From positions 160,414 to 224,413 of the forward strand of contig LVAT01000009.1 in NCBI GenBank assembly GCA_001604135.1: 64,000 nucleotides of DNA. The letters are read 5' to 3'. This document shows, one piece after another, positions 1 through 64,000 of the stretch. Origin of the DNA: Clostridiales bacterium Firm_14. GTDB lineage: Bacteria; Bacillota; Clostridia; Saccharofermentanales; Saccharofermentanaceae. Position numbers and translations under genes: made by a program. Positions within the stretch are counted from its first letter, which is position 1. Each line of letters starts with the position of its first letter. The notes under the pieces were generated by a model, which saw only the letters and a program-made list of their open reading frames with translations, did no database searches and was not told the origin of the DNA.

Positions 1-854
1 ACATTATATTTCGCTCCATCTGGGCGCTTGATATTTGTGGTTGGATTTGGCAAATAAAAACCTTCAGAAGCAAAAAGAGTATTAAACTTTTCAATTTCAG
101 CACGCAAAAACGAAAACCAATCTGACCATATCTTGTATTGATTTTTATTAGCTGCATTAACACGAATATTAATCACATCAAAATTATAATAACATCTAAC
201 TGTGTTCTTATAGCGTTCATTATGAGTAAAGCAATACTTGTTAAATGTTGAACTAAACAACATCATTCTACAATTATTCGTTCGCTTGGATTCAAGATCC
301 AAGAAATCTCCGATTCTTAACAACAGCGATAACAGGTTATATCGAACTTTGAAAGTGTCAATTCGATCTGTCGTTGCAAAATCTTCTCTGTTAACAATTT
401 CATCAAGCAAATAGTCATTTGCTTCACAAATATATTCAACTGCAAGCTTGATTCTATCTTTACATCTAAGCTCGCCTATTACATTATCAAAGAATATATT
501 AACAACGTTTTTTGTAACTCGGATATGCTCTTCTTGAAGTTTCTTCTTTTCAATTTCATCGGAAGTAAACACCACACTGCCGGAGTCATGAAGAAGAGCA
601 CCATAAAATAGAATAAGTATTTCTAACGAAGAGAGGTTTTTCTTAAAATTCTCGTTCATCAACAGACTGATATTTTCCAATATCTTAATTGTATGATTTG
701 CACTGAGTTCAATATATTCTGATTGCGCTTCTTTAATTTTCTCTAATAAGAGATTAATGTTATTCTCAATTTGATTGATATAGGCAACATAATACTTTGA
801 TTTTTCATCTGCTCTCGAAGTCAACTCATTATATAATTCAATACCGCTAAACAT
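1..854 (-). CDS. HD-domain protein (partial, runs off the left edge)
   Basis: The frame is open from an ATG at 854 to the window edge. Its translation is clearly paralogous to the next gene: both begin with an LYxEL-SR-DEKxKYY segment. Both also share FF/LLHDSG (the HD metal pair), a later RIGD-x-DLES block and a C-terminal IWSDWF segment. The first metal-site region reads SANHT here, against DHGINHS in the paralog, so one ligand may differ. A GAGGGC ribosome binding site precedes the start. HD proteins are metal-dependent phosphohydrolases. This shape resembles the HD-CE (conflict effector) subgroup, but that subfamily placement is an inference. The C-terminus is not in the window. Confidence 0.7.
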   Translation of the reverse strand, partial: MFSGIELYNELTSRADEKSKYYVAYINQIENNINLLLEKIKEAQSEYIELSANHTIKILENISLLMNENFKKNLSSLEILILFYGALLHDSGSVVFTSDEIEKKKLQEEHIRVTKNVVNIFFDNVIGELRCKDRIKLAVEYICEANDYLLDEIVNREDFATTDRIDTFKVRYNLLSLLLRIGDFLDLESKRTNNCRMMLFSSTFNKYCFTHNERYKNTVRCYYNFDVINIRVNAANKNQYKIWSDWFSFLRAEIEKFNTLFASEGFYLPNPTTNIKRPDGAKYN

Positions 855-1043
855 AATTAATGCCCTCACAATATAACTGCACTTTAAATCATTTTATCTC
901 GTTTATGCCTCAAACAAAACTTTCACATAGACCAACAGCGGTCTATAGTACTGCAGAATAAGCCAACACTACGCATTGGTTATTAGCCGCAGAGAAACCA
1001 ACTGCTGTATTTAGTTTTGCGTCTAGATATTTGTCTAAAACTT

Positions 1044-1071
1044 GCTGTTGAGAAATTTCCAACGCAACAGC
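1044..1071 (-). terminator. Probable terminator after the HD gene
   Basis: A perfect 7-bp inverted repeat (GCTGTTG / CAACAGC, 14-nt loop) lies directly after the TAA stop at 1072-1074. On the minus strand it is followed by AAGTTTTAG. The short T tract makes it a weak intrinsic terminator. Confidence 0.45.
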
Positions 1072-1923
1072 TTATTCGTCCCATGCCTTCTCGATAATTG
1101 TTTCAGGTATAGGAAGAAATAACCCATTTCTAGCATAAAGGGCATTGAATTTTTCTATATCAGCACTTAGGTAACCAAACCAATCAGACCAAATACCATA
1201 TTGGCATTCATTATCTGCACTAACCCGTACAATTAATCTATCAGGATCATAATAATACTGTAGCACTCTTTGATGTCTCAAATTATGATCATAAGATAAT
1301 GGATCTTTTTTGAAATTTTCACTATACATCATCATTCTAAAGTTATTAGCTCGTTCTGACTCAAGATCCATTAGATCACCAATTCTTAATAGAAATGCTA
1401 ACAAACCATACCGAACAGTGAAAGTATCTATTTTATCTATATTGTGAAATCGTCTATCTTTTACAAGATCTTCTAATAATAATCCATGGGCTTCACACAC
1501 AAAAGTTACTGCGCCCTTAATTCTTTCTTTTTCTCGCAACCCACCGATTCCACTATCGAAAAACATATCGATGACCTTTTTAGCGGCGAGATGGTGTTCG
1601 CTTCGTAACTCTTCCTCGTCCTTATCAGTAGATTCAAGCAAACACATTCCAGAATCATGGAAAAATGCTGCAAAAAAAAGAATAACTATTTCAAGAGACG
1701 AAAGTTCTTTTCTAAATTCGTTGCTTAAAATCAAACTGATTCGTTCCATTATCCTATAAGAATGGTTAATCCCATGATCCGGATACTTAGGATACTCTGC
1801 CTTTATATATTCTAATATGGGTGCAAAATTTTTCTCTATCTGTATTATATAAGTAGAATAATATTTTGTTTTCTCATCCTGTCTTGAAACTAGTTCCTTA
1901 TACAACACAATATCACCTAACAT
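1072..1923 (-). CDS. HD-domain phosphohydrolase-like protein
   Basis: About 283 residues. It contains DHGINHS near residue 50, FFHDSGM near 90 (the HD metal-binding pair) and RIGDLMDLESER near 180, in an all-helical protein. This fits a metal-dependent HD phosphohydrolase, possibly of the HD-CE conflict-effector type. Known HD-CE domains are often joined to an Hsp90-like ATPase, and none is present here. The frame stays open to 1944. I chose the ATG at 1923 because its first residues, MLGDIVLYKEL, align with MFSGIELYNEL of the upstream paralog. The two genes are tandem and co-directional with about 217 bp between them, so they look like a duplication. The substrate is unknown. Confidence 0.65.
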   Translation of the reverse strand: MLGDIVLYKELVSRQDEKTKYYSTYIIQIEKNFAPILEYIKAEYPKYPDHGINHSYRIMERISLILSNEFRKELSSLEIVILFFAAFFHDSGMCLLESTDKDEEELRSEHHLAAKKVIDMFFDSGIGGLREKERIKGAVTFVCEAHGLLLEDLVKDRRFHNIDKIDTFTVRYGLLAFLLRIGDLMDLESERANNFRMMMYSENFKKDPLSYDHNLRHQRVLQYYYDPDRLIVRVSADNECQYGIWSDWFGYLSADIEKFNALYARNGLFLPIPETIIEKAWDE

Positions 1924-2361
1924 ATGCAAAAGCCCCCAAATCATTGATTTTTAGTGCTTTCAGTTTACATATAAATGCATCTTATATCAAGAGAAATAGC
2001 AATCAATTATAACTATCTCAGGAGTTTTTAACCTGTACGTGTTTAAGCAAGAGAAACTGAACTATTATTGAGGTTCGTTTGGAATGGAAATGGGGGAAAC
2101 CTTGATAGTCAATTGGGATCGAATCAAATGATTGTACATGCCTAAAACTATAAGATGCTATATTTCAGATCGTTGTAATTCTAATAGCTGTATAGGTGAA
2201 AATAGTATATTTAAGATTACTTCTATTCCTAACTCACATTCAGAAAACGCATACTATTTTAGAATTGGTTTGGGCAAAAAAGATCCCGATGATAATCAAC
2301 TTCCTAATAGTTTGCCTTTCAATAATATCTGAAATTATACTTATTAAAATGGTGGGGCTTC
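1924..2361. other. Intergenic stretch without a convincing gene
   Basis: About 440 bp between the DnaB stop and the HD gene start. Two overlapping plus-strand frames (from 2132 and 2196) lack clear ribosome binding sites and recognisable domains, and the longer one runs antisense into dnaB. I see no tRNA, terminator or repeat that I can defend. The promoter of the HD gene should lie near 1930-1990 on the minus strand. Confidence 0.4.
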
Positions 2362-4008
2362 TCACACAAACCCTTCCGGAAACCCTTCATTTGCATCAGC
2401 GAAGAATCCATTACCCTCCTGCTCACTGTCATCAACACCAACAGCGACCTCGTCTTCAGCCAACGGAGGATCCATTTCAGGAGCGTCGTCCCCTTCGTCC
2501 TCAAACTCATACTTCTGCGCAGCCGCGTTGCCGGAAACATCGACGCCTGCACTTCTGATGTAAGCGTTGTTGGGGTCTTGCGGATCTCTATCGTTATATT
2601 CGTAGAACAGTGTCTTGCTTGGGATCCACCACACCTGGTCTTTGCCGACTTGGCCGTGACGATTTTTGGCCAGATAAATATAGGCGGGCTCGACCACAAT
2701 GCTGCCGCTTGTATTTGCCGGTTTAGCATTGGCGGGGGCATCGGGCGTCTTGGCGTCCTCATCGCCGTGATAATCGGGTCTGTCGACAAACATTACAGTA
2801 TCGGCATCCTGTTCAATCGCGCCGGAATCTCTCAGATCAGAGAGACGTGGCGTATGGTCTTTCCGGCCCTTTTCTTCAGTCTTTCTGGACAACTGGGACA
2901 GTGCAATGATCGGGATGCGGAATTCCTTTGCCAGAAGCTTAAGGTTACGCGAGATGTTTGCTACTTCGTCGTTACGTGACCTGCCGGACATGCTCTTCAC
3001 ATTCATAAGCTGAAGGTAGTCGACGAAGATCAGCTTCGGCATAATCCCGGCCGAAACGAGCTGCTGAACCTTAGCCTTCATTGTGTATGGATTAATGTCG
3101 GGGCCATCATCAAAATAAATAGGATAATCCCTTAGCTTAACCAGAGCATTGTCTATCTGTTGTCTGTCGGCATCCGAGAGCTGGCACGAATTCACAATCT
3201 CGATTACAGGTTTTGTCATGGCTGAAGACATAATTCTCTTACCGATTTCTTCATTTGTCATTTCCAAAGAGAAGATAACTACCGGATTCTGATTGGCAGC
3301 TACATTCACGGCCATATTAACGGCTAAAGCGGTTTTACCCATACCAGGACGTGCGGCAAGAACATGGAGCGTACCGGGTCCCAAACCGCCCATCATCGCA
3401 TCAAGCTTCGGGAATCCCAACTTGATCCTGTTACCGGCTTTTTCATCTCTGATTTCCTCATACACTTGAGTGAGAGTGGATTTAAGGACATCGGCCAAGA
3501 CGACCAAACCCTTAGACTCACCAGGACCTCTCAGTTGGGACAATGACATAATCGCATCTTCCAGGATATTCTCTGAACTGGATTTGCCGCTCTGTGCCTG
3601 ATATTTGATCTTATCAGCAGCCAAAACGATTTTCTGTCTGCTGCTCCTATCTTTGACCTCAGCAATATAACTGTCCAAAGCGGACATGACCGCCATCGTG
3701 TCACCGACGCGGTAAACGTATCTCTGGCCGCCGGCCTTATCAGCAAAGCCTCTTTTTTCCAGTTCTGCGAAAACCGTGATCCGGTCGATCACGGTATTTT
3801 CGTAATACATATCAAGTATCACGCCGAAAATAAGACCGTTGCGCGCATCTGTAAAGTCTTCTTCCGTGACTTTATTCTGAACAGCTTCAAGCACGGCCTT
3901 ATTCTTGCGCATGCAAAGAGCGAGAATAGCCATCTCAACGTCTACTTCATTCCGGTCTGTCATCTGATCAATAAGATTATCCATATCTGCCCTGCCCGTC
4001 CTTCGCAT
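2362..4008 (-). CDS. dnaB: Replicative DNA helicase DnaB
   Basis: A 548-residue hexameric replicative helicase that unwinds DNA at the fork. The N-terminal DnaB domain spans about residues 20-120. The RecA-like ATPase has Walker A ARPGMGKT at 219-226, Walker B LIFVDYLQL at 326-334, and the typical SQLSR...RLSDLRDSGAIEQDAD block at 371-403. The last roughly 60 residues are an acidic tail (EFEDEGDDAPEMDPP...) beyond the usual family end. The frame begins at 4008, but Met9 (near 3984) is preceded by AGG-rich sequence and may be the true start. It could be the main or an accessory DnaB. The neighbours are not replication genes, so a mobile-element origin is possible. Confidence 0.93.
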   Translation of the reverse strand: MRRTGRADMDNLIDQMTDRNEVDVEMAILALCMRKNKAVLEAVQNKVTEEDFTDARNGLIFGVILDMYYENTVIDRITVFAELEKRGFADKAGGQRYVYRVGDTMAVMSALDSYIAEVKDRSSRQKIVLAADKIKYQAQSGKSSSENILEDAIMSLSQLRGPGESKGLVVLADVLKSTLTQVYEEIRDEKAGNRIKLGFPKLDAMMGGLGPGTLHVLAARPGMGKTALAVNMAVNVAANQNPVVIFSLEMTNEEIGKRIMSSAMTKPVIEIVNSCQLSDADRQQIDNALVKLRDYPIYFDDGPDINPYTMKAKVQQLVSAGIMPKLIFVDYLQLMNVKSMSGRSRNDEVANISRNLKLLAKEFRIPIIALSQLSRKTEEKGRKDHTPRLSDLRDSGAIEQDADTVMFVDRPDYHGDEDAKTPDAPANAKPANTSGSIVVEPAYIYLAKNRHGQVGKDQVWWIPSKTLFYEYNDRDPQDPNNAYIRSAGVDVSGNAAAQKYEFEDEGDDAPEMDPPLAEDEVAVGVDDSEQEGNGFFADANEGFPEGFV

Positions 4009-4110
4009 GTATTGGTGAAATCAATTATAGAAAAACCGATGGTCCGATAATGGGACACAAATTCGCTTTTGCGGACAATTTCGAAAGGCCTCGCAAATCT
4101 TATCGTTGGC

Positions 4111-4350
4111 CTATCGTCCCATAAATCTTTCCAACTCCGCTCTATACAAAAGCAGCTGATTTGCTTCCTCTTCGGTTATTCGGCCAAACCTCTCAGCAGC
4201 CTTTACGCAGAGCAGTCTTTCTTCGATGTCGGTGTCCTTGTCAGCCAGAATCAGGGCAAGCTTTGCGACCTTAACGATCTTGGGATCTTCGATGTAATTC
4301 CAGTCGGGCTTATTTGCCGTGTGAATTCTCTTTACTTCTGTGATAGCCAT
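4111..4350 (-). CDS. Small unknown protein (79 aa)
   Basis: It has a strong ribosome binding site, AAGGAGG, 7 bases before the ATG, so it is very probably translated. The protein is helical and charged (ITEEEANQLLLYRAELERF near the C-terminus), with no signal peptide or metal motif. It belongs to a run of small minus-strand genes between rtcB-prfH and dnaB. I do not recognise a family. Confidence 0.6.
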   Translation of the reverse strand: MAITEVKRIHTANKPDWNYIEDPKIVKVAKLALILADKDTDIEERLLCVKAAERFGRITEEEANQLLLYRAELERFMGR

Positions 4351-4441
4351 GGTGCACCTCCTTATCGTTATCAGGTTTTCTTTTCACACTTATAATAACG
4401 ATTGGGATGTACTGGAAATGACGCATCAGTTCCGACCTGCA

Positions 4442-4822
4442 CTATCGCCCGAACACAATTCCACTCTTCTCCGCCCACTCATGAAGCTTAGCCTTGAGTT
4501 TTGCTTCGTCTTCTTCATATTCTTCAGGATCAAAACGCACACGAAGGGCAGCCTTATTCTTAGCAATAACAGTCCATGTCTGGCCTATCTCAGGAAAAGT
4601 TAAATCAGCACCAATCGGAAGATCAGGACCTGTGAATGTCATAACAGCAACAACAAAGAAACCTCTGTAAGGTCCTTTCGAAACAAGCGATCTATGCCGA
4701 ATACGTGATCTCGCTCTTAGACCAGAAATCGATAATTGAGCCTCTTCTTCAGTAGCGGCATCTACATCGACTATCTTTATATCGGATTCATCTCCGGTTC
4801 GTTCAGTAACATTTGCTTTCAT
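4442..4822 (-). CDS. Unknown 126-aa protein
   Basis: A TGAGGAGG ribosome binding site precedes the ATG. The central part (GPYRGFFVVAVMTFTGPDLPIG) looks like beta strands, and the C-terminal third is acidic and helical (FDPEEYEEDEAKLKAKLHEW). It has no transmembrane segment and no recognised family. It lies 21 bp downstream of the next minus-strand gene and is probably cotranscribed with it. Confidence 0.6.
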   Translation of the reverse strand: MKANVTERTGDESDIKIVDVDAATEEEAQLSISGLRARSRIRHRSLVSKGPYRGFFVVAVMTFTGPDLPIGADLTFPEIGQTWTVIAKNKAALRVRFDPEEYEEDEAKLKAKLHEWAEKSGIVFGR

Positions 4823-4843
4823 GCTCGTTCGCCTCCTCAGAGA

Positions 4844-5242
4844 TCAAGTAATGGTCCATGCTATGTCATAATCCTTTTTGTATTTGGAGCCTTTCAAGAT
4901 GTATGAATCCTCATCGAACTTCTTGTTCCTTCTGAACTTTCTGGCTGCGATCTGCTTGCAATACCTTGCAGTTATTGAGCAGTGTCTGACCTGAAAGATC
5001 TCTCCTCCGACCTTTATAATCTTGGGAATATAAATGATCCTTCCGCCCTGATCCTTTACAGGAATATGTACTATCCGTTCTCTTTGCCGCTCAACGAAAT
5101 ATCCGCAAAAGCCGTAGAAGTGGCTGTACTCCCCTCTCTCGCTCTTGCGGGCCCTGTAAAGCTTCTTGTGCGCAGTATAATATCGACGCTGTCTGTGACG
5201 CGCTTTCTGCTTTGAATCAAAATAGCAATTGACCTTAGACAT
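4844..5242 (-). CDS. Unknown basic protein (132 aa)
   Basis: A strongly basic protein (KQKARHRQRRYYTAHKKLYR near the start; KQIAARKFRRNKKF later), so nucleic-acid binding is plausible but unproven. A GAGGAAAAGG ribosome binding site precedes the ATG. It has three scattered cysteines and no CxxC zinc knuckle. It lies 52 bp downstream of prfH on the same strand and may be read from the same transcript. No family recognised. Confidence 0.55.
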   Translation of the reverse strand: MSKVNCYFDSKQKARHRQRRYYTAHKKLYRARKSERGEYSHFYGFCGYFVERQRERIVHIPVKDQGGRIIYIPKIIKVGGEIFQVRHCSITARYCKQIAARKFRRNKKFDEDSYILKGSKYKKDYDIAWTIT

Positions 5243-5294
5243 AGCCTTTTCCTCACCCTAATGTTAACAACCCTAATGTCCTGAAAATGTCCCA

Positions 5295-5891
5295 TCAGCT
5301 CTTGCGCTTGAACTTCTCGCCCTCGTAAACCCTTACAGGATTGCCTCTCACGATCTCCGTATGTTTCTGCCACGCGCTGTTCAAAGCTTCAGCATTGTTG
5401 TCTTCCTGCTTTGCTGCGAGAATGCTTTCCAATCTCTTCATTGCTTTCTGCTTGTTCTGCACCTGGCTTCTTTCTTCAGTGCAGGTAACAACAATGCCTG
5501 TCGGCTTATGGCTAACACGTACGCCTGTCTCAACCTTGTTGACATGCTGGCCGCCCTTGCCGCCGCAGTGCATTGTCGTTATCTCGCAGTCAGACAGATT
5601 CAACTCGCCAACAACATCTGCTTCCTTGATCACATGAAGATCCATATACCAGTTCTTGCGCTGATGACCCGGTCTTATGGTGCTCTTCCACACCCATAAG
5701 ACCGTGCCTTCGATCGAAGATACATCTTCATCAAATTCCATAACACAAGACTTATAGCCGTTACCCGAATAGTCCTCATTTACTGATACGATCCTTGATC
5801 CTGTAAACTCTTTAAGCAAAGACTTAGCGAGCTTTTCTACTCCGACAGAGCACTCAGCAGGGCCCTGTCCTGAACTTATCTGTAATAACAT
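5295..5891 (-). CDS. prfH: Peptide chain release factor homolog PrfH
   Basis: A 198-residue class I release-factor paralog. The peptidyl-tRNA hydrolysis motif GGQ is at residues 113-115, within [18 protein letters not shown], followed by a basic helix ([14 protein letters not shown]). The full stop-codon recognition domains of RF1/RF2 are absent, as is usual for PrfH. From published work on the family, PrfH releases peptides from ribosomes whose 16S rRNA decoding centre has been cleaved, and the partner RtcB then reseals the RNA. That fits the arrangement here: only 2 bases separate the rtcB stop from this ATG, and its ribosome binding site (AGAGAGG) lies inside rtcB. Confidence 0.93.
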
Positions 5892-5893
5892 TC

Positions 5894-7009
5894 TTACCTC
5901 TCTTTTCCTGCCTTAAAGTTATAGACGGGCTTTATGATTTCCTTAACTTCTACGATGTCCGAAATCACGTCAACGATCTCTTCGATTCCTCTGTAAGCAA
6001 CTGGTGCTTCATCCAAAGTTCCTGCGCATATGGAAGACGAATAAATTCCCTTCATGTCGTTCTTGAATGACGATACCGTGTAGTGGTTCTTTACTTCATC
6101 GCGGCGCAGTACACGGCCTGATCCGTGCGGCGCGGAATAATTCCACGAAGCATTGCCTTTACCGACGCCCAGGATCACTCCGTCACGCATGTTGATGGGG
6201 ATAATTACCATCTCGCCTTCACAAGCTGATGCAGCGCCCTTGCGAAGGATTCTGGTACCGTCAGGAAGCGTACCAATGTAGTTGTGGATTGACTCGTAGC
6301 GCTCCACTTCCTTCCACTTCATACCCTTCAGGATCTCGCCAAGAATGATCTCCCTGTTAAGCGATGCGTACCTGGTAGCGATCTCAACATCGTGAAGATA
6401 GTCATCCATCAGAGTACCTTCTACATAAGACATCTCATACGGCACGTCCATTCCCATGTTGGTAAGCCTTCTTCTCGCAGCTTCGGTGTAGTAATCTGCA
6501 ACGTCATAACCTAGATGACGGCTGCCTGAGTGAATAATGATGTAGTATCCGTCCTCACCCTTATCAACTTCGATAAAGTGGTTGCCGCCGCCCAGTGTTC
6601 CAAGGCTCTTCAGTGCCTTATCGCTGTTAACCGCACGCGGGCATCTCAGATCAGAGATCACCTCAAACAGTGCCTTGCTATGCGGTGCTTTGCGAATCCC
6701 AAAGCCTGACGGAACGTTCTCAGCTATCACCCTGTCGAGCTTAGGAAATTCAAAACGTCCTTCTACCTTGGCAACGAGCATTCCGCAACCGATGTCAACA
6801 CCCATGAGCTGAGGGATTATCTTGTCGGTAACGGTCATGGTAAGGCCGATGGGGCCAACCTTGCCGGGATGACAGTCCGGCATTATGCAAACTTTTGAAT
6901 TAATAGATACCTGGTTATTAAGTATCATCTGGATCTGCGATCTGGCATAGTCTTCGATAGCAGTAGCAAAGACCGTAGCCGACGCAAATCGACCTGTAAT
7001 ATTGTCCAT
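5894..7009 (-). CDS. rtcB: RNA ligase RtcB, PrfH-associated type
   Basis: A 371-residue GTP- and Mn-dependent ligase joining RNA 2',3'-cyclic phosphate or 3'-phosphate ends to 5'-OH ends. Visible motifs are [44 protein letters not shown] and the APHGSGR block that carries the guanylylated histidine. The frame is open from 7039, but I place the start at the ATG at 7009, which has AAAGGA at proper spacing and begins MDNITGRF. It is first in an operon with prfH. The known function of the pair is repair of damaged ribosomes. A second, clearly different RtcB lies at 15296-16510. Confidence 0.94.
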
Positions 7010-7066
7010 AAAAATATTCCTTTCGTTATGAAAGGGCATTCATGGGATTACTTCAATTGGGATTTA

Positions 7067-7144
7067 TTATGCAGCCTCGAAAAGAAGGTCCCATGCACCC
7101 TTAGTATTTGATTGATTTAAAGTTGTAGATAATCGTCTTGTCAT
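7067..7144 (-). CDS. 25-codon ORF in the rtcB-prfH leader
   Basis: A short frame beginning MTRRLSTTLN and ending DLLFEAA, closed by TAATAA. The ribosome binding site AAAGGAGGTCC is the best in the area. It starts about 30 bases after the predicted transcription start and ends 57 bases before the rtcB start. It could be a leader peptide that couples translation state to rtcB-prfH expression, or a small functional partner. I do not recognise the peptide. Translation is supported only by the ribosome binding site and the position. Confidence 0.6.
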   Translation of the reverse strand: MTRRLSTTLNQSNTKGAWDLLFEAA

Positions 7145-7165
7145 CGCTAGGACCTCCTTTCAAAT

Positions 7166-7213
7166 TAGTATTGTCGCAGATTATATGAGATAAATTTCCA
7201 AAATGCAATACTA
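7166..7213 (-). promoter_or_regulatory. Promoter of the rtcB-prfH operon, bracketed by an inverted repeat
   Basis: On the minus strand, TTGCAT (7203-7208), a 17-bp spacer and TATAAT (7180-7185) form a near-consensus housekeeping promoter. A perfect 8-bp inverted repeat flanks it: TAGTATTG at 7206-7213 overlaps the -35 edge, and CAATACTA at 7166-7173 lies near +1. That is a natural place for a repressor or activator, which is not identified. The upstream edge overlaps the stop codon of the NADAR gene. Confidence 0.7.
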
Positions 7214-7840
7214 TCCTTTAACGTGCTTTGCGTGAAATTCGAGCCAGTCCTTTTTATTATTTAAAACTTCGAAAGCAGCCTTATCCTGAATCAATTTATA
7301 TATCGCCACAGACCTCGCCTGGCAGTTGATCGACTTGCCGGGATTAAACTCGATATCCGTGAACCACTGATATTCAGACAGATCAAGTATATAGCCGAAG
7401 TTCTCAACCAAAGCCGAGACATAGATGTAATCGTAGAACGCAGTCTTAGGCTCTAACGGCCATTCCTCGCCATTTCTGACTAACGCGACCAACCTGCCTG
7501 AACCATGATGCCTCTCATCCCTTTTAGCTTCCTTAGGAGATACATCAATCAGATCAAGATATGGTCCGCCGTTCTCATACTTCTTCGAAGACTGAAAGAT
7601 GTTCTCAATAAACACCCCATTAGTCTTCATGTTGAACGCACTGAGCTGATTTCCCAGTTCAACCTCGCCTTTGGACGAAACCTCCAAAGCACGCTGACCG
7701 GTAGCAATCTCAATAGACTGATGCAGTGCATTGATATTCTTTCTCTTCTGGATTACAGCAAAACCGCCGTTCCATACGAATTCGAACTCTCTGCAAACAA
7801 CCTTTCCGTTCTCAATTGTCCACGCGGGTCTCTTAGCCAT
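7211..7840 (-). CDS. NADAR-family protein of the DUF6977 / DarT1-associated antitoxin type
   Basis: 209 residues. The N-terminal half (FEFVWNGGFAVIQKRKNI, ALEVSSKGEVELGNQLSAFN) matches what I recall of DUF6977 proteins, the NADAR antitoxins that accompany DarT1 toxins. NADAR domains remove ADP-ribose from modified bases or nucleotides. GGAGG precedes the ATG. The gene overlaps the 3' end of the doc-like toxin gene by 8 bases, so the two are translationally linked. No DarT is visible nearby, and the partner here is a Doc/Fic protein. The family call comes from motif memory, not an alignment. The stop is TAG. Confidence 0.65.
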   Translation of the reverse strand: MAKRPAWTIENGKVVCREFEFVWNGGFAVIQKRKNINALHQSIEIATGQRALEVSSKGEVELGNQLSAFNMKTNGVFIENIFQSSKKYENGGPYLDLIDVSPKEAKRDERHHGSGRLVALVRNGEEWPLEPKTAFYDYIYVSALVENFGYILDLSEYQWFTDIEFNPGKSINCQARSVAIYKLIQDKAAFEVLNNKKDWLEFHAKHVKG

Positions 7841-8210
7841 GATGCGCCTCCACCCACGTCATCAGATCTTCCTCATTCTTCACGCTAGCGGCAACACCCA
7901 TAATGATGTCCGCAAACTCAGCATTTGTGGCCTTCACAGGGTATCCGTTAAGCTCGAGCAAGGTAAGCAGAACAAGCGCTCCGATACGCTTGTTTCCGTC
8001 ACGGAACGCATGATTCTTTATAAGTCCAAATGCCAGGCGCACGATCTTTTCCTTGGTATCTGGAATCAGTTCTTCGCCTCCGAAAGTCTGGAACGGTGCC
8101 TGCAAAGCTGAATCAAGCATGCCTTCATTAAGCACGCCATGGTCACCGCCGTAGCGCTCATATATAGCCATGTGAAGCTCAACGATTTGAGCCTTAGTTA
8201 AACCGATCAT
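7833..8210 (-). CDS. doc: Doc-type Fic-domain toxin
   Basis: 125 residues, the usual size of Doc. The Fic core motif reads HAFRDGNKR at residues 67-75, which fits the Doc form HxFx(N/D)(A/G)NKR. The N-terminal pattern (ERYGGDHGVLNEGMLDSAL) is also typical. Doc inactivates elongation factor Tu by phosphorylation and is neutralised by a short antitoxin. Here the ATG overlaps the stop of a 36-aa upstream frame (ATGA), and the 3' end overlaps the NADAR gene, giving a three-gene unit. Confidence 0.9.
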   Translation of the reverse strand: MIGLTKAQIVELHMAIYERYGGDHGVLNEGMLDSALQAPFQTFGGEELIPDTKEKIVRLAFGLIKNHAFRDGNKRIGALVLLTLLELNGYPVKATNAEFADIIMGVAASVKNEEDLMTWVEAHHG

Positions 8211-8317
8211 TTTGCAAGCTCCTTAAATGCTTCATCAAATTCATCCATCAGCTTAGTAGCTGCTTCAATTACTTCGCTGTCAGAGACAGTATCAAACTGC
8301 TTATATTCTTCGTTCAT
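8207..8317 (-). CDS. Short Doc antitoxin (36 aa)
   Basis: A small frame beginning MNEEYKQFDTVSDSEVIEAA and ending DEAFKELAK. The SDxEVIEAA...A-ELAK pattern is typical of the minimal antitoxins placed before Doc toxins in Firmicutes. GGAGA lies about 10 bases upstream of the ATG. Its TGA overlaps the toxin ATG (ATGA), giving translational coupling. It lacks a full Phd DNA-binding domain, so autoregulation may be reduced or depend on another protein. Confidence 0.8.
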   Translation of the reverse strand: MNEEYKQFDTVSDSEVIEAATKLMDEFDEAFKELAK

Positions 8318-8419
8318 AAGCTGACATCTCCATCGTTTTCTATATTTTACTCGCACACATGTGGCATTAATGGGACATTCTTTGTATTAGACTCATGTCA
8401 TGATCACAAAGGGCAAAAA

Positions 8420-8962
8420 ATGGACGCAAAAGTGAAGAAATACACGATCCACATCCTCGCCATCACGGCATTTAATCCGAAGCTTTACGAGCTTCCTTTT
8501 GACCTGCCCCTGGAAAGAAATGCGGTCATAATCTGCACTGACAGGAAAAACGAATATCTCCAAAACTATACTGGCAACAAACTGGATATCGCTTTCTACG
8601 ACGTTGAAGATCCGAGCGTTATTGGTGCTTTCGAGACCGCTCATGCCATGGCAATAATCAAGTTCATTAACAGGCTCCCTGACGAAGTTTCCGATCTTTA
8701 TATCTGCTGCTCGAAAGGCCAATCCAGAAGTGCCGCAGTCGCCGCAGCACTCCTCCGAATGTCCGGCCGAAGCGATGATCCCGTCTGGCTAAACCCCTTC
8801 TACAACCCCAACATTCTCGTCTATTACAGGCTGTGCAAACAGGCAGGAATTCCCATAACTCCTGAAGAAGTCCAGCTCAGGAAAGAACAAAACGAAAAGG
8901 CTTACCTTGAACTTCAGGAAGGAAAGCCTACTAAGTACGAGCGGTGGCAGATAATCGAATAA
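8420..8962 (+). CDS. Dual-specificity / tyrosine phosphatase-like protein
   Basis: 180 residues with a Cys-x5-Arg phosphatase loop, CSKGQSR at residues 97-103, following hydrophobic strands (DLYICC). An acidic residue in the DVEDPS segment near 61-66 could act as general acid. There is no signal peptide, so it is probably cytosolic. It is the only plus-strand gene in this part of the window and is convergent with the next gene. The substrate may be a phosphoprotein or a small phosphorylated molecule. Confidence 0.75.
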   Translation: MDAKVKKYTIHILAITAFNPKLYELPFDLPLERNAVIICTDRKNEYLQNYTGNKLDIAFYDVEDPSVIGAFETAHAMAIIKFINRLPDEVSDLYICCSKGQSRSAAVAAALLRMSGRSDDPVWLNPFYNPNILVYYRLCKQAGIPITPEEVQLRKEQNEKAYLELQEGKPTKYERWQIIE

Positions 8963-9289
8963 TTACCTGTCTAAATAGCACTTGTAATGTTCGCTTCCAT
9001 CGTATTTAACGATCGGCTCTTCCGTCAGTTCAAACGCCTTTGCAATCTGCTCCACATATTCATCGCCGATGTTCGGATTTATGTAGATAACAGGACGTCC
9101 CTTGCCGTTGTAATCAACGCGTCCTCTGGGGTAGTAATCGAACTCTTTCTTGCACTTGGCAGGCCTTACATGCGGCCACAGGAGCCTGTGGTTAAACGTC
9201 TCACCGGATTTCGCCACGCCATATTCAGCGCCAGGCTCAAATGCATATGCCTTCAGTTCACCTTCAACTATCCAAAAAACACCTCTCAT
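8963..9289 (-). CDS. Unknown 108-aa protein
   Basis: The frame is open from 9331, but the ATG at 9289 has GAAAGGA at good spacing and begins MRGVFWIVEGELKAYAF. It has conserved-looking HRLLWPHVRP and DYYPRGRVDY segments and mixed alpha/beta character. It follows the FtsH-like gene by 13 bases and is probably cotranscribed. The stop codons of this gene and the convergent phosphatase-like gene abut. No family recognised. Confidence 0.6.
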   Translation of the reverse strand: MRGVFWIVEGELKAYAFEPGAEYGVAKSGETFNHRLLWPHVRPAKCKKEFDYYPRGRVDYNGKGRPVIYINPNIGDEYVEQIAKAFELTEEPIVKYDGSEHYKCYLDR

Positions 9290-9302
9290 ATTATTCCTTT
9301 CG

Positions 9303-10586
9303 TCACGCCGCCGCGCCCTTATCAGGAACATACTTCTCCCTGATTGGTGCGATGTCCTTGTAAGACAGCGTCTTCTTCTCTATGAGCAATTCGATAAGTT
9401 CTTCCAAGAAGGCACGGTTCTTGCTCAACAACTGCTTAGTTTTAAAGTAATAGCGTGACAACTCTGCACCTTTGATCGTATCGAGATGGTCAAAGACAAG
9501 CTGCGATGTCTCGTCTCCGTGGCACCACGCCTGGAAATCGTATGCTGCAACATCATCCAAAAGTCTCGTCATACGGTCATGCGCTCCGCGAAGATCCGCA
9601 TTAACTCCCATATCAATCTCGTTCAGGATCAGTTCCGTAGCGGCTTTCCCGGCAAGGTTAATCATAATCTCGATCTCATGGTTACCGTAAACTTCAAAAC
9701 GGTGCTCTTCCCTGCTCCTGTGAACAAGGCCTTTGACTCCACGGTTGGATTTTGTTTCTATTGATACAAAAGCAACCTGACTGGGATAGAAAAGCTCTGA
9801 AATAACCGTATGTCCTGCCTCATGAACTGCCAGTCTCCTGTCACTTTCAGGATCACTCTCCTCTGACTCACAAGCGTTGAAGATCTTCCTGATTACAGCC
9901 TTCTTGATGTCATCCTGACTGATGTGCTTCTTGTTCTCATAGCCGGCATAGATACCAGCCTCGTTAATAACCGTCTCCAGATCAGCGCAAGAATATCCCT
10001 CGCTGAACCTAGCAATCTCCTCAACGTCAACATCTTTTCCGACCTTCTTGTCCTTGAGGTAGAACTCAATGATCTTCTTTGAGTCTTCTAAACCAGGAAA
10101 ATGCATGAAGAATTCCTTGTCGAAGCGGCCGCTCCTGACAAGTGATTCAGGAAGCTTTCCGTAATCATTGCATGTAGCAAGTACAAAGACCTCCAGATCC
10201 TTTACGTCATCGATGCACGTCTGAACGGTCACATACTCTTCAGCATCACGGTGATAGCGGTCTTCATTCGCGAACTTATCAAGGTCATCAAGAAGGACGA
10301 TAGATGGAGCTTCAGATGCAGCCTGTTCAAATGTTTCACGTATAAAGTCAATGAACTCTCCGTCAGGTTTATCCTTTCTAATTACAAAAGTCTTTAAACC
10401 AGTCTCCTTAATAAAGCACTTAGCCATAAGTGTCTTTCCGATTCCTGGTTCACCGCTAAGCAAGATCCCCTTCGGAACCGATACGCCGAGCTTCTTATAC
10501 TTATCGGGATTCTTAACAATATCTATGATCCTGTAAAGTTCTGTCTTAATGCTTTCATAACCGATTACTCTATCCAATTCTCTCAT
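9303..10586 (-). CDS. FtsH-like AAA+ zinc metalloprotease without membrane segments
   Basis: 427 residues. The AAA+ module has Walker A GEPGIGKT (45-52), Walker B IVLLDDLD (96-103) and a second region of homology with RSGRFD (151-156). The M41 protease part has HEAGH (255-259) with a likely third ligand Asp331 in NADLRGA. Classical FtsH has two N-terminal transmembrane helices. Here the AAA domain begins within the first 10 residues, so the enzyme should be cytosolic. A GAGG ribosome binding site precedes the ATG. It may degrade a specific soluble partner; the neighbours do not identify it. Confidence 0.88.
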   Translation of the reverse strand: MRELDRVIGYESIKTELYRIIDIVKNPDKYKKLGVSVPKGILLSGEPGIGKTLMAKCFIKETGLKTFVIRKDKPDGEFIDFIRETFEQAASEAPSIVLLDDLDKFANEDRYHRDAEEYVTVQTCIDDVKDLEVFVLATCNDYGKLPESLVRSGRFDKEFFMHFPGLEDSKKIIEFYLKDKKVGKDVDVEEIARFSEGYSCADLETVINEAGIYAGYENKKHISQDDIKKAVIRKIFNACESEESDPESDRRLAVHEAGHTVISELFYPSQVAFVSIETKSNRGVKGLVHRSREEHRFEVYGNHEIEIMINLAGKAATELILNEIDMGVNADLRGAHDRMTRLLDDVAAYDFQAWCHGDETSQLVFDHLDTIKGAELSRYYFKTKQLLSKNRAFLEELIELLIEKKTLSYKDIAPIREKYVPDKGAAA

Positions 10587-10655
10587 GATAATTAACCTCG
10601 TTTCTTCTAGTTTATGGTTTGATTATAGAAGGCTCGATGTCCTTTTTTAGTCTCA

Positions 10656-11567
10656 TCACTCAAACGTGATCTTCTTGTTACCAAATACAAAATACTTTGC
10701 ATACTTCCTCGGGTGAACGATCTTATCGATCACATACCAATTCGTTCTGATCTCATTCCATGGGATCTCTGTTTCCCCGTAACCAACTGGTCTGAAGTCT
10801 GCGATTGCACGAACATCATGCTTTATGATCTTCCAGCTTTTCCCGTGTTTAACTGCTCTTTCCACTGAACAAAATACTTCATGATTAAGATTCTGTTTTG
10901 TTAACAGAAGCGTAAGAAGCTCCAGCTTTTTCTCAAGTGCAATATCCGCCTGATTGATGCAATCCAGAAGCATCTGATACACATATTCATCATCTTCTTT
11001 AACGACACTCCGCATCGTTTCATTTGGCACTTTGCAGCATGTCATCACGTCGAAAATCTCATCTTCGCTCAACTCTTCATTTGGACCTTTGAACTCGCTT
11101 AAATCCTCTATTGAATTCACATCGATCCATCTGCCCTCATTGATCAGATACAGTTTGACGGGTTTACGGAGCACGCAAATGCACAACATATTCGCATATG
11201 TGTTGAAGTCTTTACCATCCCAAATCGCAAGGCAGGTATCAGCATTCTCGATCATGCTGAAGTCACGTTCGATTCCGTGGGAATAAACAGTGCTGCCCCA
11301 GCCATGAACACAGGAATGATTCTCGTCCCATTTTCCAAGATTGAGCTTCGTCCAGTTCTTTCCTCCGGCAACACAAACCGTAACCTTCTTATATTTGGAA
11401 GATTTCAGATAATCCTGTACCAAAGCTGCAACGATTGACTGGTCGTCCACAAGGAACTCAGCTTCATCAGCCATAAGCTCATCTAGATAAGCACAGACAC
11501 AATCAGGAAGTGCCCATTTGCCGCCATCCTTCTCTATGCGTTTAATTCCACTAACAAATACTTTCAT
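10656..11567 (-). CDS. Unknown 303-aa protein, possible Rossmann-like N-terminal domain
   Basis: The N-terminal half alternates strands and helices: MKVFVSGIKRI, KVTVCVAGGKNW, and IENADTCLAIWDGKDFNTYANML followed by KPVKLYLI. This resembles SLOG/TIR-like nucleotide-binding folds, but I cannot confirm it. The C-terminal half is helical (ALEKKLELLTLLLTKQNLNHEVF). It precedes the FtsH-like gene by about 70 bp on the same strand. No family assigned. Confidence 0.55.
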   Translation of the reverse strand: MKVFVSGIKRIEKDGGKWALPDCVCAYLDELMADEAEFLVDDQSIVAALVQDYLKSSKYKKVTVCVAGGKNWTKLNLGKWDENHSCVHGWGSTVYSHGIERDFSMIENADTCLAIWDGKDFNTYANMLCICVLRKPVKLYLINEGRWIDVNSIEDLSEFKGPNEELSEDEIFDVMTCCKVPNETMRSVVKEDDEYVYQMLLDCINQADIALEKKLELLTLLLTKQNLNHEVFCSVERAVKHGKSWKIIKHDVRAIADFRPVGYGETEIPWNEIRTNWYVIDKIVHPRKYAKYFVFGNKKITFE

Positions 11568-11586
11568 CCAATCACTATCCTCTCTA

Positions 11587-12333
11587 CTAACTAATAACGA
11601 TTAACCTCACCGAACTAAATATGAGCGAGAACTTATCCCAATCAATATCCCTGTGATAGTGCCCGAAATACCAATGTTTGAACTTCAGTCCGTAATCAAC
11701 GATCAGCGAATCCAGAAACCTAGTCAGCCTGTTTCCTGACCTGTCCACGACACCTGCCATGTTTGCTGCAAGCAGTCTGTTGATATCACTGTTATAAACA
11801 GGACTCATGTTCTTCCCGATATATCCTTCCGGTGCACAGTGAGTCAGCACAACATCAACATCAAAATTGACCTTCCTAAGATTCTCCAGCGCTTCCTCGT
11901 ATTCCTCGTCAGAAGGCATCTCGCGGGCCCACCAGGACTCGCCTTCCTTGCGGAATTGCTTATCAGTAGATTCAGCTCCACCCATCGCGAAAAACCTGAT
12001 TCCGTCGATCGTATACACCTGACCTCTCATAAGATGGATTATGTGATCACTTATCTTATGAACCTTGCCGCCGTGCCATTCTTCAACAGGATACTTATCC
12101 AGGAGGTCATAATTCTCATGATTTCCGTCTATAAACAGCGTCGTAAAGTTGCGCTTGTTGTATGCCTTCTGAACATAGGCATCGTAATCAGCGCCGTCCC
12201 ATATACCGCCGAAATCACCTGCAATGATCACATAATCGTTATCCGGATGCATGAACTGCTGTTCCGGGAAATTCCTCGTATTGAGCTTCTCCCAATCCTC
12301 CGATCCGTGTGTATCACCGGTTATGTAAATCAT
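11587..12333 (-). CDS. Calcineurin-like metallophosphoesterase
   Basis: 248 residues with all metallophosphoesterase blocks: GDTHG at the N-terminus, VIIAGDFGG, GNHENYD, THCAPEG and GHYHRD. It is a cytosolic metal-dependent phosphatase or phosphodiesterase of unknown substrate. The gene ends in tandem TAG TAG codons, showing that TAG acts as a stop in this genome. It lies between the GNAT gene and the unknown 303-aa gene on the same strand. Confidence 0.88.
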   Translation of the reverse strand: MIYITGDTHGSEDWEKLNTRNFPEQQFMHPDNDYVIIAGDFGGIWDGADYDAYVQKAYNKRNFTTLFIDGNHENYDLLDKYPVEEWHGGKVHKISDHIIHLMRGQVYTIDGIRFFAMGGAESTDKQFRKEGESWWAREMPSDEEYEEALENLRKVNFDVDVVLTHCAPEGYIGKNMSPVYNSDINRLLAANMAGVVDRSGNRLTRFLDSLIVDYGLKFKHWYFGHYHRDIDWDKFSLIFSSVRLIVIS

Positions 12334-12345
12334 GACAATGCATCC

Positions 12346-12894
12346 TCACGCCGTTTTCCCTACACCAGCTGCCTCATAACGGAATTTCCGTTCTGCCACA
12401 CCGTCGTCGAAAACACGATAATCTCCGCCTCTGAAACCCAGCTTCTCCATTAACTTCATGCTGGAATTATTATTCCAGACTACCCATGCGAGGATCTCGT
12501 CTGTGGGCCTGCCCAAGAGCGTACCATCCAACAGTTTCTCAATAAGTGCGCTGACTGCCTCATAAGCGTATCCCTGTCGGCGGTAGGCCTCGAAAATATA
12601 GTATGCGATGCTGTTGTAATCCATGTGCTTCTCAGACGTGCAGAAACTCATAAAACCGATCATGCGGTCTTCGTCAGGTAGATATATCGAGTAATTGAGG
12701 CCATTGTTGAATATGGGCTCTCTTATTGCATCGAGCAGTTTCTCACACTTCTCGTGAGCAAACATAAATAAACACTCATCGGCAAAAACAACATTATCTA
12801 CAAAGAGCTCCCACTCATTACAAGTCATCTTCCTGATCTCAAGTCTCTCTGTTGTAAATGCAACTGTATTAGGTATTTCACGTATAACTGTCAT
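12346..12894 (-). CDS. GNAT-family N-acetyltransferase (RimJ/RimL-like)
   Basis: 182 residues. It starts with the typical FTTERLEIRKM strand and contains MIGFMSFC, YYIFEAYRRQGYAYEAV (the acetyl-CoA pyrophosphate loop, Q/RxxGxG/A type) and WNNNSSMKLMEKLGF. It transfers an acetyl group from acetyl-CoA to an amine. The substrate is unknown. It is 12 bp upstream of the metallophosphoesterase gene. Confidence 0.85.
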   Translation of the reverse strand: MTVIREIPNTVAFTTERLEIRKMTCNEWELFVDNVVFADECLFMFAHEKCEKLLDAIREPIFNNGLNYSIYLPDEDRMIGFMSFCTSEKHMDYNSIAYYIFEAYRRQGYAYEAVSALIEKLLDGTLLGRPTDEILAWVVWNNNSSMKLMEKLGFRGGDYRVFDDGVAERKFRYEAAGVGKTA

Positions 12895-12971
12895 ATCAAA
12901 TCCCTCGCTTTCTACGGTTTTCTTACTGTAATTGTAGAATGAGCGATGGGAGAAAAAGCGTACATAAGAAA

Positions 12972-13029
12972 GCCCGGCACAATGCCGGGCAAAATCCCTA
13001 AAATCGTACTACCAGTTCGATTTTAGGGA
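12972..13029 (-). terminator. Tandem hairpins, intrinsic terminator
   Basis: On the minus strand, a 12-bp stem (TCCCTAAAATCG / CGATTTTAGGGA, 11-nt loop) is followed by TTTT. A second perfect stem (GCCCGGCA / TGCCGGGC, 3-nt loop) is followed by TTTCTTAT. Together they should stop transcription coming from the 271-aa gene and insulate the acetyltransferase gene. Confidence 0.8.
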
Positions 13030-13056
13030 CTCAGGGATTAACCTCAAACCTCAGAC

Positions 13057-13082
13057 TTCACCCTCCATTCGCCTTCTTAACC
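13057..13082. repeat. Direct repeat copy 1, duplicated 3' end of the WYL gene
   Basis: 26 bp matching 13960-13985 with one mismatch. Read on the minus strand it encodes a VKKANGG-stop relict of the VKKAYGG-stop end of the WYL regulator. The 271-aa gene lies between the two copies. Confidence 0.8.
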
Positions 13083-13148
13083 AAGTCTAAAAATACCTGC
13101 TTCTATTGTAGAGGCTAGCATGAGATTAAATTGGTGCATAATTACTTA

Positions 13149-13964
13149 TTACTGGTTCGTTGTCTCTGTTTTTTGATTAATATGGCTTATTACGTCAAAA
13201 ACCATATCTCCGCTTGCTGCAAGAATCTTTCCGTACATCCATAAGAAAGTATCCGTGCGTTTATAGTCGTTTTTATCTAAGTCGTATTTATTTAGGAATG
13301 TCTCATATTTCTGGCAAAATATTTTGTAATTTCCTAAATCATTTAAAGGAAATTTATCATCATTGCGATTAAGAATCATATACAAAAGATTAGAAGAAAA
13401 CCTGTCAAAAATAGGATAGGAAGGATCTATAAAACTACAAAACTTGGTAGCAAACGAGTATATCTTGTTATTGTATTGGGCATCGTTGCCTTGCTTATTA
13501 ATGGTAGTAATAACGTCTACAACTGAATAATCTTTAGCACTAATTCTCTTTAGAATATTCGGAAATTGATCTTTTATATTTCTTGAAGTTGTTATTACAT
13601 TCTGAAGATTCGTGTTGTACAAAGAATTCAAAACAATAACTGCTTCTTGAACTTGTTTTAAGGTTGGCTCCTTTTCATTACAAATCTCAGAGAATATTTC
13701 TCTTAAGAGCTCATCACCAGGGTTGCATGTCTCAAATGCCATCCGGAATTTTCGCATTTTATTATCATCCAATTCCTTGTGCTTGATTAACTGAAATGTA
13801 TTTAACCTGACAATGTTTTCTTCTGTTGGATTATTCCATGTTTCAACACATAGTTCTATACATTCTCTCAGTTTTTCTGAACTGAAATCAGTCCATCTCT
13901 CAGGATCATTAACTATAGATTCAACAGACTTCTTTTTCTTCTTAATATCTTTCATCCTCTTCAC
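13149..13964 (-). CDS. Unknown 271-aa protein, likely inserted at the 3' end of the WYL gene
   Basis: AT-rich compared with its neighbours and mostly helical. The C-terminal half has KIYSFATKFCSFIDPSYPIFDRFSSNLL, a pattern seen in proteins with an 8-oxoguanine-glycosylase-like helical fold, but the catalytic motif is not recognisable. The listed start is a GTG overlapping the WYL stop. An ATG three codons on (near 13955), placed after GGAGGGTGAAGAGG, is equally likely. The gene lies between 26-bp direct repeats that duplicate the end of the WYL gene, which points to acquisition by insertion. Confidence 0.6.
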   Translation of the reverse strand: MKRMKDIKKKKKSVESIVNDPERWTDFSSEKLRECIELCVETWNNPTEENIVRLNTFQLIKHKELDDNKMRKFRMAFETCNPGDELLREIFSEICNEKEPTLKQVQEAVIVLNSLYNTNLQNVITTSRNIKDQFPNILKRISAKDYSVVDVITTINKQGNDAQYNNKIYSFATKFCSFIDPSYPIFDRFSSNLLYMILNRNDDKFPLNDLGNYKIFCQKYETFLNKYDLDKNDYKRTDTFLWMYGKILAASGDMVFDVISHINQKTETTNQ

Positions 13965-13985
13965 CCTCCATACGCCTTCTTAACC
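13960..13985. repeat. Direct repeat copy 2 (native 3' end of the WYL gene)
   Basis: Partner of the copy at 13057-13082 (25 of 26 bases identical). It includes the last codons and stop of the WYL regulator. About 900 bp separate the copies. Confidence 0.8.
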
Positions 13986-15043
13986 TTCTTAGCCCAATCC
14001 TTCATCTCATCAACGAGCCTTTGGGGTTCCAAGATCACTACATCCGGGGCATAGTTTCTGGCGAACTGCAGCATGGCGGCTTCGGTTACCAGGGCGCTCG
14101 CTGTCAGGCAATCGTCTGTCACTTCTTCAATGCGGACATCCTTGCCGAATATGTCAACAACATCGGTAAGCATACGGCGGACGCACTTGAATCGGACTCT
14201 GGTGTCTTCACTCGCATACATATAGATGTGTTCTTTCATGTATTCGCCGAGGTTTAAGTCCTGGCCGTTGGCACCTTTTAATTCCTTGAAGGGCCTTATC
14301 TTCTTGTCTTCCTGTAAAACAATGTTGCTGATACGATCGATCCTGTAATTGGAGATGGCCTCGTAGTGATCACGGTTGCAGATGAGATAGTATTTGCCGT
14401 CCTTTGCAGCCATCTGGTACGGACTGACGGTATATTTAACGGGCTTGCCATTCTTGTCTGTCTTTGGGCGCATTTTCTTATCAGGTTCCATATCGAGATA
14501 GTTGAAAGACACCATTCTCTTCTTGTCGATCGCTTCATCCAGCATGGCTATGTTATTGAAGATCTGTTTATTGGAATCGCCGGCATCAGGAAGAGTAGCT
14601 ATGTGGCGGACATGAGCCTTAAAATACTTGCTCGAAAGGCCTTCGATCTTCTTAACCAGATCCAGGCGCTGCTTGTGCGGGATGTGGTTTGAGAACAACA
14701 ATCCGTCGATAATGAGGCGAAGCTCTGCATCTGTAAAATCTCTTTCCAGCCAGTAGTCCGACCAGATCGTATTGCCTTCTTTTCCGGCATCTTTAGATTC
14801 TCTCTCGGTCTCTTTATACGAGATTGGTAAACCCATTTCCTTCAGCTTAACGATATTACTCCTGATGGCTTTTCGCTCCACTACCAGGTTATATTCTTTT
14901 TCCAGCAGGTCGATAATGTTTTTCTGATCGAGTGTGTGTTCCTCATCAGTATGCTTGCGCAGAATATCCAGTATGCATAAGGGGATCATCTTCTTGGAAG
15001 TAGCAGTCATATTTTCGTCCTGCCTTTCTGTTGTATTATCCAT
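13961..15043 (-). CDS. WYL-domain transcriptional regulator
   Basis: 360 residues: an N-terminal winged helix (about 15-85, IPLCILDILRKHTDEEHTL...), a middle helical region, and a WYL domain (about 170-265) with KKRMVSFNYLDM, SPYQMAAKDGKYYLICN and NYRIDRISNI. A WCX-type C-terminal region ends in VVILEPQRLVDEMKDW. WYL domains sense ligands and often control defence or stress loci. The ATG at 15043 has AGAGG upstream. Three palindromic 29-bp repeats lie about 150-235 bp upstream. It sits just downstream of the rtcB gene of the Ro60-like locus, on the same strand. Confidence 0.88.
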   Translation of the reverse strand: MDNTTERQDENMTATSKKMIPLCILDILRKHTDEEHTLDQKNIIDLLEKEYNLVVERKAIRSNIVKLKEMGLPISYKETERESKDAGKEGNTIWSDYWLERDFTDAELRLIIDGLLFSNHIPHKQRLDLVKKIEGLSSKYFKAHVRHIATLPDAGDSNKQIFNNIAMLDEAIDKKRMVSFNYLDMEPDKKMRPKTDKNGKPVKYTVSPYQMAAKDGKYYLICNRDHYEAISNYRIDRISNIVLQEDKKIRPFKELKGANGQDLNLGEYMKEHIYMYASEDTRVRFKCVRRMLTDVVDIFGKDVRIEEVTDDCLTASALVTEAAMLQFARNYAPDVVILEPQRLVDEMKDWAKKVKKAYGG

Positions 15044-15195
15044 AGTCTACCTCTTATCACATAATATGGGATTTATTTGGTGCATATTTTCTGGAAACAA
15101 AATGTGAACCATCAAAGAGAAACCCTCCCATAACCATCGCATCTTATGCTCAGATTATAGGAGGGCCAATGTCCGTTTAATGTCCCATCGTTTTC

Positions 15196-15277
15196 AATTT
15201 GCGAATTGTCGCAATTTGGCAGTGAATTTGCGAGTATTTGCAATTTGGTCTTGAATTTGCGAATAGTCGCAAATTCG
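15196..15277. repeat. Three tandem 29-bp repeats, each palindromic
   Basis: Units begin at 15196, 15225 and 15254. Each has the form AATTTGCGA-N5-TCGCAA (the middle unit is degenerate, CGAGTATTTGCAA). They sit between the rtcB stop and the WYL regulator promoter. Regular spacing of about 2.8 helical turns would put bound dimers on nearly the same DNA face. A likely operator array for the WYL regulator, by inference. Confidence 0.7.
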
Positions 15278-15295
15278 TCAACTCCAAATCCTTTC

Positions 15296-16510
15296 TCACT
15301 CCCCCGCCTTGAAGTTGTACACGGGCTTAATTACTTCGACCACATCAACGGATTCCGTGATCACATCGATGATGTCTTCCAATGACTTGTACGCCATGGG
15401 TGCTTCGTCGAGAGTTTCTTCAGACACGGATGTGGTGAAGATTCCTTCCATGGCTTTCTTATACTCGTCCATGGAGAGAGTGCCCTTTGCCTTTGTTCTG
15501 GACATGATTCTGCCGGCACCGTGAGGCGCGGAGTAGTTCCATTCGGGGTTGCCCTTACCGATGGCAATGACGGAACCGTCCCTCATGTTGATGGGGATGA
15601 ACACCTTCTCACCCTTGTGGGCGGCGATGGAACCCTTTCTTAATATCATCTCAGAAGTATCGATGTAGTTGTGGATCGTGTGGAAGGATTCTCCCGCCAC
15701 AAGTCCGGCTCTTTCGCAGATGATCTCTGCCATGAGCTCTCTGCTTCTCTTGGCGAATGCCTGGCAGATCTCCACGTCGTGGAGGTAGTCTTCCAAGTAT
15801 TTTCCGGTAAGGTAGCAGAGGTCGTCGGGCATGGGATTCTCGCCCTTGAAAGCCACCCAGCGGAGTGCCTTTATTGCTGCCTGGATCTCAGTCTCACGTC
15901 CCTGTTCCTTGTATGTACGGATTATCTCGTCACGCTGTGCTAAGTAAACATCGTAGCCCTTGTCGAGCTTGATCGCGAGCTTCTGGTAGAACTCTGCGAC
16001 CTGCTTACCGAGGTTTCTGGAACCGGAGTGGATGACAAGATACTTTGTGCCGTCAGATGATTCATCGATCTCGATGAAGTGGTTTCCGCCGCCTAACGTA
16101 CCGAGAGATCTGACGAGTCTTCCCGCATCCTTAAGCTCCCTGTAGCACTTGAGGCCGGTCAAGTCAAACTTCTCTTTGCGGCCTTCCCATACTTTTCTGC
16201 CGGAAGGAATATAGTGAGCTGCAACATCGACCATCATGTAGTCGATATCAACCTTGCCGAGTTCCACCGTGTACATTCCACAGCCGATGTCGACACCGAC
16301 AACGTTCGGAACGACCTTGTCCACAACAGTCATTGTGGTACCGATCGTGCAGCCCTTACCGGAATGAACGTCGGGCATGATGCGGATCTTGGATCCTGCA
16401 GTCATCTCATAATCGCACATACGTCTGATCTGCTCGATCGCTTCGTCTTCCACGACCTTTGCGTAACAGATCGCTGTGTTTACTTTTCCTTTGATTTCTA
16501 TAGCTTCCAT
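15296..16510 (-). CDS. rtcB: RNA ligase RtcB, Ro60-like locus type
   Basis: 404 residues with [50 protein letters not shown] and APHGAGR carrying the guanylylated histidine. It ligates 2',3'-cyclic phosphate or 3'-phosphate RNA ends to 5'-OH ends, as in tRNA repair. AAAGGA precedes the ATG. It lies 48 bp downstream of the DUF2828/vWA reading frame and is probably cotranscribed with it. It differs clearly from the PrfH-linked RtcB at 5894-7009, so this genome region carries two RtcB types. Confidence 0.95.
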   Translation of the reverse strand: MEAIEIKGKVNTAICYAKVVEDEAIEQIRRMCDYEMTAGSKIRIMPDVHSGKGCTIGTTMTVVDKVVPNVVGVDIGCGMYTVELGKVDIDYMMVDVAAHYIPSGRKVWEGRKEKFDLTGLKCYRELKDAGRLVRSLGTLGGGNHFIEIDESSDGTKYLVIHSGSRNLGKQVAEFYQKLAIKLDKGYDVYLAQRDEIIRTYKEQGRETEIQAAIKALRWVAFKGENPMPDDLCYLTGKYLEDYLHDVEICQAFAKRSRELMAEIICERAGLVAGESFHTIHNYIDTSEMILRKGSIAAHKGEKVFIPINMRDGSVIAIGKGNPEWNYSAPHGAGRIMSRTKAKGTLSMDEYKKAMEGIFTTSVSEETLDEAPMAYKSLEDIIDVITESVDVVEVIKPVYNFKAGE

Positions 16511-16558
16511 AGTTTTATCCTTTCTTTTAGTGAGGCTCTGACCCTCTCTAAAAGAAGG

Positions 16559-18046
16559 TCAGGCCGCTATCTGCTTGTATCTCTCGGCGCCGATGATGCT
16601 CATCATGTATGTGTACGGGTCGAAGCTGTCATCCTTCAGCATCGCGAAGATCTGAGGAGACATGCCGGAGACCAGTACGACGCCTCTGTCGTTCTTTCTG
16701 ACAGGCTGCTGTCTTGTCCAGCTGTTGACGTTCCAGAAGACCACCTTAGGCAGAGCGTAGCCCGCATTAGCGAACTTTCTTCTTGCTGCTTCGAAGTTCG
16801 TCATGTCCGAATTTGCAGTGCCCATATCGAACTCCATGTCGGAGATTATGATGATCCTCGAAGGCATGTCGGACTGCTTCAGTCTGTTCTTTAATGCAGT
16901 GTTCAATATCAAGTCGAATGTCTTCTCAATATTTGTGTTGCTGCACTCGTTGAAGCTCATGCAGTATCTGACCTTCTCGACAATGTCATCACCCTTGATC
17001 TCTACAAGTCTCGGGTTAGCCGAGAAAGTAATGAAGTGGTTCTTGAACATCCCCTTGTTTCTCTCTGCAAAGTAGATGCCCAAAGACTCTGCGACTGCCG
17101 CAGGCATTACGCCCAGGCCGCCGTACATGGAGCCGGAACCGTCGACAACTGCCAATGTGTTATCGGAGTTTACGTAGTTCTCCAATGCATTCCATGTAGC
17201 ATCCAGGACCTTTCTCTCGTCCTGGGAGATCTCAGGGAACTGCTCTCTGTAGCCGTATCTGCCGGCCTTTATGATCCTGCTTACGATGTCGTAAGGAGTC
17301 AATGTGCTTGTCTTCTATACTGAAGGATCGCTTATTGCCCTCTCGATGAAGGCGCCGTATCTTTCCTTATCGTTTCTTATGAAGGCCTTTCTGTACTTGA
17401 ACAATGCCTTTGAAGGCTGATCCTCGTACTCGAAAGAATAATCCTTCAATCTCAGGTTGTTCTCTAAGATCTTTATGTAAGCTCTTAAAGAAGACAGCAT
17501 CTTTCTGTAGGACGCATCAGACATGTTCATCGCCTTGGCGATCTTCTTTGCGATCCTTACAGTCTCCTTTGAGCTTGCGTTTACAGAAGGCAGCCACTTT
17601 GCCATTAATGATACGTTCTTTTGTGCCTGCATATATTCCATATCATCAGTTAAGACAGCCTTGATATAGGCGACTGCCTCCTGCTCGCATGCTGTATCCA
17701 TCAATTCCAGGATATCGTCATATCTGCCGTATTCGGCGATATTATCGATGTTCTTAATGACTACGTCAGGATAGTTCTGGGCAAGGAACTTCATTATTAC
17801 TCTGAAGAATCTCCTCTCGCCCAAACCGCCTCTGATATCTCTTGAATAGAAGAGGATCTTCATGGCAGTTTCCTTATCTTCTGCAAAGGCTCTGACAAAT
17901 CTGTTTACGATCTCTTCGTCATCTGCATTTCTCAATGCGCCTGCCGTTGCGAATAAGTCTAAGCAATCTGACATTGTAGACGCGTAAGTTGCTGCACCGT
18001 TTGCTGTGTAAGCCTTGTTTGCTTCTCTCTTCAAAAAATTCAACAT
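16559..18046 (-). pseudogene. DUF2828 / Ro60-like TROVE-vWA protein interrupted by one in-frame TAG
   Basis: One frame of 495 codons with an amber codon at codon 244 (17315-17317). The N-terminal part (18046-17318) is a helical-repeat domain with CLDLFATAGALRN, ILFYSRDIRGGLGERRFFR and IAEYGRYDDIL, as in DUF2828/TROVE-like proteins. The C-terminal part has a vWA MIDAS motif, VDGSGSMYG, and IIISDMEFD. The reading continues across the TAG in the same frame (SDPSV-stop-KTSTLTPYDIV), with no frameshift and no new ribosome binding site. Ro60 proteins form rings that bind misfolded RNAs and Y RNAs. It may be a recent nonsense mutation, a sequencing error or read-through. TAG is a normal stop elsewhere here. 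AAAGGAGG precedes the ATG. Confidence 0.85.
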
Positions 18047-18064
18047 TTTCTTTTCCTCCTTTAC

Positions 18065-18135
18065 AAGGTGCCGGGGGGGTTGCTTTCCCCCAAACGATTA
18101 ACAGTCGTGGAGCAATTATTTGCTGTATGCACCTT
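18065..18135 (-). ncRNA. Second structured module in the DUF2828 leader
   Basis: A 7-bp closing stem (AAGGTGC / GCACCTT) encloses three hairpins on the minus strand: AGCAA-ATAA-TTGCT, ACGA-7 nt-TCGT and GGGGG-AAAGCAA-CCCCC. It lies between the tRNA-like module and the ribosome binding site of the Ro60-like gene. It could be a regulatory leader element or the 3' part of a longer non-coding RNA. Confidence 0.5.
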
Positions 18136-18139
18136 TATT

Positions 18140-18240
18140 CAACGTTCTTACAAGACACTTGGCCTTCACCTCGGCCGCTAAGGCAGGATTCGAACCTGCA
18201 AACCAACCATTTTTGATTGCTGAGCGTGTCTTCCGCGTTG
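18140..18240 (-). ncRNA. Y-RNA-like element with a tRNA-like core
   Basis: On the minus strand, outer stems CAACG/CGTTG and AAGACAC/GTGTCTT enclose an internal loop and a tRNA-like core. The core has an acceptor-like stem GCTCAG/CTTAGC (one mismatch), an anticodon-like hairpin CAATC-AAAAAT-GGTTG and a perfect T-arm GCAGG-TTCGAAT-CCTGC. A small GGCC-8 nt-GGCC hairpin follows. There is no D-arm and no usable anticodon loop, so this is not a functional tRNA. Bacterial Ro60 partners (YrlA RNAs) have the same plan: a protein-binding stem plus a tRNA mimic. It lies directly upstream of the Ro60-like gene, same strand. Confidence 0.72.
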
Positions 18241-18261
18241 CACCCATATGTTAACCCGCCT

Positions 18262-18365
18262 GTTGGGGTTTTGATAGATGCAGATTGACTTAGGTACACA
18301 ACCCCAATATAATTGGAATATTAAGGCAATTACTGGGAATTTTATAGAATTTTACAACCCCAAAC
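18262..18365. promoter_or_regulatory. Divergent promoter region with ACAACCCCAA repeats
   Basis: On the plus strand, TTGACT (18285-18290), a 17-bp spacer and TATAAT (18308-18313) form a near-perfect housekeeping promoter for the RHH-WYL gene. ACAACCCCAA occurs inside the spacer (18298-18307) and again at 18354-18363 before the ribosome binding site. An inverted relative (TTGGGGTT) is at 18263-18270. This is a likely autoregulatory operator set that could also control the opposite RNA/Ro60-like/rtcB transcript. I could not place the minus-strand promoter with confidence. Confidence 0.7.
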
Positions 18366-18377
18366 AGGAGTTATACT

Positions 18378-19364
18378 ATGACCGAGAAATATAAGATCTA
18401 CCTCTCCGAAGACACAAAAGCAAGGCTCATTAACGATGCCGAACTCTTTGAATTCACAAGAAATGACGGCACGGTTAACCTCAATGGGTTCCTTAAGGAA
18501 CTCATTGTCAACTATTTCGAGCAATACAGGAAAGATAACGACGAGCTCTTAAACAGCGTCGTTAACGAGCTGACTTCAGTCAAGTCTATGAAGTCCAAAG
18601 AAGCTTCCGCACTGGCAGATAAGATAATCAGGACTTATATAACTAATAAGGAGACCGGCACAGGCAAGAGCACGGTAATAACGCTCACCGTCAGCGGCGA
18701 GTCTTATAACATCATTCAGATAATAGAGAACAATCTCCTGCAGGATAACTCCATGTCAGGCTACATCAAGGACATGTTCTTGTCCTATCTCTCGATCCCC
18801 AGAAATAAACGCGAAGAGATAATCTTCAAAGAGACTTATGAGACGATCTATAGGGCCATCGCGGAATCAAAAGTCCTCACATTCACATCAGCCTTCTCCG
18901 GCAAAAAGGGACCCGTCCGTGTCGAACCCTATCTGATCGCGACTTCAAAGGAAGAGCAGTTCAGCTACCTCCTCTGCCACGGCCACAATTACAACAATGA
19001 CCACACATTCAGGATCTCCAGAATGCGTAACGTCTTTATTACAACAGACACGTTCGTAAGGAAAAAGACGGTTGCAGACAGGCTCACCGGTATCGGCATG
19101 AAGCATCCCCACTCCGCAGCACCTGAAGTCCATGCGGTGATAGAGATGTCTGCAAGAGGCAAACAGATGTACCGCATGATCGTCAAGAACCGTCCCGCCG
19201 TATCAGAGATCGACGGTGACAAATACTACTTCGACTGGCCTGAGATGCAGCTCGAAGATTACTTCAGACGCTTCGGCAAAGAAGCCGTGGTGCTTCGCCC
19301 GCGCCGTCTTAAAGAGAAACTTCAGAAATACTACTCTGAAGCCATAGAAGCTTACGTAAATTAA
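18378..19364 (+). CDS. RHH-WYL transcriptional regulator of the RNA-repair locus
   Basis: 328 residues. The N-terminal region (KYKIYLSEDTKARL ... LNGFLKELIVNYFEQY) looks like a ribbon-helix-helix DNA-binding domain. The C-terminal two thirds contain a WYL-type domain (AESKVLTFTSAFSGKKGPVRVEPYLIA, SYLLCHGHNYNNDHTFRISRMRNV) and end with VVLRPRRLKEKLQKYY. AGGAG precedes the ATG. It is divergent from the tRNA-like RNA and Ro60-like/rtcB genes, across an intergenic region with three operator-like repeats. WYL regulators respond to nucleic acid or small ligands, so RNA fragments are a reasonable inducer guess. Confidence 0.8.
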   Translation: MTEKYKIYLSEDTKARLINDAELFEFTRNDGTVNLNGFLKELIVNYFEQYRKDNDELLNSVVNELTSVKSMKSKEASALADKIIRTYITNKETGTGKSTVITLTVSGESYNIIQIIENNLLQDNSMSGYIKDMFLSYLSIPRNKREEIIFKETYETIYRAIAESKVLTFTSAFSGKKGPVRVEPYLIATSKEEQFSYLLCHGHNYNNDHTFRISRMRNVFITTDTFVRKKTVADRLTGIGMKHPHSAAPEVHAVIEMSARGKQMYRMIVKNRPAVSEIDGDKYYFDWPEMQLEDYFRRFGKEAVVLRPRRLKEKLQKYYSEAIEAYVN

Positions 19365-19373
19365 ACTTAATGA

Positions 19374-19754
19374 TTATTCCGGATCGTCGATCCCCGGATA
19401 AGGGAGATCGTCGTCATCGTCGTCGTAGTCTATCGTACCGATCTTGATGCCAAACTCGCATTCGACAAAATCAAAAAGATTCTTAACGGCTTCCTTCTTG
19501 TCCAGGTTCTCGTTCTCTGCATCCATGTCCAGGAGCGCGGGATTGGACGTTGCGATCTTCTCGATCAGGGCCTCGCCCTCATCTTCTCCCAAACGGTCCA
19601 GAATGGCATTCTCGTAACCCGTAGACGCGATCAGCTCATAAAGAAAACGCTCGGTCATATCAAGGAAAGCGCTATGGTAATCTTCCTTTGACCATGCGTC
19701 GGGTTCGTCGATCATGCTCAAAAGTTTCTCTCTGAAATTACCTTCGTTCAACAT
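19374..19754 (-). CDS. Unknown acidic protein (126 aa)
   Basis: An acidic, helical protein that ends in a run of aspartates (TIDYDDDDDDLPYPG). It has no signal peptide, cysteines or known motif. It is convergent with the RHH-WYL gene, with 9 bp between stops. A neutral reading is a small cytosolic hypothetical protein. Confidence 0.5.
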   Translation of the reverse strand: MLNEGNFREKLLSMIDEPDAWSKEDYHSAFLDMTERFLYELIASTGYENAILDRLGEDEGEALIEKIATSNPALLDMDAENENLDKKEAVKNLFDFVECEFGIKIGTIDYDDDDDDLPYPGIDDPE

Positions 19755-19838
19755 GGCATAAGTCCCCCGTTCATCAGTATATATATTAATTTATCACGGT
19801 TTAACGGCAATTGCGAAAAGCCGGAGAGCAAATAAATA

Positions 19839-19869
19839 GCGACCCGGATCAAGAGGGATTCCGGGTCGC
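19839..19869 (-). terminator. Intrinsic terminator after the MORN-like gene
   Basis: GCGACCCGGA / TCCGGGTCGC stem with an 11-nt loop, followed on the minus strand by TATTTATTTG. It lies 82 bp after the stop of the gene at 19951-20658. Confidence 0.75.
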
Positions 19870-19950
19870 AACTACTGTATCATTTTAGCGTGAAAGGAAA
19901 ATAGTATCCTATACATTTATATTTTACAGCCCCGGAGAGAAGATTGCCAC

Positions 19951-20658
19951 TTAAATTATTATGATATTTTCCGTGCTCTCATACATGTCTATGAAGATCG
20001 ATGCCGGGAAGACTCTGCCTAAAGATGCAGCAGCTCCGGCACAGGTAACGGTATGCAGGTGTCCGTACAATTTGCGTTCGGAATCGACCAGTATCGGGAA
20101 CTTGGATTCTATCGTGCTTTCCCTTGTTGTATCATCGCACATGTTGCACTTAAATCCGTTCTTCTCCAGGAATTCTACAAACTCCTGCCTTTTCTTCTTT
20201 CCTCTCAGTCTCACATAATATATTCCCAAATGACGCTTCTCTTCGACCGGCCACTTACGCGCCTTAAAATCAGGTGCGCCGACAGGAACGACCGGGCCGT
20301 AGCATTCAGGTGTCTTTATAAAGGGCTTGTCGAGCATGCCCAGGTATAAGGTCAGCTCTCCATAGAAGAACTCATTGCCGTCCTCATCGCAGCATGAACC
20401 GAACGAAGGATAGTTGACATCAAATTCTCCTTCAGCCATCGGCTTGTTGCTCTTATAAGCGCCTTCAAACCTAACATTGCCGTTATGGTAATACTCACGG
20501 CCATAGACTAAGCCCTTCTCATCGAAAACACCCTCCTGGCACTTGCTGCCGGACTCATAGTAGGACGTTCCGGCGCCGTGAGGCTTTCCTCTGTATGTGA
20601 AGCCTTCATACATCAGTTTTCCATCCTTCGAGAGGATCTTCTTCCAAACTTCTCTCAT
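19951..20658 (-). CDS. MORN-repeat-like protein
   Basis: The N-terminal half has MORN-type repeats: LMYEGFTYRGKPHGAGTSYY, CQEGVFDEKGLVYGREYYHNG, VRFEGAYKSNKPMAEGEF. The C-terminal half is an unknown alpha/beta region with five cysteines (for example CNMC). The frame opens at 20676, but the ATG at 20658 lies at good distance from GGAGGAGGG, so I start there. MORN repeats often mediate lipid or protein contacts. Function unknown. Confidence 0.65.
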   Translation of the reverse strand: MREVWKKILSKDGKLMYEGFTYRGKPHGAGTSYYESGSKCQEGVFDEKGLVYGREYYHNGNVRFEGAYKSNKPMAEGEFDVNYPSFGSCCDEDGNEFFYGELTLYLGMLDKPFIKTPECYGPVVPVGAPDFKARKWPVEEKRHLGIYYVRLRGKKKRQEFVEFLEKNGFKCNMCDDTTRESTIESKFPILVDSERKLYGHLHTVTCAGAAASLGRVFPASIFIDMYESTENIIII

Positions 20659-20686
20659 CTTAAATCCCTCCTCCATCAGGTTAATA

Positions 20687-20710
20687 AAGCCTGTCGCAGA
20701 CGACAGGCTT
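20687..20710. terminator. Hairpin between HIRAN and MORN-like genes
   Basis: A perfect 10-bp stem (AAGCCTGTCG / CGACAGGCTT) with a 4-nt loop. T-rich flanks on the minus strand (TTATTAA) make it a likely terminator for the HIRAN gene transcript. Confidence 0.65.
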
Positions 20711-20825
20711 AGTTCTTATTCCGTTCCCATCGTTCAAGCATTAGCACCTTACTAAAAAAGCAGGTTGCTGTGCGGTCACAGGGCTTGTCCCTCGCGCACT
20801 CTTTATGGTTTTTAATCAAGCAGCT

Positions 20826-21145
20826 TTACTTCAATATGTCTCTTACCAACACTTCTTCTCCATCTACATAAGCTATTACTCCGTCAGGAAGCACATACAT
20901 GATCGTTGCTTCAGTTTCATCACCGAACTTGTCGTAGAGTCTTCCGGCACTTACGCATTCGCCTATTACGGTCTTAACGCTGTTGGCCACATATCCGACT
21001 GTGCCGATCGGTGTAAGGGTAACCTTGATGGCTTCCTTGTCGTATTCGTTATCAGGCTCCTTGACGAGCTTTACCTTCATTCCTTCATGAATTCGGACCC
21101 GTGCCTGAATTCAGTTCCGGTTATTGTTAAGTAATATCTCTTCAT
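20826..21145 (-). pseudogene. HIRAN-domain protein split by a -1 frame change
   Basis: An upstream frame starts at 21145 with GGAGGACC before the ATG (MKRYYLTITGTEFRHGSEF) and stops at 21077. The second frame starts at 21080 (MKVKLVKEPDNEYDKEAIKV) and runs to 20826. Together, after a -1 shift, they make a normal HIRAN domain, which typically has a strand followed by LVxEPDNxYDxxAIxV. HIRAN domains bind DNA 3' ends or accompany repair proteins. It could be a one-base deletion, a sequencing error, or two coupled ORFs with an ATGA overlap. Confidence 0.6.
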
Positions 21146-21209
21146 GACTCTGGTCCTCCGTTGATTTCTTGACTATAGGATATCAGGCCGGAAGAAACTC
21201 GTACTGACA

Positions 21210-21518
21210 TTAATTGGACTGATTCGCGTGCCACCTGTCGGTTCCTTCCTGTAATCTCTTAACAATCTCTTCAACAATCTGTGCTGACAATTTGTCCTTA
21301 TCAAAAGCAAGAAAACCAAGCTTTTTATTATGTAAATAACGATTGCGGGTATGCATTCCATACCCAAAGTGGTGGTCTATCGGATCTGGATTATCCAGTA
21401 ATGCTTTCTTATCTTCATCGGTAAGTTCTGACGAGCAAGCTTCTGCAATCTCATTTGTGAACTTCTTCTGCTCTTCCTCAAAAACTGGTATTCCCTTCTC
21501 AGGATTAAAGTCAAACAT
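21210..21518 (-). CDS. Unknown 102-aa protein
   Basis: GAGAGG precedes the ATG. It is acidic in the first half (FEEEQKKFTNEIAEACSSEL) and has a HHFGYGMHTRNRYLH segment in the middle. The HHFGxGxxxRN pattern recalls small proteins of unknown function in Clostridia. It has no signal or transmembrane segment. Confidence 0.55.
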   Translation of the reverse strand: MFDFNPEKGIPVFEEEQKKFTNEIAEACSSELTDEDKKALLDNPDPIDHHFGYGMHTRNRYLHNKKLGFLAFDKDKLSAQIVEEIVKRLQEGTDRWHANQSN

Positions 21519-21729
21519 ATTACACCTCTCTTATCTCTTGGATTACTTCCGTGTTGTCTTAATACTAACAACATGGAAGCATAGAGCGGTCGCATGGAGG
21601 GCTACAATTAATCCTAAACAATATAATCTTTCATAGAACTAATAAATCTACTTGCATTGATTCTTTACAAAAGATTATCCATTATAAAAATTATTCACCA
21701 TAAAAAACTCGGTTGGTGGTTCTGGGTAT

Positions 21730-21748
21730 ACATTATGTTTCATAATGT
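21730..21748. promoter_or_regulatory. Palindromic operator upstream of the restriction endonuclease gene
   Basis: A perfect palindrome ACATTATG-TTT-CATAATGT lies 61 bp before the ATG of the HTH-endonuclease fusion. A second inverted repeat, GCTATT-ATATA-AATAGC, follows at 21766-21782 and overlaps a TATAAA-like -10. The fused HTH domain is the obvious candidate to bind here, as controller proteins do in many restriction-modification systems. Confidence 0.65.
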
Positions 21749-21808
21749 GTAGTTATGGTAATAATGCTATTATATAAATAGCATTCGTAGTTTTGGAGAG
21801 GCATATAA

Positions 21809-22996
21809 ATGATTCAGATCAATGTTGGAAAAACTATAAGAAAAATACGAAAAGAGAAGAACCTTACTCAGGAAGATCTTGCTTCTATGGCTGATTTAGA
21901 TAGGACTTATATAGCTGGTGTCGAAGTTGGAACACGCAATATTTCCATCAGGAATTTGGAAAAAATCATGGAGGCTTTAAACATCTCATTCTCCGTGTTT
22001 TTTAAAGAAAGCGAGGTAGACATGAACAAGTATTGTTTGGGAACTATTGAAGCATCTGAGCAATTAATTAAAGACCTTTATATATCTCTTCGTCACGAAA
22101 TTAATGAATGGTCAAAAATAACATGTCAAACCCCTCAAGCTCGCATGGGATACATCGGTCAACACTTGGTGAGCGTCGTTACAGGTTATCCCGGAGGAAA
22201 ATCAGGGGCGAGAGGCTATGATTTGATAATGGGTAACGATGAATATGGCGAAATCAAAACGTGTTATCGTGTTGATCAGTTAGGCGAATGTGCAGATTGT
22301 GGAGCGGTTGTTTCAAGTTTAGAAAAAGAATGTTCCGTTTGTAAATCTCAGAACATTATTCGAAAAGATGATTCTAAATGGCTTATTGGTATACGACACG
22401 AACAAGAGTTTTCAGAAATACTTGATCCAAAACGCTATTATTTCGTTTTGTTTGAATTCGAAGACATAAATGATATTAACAATGACAATATTGTGGCTTC
22501 AATATGGGAAGTAGACCCCAAAACCAGAGGGTTTGCCTTGTGCATGATAGATTATTACTTGAATATTCGAGAAAAATCAAAATCAAAAGCTCCCTTTAAC
22601 ATGTGGCCTCATAGTCTCAAATTTGCTCTTACAAATCCAAAGCTGATTTATAAGTCAATTATCAAAGGTGACGGAACAATAGATACCGTTGTTTTCCCTA
22701 CAAAAAATAACGAATATGTTGATAACCTTCTATCCTTACCTTCTTATTCTAGCGCCACAACATTAACTGTTAATTGCTTGTGTGATGCCATAAAACAAGT
22801 ATCTCCAGATTATAAAATTAAGAAAAACAAGAAGCAGCTACTTCTATCTTTCGAGGAAATAAGAAAAGATAAAGGTATTTCAAATCCAGTTTTATGTGAT
22901 TTGCTGGCAAATGCTATCTATCTACCTACCATAAAGGATAAAACAGATAAATTGCCACCTCGACTTTTAGAGTACTATAATAACTTAAAGGTTTGA
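21809..22996 (+). CDS. HTH-fused type II restriction endonuclease of the MamI family
   Basis: 395 residues. Residues 5-65 form an XRE helix-turn-helix (IRKIRKEKNLTQEDLASMADLDRTYIAGVEVGTRNIS). The rest matches the MamI endonuclease pattern: RMGYIGQHLVSVVTGYPGGKSGARGYDLIMG then GEIKTCYRVDQLGECADCG, with a D...ExK nuclease core and a CxxC...CxxC zinc-knuckle-like pair. MamI itself cuts GATNNNNATC; the specificity here is not known. GGAGAGG precedes the ATG. It is convergent with the methyltransferase and overlaps it by 12 bp. The AT-rich composition suggests transfer. Confidence 0.85.
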   Translation: MIQINVGKTIRKIRKEKNLTQEDLASMADLDRTYIAGVEVGTRNISIRNLEKIMEALNISFSVFFKESEVDMNKYCLGTIEASEQLIKDLYISLRHEINEWSKITCQTPQARMGYIGQHLVSVVTGYPGGKSGARGYDLIMGNDEYGEIKTCYRVDQLGECADCGAVVSSLEKECSVCKSQNIIRKDDSKWLIGIRHEQEFSEILDPKRYYFVLFEFEDINDINNDNIVASIWEVDPKTRGFALCMIDYYLNIREKSKSKAPFNMWPHSLKFALTNPKLIYKSIIKGDGTIDTVVFPTKNNEYVDNLLSLPSYSSATTLTVNCLCDAIKQVSPDYKIKKNKKQLLLSFEEIRKDKGISNPVLCDLLANAIYLPTIKDKTDKLPPRLLEYYNNLKV

Positions 22997-23899
22997 CAAT
23001 CCTGGTATAGTGATCTGCGTACGCCTGATTCGTTCTAAGGATTCGTTATAATACTTCTCGTCTATTTCAAATCCGATATATTCTCGGTTGTAATTTTGAC
23101 AGGCCTCAGCTGTGGTACCACTACCCATAAATGGATCCAAAACAATATCGCCCTCATTGCTACTTGCCAATACCAGTCGTTCTATTAGCTTGAGGGGTTT
23201 TTGTGTTGGATGGAATCTACCCCTTTCACCATAGAAATTTATATCATCCCAAACATCAGTTAATCCTATCTGAGCATTGAAAGTCTGAGCAATGTTGTCA
23301 TAAGGAATATTAAAATCCAATATCTTTTCCAATTTGTGCCATACCTCTTCTGTGGGAAGCTGTTTGCACACATTTCTACCAGTATAGATGCTCCACATTC
23401 CGCCGCCATTAGATTTTACACCCAATGCATCATTTATCTGCTTTGAAGTTAATCCTAATTCGATTTGTCGATTCTTAAGAAACTGTTTAACAAAAGGTTT
23501 ACTATCTTTATATAGCAACAATATGCTTTCTGTAACATTAGGAAATTGCTTGTAACCTTTTGTTGCTCTTCCAGAAACAGCTTGCATTCCCTTGTTAATA
23601 ATGATTTGTTGCCTCAGTTCCAAGCCAAATTCTTCAAGAATAGGCAATAAACGGCTTAACATTCTAAAATAGCCAAACAAGTAAAAACTACCACCTTTTC
23701 GCAAAACTCTGGCAGCTTCTTGAATCCAACTTTTTGACCAGTCTATATAGTCCTCTTCCGTCCTCCACAAATAGTCCCATTTTTCACCAACAACTTTGAA
23801 ATACGGGGGATCAGCAATAATCAAATCTATTGATTCATTTTCAACGCGATTTTTCATGCGAAGTATACAATCTTCGTTATATATGATATTAGTTTTCAT
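22985..23899 (-). CDS. DNA methyltransferase, beta class (N6-A or N4-C)
   Basis: 304 residues. The catalytic motif DPPY (30-33) precedes the AdoMet-binding motif DPFMGSGTT near the C-terminus, which is the beta-class order. HPTQKPLKLIERLV is also present. It protects DNA from the neighbouring MamI-like endonuclease. AAGGTGATGAG precedes the ATG. The two genes point at each other and share 12 bp at their ends. Confidence 0.92.
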   Translation of the reverse strand: MKTNIIYNEDCILRMKNRVENESIDLIIADPPYFKVVGEKWDYLWRTEEDYIDWSKSWIQEAARVLRKGGSFYLFGYFRMLSRLLPILEEFGLELRQQIIINKGMQAVSGRATKGYKQFPNVTESILLLYKDSKPFVKQFLKNRQIELGLTSKQINDALGVKSNGGGMWSIYTGRNVCKQLPTEEVWHKLEKILDFNIPYDNIAQTFNAQIGLTDVWDDINFYGERGRFHPTQKPLKLIERLVLASSNEGDIVLDPFMGSGTTAEACQNYNREYIGFEIDEKYYNESLERIRRTQITIPGLSNL

Positions 23900-24139
23900 C
23901 TCATCACCTTTATGTAGACTATAAGTAACATTTTACTATTGTATCTATGTTTGTCAATAAAACAAGCTCACATGTACTAAACTAAAGAAGACACAAAAAC
24001 TCTAGCCACTCACAAACTTTGTTATAAATTCTATCATAGCGATAAACCTGGTTTGTGACATTAATAGTACTATTTCGAAAAATGTGTTTATTGGTATGCT
24101 TGTTTACTATAACTGCCGCGAATTAATAACCTATTTAAA

Positions 24140-24745
24140 CTAATATGTTGTGTCGTTTATTTTATCCAATTCATTCTTAATAATGTCCATATATATGTAA
24201 TTGCTAAATATTGCTTTGGTCATATCGTCCGCTAAAGTTAAGTCAAGTCCTTCAATAAATCTGTAGTTTGCTTTCTTGAGATAATCATCAGAAAGAATTT
24301 CAATAATCTGAGCTTCTTCAAAATGACATTCACACAATTCGTGAGCAAGCCGATTTCTCATTTTTATTAGCTTCAAAATGCTATCCTTAAAACTAAAAGT
24401 AATTTTTCGTTGAAGCGACGCAATATTTTCAGGGAAATTAGTTAGCAGCACTCTCTTCCGGTCAATTCTAATTATCTCATTAATTGTGTAATCCTTAAAA
24501 AGTTCGTTTTCCTTAAAAGCAACTTCACGCAGCTTTATAGTTTCGTCCATGTATTCATATCTAGTCCCTATTCTTCCACCATAATAAAAGTACAGCAAAT
24601 ATTTGCTGTTTATATCCACACGAGGAACTGACTTGGAAAATATGTCTTTGACAACTTTCTCAAGATCAGTATATAAGACCAGAAAGTTATATATGACCAC
24701 AGCCTTAATTCGAAGCTGAATGTCTGTTACTTTTTCACTTTCCAA
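24140..24745 (-). CDS. HEPN-like protein, partner of the DUF262 gene
   Basis: 201 residues, all helical. It carries an R-x4-H motif, RNRLAH at residues 130-135, typical of HEPN ribonucleases in conflict systems. Only 2 bp separate it from the DUF262 gene upstream, so they form an operon. The likely role is an RNA-targeting effector or its helper. HEPN is inferred from the motif and helical context only. An alternative is a MAE_28990-type accessory protein. Confidence 0.6.
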   Translation of the reverse strand: MESEKVTDIQLRIKAVVIYNFLVLYTDLEKVVKDIFSKSVPRVDINSKYLLYFYYGGRIGTRYEYMDETIKLREVAFKENELFKDYTINEIIRIDRKRVLLTNFPENIASLQRKITFSFKDSILKLIKMRNRLAHELCECHFEEAQIIEILSDDYLKKANYRFIEGLDLTLADDMTKAIFSNYIYMDIIKNELDKINDTTY

Positions 24746-24747
24746 TG

Positions 24748-25899
24748 TTATTCTCCAAGAATATCAATCACTCTTACCAATCTATCATTAACATTGCTAG
24801 TAGTTGCAGCAGATTTTGCAAAGGTAGAATCAATAGTATCATCAGTCATTATCGTATCTTTCTGAGATTCTATTGCATTCCATTTATCAAATATAAAAGG
24901 AATGCAGGCATCAACTAAATACTCCTTAAATTGATGCTTTTCAAACAATACCATCAAGTCTAGCGTGCGCTGAAGAATTCCTTCCACCTCTTCACAAGAA
25001 AGAGTAAGTTTTTTTTCTTGAAGTTTCTGAAGAACATCATTTATCATATCTCTTGGACGAGAATTGTAATTTTCTACTATTTTCTTCTCTCGATTAGTTC
25101 TCAAATAGAACGCTATACTTCTATAAAACCTTCCATAATCATTGAAATGTTTGATATCATTTTTTGAAAAAATAGACTTATATCGTTGTTTCTCCGTTTT
25201 TTCTATCTCACCGTTAACTCTTTTTTCGACAAATTCTCTAATTAATTCTGTAACGTCAGAACGATAAATGGCCCTTCTGATTTCATTAACTTTTAATGGC
25301 TCTGCACCTTTGTTTAATCGCGCAAAAATATCATATTTAGTAAATTCAGGGGATTTTGCTGTTACAACATATACGTCAAGAATTGAAGACAACATTTCAA
25401 CTGTCTTCTCCCTATAGCTTTCCTGTAACTCAGCAAAAATTTTCCCATCAAAGATATCGCCATAGTATTCTAATGACTTTTTGTTTAGTTGATATTTATT
25501 TTCGATAAAATCAATAATTGCGGTAAGTCTTTGTTTACCATCAACCACCTCATATTTATTGACTTCTAACATGTCTGAACCTGTTACTTCTACTACATAT
25601 ATAGGCGGAATAAGTATTCCCATATAAAGCGACTCAATAAACGCCGTTTTTTTGTCTTGTTTCCAAACATCTGATCGCTGATAATCTGGATTCAATATCA
25701 ACTTTTTATCCTTTATTTTCTGTATTATTTCCAGTATTGACCATGTTTGCTTTACTAATTTGGTTTTTTCTAATAGTTCTCTTTTTCTTTCGTATTCGTT
25801 ATGGCTTTCTTCACCAGTAACACCCTCGTTCTCAGCAAACTGAGGATCATATGAATAGTTTTCCTCAGAATTACTTAATTCATCATAAAGCTTGTCCAT
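24748..25899 (-). CDS. DUF262-domain protein (GmrSD/ParB-like nuclease family)
   Basis: 383 residues. The DUF262 signature is clear: LILNPDYQRSDVWKQDKKTAFIESLYMGILIPP, then VVDGKQRLTAI (DGKQR at 120-124), then IFARLNKGAEPLKVNEIRRAIY. DUF262 domains have a ParB-like fold and couple NTP hydrolysis to nuclease activity in GmrSD and related defence proteins. The C-terminal DUF1524 HNH nuclease of GmrSD is absent, so the nuclease activity may come from the HEPN-like partner. Confidence 0.88.
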   Translation of the reverse strand: MDKLYDELSNSEENYSYDPQFAENEGVTGEESHNEYERKRELLEKTKLVKQTWSILEIIQKIKDKKLILNPDYQRSDVWKQDKKTAFIESLYMGILIPPIYVVEVTGSDMLEVNKYEVVDGKQRLTAIIDFIENKYQLNKKSLEYYGDIFDGKIFAELQESYREKTVEMLSSILDVYVVTAKSPEFTKYDIFARLNKGAEPLKVNEIRRAIYRSDVTELIREFVEKRVNGEIEKTEKQRYKSIFSKNDIKHFNDYGRFYRSIAFYLRTNREKKIVENYNSRPRDMINDVLQKLQEKKLTLSCEEVEGILQRTLDLMVLFEKHQFKEYLVDACIPFIFDKWNAIESQKDTIMTDDTIDSTFAKSAATTSNVNDRLVRVIDILGE

Positions 25900-26082
25900 T
25901 CGTTTCTCCTTTTACTAAACACATTATTATTTCTGTTATAGTACTAGTATGAATAATCTACCTAATATATGATTTAGCTAAACAAATGCATGCCTGTTCA
26001 TTTCCAAAAATAATATAGATATTTTTGATTATAACAATCTTTGGGGTTCGTATCTTCTTTTGCTTGTAATTTTCCACTACCT

Positions 26083-26472
26083 CTAATTCAATTCTTTGAG
26101 CAAGTTCACTATCACAACATCCGCCGGCAACCACTCAACTTCATCAAAATTATGCAAAGATAACCAAATGGCAGCCTCATGCTCTAATAGCTTCATTTCG
26201 GTTCCCTCAGCGAGCTTGGCCCAAAAGCAATCCATGGATAAATGGAATGTAGGATAATCGTATTCGACAGTGGTTAAAAGATCTCCAACAATAATATCAG
26301 CATCAAGCTCTTCCTTAATCTCACGAACAAGAGCTTCTTGAGAAGTTTCTCCTGGTTCGACCTTGCCTCCCGGGAACTCCCAACCATCCTTGAAATCACC
26401 ATATCCACGCTGTGTCGCAAAGATCTTGTTATCTTTGGTGATAACTGCTGCTACTACTTTTACTGTTTTCAA
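26083..26472 (-). CDS. MutT-like Nudix hydrolase
   Basis: 129 residues with a Nudix box at about 36-58, GGKVEPGE...REIKEEL; the usual final glycine is replaced. It resembles 8-oxo-dGTP diphosphatases (WEFPGGKVEPGE). It overlaps the upstream helicase gene by 4 bp (ATGA) and is translationally coupled to it. It may hydrolyse an oxidised or modified nucleotide linked to the helicase function. Confidence 0.9.
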   Translation of the reverse strand: MKTVKVVAAVITKDNKIFATQRGYGDFKDGWEFPGGKVEPGETSQEALVREIKEELDADIIVGDLLTTVEYDYPTFHLSMDCFWAKLAEGTEMKLLEHEAAIWLSLHNFDEVEWLPADVVIVNLLKELN

Positions 26473-28601
26473 ATCTCTTCCAGTCCTAAACTCTTTAGAT
26501 AGTTATAAGTTCCGTTGTAGTACTCTGGAAGTCGTGTCTCGTCTTCCCAAAAACCGTTCTCGGATTTATGGGGATTGCCTTCGGGAACACATATAATCAT
26601 TCCTGATCTGGCACGTGTCATGAGCACTCTGTATGCATTAAGCATATATTTCATGCGGTCTTGCTTGCTCTCAGTTACAGCTTCCAGCTTGTTCCATTTG
26701 CGGTTAAATGTATAAAACTTCCATTCGCCGTTTTCATAACGCATATCTGCATCCCAAAGAACACAAGTGTATTCCAACTCCAATCCTTGAACCTGAATCT
26801 CAGTTGCTGCATCTTCAAGATAATTCGAAGATCTGGTGTCTGTGATATCCTCCAGAAACCAATGAACCGCATTATCGTCATCAGAAGGCAAGACGTGAAT
26901 TCCTAAGGGTTTATACCTTGCCGATTCCTTTGTAATAAGGACTCCTGTCCTTTCATTGCCTCTGGCCTTCTCATGGATCCATCTCTTGGCCTTTTCCATA
27001 TCTCTAGTAAGAACGATCGGATAGTTTGCTTTTATCTCTTCGTAGATCGATACTGCACTACCATCTATAGCAAGCAAAGAGTGCACAAAGGCCGATAACT
27101 TCTCAGCTCTAAAAGATCTTAAGGAAACGCCAAGATGGAGCTTCTCGTTATAAGTAACGTTAGGATTGTCCTTAAGCAATTCATTGACTTTACCTTCTGC
27201 ATATTCAGGTTCAGTCAGTTTAGGCGAGATATAAATCTTCCAGTGTGGGAACATTTTGTTCAGCGAGCTGATCCACTCGGAAATTCCCGCTTCTCCGGTA
27301 TTGATCTCCTGGCCGCCTCCGACAAGACAGACTATTGTGGCCCAGTCCTCTCTCTGGTCCAGCGACCAGATAAGGAACGAAGCTTCCGACATCGGGAAGT
27401 TGTCTACTTTCTTCTTATTTCCGTAGGTACCGCCTCGCTTCAGGTAATCGGCGATTCTCTTATGTGTCCATGAACGCTGAGCTTCATCAAAGATAGCAAC
27501 ATGCTCAACTTCACCATAGCCTGATCCTTGCATTTTTACAGCCTTGTCAGGATCAATCTCAAGAACACCATTCTCTACTGGGGTCTTGATCTTCTCTAGC
27601 ATGTTGTCGCGGTAACGGTGAATGATCTGAATAAACTTGCTTACTTCTCTTCTGGAATCAGAAAGCTTCTTGCCTTCTTTTCTTTCCTTGCATTTCTTGT
27701 AGTTATCCTGAGCCAAAGCTTCGTTTAATACTGCTACCAAAGGTCCGTTTCCCGAAAGATATACAGCTCCTTCGTCTTCAATTGGCTTATCTGAATCCTG
27801 ATAAGTCTGCTTTACTGCAACTTCCAAACCGACCAGAGTCTTTCCGGCGCCTGGAACACCAGTAACAAAACAAATGCTTTTTTCGCCGTTCTTTTTGCTC
27901 TTGTGGATAACATCCAGTATGTACGCAATCGTAGTATCAGTTGTTACTTGATCAGCTTCATGCCTCGTTATGTCTTTTACCGAGTGACTCTCATAAAGCG
28001 TCCTGGCTGCTTCAATAATAGTAGGTGTAGGTGCATAAGGGCTTATAATCCAATTTTCATTAACCGGGCTCTCGTTAGGGAATCTTTCCAAAACATCTAC
28101 AATCAGCTTTGTGATTTCAAGTTCACCGGTCATTAAAGGATTAAGCACCCTGTCATCGTATATTGAAGACTGTATTACCGAAGAAGCGCCTGGATAACGT
28201 GTGGCAACAAGGATCGGTACTATTACTTTGTCTTCACTGTACTTATGGAAGTTCTTCAAATCTAAGGCATAATCTAACACCTGATCCACATCACCAACCA
28301 AAATATCTGATTGGCCTACTTTAAACTCAATACAAAAGATTATTCCTTTCAGAATCAATACAACGTCTATCCGTTTGCCAAGACGTGGGATGTCGTATTC
28401 AAAAACTATCTTTCCGTCGGTTTCGTCCCAGGGAAACAGTGCTTTTTGCAGGATATCGATCTCACATGACCATGCATCGCTCTGCGTTGTCTGCAGCATG
28501 CCGTGATAACCGTTACAAAGTATTCCTAATACTTCGTTGCTGTTCGTCATCAAAAACGTTTTTATATCACTGCTGTATAAACAACGCGGACTATCCGGCA
28601 T
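26469..28601 (-). CDS. PD-(D/E)XK nuclease-DUF2075 helicase fusion
   Basis: 710 residues. The N-terminal region has a PD-(D/E)XK-like core, KRIDVVLILKGIIFCIEFKVG (Asp79, E92-x-K94). The rest is the DUF2075/schlafen-like helicase domain: Walker A GVPGAGKT (248-255), VAIFDEAQRSW, a central INTGEAGISEW block and a C-terminal VLMTRARSGMIICVP. It probably acts on nucleic acid during stress or phage attack. It forms a two-gene operon with a Nudix hydrolase. Confidence 0.85.
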   Translation of the reverse strand: MPDSPRCLYSSDIKTFLMTNSNEVLGILCNGYHGMLQTTQSDAWSCEIDILQKALFPWDETDGKIVFEYDIPRLGKRIDVVLILKGIIFCIEFKVGQSDILVGDVDQVLDYALDLKNFHKYSEDKVIVPILVATRYPGASSVIQSSIYDDRVLNPLMTGELEITKLIVDVLERFPNESPVNENWIISPYAPTPTIIEAARTLYESHSVKDITRHEADQVTTDTTIAYILDVIHKSKKNGEKSICFVTGVPGAGKTLVGLEVAVKQTYQDSDKPIEDEGAVYLSGNGPLVAVLNEALAQDNYKKCKERKEGKKLSDSRREVSKFIQIIHRYRDNMLEKIKTPVENGVLEIDPDKAVKMQGSGYGEVEHVAIFDEAQRSWTHKRIADYLKRGGTYGNKKKVDNFPMSEASFLIWSLDQREDWATIVCLVGGGQEINTGEAGISEWISSLNKMFPHWKIYISPKLTEPEYAEGKVNELLKDNPNVTYNEKLHLGVSLRSFRAEKLSAFVHSLLAIDGSAVSIYEEIKANYPIVLTRDMEKAKRWIHEKARGNERTGVLITKESARYKPLGIHVLPSDDDNAVHWFLEDITDTRSSNYLEDAATEIQVQGLELEYTCVLWDADMRYENGEWKFYTFNRKWNKLEAVTESKQDRMKYMLNAYRVLMTRARSGMIICVPEGNPHKSENGFWEDETRLPEYYNGTYNYLKSLGLEEI

Positions 28602-28669
28602 GAAACTAACTCCACTAACCTTTATGACGCCATTATAGCTTAGTCTTCACCTATAGGATATGTTTTTCC

Positions 28670-29485
28670 TCACATCAACCTCTTATACACATCCAGCAGA
28701 CTCTCCATCTGATATTTCAGGAGCCAGGCCGCATTGCTGTATTCGACCTCTTCCTTGAGGACTTCTATGAGTCTGGGGTAGTATTCCTCAGTTTCCTTGA
28801 TCATGCGGTAGATTCGTTCTCTTGAGAGGCCTCCGGACATGGTCGTTATGTTGTTTGTGCGGTCGATGCACTTGATCAGAGCTGCTTTAGGGTTTGTAGC
28901 GATCTCGTCGTAGTATTCCCTTAAGACTTCACTTCTATTCTCTGGTGTGGTCATCTGGCATGTCAGAAGGCGTACCAGTTCTTTTGTTTCTTCATTTACG
29001 GGAAGTTGGTCATAAGTAACGCCGCAGTCTTCTACAACATCGTGTAAAAGGCATGCGGCGATAATTGCATCATCTGTAATGTTCATGGATAAGGCATGAC
29101 AGGCTAAGTTTAAAGGGTGATAGATGTAAGGTGTGGTTGAGCGCTTTCGCATCTGGCCTTTGTGGGCCTCTGTGGCAAAGTTAACTGCCTTAAGGGTATT
29201 TGTGAGACCCAGGTTCTTGGCTGTGGTCTTCACATAGGTCTTCATGTGTTCCCAGTTATAGATGGCATCCTTGGTCTTAAAGACACCTTGTCGTTCTTCA
29301 ACTAAAGCTGAAACAGACACATCGAACACTTCTGCGAGCTTGATGATCTTATCGATATCAGGCTTGTATTCATCTCTTTCCCAGGAAGATACAGCTTGGA
29401 ATGTAACACCCATGCTGTCAGCTACTTGCTCTTGGGTAAAGCCACGCTCTTCTCTTAATGATCTGATATTAGTTCCTATGCTCAT
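28670..29485 (-). CDS. HTH-alarmone hydrolase (MESH1/SpoT-HD-like) fusion
   Basis: 271 residues. Residues 5-60 are an XRE helix-turn-helix (LREERGFTQEQVADSMGVTFQAVSSWERDEYKPD). Residues about 95-260 form an HD domain like RelA/SpoT hydrolases: ATEAHKGQMRKRSTTPYIYHPL, then AACLLHDVVEDCGVTYDQL. Stand-alone HD hydrolases of this type degrade (p)ppGpp or related nucleotides. The fusion could make a regulator that senses or clears an alarmone. No synthetase is nearby. Confidence 0.85.
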   Translation of the reverse strand: MSIGTNIRSLREERGFTQEQVADSMGVTFQAVSSWERDEYKPDIDKIIKLAEVFDVSVSALVEERQGVFKTKDAIYNWEHMKTYVKTTAKNLGLTNTLKAVNFATEAHKGQMRKRSTTPYIYHPLNLACHALSMNITDDAIIAACLLHDVVEDCGVTYDQLPVNEETKELVRLLTCQMTTPENRSEVLREYYDEIATNPKAALIKCIDRTNNITTMSGGLSRERIYRMIKETEEYYPRLIEVLKEEVEYSNAAWLLKYQMESLLDVYKRLM

Positions 29486-29500
29486 AAGTGCCCCTCCTAC

Positions 29501-29743
29501 TTATGCCTCCTGATTCATAAAGGCTATTGCCTGCTCTTCCGTGAGCTCTTCCATCTCATCCATTATCTGAGCATTACCGAAACCATAAAAGCTGTCATCG
29601 CTAGGATCAAAACCCATGAGGTGGTCGAGTATTACGTTTCTCTCGTCCGGGCTCCACTCTCCGTTATCAAAGAGGAAGTATCCGTCTTCTTGGGCCTTGC
29701 CAAGCCTTCTTTCACGTATCAGATAGTATGTAATGCCTACCAT
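29501..29743 (-). CDS. Small unknown protein (80 aa)
   Basis: It begins MVGITYYLIRERRLGKAQEDGYFLFDNGEW and ends with an acidic helix (MDEMEELTEEQAIAFMN). It lies 15 bp upstream of the HTH-HD gene on the same strand and is probably cotranscribed. No family recognised, and no signal peptide. Confidence 0.5.
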   Translation of the reverse strand: MVGITYYLIRERRLGKAQEDGYFLFDNGEWSPDERNVILDHLMGFDPSDDSFYGFGNAQIMDEMEELTEEQAIAFMNQEA

Positions 29744-29898
29744 GCGAAATCCCTCCCTTCAGCCATAGAATAGAGGAATTCACACCAATATTTTAGCGAG
29801 CGGGAGTTGAAGATTCAATGAGGAATTCAAGTGGGACTTGAGCTTAATCGCTAAAAATACTTTTTCAGTCTTTAAGATTTGCAATTTGCCTTTAAAGA

Positions 29899-31128
29899 TT
29901 ACAAACCGTTGTCATTGATAAATCCGATTTCAACTAATCGATTTATCAACTCTATAATTCCTTCAGAAGTAACCTTATCATTATCAAATTCAACGGATAC
30001 AACACAACCTGGAAGACCTAACGCCCGCTTGTGGCTTTTGTCTTCTTCGACACTAAATCTTAGCGCCTGTTTAGTGTATATATAAGAATCCACCTTTGAG
30101 CCATCTAAGCTGAAATCTTCATTGCTGCAAATAATAGCAGACGCTTCTTCCGTTGAATGAATATAATCAAAATAAGATTTCAAATGAATATCAATACGAT
30201 TCTTTTCGGTTATATTGTTGAGTCGTAATAACTCAAAAAGCAATGAAAGCGAGTCCTTAAAACCAAGAGCGGCAACAGACACTTTTAATGCAGTAACAAT
30301 CTTTTCTATTTTGTGGTTATTAATTACACGTACGGATTTACAATATGAAAATTTTAACCCTTTGGTTACCAAGTAAGAATGCTCATCACTTTTTTCATTG
30401 CCCTCCTTTGAAAACTCCATTCCTTTTTCTTTTAAGTATTCTGGAATTGACAGAAATAACTTGCCAATTCTACTATCGCACTTTCCATAAGAATCTAAGG
30501 AATCACCGACTAACGCAAGTTCTGCATTTTGAAAGAAGTTATCAATATTAATTTTACAAGGCTCACCTTTTTTACTAAACAATTCTTGGGCATTCTCTTT
30601 TTCTATTTCAGAATAACGAACCCAACCAGAATCTTCAGAGAAGTATTCTGATGCCTTACTGAGCGCTTGTCCTACTCTATACTTGAGATCATCTGTACTT
30701 TTAAAGAAATCCACAGTATTACCATCATTCATCACTTTTGCAATGAATTTTTCCAGCATTTCCTGTTTTGGATACTTTGGATCGGGTTTATCCATTTTGT
30801 CTGCGGTTATAGCGCTTTTTTCGCGGATCAGCACCCAAATAGGCATGTTCTTACTTTTAGCATAGTTATACTCTTTTTCTGTGTAACTTATTCCTTCAGT
30901 AGCATCAATAGAACCATATTTCCCAGCAACAATGAGCATATAACCATCACATTCATCAATCATTTTAGTAATTACATCCCACTGACTAGCTGGGGCAGAA
31001 TGAAACTGTTCCATGCCAACAGGAATAATGCTGTTTTCAAGTGCTACTCCTAGAACAGCTTGACGTTCTACAATTAAGTCTTCGTATGTTGAACTTATAA
31101 ACATTGAGTACTTCTTTTTAAATGCCAT
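29899..31128 (-). CDS. DUF4062-domain protein
   Basis: 409 residues. Residues about 6-110 match DUF4062: YSMFISSTYEDLIVERQAVLGV, YMLIVAGKYGS, SYTEKEYNYAKSKNMPIWVLIRE. DUF4062 is a TIR/SEFIR-like domain found in conflict and signalling proteins. The remaining roughly 290 residues are unknown. It lies 64 bp downstream of the membrane coiled-coil gene, same strand, so the two may form a sensor-effector pair. The AT-rich composition suggests transfer. Confidence 0.75.
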   Translation of the reverse strand: MAFKKKYSMFISSTYEDLIVERQAVLGVALENSIIPVGMEQFHSAPASQWDVITKMIDECDGYMLIVAGKYGSIDATEGISYTEKEYNYAKSKNMPIWVLIREKSAITADKMDKPDPKYPKQEMLEKFIAKVMNDGNTVDFFKSTDDLKYRVGQALSKASEYFSEDSGWVRYSEIEKENAQELFSKKGEPCKINIDNFFQNAELALVGDSLDSYGKCDSRIGKLFLSIPEYLKEKGMEFSKEGNEKSDEHSYLVTKGLKFSYCKSVRVINNHKIEKIVTALKVSVAALGFKDSLSLLFELLRLNNITEKNRIDIHLKSYFDYIHSTEEASAIICSNEDFSLDGSKVDSYIYTKQALRFSVEEDKSHKRALGLPGCVVSVEFDNDKVTSEGIIELINRLVEIGFINDNGL

Positions 31129-31192
31129 TATATTTCTCCCAAAAATGACTAAACGCAGTTTAAAGAATAATTAAATCGTTCGTTAATGAGTT

Positions 31193-32809
31193 TTACGAAT
31201 TACCATCGGTCTTGCTATCCTTCACTTCGCCATCCTTCTTTAATGATTTGTCTATATTCTCAAACACATTAATCAGTGTTAGTCTTAGTACTTTCTTTGG
31301 CTCATCGTTCAAATGTTTAACAGCTTCAATATCCGGTCTGATATCCTCTAATATTTTCTTTCTTTTAGAATTATCCTCTTCAATTAATCCAGAATATATT
31401 TGACTCATTAAATATAAATAATTAAATAATGATTCTCCAGGAAACAATTGTCGCCATCTGTTTGATTGTATTTGCAGTTTCTTACAAATATTCCTATAAA
31501 TCCTTTCATTTTCACCGTTAACGTTACCGTCTTTCCATAATGATTTATTGCATTCACTCGTAATAAAATCTGTTTCTTGGGGACTGATCAGTTTTCTTAA
31601 ATACTTGTTATATGCTGAACAAAGAACATACCCAGATGTTCTTTGTTTGCCAAACTTCGCTGCTTTTTCATAGAATTTAATAGCTTTTTGCAAACTTTGA
31701 ATAGAATTGTCATGAGTCGCAGACATTCTTTCGATAATGACTCCACAATTCTTGTTAAACAGTTCTTCTAAGTACGGATATCCAGGTAAAGACAAATTTT
31801 CGGATAATCTATCTGTATAGTACTTGGCTTTCGCTCTAGCCTCTTCTAAAGTAATTATTTTTCGGATTTCTGCAGTAGCGTTTTTGTTGCCCTTTGACGC
31901 TTGATAACAGCCAAGTATTTCACCGTAACACTGGGCTATAATATCATCATAATAACTTTCAATCATTCTCGGAGCTCCATCTGTAAAGAAGACTCTTTTT
32001 CTTATATATCCATCAACAGCATCCTTAAAAATCTTGGCAGTATCTATATATCTGCTTTCTTTATCGCCATACTCGTATCGTGAAAATCCCCTGTAATAAC
32101 CAGCTTCGCTCTGCATAAAAATTAACACATTTTTAGAAAGAGTAGATTTAACTTTAGGTAAAAGCTTATCGATGCTTTTAATTAAATCTCCCGAATAATT
32201 GTAAATATGTTCTAGGTTGTCTTTATTCTTCATTAAGTGCAGTGTGCGTATATGAAGAATAGCCTTAATTATTCTTAATATCTCAGCACTAATTTCTAGA
32301 GAATCCTTATCCTTCTTTTCCTTATCATTCTCTTCCTTATCACTCTCTTCTTTTTCTTTCTTATAAAGATTACTAATGTATCTAAAAAAAATGTCATCAG
32401 CAGATTCCAAAACTGATATAAAATCTCTTTCATCAATTAAATCATGGAGCAGCGCATTTGTTTCTACAAGCTCTACTCTTTTTGAAGATGATTCTATTTT
32501 TTCCTCTAATTGTTTTATGCTTTCCTCAGCAGATTCCAATTCTTGTTTGAGTTTTTCTACTTCAGATTTTTCTATCGCGTTAGCAATATTAATTCCTGTC
32601 CAAACTGAAACTGCTAATGCTATGATCGCTATAGATCCTTCCGCAACCTGTTCAGAAGAGTTTTTATCGGTTGATGATTTAAAAGAGGAAAATGCAAATG
32701 ATATGGTAAGTATCGAACTAGCCACAACAGGAATGGAAATTATTAATAACTTAATTATATACATGTATTTTGGTGAATGATTTTTTTTGTTGCGGTCTTG
32801 CTTGTCCAT
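31193..32809 (-). CDS. Membrane-anchored coiled-coil, helical-repeat protein
   Basis: 538 residues. Two N-terminal membrane helices (about 17-42 and 58-80) are followed by a coiled coil (80-115, EVEKLKQELESAEESIKQLEEKI). A long helical region follows with repeat-like segments (KAIKFYEKAAKFGKQRTSG) that could be TPR-like. A KEKEESDKEENDKEKKDKD low-complexity stretch lies near residue 150. It is probably a membrane-bound scaffold or sensor for the adjacent DUF4062 protein. No family recognised. Confidence 0.6.
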   Translation of the reverse strand: MDKQDRNKKNHSPKYMYIIKLLIISIPVVASSILTISFAFSSFKSSTDKNSSEQVAEGSIAIIALAVSVWTGINIANAIEKSEVEKLKQELESAEESIKQLEEKIESSSKRVELVETNALLHDLIDERDFISVLESADDIFFRYISNLYKKEKEESDKEENDKEKKDKDSLEISAEILRIIKAILHIRTLHLMKNKDNLEHIYNYSGDLIKSIDKLLPKVKSTLSKNVLIFMQSEAGYYRGFSRYEYGDKESRYIDTAKIFKDAVDGYIRKRVFFTDGAPRMIESYYDDIIAQCYGEILGCYQASKGNKNATAEIRKIITLEEARAKAKYYTDRLSENLSLPGYPYLEELFNKNCGVIIERMSATHDNSIQSLQKAIKFYEKAAKFGKQRTSGYVLCSAYNKYLRKLISPQETDFITSECNKSLWKDGNVNGENERIYRNICKKLQIQSNRWRQLFPGESLFNYLYLMSQIYSGLIEEDNSKRKKILEDIRPDIEAVKHLNDEPKKVLRLTLINVFENIDKSLKKDGEVKDSKTDGNS

Positions 32810-33190
32810 TATATTTCTCTCCCCTCATTAACTAAAAATGGAAACCCTATCACTATGGTTATTCACTACATTATCAAGCAAAAACAATCTATTAAGTCAA
32901 CAATTGATTTTGTCTTGCTTACAATGATATGGCTCCTTACATTTGCATAAGTACATTATATTCGTTTCTACCGTAAAAAATACCGAATCATCCATTTATT
33001 ATTCCTTATCCCCCATTCCCCTATGCTCCACAGCATGTTTCGCATGCATCTATGAGGATAGCTGCTCAAATAGATCTATGCAAAAGAGACCGGGACTACT
33101 GTTTTACGATAGGCATATTTGGGGTTTAAGCATTCTCCTAAGAATGTTTGTTGATTTCTGTGATAACATAACTCTAAAGCCACTTTAAGG
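32810..33190. other. Intergenic region between divergent genes
   Basis: About 380 bp, very AT-rich near 32820-33000. It carries divergent promoter space for the membrane protein and the MBL-fold gene, and at 33032-33059 one copy of a 28-bp dispersed repeat. No gene seen. Confidence 0.5.
33032..33059. repeat. Dispersed 28-bp repeat, copy 1
   Basis: Matches 36978-37005 in 26 of 28 positions (core TGCATCTATGAGGAT), same orientation. The pair flanks a 3.9-kb block with the MBL-fold and DUF6273 genes. Confidence 0.7.
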
Positions 33191-34711
33191 ATGGATAATA
33201 TGGATATTGTTTTCGAAACAAAAAGAGCTTTAAACGCACTAAAGTCAAATTCTATAAAAGCGTTATCAGAACCATTATGGTCTGAAAGACAAGTTAAAGA
33301 ACTTCTTGATTCCCCCTTTTTTGTTAAGCGTATTATTGATGAAGAAGGCACGGGAAAACTAAGGAAAATCCTTAAGCCGTTCATCTTTGATAGCGGTAGA
33401 ATTGCTGATCAGGCAATAAAAAAGATATACTGCAAATTCGTAGGCAGTTCAAAAAACGATAACGAAGAACAGTGGCTGTTCTCTGCATTAACACAAGAGA
33501 TGACAGATGCTGACAACGCATTCTTTAACGATGATAAACAGGACTATTCTGTTTTAGATATTATTTATAAACCGTATATTTATTTGCTTAGTGTTAAATT
33601 CAAAAATAACGATAAAAAGCCTGATATCAAGGAAGATTGTTGGTACATTGTAGAATTAAACAAGCCCGCGCTTGATAGCAGTTCTGACAACTCTACCACC
33701 AAAGATAAGCGAGCAAAGAAGAGGAAAAGCTCTTTTAGTGGTTTTCTTTCATTTTCAGCTAGTCCATTCGTATATGAAGAAGTCTATGCTACATTCAAAG
33801 GAACCACTAAAACGCTCCTTCCCAGATTCGATAATAAATACCCTGTTGTTCCTTCAAGTCAAAAGGACATTTCTAAACAATTCAAAAAGCTTTTCAAATC
33901 TGTTGATAAAAGCGAGTTAAGGATCTATCAGGTCGGGCAAGCCGAAGCAGTAAGCGGATGGAATCTGATAAATGGCAAATATCATGAATTCGCCTTTGAT
34001 CTGGGTTATCCGGTTCCATATAATCTTGTTTTCGAGTCCGGCAAATCCGTTGTAGATAAAGATAAGTCTGGCACTTGGGAAATAGATAACGTCCGCAAAC
34101 TTAATCCGGAATTAATAATGATTTCGCACTGGCATATGGATCATTACCTGGCATCGGGATCCCTTAACCTGAGTGTGTTTAACGGCCCCGACGCCGCTGT
34201 TTGGATTGCTCCTGAATATGATTATTCAAAAATGAAGGATTACTGCACAGATAGATTGGTCGCCTTCTTAATTAAGAAAAAACAAATCTTATTCTTCCCC
34301 AAGAGTGCTCTATGTGTAGTTGATAAATACATGCTATGCCGGGGCACGGGAGACAATAAGAATGCAAATGGGTTAATCTTATCACTCAACAAAGTATTGT
34401 TGACCGCAGACTGTGATTGCCAATTCTGGCCTGACACCTTACTGAATCATGCTCGGGATCTTCAGTATCTTACGGTCCCTCATCACGGATCTGGTGTTAA
34501 ATTCGATGAGAAAGTGGCAGATGCAAATATCGATAAGATCTTTATAGACAAGCTCTATCGCGCAAATGCATACATTTGTGTAGGCCACAATAACTGGGGG
34601 CATCCTTATTCCAACGTTGTTGATTACTATCGCGACAAAAAGAAATTCAATGTATTGATTACAAATGATTCCAAGTTAGATACAAACGAGTTGATGATAG
34701 CGGATAAATAG
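33191..34711 (+). CDS. Metallo-beta-lactamase-fold protein with ComEC-like motif
   Basis: 506 residues. The C-terminal half has the MBL metal site HWHMDH (313-318), a later ADCD and VPHHGSG (near 430-436), typical of ComEC-like MBL domains. The first roughly 240 residues are unknown, with a basic linker (TTKDKRAKKRKS). It has no signal peptide or membrane helices. A second ATG at 33200 is better placed relative to AAGG. It probably hydrolyses a nucleic acid or nucleotide. As a neighbour of the DUF4062 pair it may belong to the same defence-like set. Confidence 0.75.
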   Translation: MDNMDIVFETKRALNALKSNSIKALSEPLWSERQVKELLDSPFFVKRIIDEEGTGKLRKILKPFIFDSGRIADQAIKKIYCKFVGSSKNDNEEQWLFSALTQEMTDADNAFFNDDKQDYSVLDIIYKPYIYLLSVKFKNNDKKPDIKEDCWYIVELNKPALDSSSDNSTTKDKRAKKRKSSFSGFLSFSASPFVYEEVYATFKGTTKTLLPRFDNKYPVVPSSQKDISKQFKKLFKSVDKSELRIYQVGQAEAVSGWNLINGKYHEFAFDLGYPVPYNLVFESGKSVVDKDKSGTWEIDNVRKLNPELIMISHWHMDHYLASGSLNLSVFNGPDAAVWIAPEYDYSKMKDYCTDRLVAFLIKKKQILFFPKSALCVVDKYMLCRGTGDNKNANGLILSLNKVLLTADCDCQFWPDTLLNHARDLQYLTVPHHGSGVKFDEKVADANIDKIFIDKLYRANAYICVGHNNWGHPYSNVVDYYRDKKKFNVLITNDSKLDTNELMIADK

Positions 34712-34727
34712 TTATCAGCCTTCCCCC

Positions 34728-36080
34728 TCACTTCAACGCCACCCAAATAACGGGTCGTACGCCGATGTAGGTGTAGCGGTTCATAATGCCGCCGTCCTTG
34801 ACTCTGCCCAAGTGGTCGACATAGCAGGAGGCATAGCCCACTGCGCCGGGCGTTCTGAGCCACCAGAGGCTGCAGCCGTTTGAATCGACATAAAGGCCCT
34901 GTCTTACGGCGGAGTATGCGCCGACGGCCTTTCTCGAATCGTCGCCCCTAAAGTACTGATTGGCTTCGTCGAGGCTTAAGATGAACACGTTATCCTGAGT
35001 GTTGTTGCCGCCATGTGTGCCTTTATCGGCATTGCCTTTATTAACGACATCCGTGGTGATTATCATGTTCCTCTCGTCTTCGATAAATGCGTCATTGTAG
35101 AATTCTTCATTCAGCCATTTTCTCAATGAGCACTTCTCCCATGTGGTGTCGGATTCAGACTCCATGTATGGGCGGCAGTAGACGATGTTTTTGGTGATAA
35201 GGAGCACCTTGTCATCCTGCTTATCCAGGACTATCCAGTCGAGGCTGCCGGAATTGTAATTGCCGAATCTGGCATATCCCTCGTACGGGAACTTTATCAG
35301 GGCCGGATTCACCTTGATAGTTTTGGCAGTTGTCTCAGAAGTAGCTGCTGCTTCGCTTTCTTTCCGGCTGGACTCTACAGATTCCGCGTATCCAATGCTT
35401 TCGAAGTTCACCCATAATGCCGGACGGACACCGAGAATGTTAGAGTTGTTGGAGTCGCCCCTGAGATAGACATAGCCGGAACTTCTGACATTTGCCGACC
35501 TGGTATTATCACAGCCGGGCGAACGGAGCCACCAGTTGCAGTAACCGTCCTCATCGACCCAGAGTTCCGATTCGGTATTTTCCACGGGTTTTGCCCTGAG
35601 ATCTTCTTCTGTGGCAAAATATGCTTTGGCTTCGTCTATGCTGAGTAGGAATACCTGATCGTATGTCTCGCCCCCGCCTTTTACATGGTATTTGGTGTTG
35701 CCCCTGTTCATTCGGGAGGTAATCCCGATACCGTAGATTTCCGCCTCAGTAAATGTTTCGTTGAGGAAGTCTGAATTAAGCCAGTTCCTTATGCCTGATT
35801 TTTCCCAGGACTGGGAATCGTAACCGGCGGAATCAGATCCGATATCGTTGAAGCACTTAGCTTCGATCACATATTTCGATAGGAGAAGTTTGGATCCGCT
35901 TTGATTGGTATCAAGGACAAGCCATTCTATGTCTTCGTCGTGGTACTTGCCGAAAACAATCGTCTCGGCGCTGCTTAAGCTGATCTGATTGACATTGGTC
36001 GAATCGAGCGAACAGCCCGTACAAGCTGCTGATGACATCAGCATTATGAACCCCATCACACCTGCAATAAATTTCTTCAT
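34728..36080 (-). CDS. Lipoprotein with two DUF6273 domains
   Basis: 450 residues. Lipoprotein signal MKKFIAGVMGFIMLMSSAACTGC. Two tandem repeats of a domain with DIEWLVLD / SLDWIVLDKQDDKVLLITK, WEK..(I/L)RNWLN, (L)SIDEA..YF and a final CNWWLRSPG...GVRPALWV block. This is the DUF6273 pattern, an extracytoplasmic domain of unknown function. It is probably surface-displayed. The paralogous single-domain gene lies 25 bp upstream on the same strand. Confidence 0.8.
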   Translation of the reverse strand: MKKFIAGVMGFIMLMSSAACTGCSLDSTNVNQISLSSAETIVFGKYHDEDIEWLVLDTNQSGSKLLLSKYVIEAKCFNDIGSDSAGYDSQSWEKSGIRNWLNSDFLNETFTEAEIYGIGITSRMNRGNTKYHVKGGGETYDQVFLLSIDEAKAYFATEEDLRAKPVENTESELWVDEDGYCNWWLRSPGCDNTRSANVRSSGYVYLRGDSNNSNILGVRPALWVNFESIGYAESVESSRKESEAAATSETTAKTIKVNPALIKFPYEGYARFGNYNSGSLDWIVLDKQDDKVLLITKNIVYCRPYMESESDTTWEKCSLRKWLNEEFYNDAFIEDERNMIITTDVVNKGNADKGTHGGNNTQDNVFILSLDEANQYFRGDDSRKAVGAYSAVRQGLYVDSNGCSLWWLRTPGAVGYASCYVDHLGRVKDGGIMNRYTYIGVRPVIWVALK

Positions 36081-36105
36081 GATCAGATTCTCCCCTTATT
36101 CCGGA

Positions 36106-36753
36106 TCAGGTCTCAATGCTGACCCACATAGCAGGTCTGACACCATGGTATTTCTCATTTACTTTCGCACTTGTTGTTGTGGAATCATCGGCCGTTAAGG
36201 CGTAATTTCCCTGGCTTCCCGACGTGCGGAGCCACCATCCGCATGAGCCGTCGGTCAGGAGCTCTACGCCCTGGTCCATGGCATATCTGGTAGGAAAAGC
36301 CCTCGGTTCAGGCTTTGTCTCAGGGAAGTATCTGCTTAACTCCGCTTCGCTTAAGAGGAATATCCTGTCCTCGGTATCGTCTTCTGCCAGAGTGGTCTTA
36401 AGGATTATCTTCTTCTCTCCTGAAGTAAACGCCTTCTTATAGAAATCCGTGTTAAGCCATGTCCTGAGCATGCAGAGCTTCCAGTTTATCTTTCGGTTTG
36501 ATGTATTAAACGCCCTTGAATCGATGACATACTTGGACAGCAGCAGCGCCTTGCCATCCTGAACATCCAATACCATCCATTCGATATCCTGATCACCGAA
36601 TCTGCCCATGACGACATCTTCATTAACATCGATCTTCGGTATCACGTCCGAATCCGGTCTGTCACCCGAACCAGAACACCCGCACCAGAGCACGCTCGAA
36701 ATGATCACCGAGACCAATACCAATACCGCTGCTAATCTATCCCTCATCTGCAC
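36106..36753 (-). CDS. Lipoprotein with one DUF6273 domain
   Basis: 215 residues. Signal peptide ending in VLWCGCSG. It contains DIEWMVLDVQDGKALLLSKYVID, LRTWLNTDFYKKAF, ILKTT, FLLSEAELSRYF and CGWWLRTSG...GVRPAMWV, i.e. one DUF6273 unit. It forms a pair with the two-domain gene downstream. Function unknown; it is probably a surface protein. Confidence 0.78.
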   Translation of the reverse strand: MQMRDRLAAVLVLVSVIISSVLWCGCSGSGDRPDSDVIPKIDVNEDVVMGRFGDQDIEWMVLDVQDGKALLLSKYVIDSRAFNTSNRKINWKLCMLRTWLNTDFYKKAFTSGEKKIILKTTLAEDDTEDRIFLLSEAELSRYFPETKPEPRAFPTRYAMDQGVELLTDGSCGWWLRTSGSQGNYALTADDSTTTSAKVNEKYHGVRPAMWVSIET

Positions 36754-36977
36754 TGTTCCTCACTCTCTGTCCCTTAATAGCTGATCTGACAGCAAAGCAA
36801 ATCCCAAAAACCTAAATGAATATTCCAATTCAAAAAGATTATACCATTTTACCAGGGCGGGCGGTCGTGTTTACCTGTCCGGTTACTGTTCTGGACGGGC
36901 TTGTCTCCCACCTCGCTTTACGTTTCCTGCCGGGCTTGTCTCCACAGCAAAACAAGCCCCTTTGCGTGGAGCGCCGG

Positions 36978-37005
36978 AGCTTGTTTCGCGTGCATCTATG
37001 AGGAT
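36978..37005. repeat. Dispersed 28-bp repeat, copy 2
   Basis: Partner of 33032-33059. It lies in the 279-bp gap between the SBP-like gene and the DUF6273 genes. The same gap also holds two copies of a GGGCTTGTCTCC motif (near 36898 and 36934). Confidence 0.65.
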
Positions 37006-37032
37006 TGATACTTAAATGGGGCCTTAGTTAAT

Positions 37033-39438
37033 TTACCCTCTCTCACCCAGCACTTTCTGGACTCTGTCCTGGGCGATCTTCACGACTTCGTCTAATGACT
37101 TCTGGCCGGTGAAGTAGGCGGGCATTTCTTCGACCAGGATCTTGCTGACGTCAGGGTCATAACGGGTAATGCTGTCAGCTGAGGAGATGGCGTTCTCCAG
37201 CATGTCGATCTGATCTCTGGTGAAGGTCTTGCGGTTCTTGGCGGTAGCACCGCTCTGTTCGATGTATATGTTGACGCTTACGGTGTTGAAGTAATCTACT
37301 GCTTCGTAGCCTGCCTTGCGGAAGGCCTCGCGGTTTAGCGGGAAATAGTCATTTAAAGCAAGCTGGTACTGGACATCGTCAGTAAGGAGGCTCTTTATGA
37401 AATTGCCGCAGGCATCGATATCAAGGGCATGCGCGGATACCGCGATGGTTATGAGCGGGTTGGCCGCAGGACCGCAGCCGTCAGGTGACGGGAGGCCTAA
37501 CATGGCCGGGTCGCCGATGAGCCTCTCGGCATTCTCGAAAAACAGATTGTAGTTGCCGGCCGTGGTGCACAGGGCAGGCGTTAAGCTGTACCACTCGTCA
37601 TAGAAACCGGCCTCTTCAGGGTCTCCGGGAACAGGCTGCGGGAGGGCTCTCTCGGGCACGTTGTTCTTTACAAACTCTGCGAGCTTTCTAAAGTCTTCGC
37701 CGGTAAAATCCGCCTTGCCGTCTTTTATGAACCTTCCGCCCATGGCGTTGAAGAGCTCTGCGAAATAGTAAGGCTGGCTGCCCTTAATTACGTCTTTGCC
37801 GTTAAGGGTCTCACGTAAGAACTTCTCATATTCTTCAGTAGTAAAGCCCTTTCCTGAGCTGCCTTTATATTTGGCATCAGTTAATATGCCGTATACGCCG
37901 ACACTTAAGGGGACCTCGTAGAGCTTGCCGTCTCTTTTCGCGAGGTCAACGACGTTGGTGAAATACTTGTCCTTTTCGAGCGCTCCGACATAGGGAGTAA
38001 GGTCAGCCAAGTGCTCTTTGTAATTAAGCGAACCGAAATAATCCGGGTTATAGAACAGGTCCGGACCATTGCCGTTCATTATGTCCATCGCAAGCTTATT
38101 GGCCATCTTCGATGAGGAGACGAGCACTTCCATCGACGATTCGTCTTCGTCTTCGCTCGTCGGCACTTCGTATTCCTTGGTATACCTGTCGGTGATCTCG
38201 ATGAAATACTTGCCGTTCGTGTTATTGAACTCCACGATCTTATCGTAGACCGCATCGTTCACCAACCCGTACGGCGCATACATCTCCAGTATCTGCTTGC
38301 CCGCATGCGGATTGCTCCCTGCCTTTTTGAGACTGATAAATGAATACCCGGAAGCGTTATTGGAACCGTAGAATCCGAACTTGCCCTTCTCGTAATTCTG
38401 ATAGCCAAGAAGGATCGAATCGTCGGAAATATCGTGCAGCGTAAGGCCTGTGAGCTTGCTCCTCTTAACGTCGCACCAGCTGTAGTTCAGGACTTCTTCT
38501 AAGCACTTCTTATTAACGTTTATCTTCCAGATGCCGGTCTCTTTTGTCGTATATAGATTCCCGTCAGAACCCATGACCGGATTATTCAGGGCGCTCATGC
38601 CGAGCCACTCGTAATCCTTGGCATTCTGCTTCGTGAGCCCGCCTGTTGTGAGGTCTAACTTATAGAAATAGTCCCCGCCTTCTCCCATCGTGTATGCCAG
38701 CGCCTCAGTCTTGCTGACCGGGATAAAGCGCGGCTGGAAATAAAGGCCCTTTCCTTCTTCCTTAAGCTCCACCCTTTTAACCGTTCCGTCAGGCGCCTTT
38801 ATGTCCAACAGATAGTAAGATTCGTTCTGATTCTCGCCCCACTGCGGAAAGGAATCTATGCTGTAATCGCCCAGATCCGTCGTCTCTTTATCGAAGTATT
38901 CATCTTCATATTTTGTGTCTTCTACTATCTTCCCCGTTGCCGGATCTATCTTTATCTCTCTGGTCTCAGATATCTGCGTATCCTCGTTCCAATAGCTTGC
39001 CGTGATATTGAGCGTGCCATTTCTGTATTGGGCATCACTGGGCCAGCAGTTTTCCGGAAGGACCTTAAAAAGGTCTATTACTTTAATTGTCTCACCGGTA
39101 TTCCTGTCAGCCACCGAGACCGTCTCGATCTGGTCTTCCGGCGCGGCATAGTCTCTGCCCGGGTGTACATATTCTCCCATCGTTCTGACAAAGACATACT
39201 TATCGTCCCCGCCTATATATTCTGAATAACAATAGCTGCCGATCTGCCTGTCCTTATCAAGTCCGAAATCCACCGTGTAGTCCTTGGCCTCATACCACGG
39301 GCTGTCGTTGCTGATCTTCATTCCGCTATGGGACTTATCAGGATCCATCTTGTCCGCATCCTTGCTGCACGATGCGGCCGACAGCACCATTGATGCCGAA
39401 AGTGCCGCCGTCAGCAGCTTCATGTAGTAGCTCTTCAT
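37033..39438 (-). CDS. Large solute-binding-type lipoprotein (801 aa)
   Basis: Lipobox at Cys24 (VLSAASCSK). Residues about 50-400 look like beta-rich, propeller-like sequence (repeated YxxDLxTG, GxDGxLYTT). Residues about 410-800 are a family 1 extracellular solute-binding domain: VEFNNTNGKYFIEI, AMDIMNGNGPDLFYN, DGKLYEVPLSVGVYGILTD. The end, EEMPAYFTGQKSLDEVVKIAQDRVQKV, is nearly shared with two paralogs at 43341-45749 and 53699-56059. No ABC permease or ATPase is nearby. It is likely a surface binding or sensing protein. Confidence 0.85.
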   Translation of the reverse strand: MKSYYMKLLTAALSASMVLSAASCSKDADKMDPDKSHSGMKISNDSPWYEAKDYTVDFGLDKDRQIGSYCYSEYIGGDDKYVFVRTMGEYVHPGRDYAAPEDQIETVSVADRNTGETIKVIDLFKVLPENCWPSDAQYRNGTLNITASYWNEDTQISETREIKIDPATGKIVEDTKYEDEYFDKETTDLGDYSIDSFPQWGENQNESYYLLDIKAPDGTVKRVELKEEGKGLYFQPRFIPVSKTEALAYTMGEGGDYFYKLDLTTGGLTKQNAKDYEWLGMSALNNPVMGSDGNLYTTKETGIWKINVNKKCLEEVLNYSWCDVKRSKLTGLTLHDISDDSILLGYQNYEKGKFGFYGSNNASGYSFISLKKAGSNPHAGKQILEMYAPYGLVNDAVYDKIVEFNNTNGKYFIEITDRYTKEYEVPTSEDEDESSMEVLVSSSKMANKLAMDIMNGNGPDLFYNPDYFGSLNYKEHLADLTPYVGALEKDKYFTNVVDLAKRDGKLYEVPLSVGVYGILTDAKYKGSSGKGFTTEEYEKFLRETLNGKDVIKGSQPYYFAELFNAMGGRFIKDGKADFTGEDFRKLAEFVKNNVPERALPQPVPGDPEEAGFYDEWYSLTPALCTTAGNYNLFFENAERLIGDPAMLGLPSPDGCGPAANPLITIAVSAHALDIDACGNFIKSLLTDDVQYQLALNDYFPLNREAFRKAGYEAVDYFNTVSVNIYIEQSGATAKNRKTFTRDQIDMLENAISSADSITRYDPDVSKILVEEMPAYFTGQKSLDEVVKIAQDRVQKVLGERG

Positions 39439-39487
39439 GTGAGTTGTACCTTCCTATTAGTACGGTGGTTTAAATGCCGTGGTTTTT

Positions 39488-39543
39488 GTTCTGTGGTTTG
39501 TGTTCCGTGACTTATGTTCCGTGGTTTGTGTTCCGTGTTCCCC
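39488..39543. repeat. 14-bp minisatellite upstream of an SBP-like gene
   Basis: Four tandem units of the form GTTCCGTGGTTTGT (starts 39488, 39502, 39516, 39530) with scattered substitutions, 50-100 bp upstream of the SBP start at 39438. It could alter promoter spacing if copy number varies. Confidence 0.75.
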
Positions 39544-39638
39544 ATTGGCGGCGCCCCCAATCGCGTCGTCCGTCATGGCTTCATTATAGGAAGGCGATGT
39601 GTAATCTTTATGAATGTTTTGAGTCAGTAGGAAACGAG

Positions 39639-39686
39639 TTGCTTGAATTACTGCATGAGATGTTGCTTGAATTAATGCATGAGATG
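39639..39686. repeat. 24-bp tandem duplication
   Basis: Two copies of a 24-bp unit starting TTGCTTGAATTA, differing at one position. They lie just before the 93-bp direct repeat copy A. Confidence 0.75.
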
Positions 39687-39709
39687 TTGCCAAATACTGC
39701 CCTGAACTT

Positions 39710-39802
39710 GCAACAATTTTGGCAACAGAGCCCAAAGTGTATTATTTGTTGCAAAAATCAGCTTCTGAATTGGCAACGTTTTTGCAACAGCACCTCTCGG
39801 GT
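39710..39802. repeat. 93-bp direct repeat, copy A
   Basis: Matches 40864-40956 over 93 bases with 3 substitutions and no gaps. It is rich in TTGCAAC / TTGGCAAC motifs in both orientations. The copies flank the nuclease-like gene at 39844-40749. Confidence 0.9.
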
Positions 39803-39843
39803 AGGGAACCACACACATTTATGCAACACAAAAACACAAGCGT

Positions 39844-40749
39844 CTATGCGTCTATATTTCCAATCCAATCGTTACTGCATACCAGTGATCCGAAGATTGA
39901 AGTGTTAACCTTGGCTGCCAAATACCTCGTATCAAGGGTTTGATCTTCATTACTGTATGTGAAGAAAACATCCTGGTCAATGAGCAGTCCTGCATCTGTG
40001 TAGGTACTGCATTTGAGCTTTAAATCAAGAGCATAGTTTGAGTAGTTCATTAATCCAAGATGTTCATGTATCTTGCATGTATCAAGCTCCGGAAAGTATA
40101 AAACAAAATCCGGGTATTGAGGTTTTTTCGCACCAAACAAATGCAACTCCGGTTCGTACTTGAACAGAATGCCATTCTCGGTATAATACATTGCTGCTTC
40201 CTTTTCATATGCGGAACGGTACTGAATCCCGTTAAACGAATAAACCATTGGCTTGGGATACTTTGTGTTGGCATCGTTTTTTAGGCTGTCAAAAAACGCC
40301 TTGTCCATCACGACATTTCCATTATTATTGGTTCTCAGAGTCCGCACAACTTTGGGAGGATCATATTCCGGAGGTGGTGTTCTGTAATAGTAGTCCCAGA
40401 TAGCCTCATATACCTTGAGCTGTTGTTCTAAGTTTTCTCGTTCGAGCATGGCTTCGTAGAGTTCTTGTCCTTTAGAGGAATCCTTTTTAAATCTATGGTT
40501 CTCACTCCTTAACCTGATGACTTGAATTCCTCTGACTTTGTCTTTGCACACACTAACTTTAGGCAACTCACGGAGCCGCTTTTTACAGTAGTTGATCTTA
40601 AGAGCAAGGAGCTCTTTAGGTATGTATTTATCTAAGTATTCCATGACTGGATTATAAACAGGAAGCTTGTCGGATTTATCCGACAAATTATTACAAAACA
40701 CGACAAAACACGACAAGCAAAAAAGCGCGAAAATCGGCTTTTCGAGCAC
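39844..40749 (-). CDS. PD-(D/E)XK nuclease-like protein between direct repeats
   Basis: Up to 301 residues. The true start may be an internal ATG such as the one before EYLDKYIPKELLALKINYCKKRL, because the first residues are hydrophobic and odd. The N-terminal part is a helical basic region. The C-terminal part resembles a restriction-endonuclease fold: GIQYRSAYEKEAAMYYTENG, KYEPELHLF, YPDFVLYFPELDTCKIHEHLGLMNYSNYALDLKLKC, with an E...PDF...HEH pattern. I recall similar multi-copy proteins in rumen Clostridia but cannot name the family. Being flanked by 93-bp direct repeats suggests a mobile or homing-type gene. Confidence 0.6.
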   Translation of the reverse strand: MLEKPIFALFCLSCFVVFCNNLSDKSDKLPVYNPVMEYLDKYIPKELLALKINYCKKRLRELPKVSVCKDKVRGIQVIRLRSENHRFKKDSSKGQELYEAMLERENLEQQLKVYEAIWDYYYRTPPPEYDPPKVVRTLRTNNNGNVVMDKAFFDSLKNDANTKYPKPMVYSFNGIQYRSAYEKEAAMYYTENGILFKYEPELHLFGAKKPQYPDFVLYFPELDTCKIHEHLGLMNYSNYALDLKLKCSTYTDAGLLIDQDVFFTYSNEDQTLDTRYLAAKVNTSIFGSLVCSNDWIGNIDA

Positions 40750-40863
40750 AAAAGATAAAATAAATATAATTATTACAATCTATCAGAATTAGTGCTTCTG
40801 AAGACTTCAACTCCCATCGGAATCCGTGTTTCTAAAATGTTGCCATTTGGATGGGTGATTTGG

Positions 40864-40956
40864 GCAACAATTTTGGCAACAGAGCCCAAAGTGTACTATT
40901 TGTTGCAAAAACCAGCTTCTGAATTGGCAACATTTTTGCAACAGCACCTCTCGGGT
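40864..40956. repeat. 93-bp direct repeat, copy B
   Basis: Partner of 39710-39802. It is part of a 540-bp intergenic stretch (40750-41290) that holds no convincing gene. Its plus-strand frame (TEPKVYYLLQK..SELATFLQQ) also occurs in copy A, but I see no start or ribosome binding site for either. Confidence 0.9.
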
Positions 40957-41016
40957 GGAAAACCACATTTTACATCACCGAAAATACACCGTTTTGCGTC
41001 AAATTCTTTTGATAAA

Positions 41017-41052
41017 TTTTACTTTATCCCTGGATTTTTTACTTTATCCCTG
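41017..41052. repeat. Twofold ACTTTATCCCTG repeat
   Basis: Two TTTTACTTTATCCCTG units in tandem (41017-41032, 41037-41052). The same motif recurs at 45790-45826 (two units) and inverted at 48428-48448, always near the SBP/lipoprotein genes. Confidence 0.7.
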
Positions 41053-41290
41053 AGTTTGCCGTTTTTTATTGTTTTTCTCGTGGTCTGCATGTTATTCATA
41101 TAATGGCTTATTAGAACAGGCTTGAAAGCTCGTGATAATAGGCATTTTGGGGAAATGGGGGTGCAGACCAATGGGTTACTGATTTTTTGCACTGTGTTTG
41201 GCATGCATAGAATTCTGATGCCGGCACAGAAAAGCACGTTAAGGACAAGGTGAGCAATTAACTCAATCAATTTTCAAAGGGGATTATAAT

Positions 41291-41689
41291 ATGAATAAAA
41301 TCACAAAAAGGCTTCTCGCATTAGGTCTTGCGTTAAGTATCGTTGTTGGTGCCGGCGGAGTATCGGTATTCGCCAAAACAGGATCAGGTCCGGCACAAGG
41401 ATTCCTTAATGGGTATCGTATTTATTGTTTTTCAGATATTGGGCCAAATTCTGGCCGCGCAAAAACAACGGTTTTTTGTAACGGTGGTATGACACGAGTA
41501 TCTTCCGATTATACCTATATAAATAATAAGACTCTCCGTCAAACCACTATTAACAGGCAAAACAGGGCTATTCAAACCACAGAAGTGGCTTTTTCAGCCC
41601 CGGGAGGTTGTCGCAGTGTAATGGTACGTTCCAAACACACGGTTGAATTTAGCAGTAAATGGACGGGGACTACATACGTTAAACTTTGA
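41291..41689 (+). CDS. Small secreted protein of unknown function
   Basis: 132 residues with a clear signal peptide (KRLLALGLALSIVVGAGGVSVFAKT, cleavage after FA-K). The mature part is about 100 residues, with two cysteines and strand-rich sequence (YTYINNKTLRQTTINRQNRA). AAAGGGG precedes the ATG at suitable distance. No family recognised; secreted bacteriocin-like and surface proteins of this size exist, but nothing specific supports that here. Confidence 0.65.
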   Translation: MNKITKRLLALGLALSIVVGAGGVSVFAKTGSGPAQGFLNGYRIYCFSDIGPNSGRAKTTVFCNGGMTRVSSDYTYINNKTLRQTTINRQNRAIQTTEVAFSAPGGCRSVMVRSKHTVEFSSKWTGTTYVKL

Positions 41690-41715
41690 TCTGCTATAAG
41701 AGCTTTATTGCCTAT

Positions 41716-41751
41716 GTCTACTTATCACTAAAGCTTTGGTGGTAAGTAGAC
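41716..41751 (+). terminator. Inverted repeat between two plus-strand genes
   Basis: GTCTACTTATCAC / GTGGTAAGTAGAC, 13-bp stem with one wobble and a 10-nt loop. No T tract follows, so it may be an RNA-stabilising or attenuating hairpin instead of a complete terminator. Confidence 0.5.
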
Positions 41752-41814
41752 GCAATGGCAGTTTAAAACAATTATCCAGGAGATTTCCTTGAATAAACAG
41801 ATAGAGGTGTTACG

Positions 41815-43293
41815 ATGAAGACGAGAAAAAATATATTGTTTTTGATTCTCGGAATATCAGTGATAGCGATTGCTCTGATCGTATTTTTAATTCTCAGAAA
41901 TAAACCGGATATAGGAAACGGGACAGGTGCAGTATCTCTGCAGAAAAATCAGACTGCAGCAAACGATGGCATAACGACAATAACCTATGCCATCCCGGAT
42001 TTTTGCGTAATAAATCTTAATAATGTGAAGTTTTTGAATGAAGAGCTTCAGAAAAACGGTCATGATTATCAGCTTGAGCTGAAATATCTCCCGTATGATA
42101 CTTATTCCCAGGACGTTATCAGCGAACTCGAAAACGGCACTGTAGACGTTGCATTCTTAGGTCTGAGTGACGGGGATAATTGTGTATACAGCCTTATCAA
42201 TTCAGGCTTGGTCATTAATCTTGATGAGGCGCTTTCATCAGGAAAAGGAAAAGTGGTTTACGACGAGATTCCCGGTGCTTTATGGGAGTCAGTTAAGTGT
42301 AACGGGCATATCTATTCCATACCGCAGACACTTGCGCAGGATCAGGCTATATATGCTGTTTTTAACAAAGATTATGTCAGACAAGAAGCCATAGACAACT
42401 GGGACGGAAGCCTTGACGGAATCTATAAGATCATAAAGGATGTCAAGTGGAATGATGAAGAAACTCCCCGCTTCCAGTACCTCTTAAGCGACTTTGGATT
42501 TGAGAGCATGATAGGGTGTGAGATCAGATATGGTCTGGTCTACGATTACGACACCATGAAGATAGAAAAACCTTTAGAGTCGGAAAAGTTCATGCACTAT
42601 ATTTCGACACTGGAGAAGATGAAGAAAGAAGGTTTTATCGGCGAGTCCGTATCTTATTTTCAAAACGCAGCGTATGCCGATGAAGACGCTAAATTGAGAG
42701 CCGGAAAATTCGTTGCGGTATTAACGTCAGAATACGCCGATAACATGTATATAAAGGATAACCTCTGCATAAAAGAGATCGCGCCGGTTCTTTCTTCAAG
42801 GATCAACGGCTCAATAGGCATCTCGAGCAAGACCGGAAAAGCTGATGCCGCATTGGATCTTCTCGGGATCTTATATGGCGAAGGTAATTATGGAAATATC
42901 CTGTTATATGGCAGACAGGATGTGGATTATAAGCTTGTTGACGGATATGTGGTAAATACGGACGGCTCAGAGTACAGGTATGATTTTCTGAACAAATTGG
43001 CGCTTAATCTGTTTATGAATGTATATCCCGTTGAGGGTGAGATATTCCCTGAAAACCGCAAGGAGGAATATTTCGATTTCTATAGCAAGATCAAGCTGTC
43101 GCCATTCATCGGATTTGAAGCAGATACAGCAGGAAATAAGACGATTCCACTCGATGTCGAGGATTTCCTGGCCAGTCTCAACACATTTACTTTAGAAGAA
43201 TCTGTCGCAGCGTTTGCCAAAAAGTATCAAACAGACGGTATTGATGAATACTATGCCTCAGTGAAAAAACAATGGGAAACATTTAAGCAATGA
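41815..43293 (+). CDS. Membrane-anchored solute-binding-like protein (492 aa)
   Basis: An uncleaved N-terminal helix (ILFLILGISVIAIALIVFLILRN) anchors the protein; no lipobox cysteine. The mature part is a family 1 solute-binding domain: YDTYSQDVISELENGTVDVAFLGLSDG, GHIYSIPQTLAQDQAIYAVFNKDYV. It lacks the large propeller-like region of its neighbours. It overlaps the next frame, whose real start lies 47 bp after this stop, so it is likely cotranscribed with the 802-aa paralog. The ligand is unknown and no permease is present. Confidence 0.75.
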   Translation: MKTRKNILFLILGISVIAIALIVFLILRNKPDIGNGTGAVSLQKNQTAANDGITTITYAIPDFCVINLNNVKFLNEELQKNGHDYQLELKYLPYDTYSQDVISELENGTVDVAFLGLSDGDNCVYSLINSGLVINLDEALSSGKGKVVYDEIPGALWESVKCNGHIYSIPQTLAQDQAIYAVFNKDYVRQEAIDNWDGSLDGIYKIIKDVKWNDEETPRFQYLLSDFGFESMIGCEIRYGLVYDYDTMKIEKPLESEKFMHYISTLEKMKKEGFIGESVSYFQNAAYADEDAKLRAGKFVAVLTSEYADNMYIKDNLCIKEIAPVLSSRINGSIGISSKTGKADAALDLLGILYGEGNYGNILLYGRQDVDYKLVDGYVVNTDGSEYRYDFLNKLALNLFMNVYPVEGEIFPENRKEEYFDFYSKIKLSPFIGFEADTAGNKTIPLDVEDFLASLNTFTLEESVAAFAKKYQTDGIDEYYASVKKQWETFKQ

Positions 43294-43340
43294 TTCTTAG
43301 GCTTGGACAGTCATACGGAAAAGCCATAAGGAAAAAGAAT

Positions 43341-45749
43341 ATGAAAAGCACTTTTTTTAGCAGAATATTATCTCTGACTTTAATATCAGCATTGCTGTTA
43401 TCGACTGCAGCGTGCGGCAAGAAAAACTCCGGAAAATCGGTAAAAAAGATCTCTCCGGATGATCCCTGGTTCGATGCAAAAGTATATAGCGTCGAACCGG
43501 GTCTTGATACGCATGGAAAAGGGATCGATTTCAAAGGCCTGCATAAACTGGCCGGTGCAGATGACAAGTATATAGTTGTCTTCTCAAGCGGCAACTATAT
43601 CAAACCCAGCCGTTTTGAGGAGTACAGTGAGAGTGATTACAGATACTTTCTTGCCACTGTAATCGACAGGAATACTTATGAACTTGTCAATACTATCGAT
43701 TATGCTCAATACATTTCAGGTAACGGATATATTCAGGATGTAAATTATTTCAATGGCAAGATAACTTCGTCAGTCTATATGGAAGATGAGAACGGCGGCA
43801 AAGTTGTCGAGATGGATAACGATGTCCTGACAGGGAAAAAGCTCGCTGAGCGCAAGCCCTCCAATTCATATGACAGTTTTGGCGAGAAAGACCTGTTCCG
43901 GATCGGCAGGTACACGATCCTGGCAGAGGGCGCATTTGATATGGGATCTTCAACATCAGACTACTATTATGTGCTTAATATCTATACACCTGAAGGCGAA
44001 GAATACCATATTGAATTAAAAAAGGACCGGACAAATCTTGACTACGTCCCGGCTATTCTGCCCTTGGGCGAAGACAGGCTTCTGGTACCGTTTACTTTGA
44101 CATCAAAAGGTGTTCCGGTGTTTTTCGAGGTTGACATAAAGGAATCTAAAGCCGTCGAAGTAGACAGCAAAGATTACGACTGGATCGATATCGAGAACAT
44201 CTCGAATGTATTCACAGGTAATGACGGTCAGGCTTATTTCTCTGACAGTGTGGGCATCTCGAAGATCGATATGCAGAATAAAAAGATCGAAGAGGTCTTC
44301 CGCTACAGTGCATGTCCGATGAACAAAACGTTTCTTAATGATACCCAGATCATTGACTGCTCTGATGACAGAATAGTGCTTCTTGGCAGGAGTGACAGTC
44401 ATGATTCAAACAGTTTTGAAACATCTTCTGAGGTCGGCATTAACGTCTGCGTCATAACCAAAGCATCTGCAAATCCCCACGCCGGGAAAACCATTCTCGA
44501 ACTTTATGCCACTTACGGATATATAGATCCGACTGTTGCCGAAGCGATAATCAGGTTTAATGAGACCAACGAGAACTACTTCATAGAGGTCACAAACCGT
44601 TATAAAACTGATTCGGTCAAGTCTTACTCGTCGAATGACAGCCGGGATGACATGGCTAGTGAAGAACTTCAGTCAAATCTGTCACTAAATGATAATCTTG
44701 CCATGGATATCATGAACGGTGTCGGTCCCGATATCCTGATCATCAGGGGTGACATGGGCAGACTCTATAATCCCAATTACCTTGTTGACTTAAGCAATTA
44801 CTTCGGAGATCTTGATTCAAAAAAGTATTTTAAGAATATAATCGATGCGGCAAAAACCGACGGCAAGCTCTACCAGCTGCCGGTATGTTTTGATATCGAA
44901 GGCATCCATACCGACTCCAAGTATGCGGGAGCTTCAGGCCAGGGCTTTACGCCCAAGGAATATGAAGATTTCCTGTACGGACCGCTGAACGGTTATGATC
45001 TTAATCAGGCCGGGCAGGCTTATTATTTCACATCACTCTTTACTGCTATGAGCGACAAATTCTATGTTAACGGCAAGGTGGATTTCTCCGTTCCTGAATT
45101 TGCCGAGCTCGCTGACTTTGTAAAGAATAACGTCAAGGAGAAAGCGCCTACTTTCGAAGCTGAATATTCTGATGAGAGAAGCGCACAGAATGAGAAAATA
45201 GCGCGTCTTACGACTTACAGCCTGATCACCCTCTATCTCGCCGGTGTCAATGAGCTCCAAGGCGCCAATGCCATTCTGGGCATTCCTTCTGCCGACGGAA
45301 GAGGTCCCATGGCCCGTTCCAGCCTCTCTGTAGCAGTATCCGCTCAGTCCGTAAATATTGATGCCTGCGCCGAATTCGCGAAAATGCTGCTTTCTGACGA
45401 GATTCAGTATGAGCTGGCTTCAAATGATCGCTTCACCCTAAGTCGCGAAGCCTTCACGAAGGCCGGCAGCATTATCCTGGATTACTGTAATGGTCCCAGA
45501 GGCAATTCGCTCTTTGAAGGCTTCACCAGTACCGGCGAGCCGGTCAAGAGAACGATCAAATTCACGGAAGCTGATATAACGAATCTGGAAAAGATCATCT
45601 CCAGCTGCTCTCATTTCGATTCAGCTGATGCTTCGATCAACATGATACTGATCGAAGAGATGCCGGCATATTTCTTAGGCCAGAAGGATCTGGATTCGGT
45701 AATCAAGATCGCACAGGACCGCGCTCAGAAAGTATTAGACGAGAGATGA
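43341..45749 (+). CDS. Large solute-binding-type lipoprotein (802 aa)
   Basis: The frame opens at 43290, but the ATG at 43341 follows AAGGAAAAAG and starts the signal peptide MKSTFFSRILSLTLISALLL with lipobox Cys25 (STAACGKK). Same architecture as the 801- and 786-aa proteins: an N-terminal beta-rich region, then a solute-binding domain with NPHAGKTILELYATYG, LAMDIMNGVGPDILI and DGKLYQLPVCFDIEGIHTD, and the shared end EEMPAYFLGQKDLDSVIKIAQDRAQKVLDER. It is on the plus strand, opposite to the other two. Confidence 0.85.
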   Translation: MKSTFFSRILSLTLISALLLSTAACGKKNSGKSVKKISPDDPWFDAKVYSVEPGLDTHGKGIDFKGLHKLAGADDKYIVVFSSGNYIKPSRFEEYSESDYRYFLATVIDRNTYELVNTIDYAQYISGNGYIQDVNYFNGKITSSVYMEDENGGKVVEMDNDVLTGKKLAERKPSNSYDSFGEKDLFRIGRYTILAEGAFDMGSSTSDYYYVLNIYTPEGEEYHIELKKDRTNLDYVPAILPLGEDRLLVPFTLTSKGVPVFFEVDIKESKAVEVDSKDYDWIDIENISNVFTGNDGQAYFSDSVGISKIDMQNKKIEEVFRYSACPMNKTFLNDTQIIDCSDDRIVLLGRSDSHDSNSFETSSEVGINVCVITKASANPHAGKTILELYATYGYIDPTVAEAIIRFNETNENYFIEVTNRYKTDSVKSYSSNDSRDDMASEELQSNLSLNDNLAMDIMNGVGPDILIIRGDMGRLYNPNYLVDLSNYFGDLDSKKYFKNIIDAAKTDGKLYQLPVCFDIEGIHTDSKYAGASGQGFTPKEYEDFLYGPLNGYDLNQAGQAYYFTSLFTAMSDKFYVNGKVDFSVPEFAELADFVKNNVKEKAPTFEAEYSDERSAQNEKIARLTTYSLITLYLAGVNELQGANAILGIPSADGRGPMARSSLSVAVSAQSVNIDACAEFAKMLLSDEIQYELASNDRFTLSREAFTKAGSIILDYCNGPRGNSLFEGFTSTGEPVKRTIKFTEADITNLEKIISSCSHFDSADASINMILIEEMPAYFLGQKDLDSVIKIAQDRAQKVLDER

Positions 45750-45789
45750 TAACGTAAAACAGGTTTTCCATCAAACGACTTTGATTTTG

Positions 45790-45826
45790 TTTTACTTTGT
45801 CCCTTGATTTTTTACTTTATCCCCGG
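45790..45826. repeat. ACTTTATCCC repeat, second locus
   Basis: TTTTACTTTGTCCCTTG followed by TTTTTACTTTATCCCCGG, about 40 bp after the SBP stop. Related to 41017-41052. Confidence 0.65.
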
Positions 45827-46005
45827 ATTTCAAAAATATGGTTGATTATCAAACGGGTTCCGTGGTATTACTAAGGTGGTTTTATCATCACACGCTAAAA
45901 GAGCTGATTCGGGTGAGTTTGCACGATCCGGGCTCAGATCGTTCTGGACTAGAGATGGTAAGGCCAATGAACTCGATTAACTATTTCGAGGCTTTCCAAC
46001 AATAG

Positions 46006-46045
46006 GGGCTGTCTTAGCAACACTAAGACAGCCCTGTGTTTTTTA
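46006..46045 (+). terminator. Strong intrinsic terminator
   Basis: A perfect 12-bp stem GGGCTGTCTTAG / CTAAGACAGCCC with a short loop, followed by TGTGTTTTTTAA. It ends the plus-strand transcript of the 492/802-aa genes. Confidence 0.85.
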
Positions 46046-46145
46046 ATCACGGCGTTGGTGGGAGGACGGCTGGTGTTCCGTGGCTGCCACAACGGCCGGC
46101 TCCTTTCATGGTCCTTTCCAGGCTTCTTAAACACAAAAAGCTTAA

Positions 46146-46365
46146 TGTATCTCAAATGGTCATGAACAGGCTGTTTAAGATACAATTACCAATGATCATG
46201 TATCTCAAATCCCCATTAATCGCCTGGTTTGAGATACAAATGCCTCATGTTTGTATCTTAAATCTTGAAAAATCCGGCTCTTAAGACACAAATCTAGCTT
46301 AAAAGGTATCTCTGATACGCAGTTTTCGAGAGTTTGAGATACATCGTCCTCAGACTTGAGATACA
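46146..46365. repeat. Array of TGTATCTCAAA inverted repeats with 53-bp period
   Basis: Three successive hairpin units: 46146-46184, 46199-46238 and 46252-46290. Each is TGTATCT(C/T)AAA, a 17-18-nt loop of differing sequence, and the complement. Unit starts are exactly 53 bp apart. A degenerate fourth site (GTATC...GATAC, 46306-46318) and two direct copies of TTGAGATACATCG (46334, 46356) follow. It fills the convergent intergenic region between a lipoprotein and an SBP-like gene. Nothing coding is seen. Confidence 0.8.
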
Positions 46366-46423
46366 TCGACCTCAGACTCAGGCGTGCTAAATAAAGTAAG
46401 GCACCTAATAATAATCAAAAATA

Positions 46424-46451
46424 GGGGCTGCCCTATCACTAAGGCAGCCCC
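46424..46451 (-). terminator. Intrinsic terminator of the 208-aa lipoprotein gene
   Basis: GGGGCTGCC / GGCAGCCCC stem with a 10-nt loop, followed on the minus strand by TATTTTTGATTATT. Confidence 0.8.
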
Positions 46452-46502
46452 CGGGCTATTATTCAGATGTCGGATGTTTCAATTGTCTTTATAGTCACCT
46501 CG

Positions 46503-47129
46503 TCAGTTTGATTTCGTGATGGAGCCGCTTGCGGAGTACTTCTCGGAGTATTCGGATTCGGTCCAGGTCTCATAGTATTCCATTGTGTTGACGTCGCTTG
46601 CGCTGGTCTTGTAAGTGTACTTGATACCGTTCGAAGATTCTGCCTGGACGATGAAGCCGTCGCCTTCGGTCTTGTCGAACTTGGTGATCTTGTCGGTATA
46701 TTCCTCGACAAATGCGCCATCCTTCATCTGGCCGTATTTGATGCCTGTTTCAGTGAACTTAATGTAGTGCGAGGGCACTACCGTTCCGTCGGGATTGCTT
46801 ATCATGGAGGCGGTCTGCCATGTGCCCGGGATCATTTCGAAGTCGGAAGATGCGGCGTTCTTATTGGCATCAGGGTTCTCGGATGCGACCAGATCGGTCT
46901 GGCCCTGGTTGTCGCCCTGGCCTCCTAAGTTGTCGCCTGCGCCGTTTCCTAAGCCGTCACCGAGAGAATCCTGGCCGCCGCCAAGGGGCTTGTCGACCTG
47001 CTCTTCAGTAAGCACGACCGATGTGTCAGGGCTATTGCTGAGTGCTGCGCCTCCTTCCGGTGAGGTTGCGCAGCCGGCCATGCCGAGTGCCATAACCGCA
47101 GACAATGTTGCTATTAAAACTTTTTTCAT
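46503..47129 (-). CDS. Lipoprotein of unknown function (208 aa)
   Basis: Lipoprotein signal MKKVLIATLSAVMALGMAGCATS. A glycine-rich linker (GGGQDSLGDGLGNGAGDNL) spaces a C-terminal beta-rich domain of about 110 residues (MIPGTWQTASMISNPDG...) of lipocalin-like length from the membrane. AAAAGGAGAAC precedes the ATG. It is probably surface-exposed. No family recognised. Confidence 0.7.
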   Translation of the reverse strand: MKKVLIATLSAVMALGMAGCATSPEGGAALSNSPDTSVVLTEEQVDKPLGGGQDSLGDGLGNGAGDNLGGQGDNQGQTDLVASENPDANKNAASSDFEMIPGTWQTASMISNPDGTVVPSHYIKFTETGIKYGQMKDGAFVEEYTDKITKFDKTEGDGFIVQAESSNGIKYTYKTSASDVNTMEYYETWTESEYSEKYSASGSITKSN

Positions 47130-47441
47130 TTTGTTCTCCTTTTAAGGTTTTACAGGAGACACTACTACGGAAAAATCCAATACGGAATACACCGTCCTAA
47201 TAGTCTTAAAGAACGACAAAAACCAAGATTATTCCATTGTATTATCCCCCAGTTTCCGCGTTACGGTTTTCGCTGATGTGCGAGAAGCCAAAACACTTCC
47301 ACTGGTCAGATGATACCCTCTCAGGAACGCAACATGGGGGCAAAACGGGTGCAAAACTGTGTGACTTGCACGGAAATTGGATTTGTTTTTGTGATATTTG
47401 ACTAGATTCCAGATGTGGGAAGTGAATCTTGGTAAGGTTCC
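47130..47441. other. Intergenic region with one small inverted repeat
   Basis: About 310 bp containing the promoter of the 208-aa lipoprotein gene and an 18-24-nt inverted repeat GTGCAA...TTGCAC (47349-47371). No gene seen. Confidence 0.4.
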
Positions 47442-48380
47442 TTACCTGCCATCTTCGTCCCACTTTGTCATGCATTCGACGGCGATGTCGACGGCCTGGT
47501 CGCCGTATTCGCCCTTGAAGGTGTGGGTGGCGCCGTCGATGACGTAGTATTCACTGTAAGGGAGCGAGGCCCTAGCCTGGTCGAACTGCTTGGCCGGGTC
47601 GCACGCGAATGCCTTGGTTCCGGAAATAATTACCACCGGCGCGTAGCATCTGGAGATCAAGGGATAGATGTCCGTTCTGATGGTCTTCTCGCCTTCGAAT
47701 TTCATGATCTTGCAGGCATAGTAGCTGGGGTCTAAAAGGAGCAGACCCTTGATCTCGGTCTGGCGCATCGTGCCGACATAAGACGTGACGAGGCCGCCCA
47801 TGCTGTGACCGAAGAGATAGATGTTATCGGGATCGACTTCCGGGATCAGCTTCGTGCCGTCCAGCACGGCATAGAGGTCCAAGACCTGCTCGTAGATGAA
47901 GTCGCCAAGCCAGTCCGGATCGTGGTACGGTGAAGGTGCAGTTCCGTTTTGGTACTGATACTCGACCACGGCATAACCATATGTCGTAAATCTCTGCGCG
48001 AAAGCAGCATACCGGCCAAACCCGGCATAAAGTCCGTTCGAGATGATTATCGTCTTAAAAGGACCTTCGCCCTCAGGATATGTGATCCTCGCCTGGATCG
48101 AATTGCCGTCGCGGAAGAAAGTAAGACTCCTCATCTTGTAGCCCAACGCGGGCGCTATTGACGTGTAATCCGGATCGAATTCGGGGAACTTCGGAACCGG
48201 CCTTGTCGTAGGCGTAGGGATCGGCGTAGCAGTAGCAGGCAACTCAGCTGCAGCCGTTGTTTCCGGCATTGGATCAGGCGCAGTCGTAGCAGACTCCAGT
48301 CCGCTGGGCCAATCGCTGCAGGACGCCAGGAGTATCGTCGACATTACCAGTGCAATTACTTTTTTGAATCTTCCGCTCAT
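47442..48380 (-). CDS. Lipoprotein alpha/beta hydrolase
   Basis: 312 residues. Lipobox in MSTILLASCSDW, then a Pro/Thr-rich linker (about 25-65, TTAAAELPATATPIPTPTT). The hydrolase domain has the nucleophile elbow GHSMGG and likely acid and base residues in VVIISGTKAFACD and GATHTFKGEYG. It resembles dienelactone-hydrolase or acyl-esterase proteins displayed outside the cell, possibly cleaving esters on plant polymers. That substrate is a guess. Confidence 0.8.
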   Translation of the reverse strand: MSGRFKKVIALVMSTILLASCSDWPSGLESATTAPDPMPETTAAAELPATATPIPTPTTRPVPKFPEFDPDYTSIAPALGYKMRSLTFFRDGNSIQARITYPEGEGPFKTIIISNGLYAGFGRYAAFAQRFTTYGYAVVEYQYQNGTAPSPYHDPDWLGDFIYEQVLDLYAVLDGTKLIPEVDPDNIYLFGHSMGGLVTSYVGTMRQTEIKGLLLLDPSYYACKIMKFEGEKTIRTDIYPLISRCYAPVVIISGTKAFACDPAKQFDQARASLPYSEYYVIDGATHTFKGEYGDQAVDIAVECMTKWDEDGR

Positions 48381-48456
48381 GACCCAATTATAGCATTGAG
48401 CGGTGAATTGATAAAAATATTTAAGAACTCAGGGATAAAGTAAGATTTTTTGGCCT

Positions 48457-48626
48457 TTAGTACGTCTTTCCAATCCAAATTATCGCGAGCATGAATCCCG
48501 GAAAAGCGATGATCATTATTGCGCCACAGGAAAGCAGGATACCTGTTAAGACTTTGCCCTTTCGATCACCTGAAAAGGCAGCGGAGCCGTATTCTGCTGA
48601 GGATTAAATGTATTCATGTTATCCAT
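48457..48626 (-). pseudogene. Small single-TM protein gene with a frame change
   Basis: A frame starting MDNMNTFNPQQNTAPLPF (ATG at 48626) runs into a stop, but a -1 change at a TTTT run continues into GDRKGKVLTGILLSCGAIMIIAF and a membrane helix ending WIGKTY-stop at 48457. Together they make a 56-aa protein with one membrane segment. It starts 21 bp after the Hsp70 stop. It could be a pseudogene, a sequencing error or real slippage. Confidence 0.45.
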
Positions 48627-48647
48627 AGTCTGTCACTACTGACGATC

Positions 48648-50366
48648 TCAATATTCAATACCATCGTCTTCGTCATCGTGAATTCCGGTATTGATGCCTT
48701 CGGCCTGGTCCAAGAATCTCGCGAACCTCTTGGTCGTTAATCTGATGTCGCGCTCGTTGCCGTTGGCAAGGCACGCTTTGTAATCCATGAGGGCTTCCGT
48801 GATGATCTTTCTCTCGAAGCTCAATGTCTCTTCGATGATGCGTTCTGCACGCGCAATGAGAAGCTTGTATTTCTCGTCGTCAGGCGCAGCTAATCTGAGC
48901 CGGTTCAGCTGCTCTTTGCACTTGGCGAGCTCTTCTTCGCTCATGGTGTTGCTCTCGCTTAAGATCACCTTGGTATAGGTCTTCTTGTCGTTAGCCGTAA
49001 CATCTACGACCAGGATGCCGTTGATATCGTATGTAAGCCTTAATGACGCAATATACTCATGGAGGGGCGTGGGCGGGCATTCGATGACCAGTTCGCCCAG
49101 CTTGATGTTGTTTGCCGGGATGATACTCTCGCCCTGATATACCGTTACACGGACTCTGGTCTGGTTATCGGAGGCTGCATAATAATCGTGCATCTTGCTC
49201 GTAGGCAGCATCGAGTTGCGCTGGATAATGAAGTCCATGATCGTCTCCATCGTGCGGCTGTCCTGAACGGCCGTTCCGAGCGAGAACGGGCAAATGTCAG
49301 TAAGGATCACATCTTTGAAATCCTCATTGCGGTCCTTCATCCCCGCGAAAATACCGGCGCCTACGGCAATGGCCGTATCGGGATTAATGTCGGTGCAGGG
49401 CTTTCTGCCGGTAAGCCTCTCGATATAAGCGGCAACGGTTGGCATCTTGCAGGAACCTCCGACCAGGATGATGTCCTTGACCTCGTTTATGTTCATGTGG
49501 CTGTCGCGGAGAACCCGCTTTACCGGTTCTCCGATCTTCTCGAAAACTTCATGTGCGATCTTAATGAGCGAATTGTTATCAAGGTTCAATGTATAGCTCT
49601 TATCGGCGATGTTGACCGACATGATGCTCATGGGGACTTCGCTCAATGCGATCTTACAGGCCTCTGCGGACTTGTAGATCGACGCCTTCTGCTCTGCTGT
49701 AAGCGAATCTTCGTCAAGGCCGTTCTCCTTCATGAAATGCGTGTAAATCGCCGTGTTGAAATCCTTGCCGCCAAGCTGGTTGTTGCCTGCAACTGCGAGA
49801 ATCTCCATGACGCTGTCGAAAGAATCGATCATGGAGACATCGAGCGTTCCGCCTCCGAAATCGATCACCATATACGTTCCGTCTTCAAATCCATGCTTCT
49901 GCATATAAGCGAGCGCCGCAGCAGAAGGCTCATTTATGAGTCTCTCGACCTTAAGGCCCGACATTTCCGCAGCCTGCTTTGTAGCATTGCGCCTGCAGTC
50001 ATCAAAATAAGCAGGCACGCTTATAACTGCTTCAGTAATTTCATCGCCCAGGAAAGCTTCCGCATCTTCCTTTATCTTGTTCAAAACAAGCGAAGACAGC
50101 TGCTCCGGCGTGAAGCTGTTATCACCCACACTGAATGTCTTTTTGGTGCCCATGGAACGCTTGAATTCGGAAGCGGTCTTATCAGGATGCGAGATAAGTC
50201 TTTCTCTCGCTACCTCACCTACAACTACATTATTATCCTCATCAACGCCGACAACAGACGGCGTGAGTATCGATCCCAGAGAATTCCGGATTATCACCGG
50301 ACGGCTGTCTTTCCATACACTTGCAAGACTGTTAGTCGTGCCGAGATCTATTCCTATTACTGCCAT
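48648..50366 (-). CDS. Hsp70-family chaperone (DnaK/HscC-like)
   Basis: 572 residues. The ATPase domain has IGIDLGTTNS, NEPSAAALAYM, VIDFGGGTLDVS and ILVGGSCKMPTV. The substrate-binding domain starts near residue 370 (DICPFSLGTAVQ). It is shorter than canonical DnaK (about 610) and lacks its long lid, like HscC proteins. In E. coli HscC works with membrane J-proteins DjlB/DjlC. Here a membrane J-protein gene lies 22 bp upstream on the same strand and another diverges from it. It is probably a specialised, membrane-linked chaperone, not the housekeeping DnaK. Confidence 0.9.
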   Translation of the reverse strand: MAVIGIDLGTTNSLASVWKDSRPVIIRNSLGSILTPSVVGVDEDNNVVVGEVARERLISHPDKTASEFKRSMGTKKTFSVGDNSFTPEQLSSLVLNKIKEDAEAFLGDEITEAVISVPAYFDDCRRNATKQAAEMSGLKVERLINEPSAAALAYMQKHGFEDGTYMVIDFGGGTLDVSMIDSFDSVMEILAVAGNNQLGGKDFNTAIYTHFMKENGLDEDSLTAEQKASIYKSAEACKIALSEVPMSIMSVNIADKSYTLNLDNNSLIKIAHEVFEKIGEPVKRVLRDSHMNINEVKDIILVGGSCKMPTVAAYIERLTGRKPCTDINPDTAIAVGAGIFAGMKDRNEDFKDVILTDICPFSLGTAVQDSRTMETIMDFIIQRNSMLPTSKMHDYYAASDNQTRVRVTVYQGESIIPANNIKLGELVIECPPTPLHEYIASLRLTYDINGILVVDVTANDKKTYTKVILSESNTMSEEELAKCKEQLNRLRLAAPDDEKYKLLIARAERIIEETLSFERKIITEALMDYKACLANGNERDIRLTTKRFARFLDQAEGINTGIHDDEDDGIEY

Positions 50367-50388
50367 TTATGTTTACTCCTTAATGCTG

Positions 50389-51210
50389 CTATTGATTGCT
50401 GAACATGGCGATCGTGTATACCGTTATAGCCAGAAACCCCACAACCATTAAAACCCCTAGGATCGTCGGAACAAGCGGCACATCGATGAGAAGCATAATA
50501 AGGAACAGCGAGAATATCAGTTGTGCCAGCCATGCTAAGATCATGATGACCAATCCTTTTTTCCTCTTTTCGAGACTATAAGTAAAACCTTTTTCCTTAA
50601 CGGTTATAAAGCTGGAACTTGGAACTTCTTCGTGCTCTGACATTAACTTCTTTGCAGCTTCCAGATGAGCCGGATTCTCTCCCAGCTCCTGCAAAACCGT
50701 ATCTCTGAATTCCTTATAATCCAGACAGTACCTGATCAGGGGCTCATTGAAAAAAGAATCCCAGACAGTAATGTCGTCTGTCGTATATGCCAGGAACCTG
50801 TACATGGCAAGCATCTGCATCGACAGGGCTTCCTTCATGGGATGCGATAACATCTTAAGTTCTCCTCTGGAACTCAGATTATTGCTTTCCCTGAATGAGA
50901 TAATATCTTCGATGATCTCCTCGGCAATGTTATTGTCCGGGAGATAATCCTGATCGACCGTGCTGAAATCGAAGGCGTCTTTTTCTTTGTCTTCGGAAGG
51001 GCCGGTCTGATTAATATCTTCAGCATCTTCATTAACAATGCCTGCATTATCTGCCAGAAACAGCGCCTGCTTATATGCTTCATGTAATTCCTGGAATTTC
51101 CCGGGTTCTTCTTCGGGATTATATTTCCGCGCAAGCAAAGCATAGGCACGCTTGATCGCTGCTTTATCATTCGTAGGTTCAATATTCAGTATTTCCCATA
51201 TCTTATTCAT
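50389..51210 (-). CDS. Membrane-anchored J-domain protein 1
   Basis: 273 residues from the ATG at 51210, which follows AGGGGGATCAGG (the frame is open from 51231). The J domain covers 1-50 (WEILNIEPTNDKAAIKRAYALLARKYNPEEEPGKFQELHEAYKQAL); the HPD loop reads NPE. The middle region is helical, and two C-terminal membrane helices follow (VIMILAWLAQLIFSLFLIMLL; IDVPLVPTILGVLMVVGFLAI). J-proteins stimulate Hsp70 ATPase. It forms an operon with the Hsp70 gene. Confidence 0.8.
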   Translation of the reverse strand: MNKIWEILNIEPTNDKAAIKRAYALLARKYNPEEEPGKFQELHEAYKQALFLADNAGIVNEDAEDINQTGPSEDKEKDAFDFSTVDQDYLPDNNIAEEIIEDIISFRESNNLSSRGELKMLSHPMKEALSMQMLAMYRFLAYTTDDITVWDSFFNEPLIRYCLDYKEFRDTVLQELGENPAHLEAAKKLMSEHEEVPSSSFITVKEKGFTYSLEKRKKGLVIMILAWLAQLIFSLFLIMLLIDVPLVPTILGVLMVVGFLAITVYTIAMFSNQ

Positions 51211-51309
51211 CCTGATCCCCCTGTGAAACAATTATATCATCGCACAAAATCTCCTTAAATTTATATGCTAAAATCATTTATTAATGGGGGTTAGCAAACT
51301 GTTACAGAT

Positions 51310-52329
51310 ATGTGGTTTTGGGAAGTCCTTGGAATCGAACCTACAGATGATAAGACCGCGATAAAACGGGCTTACACCAAGCTTGCCCATGAGACCAATC
51401 CCGAAGACGATCCCGACGGCTACGCCAGACTTCACGAGGCATATAGAAACGCGCTGGATTATGCATCAGGAAAGTACATCTTCATCGAAAATGATGAAAT
51501 TATCGAGCAGCCCGCCGCCTCCGGAAAACAGGCATTCGACTTTTCTTCGGTAAGAGACCCGAATGATCCTTATACGCTTGATGTTCCTGAGATCGAGAAC
51601 GCCATCGAAGATTACAAGAAGACCAGCAATGTGGGTTCTTTTGCGGATTTATTCGACCGGGAACAGAAAGAACTTCTTGAGATTTCAGCCTTTCTTTTTA
51701 AGCTTTATTCCGCACTTGCAGTAAAGACAGACGATCCCCGTGTCTGGAACGGTTTCTTCAATGAGCCGATCCTGAATTATGTCATCTATGATGAGGATTT
51801 CAGGGCCTTCATGACCGACTCGTTCCCTGAAGATGACAAGAACAGATCTGCGATCACAGAACATATCGGGATCTACAAGCAGGATGTGGCTGACAGACGT
51901 CTGGCTGAAGAAAAGAAAAAAGCGAGAGCAAGGCTTATCAAGAAAAAGGCCAACATATGGCTGTATCTCGCGGCCGGGACCGGCACAGCCGGCTTCATAT
52001 TATTCTTCACAGACTATTACTTAAATCTAAGCGGAAGTCTTCTTTTATCAACAGCGTGTGCTATTATAGCCTTTGCTGCCTATTGTCCGTCCAGATACAA
52101 CATCATAATGACGGAGATCAATAATGAACCGGAAAAACCGGCAGTGCCTTCCTTTATGTATATCGCGCTGTCATTATTATTCATAGGCATCGGCATCGCT
52201 TCCATTTTCGAATATGACAGCTTTACAAATATCAGCGGCATGTGCTCTTTGGCGATCGTCCTCGTCACCGCAATCGCTGAGATCCTTCTCATGACAGTTT
52301 TTAAACCGTCTCTCAAGCATTATTCATAA
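51310..52329 (+). CDS. Membrane-anchored J-domain protein 2
   Basis: 339 residues, a paralog of the divergent J-protein. The J domain is 1-50 (WEVLGIEPTDDKTAIKRAYTKLAHETNPEDDPDGYARLHEAYRNAL), again with NPE in place of HPD. The C-terminal half has four predicted membrane helices (WLYLAAGTGTAGFILFF; LLLSTACAIIAFAAYC; FMYIALSLLFIGIGIASIF; CSLAIVLVTAIAEILLMTV). It is divergent from J-protein 1 across about 100 bp, so the two probably share regulatory DNA. Confidence 0.8.
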   Translation: MWFWEVLGIEPTDDKTAIKRAYTKLAHETNPEDDPDGYARLHEAYRNALDYASGKYIFIENDEIIEQPAASGKQAFDFSSVRDPNDPYTLDVPEIENAIEDYKKTSNVGSFADLFDREQKELLEISAFLFKLYSALAVKTDDPRVWNGFFNEPILNYVIYDEDFRAFMTDSFPEDDKNRSAITEHIGIYKQDVADRRLAEEKKKARARLIKKKANIWLYLAAGTGTAGFILFFTDYYLNLSGSLLLSTACAIIAFAAYCPSRYNIIMTEINNEPEKPAVPSFMYIALSLLFIGIGIASIFEYDSFTNISGMCSLAIVLVTAIAEILLMTVFKPSLKHYS

Positions 52330-52340
52330 AAGCGTAAACC

Positions 52341-53522
52341 TTAGTCGTCTATATACACATCCTCATAAGGCTCGTTCCAGCCGTCTGAAAAATCATCACT
52401 ATTCGGATCGCCTGCAGGGCCTATCGGGAAATCGTAGACATCGCCGGAGTAGTCATCACCTGAGTAGTCATCGCCTGAATAGACATCGCCGGAATAGAAA
52501 TCCTGATTGTAATTAGATCTTGAAGCGCGCGCCGGGTAGAGCGAGCTGTCGAACTCGTGATGGCTGTCGGCGATCTCCTCATCCGTCAGCATGAAGTAGA
52601 GGTCCGGATGATCCTTAAATACCGTTGCGTCGCAGTGATACCACTCGCCGTTCAGCTGAACGAGGTTCCAGTAGTGGCCGTTCTTTACGACAGGATATCT
52701 CTTGACCATGAGGTTAGGGATCCTGGCGCGGTCGAGGAGCATTTTCGCGCACGAGAAATAAACGTAGCAGTCGCCGGTCTTCCTCGTGAAGCCCATGTAA
52801 GCGGCTTCCTCATAGGTCGGGTTGCCGTGAACCGTCTGATAGTAAATGTGCGAGTGAACCCAGTTGAAGATCGCTCTGGCGGTATCGACATCGTTGTCGC
52901 ACTGGAGATCTGCGAGGATATTGTCCGCTATATCGTAGACGGTCTTGGTCTCGCTGTTTTCTTCCTCTTTGCTGACTTCCTTGGACTTTGTAGTGTTCTC
53001 CGGGAAGTCCTCGTGTCCTAACGGGATCACCTTCGCGCCTGCTTTGTTATTAGGGTCTTTGGAGCCCGAATTAACAAAAAGGTTCTGGAAGAAATTGCCG
53101 CCGTCGCTGTTGTCGTCAGCCATATAATACTTGGCACCCAGCGCACCGGCCAGAAGGACCGCGATGACCGTGAATGAGCAAGCCAGGACCTTGCCGGCGC
53201 CGCTCTTCTTGCCGCTGCCCTTAAAGTTTCTGACCTTCGCCTTCCTTACAGTCCTGTTCCAGGCAGGCTGTGCAGGGGCTGCCACCGTAAAATCCGTATA
53301 TCCGCTGCCGCTTGCTGCTGCCGCGAAATCATTGTAGCTGCTGCCTCCGAAGCCTGCATAATCGTTGTAGCCGCTTCTGAAGCTCTCGCTGTTCCTGTTT
53401 GCATAGCTGCTGCCGTATCCCGTGAAATCGGTGTAGCTGCTGACAGGTTCATTATTCATAGAAGTGAAATCTGTGTAACTACTGTCAGCTTTGTTGCCCT
53501 CAGTAAAATACCAAAATTTCAT
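52341..53522 (-). CDS. Transglutaminase-like membrane protein with SYTDF repeats
   Basis: 393 residues. Residues 1-80 contain five S/G-Y-(T/N)-D-(F/Y) repeats (positions 15, 29, 51, 62, 74) in a Ser/Gly/Ala-rich cytosolic tail. One membrane helix covers about 112-131. The extracellular transglutaminase/protease core has Cys252 (TGDCYVYFSC), His283 (NGHYWNLV) and Asp298 (WYHCDAT). The tail has YSGDxYSGDD repeats. It may crosslink or cleave surface proteins. It is convergent with J-protein 2, with 11 bp between stops. Confidence 0.82.
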   Translation of the reverse strand: MKFWYFTEGNKADSSYTDFTSMNNEPVSSYTDFTGYGSSYANRNSESFRSGYNDYAGFGGSSYNDFAAAASGSGYTDFTVAAPAQPAWNRTVRKAKVRNFKGSGKKSGAGKVLACSFTVIAVLLAGALGAKYYMADDNSDGGNFFQNLFVNSGSKDPNNKAGAKVIPLGHEDFPENTTKSKEVSKEEENSETKTVYDIADNILADLQCDNDVDTARAIFNWVHSHIYYQTVHGNPTYEEAAYMGFTRKTGDCYVYFSCAKMLLDRARIPNLMVKRYPVVKNGHYWNLVQLNGEWYHCDATVFKDHPDLYFMLTDEEIADSHHEFDSSLYPARASRSNYNQDFYSGDVYSGDDYSGDDYSGDVYDFPIGPAGDPNSDDFSDGWNEPYEDVYIDD

Positions 53523-53698
53523 ACTTAAAGTCTCCTTTATACTTTTGTTTCCGGCACATGCGTGCCTTAGGTTTCTGTATAAAGGTTAGACTTCCAGGTT
53601 TTCAAATAGTCTTCGTTTTGGCATCAAAACGCCAACGATAATGAGAGAAAAGCTAGGCACGCCGGCCCCTTCAAATGGTTCAAAACCTTTATCCTGCC

Positions 53699-56059
53699 TT
53701 ACTTTCCACGCTCGTCCAGCACCTTCTGCGCCCTGTTCTGGGCAATCTTGATGACGGCATCCAAAGATTTCTGGCCAAGGAAGTAGGCGGGCATTTCTTC
53801 GATCAGGATTATGCTGATGTCGGAATCTTCGCGTTCTATTTTCGAGCAGGTGAAAATAATCCTCTCGATATTGTCGATGTCGGCTTCGGTAAACTTCGTC
53901 TCGTGAAAAAGGCCGGAGCCGGAGGCAGTCTCGTTACCGCCGTTGTTGTAGTATTCATTTGCAGCTGTGCCGGCTTTCCTGAATGCACTGCGGTTAAGGA
54001 CGAAATAATCGTTCATGGCAATGTTCAGCTGAACCTCGTCCGAGAGCAGGATCTTTACGAACTCGCCGCATGCGTCGGGGTCTGCAGAGTTAGCGGAGAT
54101 AGCGACGGAGAAATTGCAGAAGAACATCGGTCCTCTGCCGTCGACCGAAGGGGTTCCGAGAACGGTGGCGCTCTTGACGGGACCGCTCAACATCTGGTAG
54201 AAACTGCCGACTCCCCTGACCGGAAAGATTTGGGCTCTTTCGCTGATGTTGTAATTGTTATCGTTGATCTCATCCCATGACATGGCCTTCTCGGGGACGT
54301 TGTCTTTCACGTAGTCGGCGAGCTCTTTGAATTCGGGACCTGAAAAATCGGCCTTGCCGTCTGCTATGAATTTCTCGTTCATGGTGCTGAACAGCTGCGA
54401 AAAATAAACTGCCTGGCCTGTCATCATGGGATCAAAGCCGTTAAGATCATTTTTCACGAACGACTTATATTCATCGAACGTAAAACCTACGCCGGAACTG
54501 CCGGCATATTTGATGTCAGTACATAGCCCATGGATCGAAAAGCTTACCGGCAGCTGGTAAATGGCGTCGCCGGTCTTGGAGCCTTCTATTATGTTCGTGA
54601 AATACTTATCCGGACCCAAGTCCTTTACATAGGGCGTGAGATCGACCAGATAGCTGGATTTATTGAGCCTGCTGTAGCTGTCGGTGTTAAGAAGTATATC
54701 CGGCCCTTCGCCGTTGATTATGTCCATGGCTAGCTGGTTGCTCTCACCCGCAGCGGACTTGAGCTTTACCTGGTTCCAGTCATCTTCGTTGTCAATATCA
54801 TTGTAGAGCGACGTGTCAACGAAATCACCGGCATCATAAGTATCGGCAAGCACGATGTAGTACTTTTGATTTTGCTCGTTAAACTTCTGGATCGCAGCGC
54901 CGATTACGTCATCTATTTCAGTCGAATAGAGTTCCAAGATGGTCTTGCCTGCGTTGGGATTTTTGGAAGCCCTTGTGAATTCAATGATCTGGAAATCTTT
55001 CGGTACGCTCCCGTATTTTGTTGCGGATTTTGTCCGGCCGATAAAGACCATCTTGTCAGCGGAGCATTCGGCCAGCTTTAGATTTTGAAAGTACATTACG
55101 CCCTTGTTCATTCCGCACCAGCTGTAATCGAGAACTGTCTCTACGCTTTTCTTGACCGCATCAATCCTGAAAACGCCCTCAGATGAGCAGTTGTATACCT
55201 GTCCGTCTGTACCTGTAGTGACCTCGCCGAGATCATTTGCGTTTAGCCATTGATAGTCTTTTTCTTTTCCCTGAGAGAGCTTGTTTGCGGCCAGATCCAG
55301 CTCATAGTATCTGTAACCTTTTGTTGTGTAGACCGGGATCAGGACCTTGGTGTCGCTTAAGGCCAGAACTGCCTGAACATAGAGGTCTTCGCCGGCTTCA
55401 TTGAAATCGAAAGAATTGACATTCCCGTCAGGCGCCGTGACCCTTACAGTAGCACTGGTCCTGGAGTAGTCGTCCCAGATCTGCTCAGTCTCGATAAGAT
55501 AATCTCCGGCCTTATAAAAATGTGATGAGGGGACGGTATCTTTGGCATTGCTCGGCCGCTCGTCCAAAACTTTTCCGGTCAGGGGATCGTAATCTCTTAT
55601 CTTGCGGTTGGTCTTGACCGTGACCTTGCCGTCTATATATGCGGCCGTATCGACATGTTCATATGTCAGAAGATCAGTATCCAGGCCTTTGTTAAGGTCC
55701 AAGTAATTAACGGCCTTTTTGGTATTCCTGTCGACCACTGCCACGATATTGAAGTTATAACTGTTATAGTCGAAGTTGCTATAGTCGATCTCGTTCTCGG
55801 GCGGCGTCTGATACCTGCCGTTGGAGTGGATGACATAGTACTTATCGTCCGCTCCCGCAAGATTCTGATTCAGGTACTCAACATCTTTTTCAGGATCTGC
55901 GCCGGAATCGACATCGATCGTCGTGTAATCAAACCACGGCGTATCTTCAGCGATTATCTTGGACTTTTTGGCCTTGTCTTTTTTCGCGCACGACGCAATG
56001 GCCGCCACAAATGAAAATGCCAATACCAAAGAAACTGCCTTAACGATAGTTCTCTTCAT
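53699..56059 (-). CDS. Large solute-binding-type lipoprotein (786 aa)
   Basis: Lipobox Cys24 (AAIASCAKK). A beta-rich N-terminal region (about 40-370) is followed by a solute-binding domain: NPNAGKTILELYSTEIDDV, LAMDIINGEGPDILL, GDAIYQLPVSFSIHGLCTD. It ends in EEMPAYFLGQKSLDAVIKIAQNRAQKVLDERGK. Third member of the paralog family here. Fragments upstream (56132-57155) suggest it once belonged to a tandem duplicated unit. Confidence 0.85.
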   Translation of the reverse strand: MKRTIVKAVSLVLAFSFVAAIASCAKKDKAKKSKIIAEDTPWFDYTTIDVDSGADPEKDVEYLNQNLAGADDKYYVIHSNGRYQTPPENEIDYSNFDYNSYNFNIVAVVDRNTKKAVNYLDLNKGLDTDLLTYEHVDTAAYIDGKVTVKTNRKIRDYDPLTGKVLDERPSNAKDTVPSSHFYKAGDYLIETEQIWDDYSRTSATVRVTAPDGNVNSFDFNEAGEDLYVQAVLALSDTKVLIPVYTTKGYRYYELDLAANKLSQGKEKDYQWLNANDLGEVTTGTDGQVYNCSSEGVFRIDAVKKSVETVLDYSWCGMNKGVMYFQNLKLAECSADKMVFIGRTKSATKYGSVPKDFQIIEFTRASKNPNAGKTILELYSTEIDDVIGAAIQKFNEQNQKYYIVLADTYDAGDFVDTSLYNDIDNEDDWNQVKLKSAAGESNQLAMDIINGEGPDILLNTDSYSRLNKSSYLVDLTPYVKDLGPDKYFTNIIEGSKTGDAIYQLPVSFSIHGLCTDIKYAGSSGVGFTFDEYKSFVKNDLNGFDPMMTGQAVYFSQLFSTMNEKFIADGKADFSGPEFKELADYVKDNVPEKAMSWDEINDNNYNISERAQIFPVRGVGSFYQMLSGPVKSATVLGTPSVDGRGPMFFCNFSVAISANSADPDACGEFVKILLSDEVQLNIAMNDYFVLNRSAFRKAGTAANEYYNNGGNETASGSGLFHETKFTEADIDNIERIIFTCSKIEREDSDISIILIEEMPAYFLGQKSLDAVIKIAQNRAQKVLDERGK

Positions 56060-56131
56060 AGAATATTCCTTTTCCCCAAATGCTTTTCCAGACCGGCAGG
56101 CCCGGAAACTTTCTTCCCATACGGAATCATT

Positions 56132-56250
56132 CTACTTCAAAGAAGCTGTTTTTTCATCACTTTCTGCTTTCATCTTCTTGATCGAAAAGCAGTTAATGAT
56201 ATTGGCTATTGCTGCCAAAGCTAAAATGATCCTTGCTGCAGTAATTTCAA
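56132..56250 (-). pseudogene. Degenerate copy of the small 2-TM gene, with internal deletion
   Basis: It encodes AARIILALAAI joined directly to ANIINCFSIKKMK, i.e. the 66-aa protein at 56955-57155 with its middle removed. The join falls at an ATTGCTG direct repeat that occurs twice in the intact copy (near 57018 and 57095), so a slip-deletion of about 78 bp explains it. No start codon or ribosome binding site remains. Confidence 0.7.
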
Positions 56251-56284
56251 CTAAGACGTCGTATCCGTCTCTCGAAAATAGAAA

Positions 56285-56305
56285 ACCCGCCTGGTAACAG
56301 CGGGT
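56285..56305 (-). terminator. Intrinsic terminator
   Basis: ACCCGC / GCGGGT stem with a 9-nt loop, followed on the minus strand by TTTCTATTTT. It ends the transcript of the nuclease fragment. Confidence 0.7.
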
Positions 56306-56334
56306 CTAATGTGTTGATTTGTTGTGCCTTAAGA

Positions 56335-56889
56335 TCAGGCTGACTTATTGCCCGCGAGCTCGCGGACTTTCTCGACGGAGAGACCGGAAAATTCTGCTAT
56401 CTCGTCCAAGGACAGCTTTCCGCTTTTGATCATCTTTCTTGCATTCTCTATTCTTGTCTCTGTTCTTACATCATTCTTCATCTCATCTAATATGTCGCAC
56501 ATAGTATCTACTCCTTCCTCAGTTTCCTTATACTGTCTGACTCGCTTCGATAGCTCTTCGTAACACATGTCATCTGCTTTAGTGCAGTACAGGTCACTCA
56601 TGAGTTTCCCCAGAGCCGTGTCTTTAGCTTTCATCGATCCGTTTACGTATATTATATGCTCGCCGTCTTCAAATTGCACATTATCCTCGCTGATAACGCG
56701 ATCTATGTGATAGATAGGTCTGCCGGAACCCAGCACGGCATTCTCGGTAATGAATATAACGTAGTTCTCGCAAAGCTCGGTAAAATCCTCACCGGCTTTG
56801 AGCATGTCTGAATCGATCAGGCTGGAGTGATAACGGGCACGCTTTCTGTGTGCACCTTTATCCGCACGTTGAATCTCAATTATGTGAAC
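56335..56889 (-). pseudogene. 5'-truncated Rpn/PD-(D/E)XK transposase-family nuclease
   Basis: The recognisable part begins at VHIIEIQRADKGAHRKRARYHSSLID and continues through ENYVIFITENAVLGSGRPIYHIDR to ARKMIKSGKLSLDEIAEFSGLSVEKV. This is the C-terminal two thirds of a Rpn-family recombination-promoting nuclease. The N-terminal roughly 80-100 residues are missing. The apparent upstream extension (MCRKCWMREESKE) is an out-of-frame reading of the end of a solute-binding lipoprotein gene. The protein is probably not functional. Confidence 0.75.
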
Positions 56890-56908
56890 TGCCGAAGAAG
56901 GATTTTCC

Positions 56909-56941
56909 TTACTTTCCTCTCTCATCCAGCACTTTCTGCAC
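56909..56941 (-). pseudogene. 3' remnant of a fourth solute-binding lipoprotein gene
   Basis: These 33 bases encode VQKVLDERGK-stop, matching the last residues of the 786-aa paralog (AQKVLDERGK). They lie 13 bases after the stop of the small 2-TM gene and just before the nuclease fragment. Nothing else of this SBP gene is left. Confidence 0.75.
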
Positions 56942-56954
56942 ATGGTTCATATAA

Positions 56955-57155
56955 TCACGGATTCTTCTGCTCTTCCTCTTTCATCTTCTTGATCGAAAAG
57001 CAATTAATAACATTAGCTATTGCTGTCAGAAACAATCCGATTCCCAAATACGGAGTGACCTTATCCGTAACCATCGATATGATTATGCAGGTAATTGCTG
57101 CCAAAGCTAAAATGATCCTTGCTGCCATCATGAATGTCTTCTTTGTGTTCTTCAT
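56955..57155 (-). CDS. Small two-TM membrane protein (66 aa)
   Basis: Two membrane helices, AARIILALAAITCIIISMV and YLGIGLFLTAIANVINCFSI, with a basic N-terminus and a charged tail (KKMKEEEQKNP). AGGAGACTT precedes the ATG. A degenerate copy lies upstream of the 786-aa SBP gene, so this gene probably accompanied an SBP gene before rearrangement. Confidence 0.6.
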   Translation of the reverse strand: MKNTKKTFMMAARIILALAAITCIIISMVTDKVTPYLGIGLFLTAIANVINCFSIKKMKEEEQKNP

Positions 57156-57362
57156 TTTCTTAAGTCTCCTTTATTGATTCTGCCGGCTTGAAACTGCGGT
57201 TGGCGGGTCTTATTTTTCGCCGCCCAGAAACCGTATTCCGCGGCCTTGATTCTTGAGCTCATGGTAGAAAACCGGTGTCCGGTTTTAAAGGACACAAAGC
57301 GGGCAAAAGCCCGAATTTACTGAATGAGACATATGGTGTCCCATTCAGTAAGGGTGTGAAAA

Positions 57363-57439
57363 TGGTTGGAAAGGAGAGATTCGAACTCTCGACCACCGCT
57401 TTATAAGAACGGCACTCTGACCGGCTGAGTTACTTTCCA
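57363..57439 (-). tRNA. tRNA-Ile(UAU)
   Basis: Full cloverleaf: acceptor TGGAAAG/CTTTCCA, anticodon stem CCGTT/AGCGG, loop CTTATAA (anticodon TAT, with U33), T-arm GAGAG-TTCGAAT-CTCTC, encoded CCA. A UAU anticodon reads AUA. Most bacteria use a modified CAU tRNA for AUA, so this is the rarer solution. Confidence 0.85.
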
Positions 57440-57444
57440 ATATC

Positions 57445-57532
57445 TGGTGCCGCCTGAGGGTATCGAACCCACTCGAAGTCTCTGACTGACGGATTTACAG
57501 TCCGTCCCGCCTCCTTAACGGATTACGACGGC
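57445..57532 (-). tRNA. tRNA-Tyr(GUA)
   Basis: Class II tRNA: anticodon stem ACGGA/TCCGT with loop CTGTAAA (GTA), a long variable arm (AGTC...GACT) and T-loop TTCGATA, encoded CCA. The T-stem has one mismatch and the last acceptor pair is G-A. Confidence 0.88.
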
Positions 57533-57536
57533 ATAT

Positions 57537-57612
57537 TGGTGTCCCTACTCGGATTCGAACCGAGAGAAAAACGGCTCTGGACCGCTTGCGTATGCCATTC
57601 CGCCATAAGGAC
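57537..57612 (-). tRNA. tRNA, anticodon read as CAG (isotype uncertain)
   Basis: Acceptor GTCCTTA/TAGGGAC, T-arm CTCGG-TTCGAAT-CCGAG, encoded CCA. The anticodon stem AGCGG/CCGTT leaves the loop TCCAGAG, so positions 34-36 read CAG (Leu). However, position 33 is C instead of U, and the variable region is only 5 nt, unlike class II tRNA-Leu. I therefore leave the isotype open. Confidence 0.7.
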
Positions 57613-57616
57613 ATGC

Positions 57617-57690
57617 TGGTCGGAGTAGAAGGAGTCGAACCTTCGCCACGTGGTCCCAGGCCACGGATACTGCCGTTATACGACACCCCG
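57617..57690 (-). tRNA. tRNA-Pro(UGG), probable
   Basis: Anticodon stem CGTGG/CCACG with loop CCTGGGA: anticodon TGG, G37 as in tRNA-Pro, but C33 in place of U33. The C1-G72 pair (CGGGGTG/TACTCCG) is a tRNA-Pro identity feature. Encoded CCA. Confidence 0.75.
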
Positions 57691-57782
57691 ATGATGAAAC
57701 AGGCCGTATTCCTATTATCAGGAGGACTCTTTAAAAACAGCCTGTTTCAAATGCGGATCTTAAGACTGAATAGAACAGTCTT

Positions 57783-57857
57783 TGGCGACCTCAAGGGGAG
57801 TTGAACCCCTGTCTCCGGCGTGACAAGCCGGCATAATGGCCGTTATACCATGAGGCC
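57783..57857 (-). tRNA. tRNA-Asp(GUC)
   Basis: Acceptor GGCCTCA/TGAGGTC, anticodon stem CCGGC/GCCGG with loop TTGTCAC (GTC), T-loop TTCAACT, encoded CCA. Confidence 0.92.
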
Positions 57858-57945
57858 GTATGATGCGGCTTAAAGGAGTTGCTGACTTCAAGCCGCCCGG
57901 GCAACCGCGAAAAGAGTGCCTGTTTCTTTGCGCGGATCACCTTGT

Positions 57946-58022
57946 TGGCACCCACGGAAGGACTTGAACCTTCAAATCACCCGGTTAACAGCCGGGCGCT
58001 CTACCAATTAAGCTACGTGGGT
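57946..58022 (-). tRNA. tRNA-Asn(GUU)
   Basis: Acceptor ACCCACG/CGTGGGT, anticodon stem CCCGG/CCGGG with loop CTGTTAA (GTT), T-arm GAAGG-TTCAAGT-CCTTC, encoded CCA. First gene of the six-tRNA minus-strand cluster. Confidence 0.93.
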
Positions 58023-58528
58023 GTATTGGAAATTTAAGTTGTCAAAGATCGCGAAGAATAAAAAGGATCGCTCGAATTCTTCTCATCCGGGCGATCCTGA
58101 TATCAGTCATCAATTGTTTGTGCCTAAACAAAAGTCAGATTAACATCGTAATCGTCCACAGATCTTGCTGAGGTTATTCTCATAGAGGTAATCGTTATCC
58201 GGGAGGGATATCGGAGCATAGGAGCATATTGACCCAAACGCCATATTTCCATGCGTTCTGAGGCTCTGCAATAGATTCAGTCTCATAGTTACTGTCTGCA
58301 TTGTTCCTATCCTTTCGTTCTAATCAAATCTCAGCAATAAAAAAAGAAGTGCAGTACGATCCGGGCTCTGTTTTACGAGCCGGATGTCGGACAGGCACTT
58401 CCTTCATCGCCGATAAGATAACACATCAAAAAACGATGTGCAACCCCTTTTTTCGGATTTTTCAAAATCTGCAAAGCCTTGTATTCACAAGGTTTGCGGG
58501 CACTATATTAATAATATTTTGAAGATGC
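58023..58528. other. Intergenic region upstream of the tRNA cluster
   Basis: About 500 bp. It holds a hairpin near 58069-58098 (AGGATCGC...GCGATCCT), the large terminator at 58339-58401 and a small hairpin (CACATC...GATGTG, near 58420-58440). The tRNA promoter should be near 58040-58120 on the minus strand; I see no consensus box I trust. No protein gene. Confidence 0.5.
58339..58401 (-). terminator. Long two-tier hairpin with T7 tract
   Basis: On the minus strand, GAAGTGC pairs with GCACTTC and encloses an inner stem around GGCTC/GAGCC, and TTTTTTT follows directly. It probably ends the HD hydrolase transcript before the tRNA cluster. Its extra inner stem could also make it an attenuator. 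Confidence 0.75.
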
Positions 58529-59116
58529 TTATGCCTTCAGATTTCCTTTTCGAATATTCTCCTGAACGATCTGATCCGTGATCTCATAGATCTTCTCAGA
58601 GCCGAGCCTTGTCTTGGACTGGCGGCCGTAGACCTGCTTCGAAGTCACGCCGTGCTCTTTCCAATCGCCGCCTTCATTGCTGTTGTTCAGAATGAGCGGC
58701 TGGAAATTATCCATTGAGTGAGCAAACTTCGCTTCGGGTGTCTCGTATTTCTCGAATTCGTCGAAAAGGCTGATCAGTTCGTTCTTCTGATCTTCGGGAA
58801 GCAGTGAGAATATCCTCTCCTTGGCCTGATCCTCGCGCTCTTTCTGCGTCGCAAGGCCTTCGCTGTCGTAAGCATATGTGTCGCCGGCATCTATCTCAAC
58901 GATATCGTGGATGAGGCACATCAGCATGACCTTTGTAATGTCGACTTCCTCATTGGCATACTCGCGGAGCAGGTAAGCCATTATGGCCATGTGCCATGCG
59001 TGCTCTGCGTCATTCTCATTCCTGCCGTGTCCCGACAGATGCGTCTGACGCATGATGTTCTTCTCTTTATCTATCTCAAGTGAGAAAGCTATCTGCTTTG
59101 CAAGTCTCTCGTCCAT
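58529..59116 (-). CDS. HD-domain hydrolase (HDDC2/YfbR-like)
   Basis: 195 residues. HD_3-type signature: NDAEHAWHMAIMAYLLREYA, then CLIHDIVEIDAGDTYAYD, with later KFAHSMDNFQPLILN. Relatives are metal-dependent nucleotidases acting on deoxynucleoside monophosphates or hydrolases of related phosphates. It lies 18 bp downstream of the histidine kinase gene and may share its transcript. Confidence 0.88.
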   Translation of the reverse strand: MDERLAKQIAFSLEIDKEKNIMRQTHLSGHGRNENDAEHAWHMAIMAYLLREYANEEVDITKVMLMCLIHDIVEIDAGDTYAYDSEGLATQKEREDQAKERIFSLLPEDQKNELISLFDEFEKYETPEAKFAHSMDNFQPLILNNSNEGGDWKEHGVTSKQVYGRQSKTRLGSEKIYEITDQIVQENIRKGNLKA

Positions 59117-59134
59117 ACTGCGTCCTCTCCGATC

Positions 59135-60514
59135 TTAATCTTTAATGTCCGGTATCGTGAACCTTACCGTTGTGCCTTCGTTGAGCCTGCTCCGGATATC
59201 CAGCTGCGAATCATGGAGCTTAACGATCCTGTCGCATAAAGCGAGGCCGATGCCGGCGCCGTGGGCTTTTCTGGATCTCGATTTATCAACCATATAAAAG
59301 GCTTCAGTGACTTTCTTTAAGTCCTCTTCAGGGATCCCGATTCCGTAATCTCTGACGCTGAATGTGTAGCCCTCGCCGGTAACTTTGCCGGACACCTCTA
59401 TGCGGTCCGTATTCGATTTTAACGCATTGTCTATAAGGTTCGTCAGAACGGTCTTTATCAGATCGTATTCTACTGTGATGTATGCGTTGTCGCAGTCGTA
59501 TGTGATGGTGACATCTTGACCTGTCTTCTTATAAACATGCTTCAGGTCATCGAAAAGCTCCTCCGACGGAACGCTCTCCCTGGTGATCTTGGTGCTGTCT
59601 GCAGCGATCAGGTTCAGAAGATTGAATGAAAGCTTCTCAAGCCTTAAGCCTTCGTTCAGGATGTAGCCCGCAGCTTCCCTGATCTCTTCATCGCCTTTGC
59701 TGCTGTGGGAGATCATGTCCGCATAACCAACGATGCTGGTCATGGGAGTCTTCATCTCATGAGAGAAAGCCGCGATGAAATCGTCCCTCTTCCTTACCGA
59801 ATCTTCAAGTTCGGAGATCTTCTCTTCTATGGTATCGGCCATCTTGTTGTAAGACGCTGCCATGTCGCCAAACTCGTCGTGCGAATTAATCACAATTCGC
59901 TTTTTATAGTCGCCTGCTGCCATGTCTTCGCTTGTTTTCCTTACGTGCTCTGCTTTGGCAGAAACGGTTTTGGAGAACACATATGCTATGACCATGCTTA
60001 ACGCCAGTGAGAATATAAGGATGATGATAAAGCTGTTCCTCAAGCTCTCGGAACTTCTGTATACATCGGTCACGTCTTTTACGGTCTGAAGGATATACCG
60101 TCTGCCGCCTGCATCGATCATGCCGGTATAGACAATGATCCTTTTGCCGTCTGATTTCAAACTCTTATACTGGCTGCTCTGAGCGCCGTCCAGGAAGTCC
60201 TCAGGTATTGCATAAGGGACCCCTTCGAATACAGGTTCGCGGCCGGATGTATAAAGATTGATGTGGTCCGGCTCCGTTCTGTCGGCATACTGCGCCGCAA
60301 GGATAATGGCGCTTTTCTGATCGAGATTTGCACTGAGGAGATCGTAGTTTTGCGAGATTGTGAGACTGACCGCCTGAAAATCTTCCGCACCGCTGTCTAT
60401 CCGGAGATCCAGATTCTTCTTGAACCCGGCAAACAGGATGAAATATCCGAAGACAAGAAGCGTCGCTGCGATGACGCCGGATATTCCCAGGAAGAGCTTT
60501 GCGGACAGTCTCAT
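59135..60514 (-). CDS. Sensor histidine kinase
   Basis: 459 residues. Membrane helices at about 8-30 and 160-182 enclose an extracytoplasmic sensor of about 130 residues. Then come HAMP (about 183-235), the phospho-accepting His252 in AAFSHEMKTPMTSIVGYADM, and a HATPase domain with NLIDNALKSN, RDYGIGIPEEDL and GAGIGLALCDRI. It overlaps the response regulator stop by one base (TGATG). The signal is unknown; the small lipoprotein upstream may be part of the sensing system. Confidence 0.95.
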   Translation of the reverse strand: MRLSAKLFLGISGVIAATLLVFGYFILFAGFKKNLDLRIDSGAEDFQAVSLTISQNYDLLSANLDQKSAIILAAQYADRTEPDHINLYTSGREPVFEGVPYAIPEDFLDGAQSSQYKSLKSDGKRIIVYTGMIDAGGRRYILQTVKDVTDVYRSSESLRNSFIIILIFSLALSMVIAYVFSKTVSAKAEHVRKTSEDMAAGDYKKRIVINSHDEFGDMAASYNKMADTIEEKISELEDSVRKRDDFIAAFSHEMKTPMTSIVGYADMISHSSKGDEEIREAAGYILNEGLRLEKLSFNLLNLIAADSTKITRESVPSEELFDDLKHVYKKTGQDVTITYDCDNAYITVEYDLIKTVLTNLIDNALKSNTDRIEVSGKVTGEGYTFSVRDYGIGIPEEDLKKVTEAFYMVDKSRSRKAHGAGIGLALCDRIVKLHDSQLDIRSRLNEGTTVRFTIPDIKD

Positions 60515-61173
60515 CAGCTTATTACATCCAATCTGTAGCCGATGCCGTGGACAGTCCGGATGAGGCCGTCGTAACCGAGCTTTTTCCGAAGGCTGCTGAC
60601 ATGATTATCGATGGTCCTGGTGTCGCCCATCACGGGTTCATTCCAGACCATCTCGTAAAGATTGCTCCTTGAGATCGCAATGTTCTTGTTCCTGATGAAG
60701 GTCTCTAGCAGGTCGAATTCCTTGGTGGTCAGCGTAATCTGCTCACCTGCTTTTGTCACCGTTCTCGAATCAAGATTAACTTCGATATCAAGGTAATTGA
60801 AGATGTTCTCTGCATGTGAAGTTCTTCTTAAGAGGGCTTCGACTCTTGCAAGGAGTTCGCCTATCTGGAAGGGCTTTCCGATATAGTCGTCAGCGCCCAT
60901 CTTAAGGCCGCGGATCTTATCGCCGGTCTGGTTCATTGCGGAAATAACGATCACCGGTGTTTTTGAAGGCTTGATATACTCGATGAGCTCAAAACCGCTC
61001 GTGCCGGGAAGCATGAGATCAAGGAGCACAAGATCCCAACTCCCGGAGTCGAACATCTGCTCCCCGATAAGGCCGTCTGAAGCGATCTCACAGGAATAAC
61101 CTTCCCTCGTGAGGGCTGACTTTATCAGGTTGGAAATAGCAGCGTCGTCTTCGATTATCAGGATCTTGTGCAT
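60514..61173 (-). CDS. OmpR/PhoB-family response regulator
   Basis: 219 residues. Receiver domain with acidic pocket EDD (8-10), phosphorylated Asp52 (LVLLDLMLPG), Ser/Thr in VIVISAMN and Lys in GKPFQ. The winged-helix output domain (about 125-219) has LTTKEFDLLETFIRNKNI, GDTRTIDNHVSSLRKKLG and GIGYRLD. Partner of the histidine kinase. Confidence 0.95.
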   Translation of the reverse strand: MHKILIIEDDAAISNLIKSALTREGYSCEIASDGLIGEQMFDSGSWDLVLLDLMLPGTSGFELIEYIKPSKTPVIVISAMNQTGDKIRGLKMGADDYIGKPFQIGELLARVEALLRRTSHAENIFNYLDIEVNLDSRTVTKAGEQITLTTKEFDLLETFIRNKNIAISRSNLYEMVWNEPVMGDTRTIDNHVSSLRKKLGYDGLIRTVHGIGYRLDVIS

Positions 61174-61200
61174 TTCTATTCCTTTATCTCCTTAAGAAAA

Positions 61201-62040
61201 TCAGCCAACTGTATCAGATGGATCTATCTTGATGATATAAGCCATTATACCTGTAGAAGGGTCATATTCAATCTCGATATCGCTCATTTCCCTGCATGTG
61301 ATATTGACCTGATAGATGCCGTCTTTTTTGGTAACCGTATAATCGTAATTCTTCGAAGATTCAAGAATTGCTCTTCTGCTCAATGAATACATATACGCCT
61401 GGAAAAGCTCATCCGTAATCTTGACCACAAAGCCTGTGGTGGCCAGGTTCTCGCTGTAGCTGTCAATATGGTATCCGTTGTTAAAGAAGATATTTCCGAC
61501 AAGACGCTCGCCATTATAGGTAATAGAATTCTCGCCGACAGTGCTTGTTATGGTGTATCCGTTCTTAACATAAGAGGCCAGAGTTTTTTGAAGGACCGGA
61601 TCTTTAACATCAGCAATATTGATCTCGGTCACGCTGTAATTGGATGACTTGTCGTCCCTTATATCTTTAAATCCTGCAAGTTTCTTACTCTCAGACGAGA
61701 GACTGTCGTAAAACTCCTTCTCATTGTTCCATATGATAGTATCGTTTCCGCCGATCTGCGGTTCGCAGAGCGTATCCAGCATAACCAATTGTTCACGGGT
61801 CAAAGCCTCGTAACTGTTAAAGAGCGATGCCTTGTCGCGGCTGACCTTAAAGCTGCTGTCGTCATCGTTTTTGCTCTGATCTGCTGATGTTCCTTCGACT
61901 GTTCCGACGAAGCTTTCCTTCGTCGTCTCGGTACTGCCGAATGTCCCGGATACTTCATTGTCACATGCGGTCACGATAAAGCCTGTAAAAAGCATCGCTG
62001 CCGCCGTAAATCCTGCTGCAAGTTTCTTTGTAAGTGCCAT
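61201..62040 (-). CDS. Lipoprotein upstream of the two-component system
   Basis: 279 residues from the ATG at 62040, preceded by GGAGG (the frame opens at 62061). Signal peptide with lipobox FIVTACDN. An acidic Ser/Thr linker follows, then a mixed alpha/beta domain of about 200 residues with two strand-rich halves. It ends 27 bp before the response regulator start, same strand, so it may be a sensor accessory protein. No family recognised. Confidence 0.65.
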   Translation of the reverse strand: MALTKKLAAGFTAAAMLFTGFIVTACDNEVSGTFGSTETTKESFVGTVEGTSADQSKNDDDSSFKVSRDKASLFNSYEALTREQLVMLDTLCEPQIGGNDTIIWNNEKEFYDSLSSESKKLAGFKDIRDDKSSNYSVTEINIADVKDPVLQKTLASYVKNGYTITSTVGENSITYNGERLVGNIFFNNGYHIDSYSENLATTGFVVKITDELFQAYMYSLSRRAILESSKNYDYTVTKKDGIYQVNITCREMSDIEIEYDPSTGIMAYIIKIDPSDTVG

Positions 62041-62363
62041 ACTATTCCTCCATATCGCCATATTGATTGCACCCTGATGTTACTACCGCGTTGTAATGCA
62101 AACCTACGGTAAATGTACAGGAATTGTAAAATCTTTCGAGCGTTGTAAATCTTTCGCGTGCGGGTGGCAAATGTTATTTGCTGATCTGCGGTATGCAATA
62201 TGCGCACGAAAAACTGTCTCAGTGATACGGCTGCGAAAATCTCCAGTTAAGGATTTGTTGCCTTCCAGGCGGACAAAAAGAGCAACATTTAGAGCAACAA
62301 TTCTTAACTGACAGAACTAGCTGGGACTAACAGTCCAAGAACTCGAAAAAACACAGTAAAACA

Positions 62364-62388
62364 GAGGCTGCCCTATTAGAGCAGCCCC
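62364..62388 (-). terminator. Intrinsic terminator of the DUF4428 gene
   Basis: GGGGCTGC / GCAGCCTC stem with a loop of about 9 nt, followed on the minus strand by TGTTTTACTG. Confidence 0.7.
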
Positions 62389-62433
62389 GTTATTTTCAGC
62401 TTTTGATTTAGTCAGAACCTGACTATGAGAGTA

Positions 62434-63735
62434 TCAGACAAGCTTGTTTCCGCAGTTCGTACAGATGCCGGCATTGCCGATAGTTACTGTCGCTCCGCAC
62501 ATCTGGCAAACAACCTGTGTTCCGACAGGAGGCACCGGAGCAGCCTGAGGCATCTGCTGGAATCCCGGCTGCATTGGCATCTGCTGGATTGGAATAGCAC
62601 CGCCGCCGCTCGGGTCATTCGGATCTAAAGGCCTTGCAGCTCCCATTGCTCTTGCGCCCATGGTTCCATAAGGACCTGCGCCCATTGCGCCCGCACCCAT
62701 GGCACCCATGGCACCCATTCTAAGTGCACCCATCTGTATAGCGACTCCTTCCGCGGTGATCCGCTGCGTCAGCATTTGATACCGCTGTTCATCTTGAGGA
62801 ACTGGCGTTCCGGCCTGCCGCTGGGCATCTATCTTAAGTGCCAGACTTTGTGCTTCATCAATCAGTGCATTGATCGGGTGATTATCCGGCTGACGGATTG
62901 CTTCCATTGCGATACTCTGCTGAAGCGTCATATAGCGTGACATTTCAGTCGGATCAATATTTCCTGTAGCCCTCGCCGCATCTATCTTCTCACGCAATTT
63001 TTCGGTTTCAGCTTTAATAGTGTCAAGCACTCTCGTATCCGGCTGAGCCGCTGCCTGTGCAGCGCTTGAGCGCATCGCATCCACAGCCGCCTTTATCTCG
63101 TTGCCGCAGTCAACACACTTATAGTATTCATCGATCTTGTTTCCGAAGAGATTAAAGCCCGAACGCGAGACGCTCCATCCGCCGCTCTGGCCGGGGTTCA
63201 TGGGCTGCTCGCCAACCTCGATGTATCCGTTCGAAAGAGCAAATTTCATGTCATCGAAATAAGGATGGTCGACGCGGATGATCGCATGGAATTCATACGA
63301 ATACTTGTAGCGCGGCGGGTTGTAGCTGACAGACTTTCCGCTGCTGTCCGTTGTTCTGATCTCATGTCTGTTCTCCTTAACATCAAGATCACAGCCTACA
63401 GCCTGTGAGAAATCCAGAACGTCAGGATTTGCCGCGTTGAGATCCTTTGCAGAAGTAACCATAAACTTCTTTGCGTTGTCGTCGATCAGGAGCTTCGTGC
63501 TTGCCGTTCCCAAAGTTCTCGTTGCAGAGAAGGATGCTACCGCAGACTTATTCTGCTCACGGTATTCAAGCTGCTTCTCAATGTCTGCCTTCGTGCTGTG
63601 ACGGCGCTCGGAAAACCATGGTGAGAGCTTAGCAGCGCAGTCCTTACACATGTTCGCATCCTCAAGTTTTTTGTTGCCCAAAAGGCTGATCTTGTTTCCG
63701 CAAAAATCGCAGTATTTCTTATCAAAAAGTCCCAT
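62434..63735 (-). CDS. DUF4428 zinc-ribbon protein with a second C-terminal zinc ribbon
   Basis: 433 residues. The N-terminus is a DUF4428 four-cysteine motif (CDFCGNKI...CKDCAAKL), followed by a PH-like beta region (about 70-200). Helices follow (about 225-320), with a repeated segment (DxxxIEAE..LxxKIDAxRATGN / AQSLALKIDAQRQAGT). A low-complexity MGAMGAGAMGAG stretch and a C-terminal zinc ribbon (CQMCGATV...CTNCGNKL) complete it. It is a cytosolic protein of unknown role, common in Clostridia. Confidence 0.8.
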   Translation of the reverse strand: MGLFDKKYCDFCGNKISLLGNKKLEDANMCKDCAAKLSPWFSERRHSTKADIEKQLEYREQNKSAVASFSATRTLGTASTKLLIDDNAKKFMVTSAKDLNAANPDVLDFSQAVGCDLDVKENRHEIRTTDSSGKSVSYNPPRYKYSYEFHAIIRVDHPYFDDMKFALSNGYIEVGEQPMNPGQSGGWSVSRSGFNLFGNKIDEYYKCVDCGNEIKAAVDAMRSSAAQAAAQPDTRVLDTIKAETEKLREKIDAARATGNIDPTEMSRYMTLQQSIAMEAIRQPDNHPINALIDEAQSLALKIDAQRQAGTPVPQDEQRYQMLTQRITAEGVAIQMGALRMGAMGAMGAGAMGAGPYGTMGARAMGAARPLDPNDPSGGGAIPIQQMPMQPGFQQMPQAAPVPPVGTQVVCQMCGATVTIGNAGICTNCGNKLV

Positions 63736-63866
63736 ATCTTACCTCCCTTATTCTTTTATGCCATCAGGTGATATTCCTGCATTTGGCCAGATAATTTTAC
63801 CATATAAATGCAATTTGATGTTCAAGGGATGTATGTAACTGCAATGTGCTGACTTAAAAAGGGCTC

Positions 63867-64000
63867 TTATTTTTCGAAACAATTCCGGAAAGCAGTTATA
63901 TTCTTTCCGTTCTCACTGCCATATATTGCAAAACATATCTCATCGAAAGCACGTCCGAGTTCTTCATCGACTATGACCTTCTTAAAGTAATACGCTACAT
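63867..64000 (-). CDS. C-terminal end of a gene running off the right edge
   Basis: The minus-strand frame is open from the window edge to a TAA at 63867-63869, giving at least 43 residues (YYFKKVIVDEELGRAFDEIC ... NCFEK). Too little is present to name a family. Confidence 0.5.
   Translation of the reverse strand, partial: VAYYFKKVIVDEELGRAFDEICFAIYGSENGKNITAFRNCFEK

What the first reader, a model, noticed from the sequence alone, without database searches (positions are those of the whole stretch)
18140..18240. tRNA-mimicking Y-RNA-like element next to a Ro60-like/RtcB operon
A perfect T-arm, an anticodon-like hairpin and an acceptor-like stem, but no D-arm, sit inside two outer stems (CAACG/CGTTG and AAGACAC/GTGTCTT). 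The gene directly downstream is a DUF2828/TROVE-vWA protein, followed by rtcB. In other bacteria Ro60 pairs with YrlA, a Y RNA that mimics tRNA. A DUF2828-linked equivalent would be a new RNA family. The structure is seen in the sequence; the role is inferred.
Basis: partly seen in the sequence, partly recalled or inferred. Interest (0 to 1): 0.85.

Follow-up and report, generated by a model that had tools for sequence, protein, structure and literature searches.

The report
tRNA-mimic RNAs beside Ro60-like gene
In front of a gene for a Ro60-like RNA-binding protein, gut bacteria and many phages carry rows of small RNA elements that share one handle-like stem but each display a different imitation of a transfer RNA, a new kind of bacterial Y RNA that may serve as bait or adaptor in tRNA damage and repair.

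Summary
Both share a frame: a 7-bp stem (AAG-N4 / N4'-CUU), two free bases, ACAGCAA, a variable interior, and a G after the stem. In 80 Clostridia DUF2828 loci the motif occurs 215 times; 196 copies have their own exact complement downstream (control 2%). IMG/VR loci give 134 framed copies on the sense strand, 0 antisense, with compensatory swaps at all seven pairs. Felix O1, Listeria P100, mycobacteriophage LeBron, Campylobacter CP81 and E. coli K-12 phage adrianh carry it beside DUF2828. Interiors are tRNA parts far above shuffled controls: T-arms, anticodon stem-loops, cloverleafs, and circularly permuted tRNAs of the YrlA kind that Rfam's YrlA model hits below its cut-off. A DUF2828 model matches Ro60/Rsr best (top ten Foldseek hits). 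Best reading: a Y-RNA-like family whose frame is the handle of DUF2828 and whose interior displays a tRNA piece, as decoy or tether. Structure, conservation and association are shown; binding, expression and function are inferred. New variant of the Ro60-Y RNA system; key earlier Y RNA papers were not readable here.

The parts
18151..18232 (-). Element E1: framed tRNA-mimic RNA (stem AAGACAC/GTGTCTT, TCAGCAA motif, T-arm module)
18226..18232 (-). E1 frame stem, 5' strand AAGACAC
   Evidence: covariation
18217..18223 (-). E1 conserved motif TCAGCAA (family consensus ACAGCAA)
18183..18199 (-). E1 T-arm GCAGG-TTCGAAT-CCTGC
   Evidence: 4 of 5 pairs changed on both sides across 29 sequences
18152..18158 (-). 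E1 frame stem, 3' strand GTGTCTT, followed by G at 18151
18236..18240 (-). Outer stem around E1, 5' strand CAACG
   Evidence: modest support
18140..18144 (-). Outer stem around E1, 3' strand CGTTG
   Evidence: modest support
18064..18135 (-).
18120..18126 (-). E2 conserved motif ACAGCAA
18094..18108 (-). E2 anticodon-arm mimic ACGA-CTGTTAA-TCGT (Asn GUU loop)
18246..18254 (-). Promoter -10-like block (TTAACATAT) just before E1, conserved in the genus (judged by eye)
16559..18046 (-). DUF2828/DUF7788 (TROVE-like + vWA) gene, Ro60-like fold; interrupted by one in-frame TAG at 17315-17317
15296..16510 (-). rtcB, RNA ligase
13961..15043 (-). WYL-domain gene downstream of rtcB
18378..19364 (+). Divergent WYL-domain gene sharing the intergenic region

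Best explanation
E1 and E2 are two members of a family of Y-RNA-like RNAs that belong to the DUF2828 branch of Ro60-like proteins. Each RNA has a constant handle (7- to 8-bp end stem, mostly AAG/CUU at its end in Clostridia, the ACAGCAA strand beside it, and a G after the stem) and a variable display module that often imitates a whole tRNA or a piece of one (T-arm/elbow, anticodon stem-loop, cloverleaf, or circularly permuted T-arm/acceptor/D-arm as in YrlA). Proposed mechanism: the RNAs are transcribed with or ahead of the DUF2828 operon; DUF2828 binds the handle; the display modules engage proteins or nucleases that act on tRNAs, as baits (decoys) or tethers, while RtcB, where present, rejoins cut tRNA or cut mimics. 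Shown: structure, covariation, association with DUF2828, predicted Ro60-like fold, tRNA likeness of many interiors. Inferred: transcription as small RNAs, handle binding, decoy or tether action, link to RtcB.
For: Frame: 215 motifs in 75 of 80 Clostridia loci, 196 with own 7-nt complement plus G; other-stem control 2% (max 4.8%); antisense 0; rest of the loci (750 kb over both strands) 7 motifs, 1 with complement. IMG/VR loci: 329 sense anchors, 134 with own complement (control 2.5), antisense 28 anchors, 0; 55 stems; all seven pairs swap. Pooled alignment of 55: 99.7% paired, 76 double-change cells against 26.5. Scan that started from the RNA motif alone: DUF2828 in 15 of 35 framed but 2 of 85 unframed loci. 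CM R1 in 186 order genomes: 45 have E 1e-4 or better, 44 of these carry DUF2828. Interiors over 461 distinct elements: T-arm 111 (shuffled 1.4), D-AC-T 32 (0), permuted T-acceptor-D 13 (0.3); CU-NNN-AA anticodon loops 82 (1.85); ARAGORN tRNA 25 (0). Cloverleaf-in-frame subclass: 27 pairs, 75 double-change cells against 23.6. YrlA model hits overlapping four framed elements, 34-50 bits. DUF2828 model: all ten PDB matches with E up to 0.001 are Ro60/Rsr, VIA Z 14. rtcB in reach in 54 of 80 Clostridia loci.
Against: No expression data for the elements; in the one transcriptome met (Listeria phage CKA15, PMC12282133) the abundant RNA region whose coordinates I saw (26,236-26,727) is not our framed trio (25,289-25,552). 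No binding test. rtcB was found in none of 80 IMG/VR loci (up to 3 kb each side, window RtcB as tblastn query), so repair by RtcB is not a general part. Most interiors show no recognisable tRNA part by any single descriptor. The fold match is distant: Foldseek TM about 0.4, VIA rmsd 8.2 and 11.5 A for the two best rows, model pLDDT 73. E2 abuts the ribosome-binding site, which fits a leader as well. YrlA's own Ro60-binding signature was not compared.
Confidence: 0.7

Rival explanations
1. Cis-regulatory leader: the elements act only in the 5' leader of the DUF2828 mRNA, where DUF2828 (or tRNA-binding factors) binds them and shuts off or opens expression of the operon; the tRNA likeness lets the leader sense tRNA state.
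For: E2 ends a few bases before the Shine-Dalgarno AAAGGAGG; in the 80 Clostridia loci framed copies lie upstream of the gene (196 in the 1500 nt upstream, 1 in the rest); a promoter-like block before E1 is conserved in the genus.
Against: Arrays of up to 7 elements; in IMG/VR loci 30 of 134 framed copies lie after the DUF2828 start, and in Felix O1 and adrianh they lie among tRNA genes downstream of the gene; four bacterial copies lie away from DUF2828. The two modes can coexist.
Confidence: 0.2
2. Captured or decaying tRNA genes: the interiors are tRNA genes or pseudogenes dropped into a repetitive sequence and have no RNP function.
For: 25 of 461 elements contain an ARAGORN-grade tRNA; a tRNA-Phe gene (L118 3793-3865) lies directly before a frame that holds a tRNA-Phe-like interior.
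Against: The frame, not the tRNA, is what is constant, with compensatory changes; T-arm and cloverleaf pairs are kept by compensatory change; 436 of 461 elements are not called as tRNA.
Confidence: 0.04
3. Recombination or cassette-end sites (attC-like) that assemble tRNA-rich arrays in mobile elements.
For: Tandem, rapidly changing arrays; presence in phages, a plasmid and next to tRNA arrays.
Against: Orientation fixed to the DUF2828 gene (0 antisense framed copies with the strict anchors); G after the stem and ACAGCAA kept on one side only; the partner gene is a Ro60-like protein, not an integrase.
Confidence: 0.04

Closest known systems
YrlA, bacterial Y RNA (Rfam RF02553; structure 6CU1)
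   Same: RNA encoded beside a Ro60-fold protein, often with rtcB; end stem as handle plus tRNA-like module; circularly permuted T-acceptor-D order in 13 of 461 elements; RF02553 hits overlapping four framed elements at 34-50 bits.
   Different: No hit in the window region up to E 10, none above gathering in the window and 28 loci scanned; handle carries ACAGCAA and a 3' G; most recognised modules are not permuted (T-arm, anticodon stem-loop, normal-order cloverleaf); tandem arrays of up to 7; partner is DUF2828, not Pfam TROVE.
Salmonella rsr-yrlBA-rtcBA RNA repair operon (PMC7790460, passages seen)
   Same: Ro60-like protein, tRNA-mimic RNAs and RtcB in one locus.
   Different: Protein is DUF2828; the regulators seen beside it are WYL proteins. 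RtcA and RtcR were not searched for here.
Putative Y RNAs of Listeria phage CKA15 (PMC12282133, passages and section 8 seen)
   Same: Same DUF2828 protein (their CKA15_055, HHpred match Rsr), same idea of Y RNAs.
   Different: Their RNA region at 26,236-26,727 is another sequence without a frame; the framed elements at 25,289-25,552 are not discussed in the passages seen.
tRNA (RF00005)
   Same: Interiors imitate tRNA arms; 25 of 461 pass ARAGORN.
   Different: Enclosed in a foreign end stem with the ACAGCAA strand; window elements are not called as tRNA (16.7 bits for E1).

Membership tests
YrlA / bacterial Y RNA (RF02553) | Covariance-model match at gathering score | tested here: not met
   Window region: no YrlA hit up to E 10. 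Framed phage elements: 34-50 bits, gathering 69. For comparison, canonical TROVE loci in Clostridia also stay below it: 42-51 bits, 4 of 4.
YrlA / bacterial Y RNA (RF02553) | Circularly permuted tRNA-like module (T-arm, closed acceptor, D-arm) | tested here: not met
   Not met for E1 and E2 of the window; met by descriptor for 13 of 461 relatives, 12 of them viral or phage.
YrlA / bacterial Y RNA (RF02553) | Encoded next to a Ro60-fold protein | tested here: met
   DUF2828 model: ten best PDB matches are Ro60/Rsr; association with DUF2828.
YrlA / bacterial Y RNA (RF02553) | Physical binding of the end stem by the Ro60-like protein | not testable with these tools
   Needs an RNA-protein assay.
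YrlA / bacterial Y RNA (RF02553) | Ro60-binding sequence signature of known bacterial Y RNAs (recalled, from no call) | not tested
   Source paper not held.
Ro60 / TROVE protein family | Pfam TROVE (PF05731) match | tested here: not met
   Only PF11443, PF25043 and weak VWA models match; PF05731 finds nothing in G000.
Ro60 / TROVE protein family | Helical-repeat ring plus vWA fold | tested here: met
   Foldseek E 1.8e-7 to 3.9e-5 for ten Ro60/Rsr entries, TM about 0.4; VIA Z 14.2 (9kop, Trove domain) and 14.1 (2nvo), next non-Ro60 rows 8.9; model pLDDT 73.
Ro60 / TROVE protein family | vWA metal site DxSxS | tested here: met
   D305, S307, S309 invariant in alignment A4 of nine homologues.
tRNA gene | ARAGORN or RF00005 call | tested here: not met
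   Neither element called; E1 16.7 bits against 29.
freshwater-2 RNA (RF02980) | Covariance-model match at gathering score | tested here: not met
   E2 21.9 bits against 49.9, E 0.39.

The most novel reading that the evidence does not exclude
DUF2828 loci are fast-evolving decoy arrays: a Ro60-like protein holds a library of RNAs by one constant handle, and each RNA displays a different tRNA part (anticodon loops of Asn, Lys, Arg, Ser, Ile, Phe; T-arm/elbow; whole cloverleafs) as bait for tRNA-cutting toxins and defence nucleases. Phages and bacteria would both use it, with RtcB repairing cut tRNA where present. The bias to anticodons for ANN codons (53 of 85 loop counts) would reflect the usual targets of such nucleases.
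Probability: 0.35. Interest if true: 0.95.

Novelty: new variant of a known kind. Interest (0 to 1): 0.85.

Why it matters
Bacterial Y RNAs are known as tRNA-like modules tied to Ro60, with unclear purpose. Here is a second branch with its own handle and a varied set of displayed tRNA parts, present in Clostridia and in laboratory phages, among them adrianh on E. coli K-12 and FADO on B. subtilis. That makes the question what Y RNAs are for directly testable: which tRNA part is shown can be matched to which nuclease or enzyme is engaged. It also gives a mark (the ACAGCAA handle) for finding unannotated phage RNAs, and suggests a role for DUF2828/PHROG 850, found in 682 of 50,697 phage records.

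Tried and rejected
Rfam at gathering on the window gives tRNA and a SAM riboswitch only; on E1/E2 at E up to 10 six matches below gathering, best freshwater-2 and tRNA, judged chance or partial likeness. Fold energy alone is weak evidence. ARAGORN on doubled interiors as a test for permutation added nothing, so I used a descriptor for T-arm, closed acceptor and D-arm; one of its 13 hits, L004, is in the genus and probably spurious. The outer CAACG stem is only modestly supported. Of seven Clostridia loci without an exact framed motif, L130, L151, L159, L169 carry deviant elements, L167 has only 296 nt upstream, L114 apparently has another gene in between, L183 has rtcB directly upstream. No framed element in the Aeh1 piece, in the MT837221 fragment or in the pieces of genome G558. 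With the relaxed anchor NCAGCRA, adrianh and FADO each also show one antisense chance match. Canonical TROVE: only 4 of 291 class genomes; none of the 4 loci has a framed anchor, a small control. The weak CM match in G124 (E 0.0016) lies in a coding sequence. PDB sequence search with A4 gave 0 hits, NCBIfam 0.

Limits of the counts. Finders require pairing or list all anchors, and the listing was cut; the unbiased counts are. demand exact complements, so deviant copies count as misses. 498 elements were reduced to 461 by dropping exact duplicates. R1 was built from loci it then found again; only its lack of hits elsewhere is informative.

Literature: searches listed no paper whose listing or seen passages describe the ACAGCAA frame or DUF2828-linked RNAs, except the Y RNA suggestion of PMC12282133. 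Not held and so not read: PMC4201824, PMC6047535, PMC6281776, PMC10870794, doi 10.1093/nar/gkw722. PMC4201824 is cited in PMC12282133 as having found Y RNAs in bacteria and mycobacteriophages; it may overlap with the phage part of this family.

Full report
WHAT IS THERE. The finding lies on the minus strand, upstream of a DUF2828/DUF7788 (vWA) gene (16559-18046 -) followed by rtcB (15296-16510 -) and a WYL gene. The described T-arm and stems exist. Directly between the element (E1, 18151-18232) and the gene sits a second one (E2, 18064-18135). Both read: AAG-N4, two bases, [A/T]CAGCAA, variable interior, N4'-CUU, G. E2 folds as a cloverleaf with an anticodon-type arm ACGA-CUGUUAA-UCGU; its loop is that of tRNA-Asn, and the window's own tRNA-Asn has the same loop on another stem.

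CONSERVATION IN THE GENUS AND ORDER. DUF2828 homologues were found in 38 of 85 genomes of the genus, 43 of 115 of the family, 45 of 188 of the order. All 44 distinct upstream regions from the two genera of the family carry frames, 43 two and one a single one; both loci of another family of the order carry one. On 55 pooled elements the frame stem is paired in 99.7% of cells with 76 double changes (26.5 in shuffles; best slid version 24); these rest on few distinct stems, so the wider sets below weigh more. In 29 E1 sequences the T-arm has 4 of 5 pairs changed on both sides. A covariance model of the frame run on 186 genomes of the order gave matches at E 1e-4 or better in 45 genomes, 44 with DUF2828; the exception is G020, 76% complete.

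UNBIASED TEST IN CLOSTRIDIA. The one genome-contig scan with the DUF2828 alignment returned the best 80 loci (more exist), among them Anaerotignum lactatifermentans DSM 14214, Oscillibacter valericigenes Sjm18-20, Pseudoflavonifractor phocaeensis and Butyrivibrio. Equal contig numbers and lengths tie genus members to 'uncultured Saccharofermentans' (G073, CAJOJI010000092) and Ruminococcaceae AB4001 (G001, JHXJ01000001). The motif AAG-N6-NCAGCAA occurs 215 times within 1500 nt upstream in 75 of 80 loci; 196 have the exact complement of their own AAG-N4 plus G 30-150 nt downstream (73 loci). With the stem of another element the rate is 2% (max 4.8%). Antisense: 0 motifs. Rest of the loci, 750 kb over both strands: 7 motifs, 1 with complement. 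Loci hold 1 to 7 framed copies. A further 27 framed copies break the AAG rule but keep pairing. An eighth pair is possible in 257 of 387 elements against 154 by chance. rtcB is found in 54 of 80 pieces, 50 downstream and 4 upstream.

PHAGES. DUF2828 is in 682 of 50,697 phage records, 4 of 72,556 plasmids and 415 IMG/VR stretches. In 72 unique of 80 IMG/VR loci: 329 sense ACAGCAA anchors, 134 with own 7-nt complement (control 2.5) in 54 loci, 55 distinct stems, all seven pairs with compensatory types, G after the stem in 123; antisense 28 anchors and none framed. Of 13 named records fetched, 11 carry frames: Bacillus phages PJN02 and FADO, Listeria LP-048, P100 and CKA15 (close relatives), a Subdoligranulum plasmid, Felix O1 and adrianh, mycobacteriophage LeBron, Enterococcus phage Ben, Campylobacter CP81; Aeh1 and the MT837221 fragment do not. 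In a scan that started from the RNA motif alone, 35 of 120 loci are framed and 15 of these contain DUF2828, against 2 of 85 unframed (Fisher p 6e-8). In six other genomes of the phylum with DUF2828, five have frames. rtcB was not found in any of the 80 IMG/VR loci, though P100 and LP-048 have an annotated tRNA splicing ligase nearby.

WHAT THE INTERIORS ARE. Over 461 distinct elements (233 Clostridia, 129 viral, 74 genus and order, 25 phage/plasmid): T-arm in 111 (shuffled mean 1.4), normal-order D-anticodon-T in 32 (0), permuted T-acceptor-D in 13 (0.3); anticodon stem-loops CU-NNN-AA in 82 (1.85), led by Asn GUU, Lys UUU, Phe GAA, Ser UGA, Arg UCU, Ser GCU; ARAGORN tRNA in 25 (0 in five shuffles). 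The rest have no tRNA part that these descriptors see. A subclass with its own loops shows the full cloverleaf inside the frame: 17 sequences, 27 pairs, 90.5% paired, 75 double-change cells (23.6 shuffled, best slid 26), all five helices with double changes, the inner acceptor helix weakest at 70%; the 17 were chosen because they looked alike. Rfam's YrlA model hits four framed elements (L262, L250, L277 twice) at 34-50 bits, overrunning the frame by 7-18 nt. It scores the Y RNAs of canonical TROVE loci at 42-51 bits, 4 of 4; all are below its gathering score of 69. YrlA is a circularly permuted tRNA by structure (PMC11472068, passages). Canonical TROVE loci show no framed ACAGCAA (4 loci).

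THE PROTEIN. By sequence DUF2828 has no PDB hit and no TROVE match. An AlphaFold2 model from nine homologues (pLDDT 73) finds ten PDB matches with E up to 0.001, all Ro60 or Rsr, TM about 0.4; VIA-align gives Z 14.2 to 9kop (Trove domain, rmsd 8.2 A over 387) and 14.1 to 2nvo (Rsr, 11.5 A over 332), the Ro60 rows all above the first other row at 8.9. Phage annotators already call it 'Ro-like' or 'RNA-binding'.

MECHANISM. YrlA joins a basal stem that binds the Ro60-like Rsr to a tRNA-like effector module (PMC8394870, passages). The same two-part logic is seen here: constant handle, variable tRNA-like display. That the handle is the DUF2828 site is inferred from co-occurrence, orientation and constancy. 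For the display I favour bait or tether for tRNA-acting proteins: pieces shown are parts that nucleases and tRNA enzymes recognise, they turn over fast, they lie beside tRNA arrays in phages and beside rtcB in Clostridia. Hughes et al. (PMC7790460, passages) proposed that the tRNA-like part of YrlA might inhibit an anticodon nuclease. A leader function of the gene-proximal element is not excluded and may coexist.

NOVELTY. At gathering scores Rfam has no family for the frame (window and 28 loci; searches give tRNA, tmRNA, ROOL, SAM riboswitch and a group II intron), and the paper searches listed none. The kind (Ro60 plus tRNA-mimic Y RNA, with RtcB) is known, so I call it a new variant. The main risk to novelty is the 2014 Y RNA survey, which was not readable here.

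Noticed in passing
window 17315-17317 (-): One in-frame TAG splits the DUF2828 gene; the genus homologues found are open across this stretch. Mutation or assembly error; the gene may be inactive in this genome.
   Followed up: partly
L103 4073-4132, L104 3976-4029, L105 3533-3589, L106 4500-4552 (-): Four genus genomes have a framed element away from DUF2828, each preceded by what looks by eye like a circularly permuted tRNA, in at least some within a stem GGATCTGATCC/GGATCAGATCC; G020 has it without a detected DUF2828. Rfam gathering gives no hit there.
   Followed up: partly
L127 1486-3899 and L140: DUF2828 locus sits behind an array of tRNA genes, in L127 with a ROOL RNA, a phage-like setting.
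   Followed up: no
L118 3793-3966: A tRNA-Phe gene lies directly before a frame whose interior is tRNA-Phe-like, as if recently captured.
   Followed up: no
L280 (Listeria phage CKA15) 4237-4728: The abundant phage RNA of PMC12282133 lies here, between tRNA genes, about 1 kb upstream of DUF2828, with no ACAGCAA frame; a separate unexplained RNA.
   Followed up: no
window 18240-18320 (-): Intergenic block with GGGGTTGT/AACCCC repeats and TAACATA looks more conserved across the genus than the element interiors (by eye); perhaps shared operator and promoters of the divergent WYL gene.
   Followed up: no
window 20724-20811 (-): SAM riboswitch, 57 bits.
   Followed up: no
window 21809-23899: A helix-turn-helix protein with a C-terminal extension (+) convergent with a DNA methyltransferase-like gene (-), possibly a restriction-modification pair (reading by eye, no family search).
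   Followed up: no
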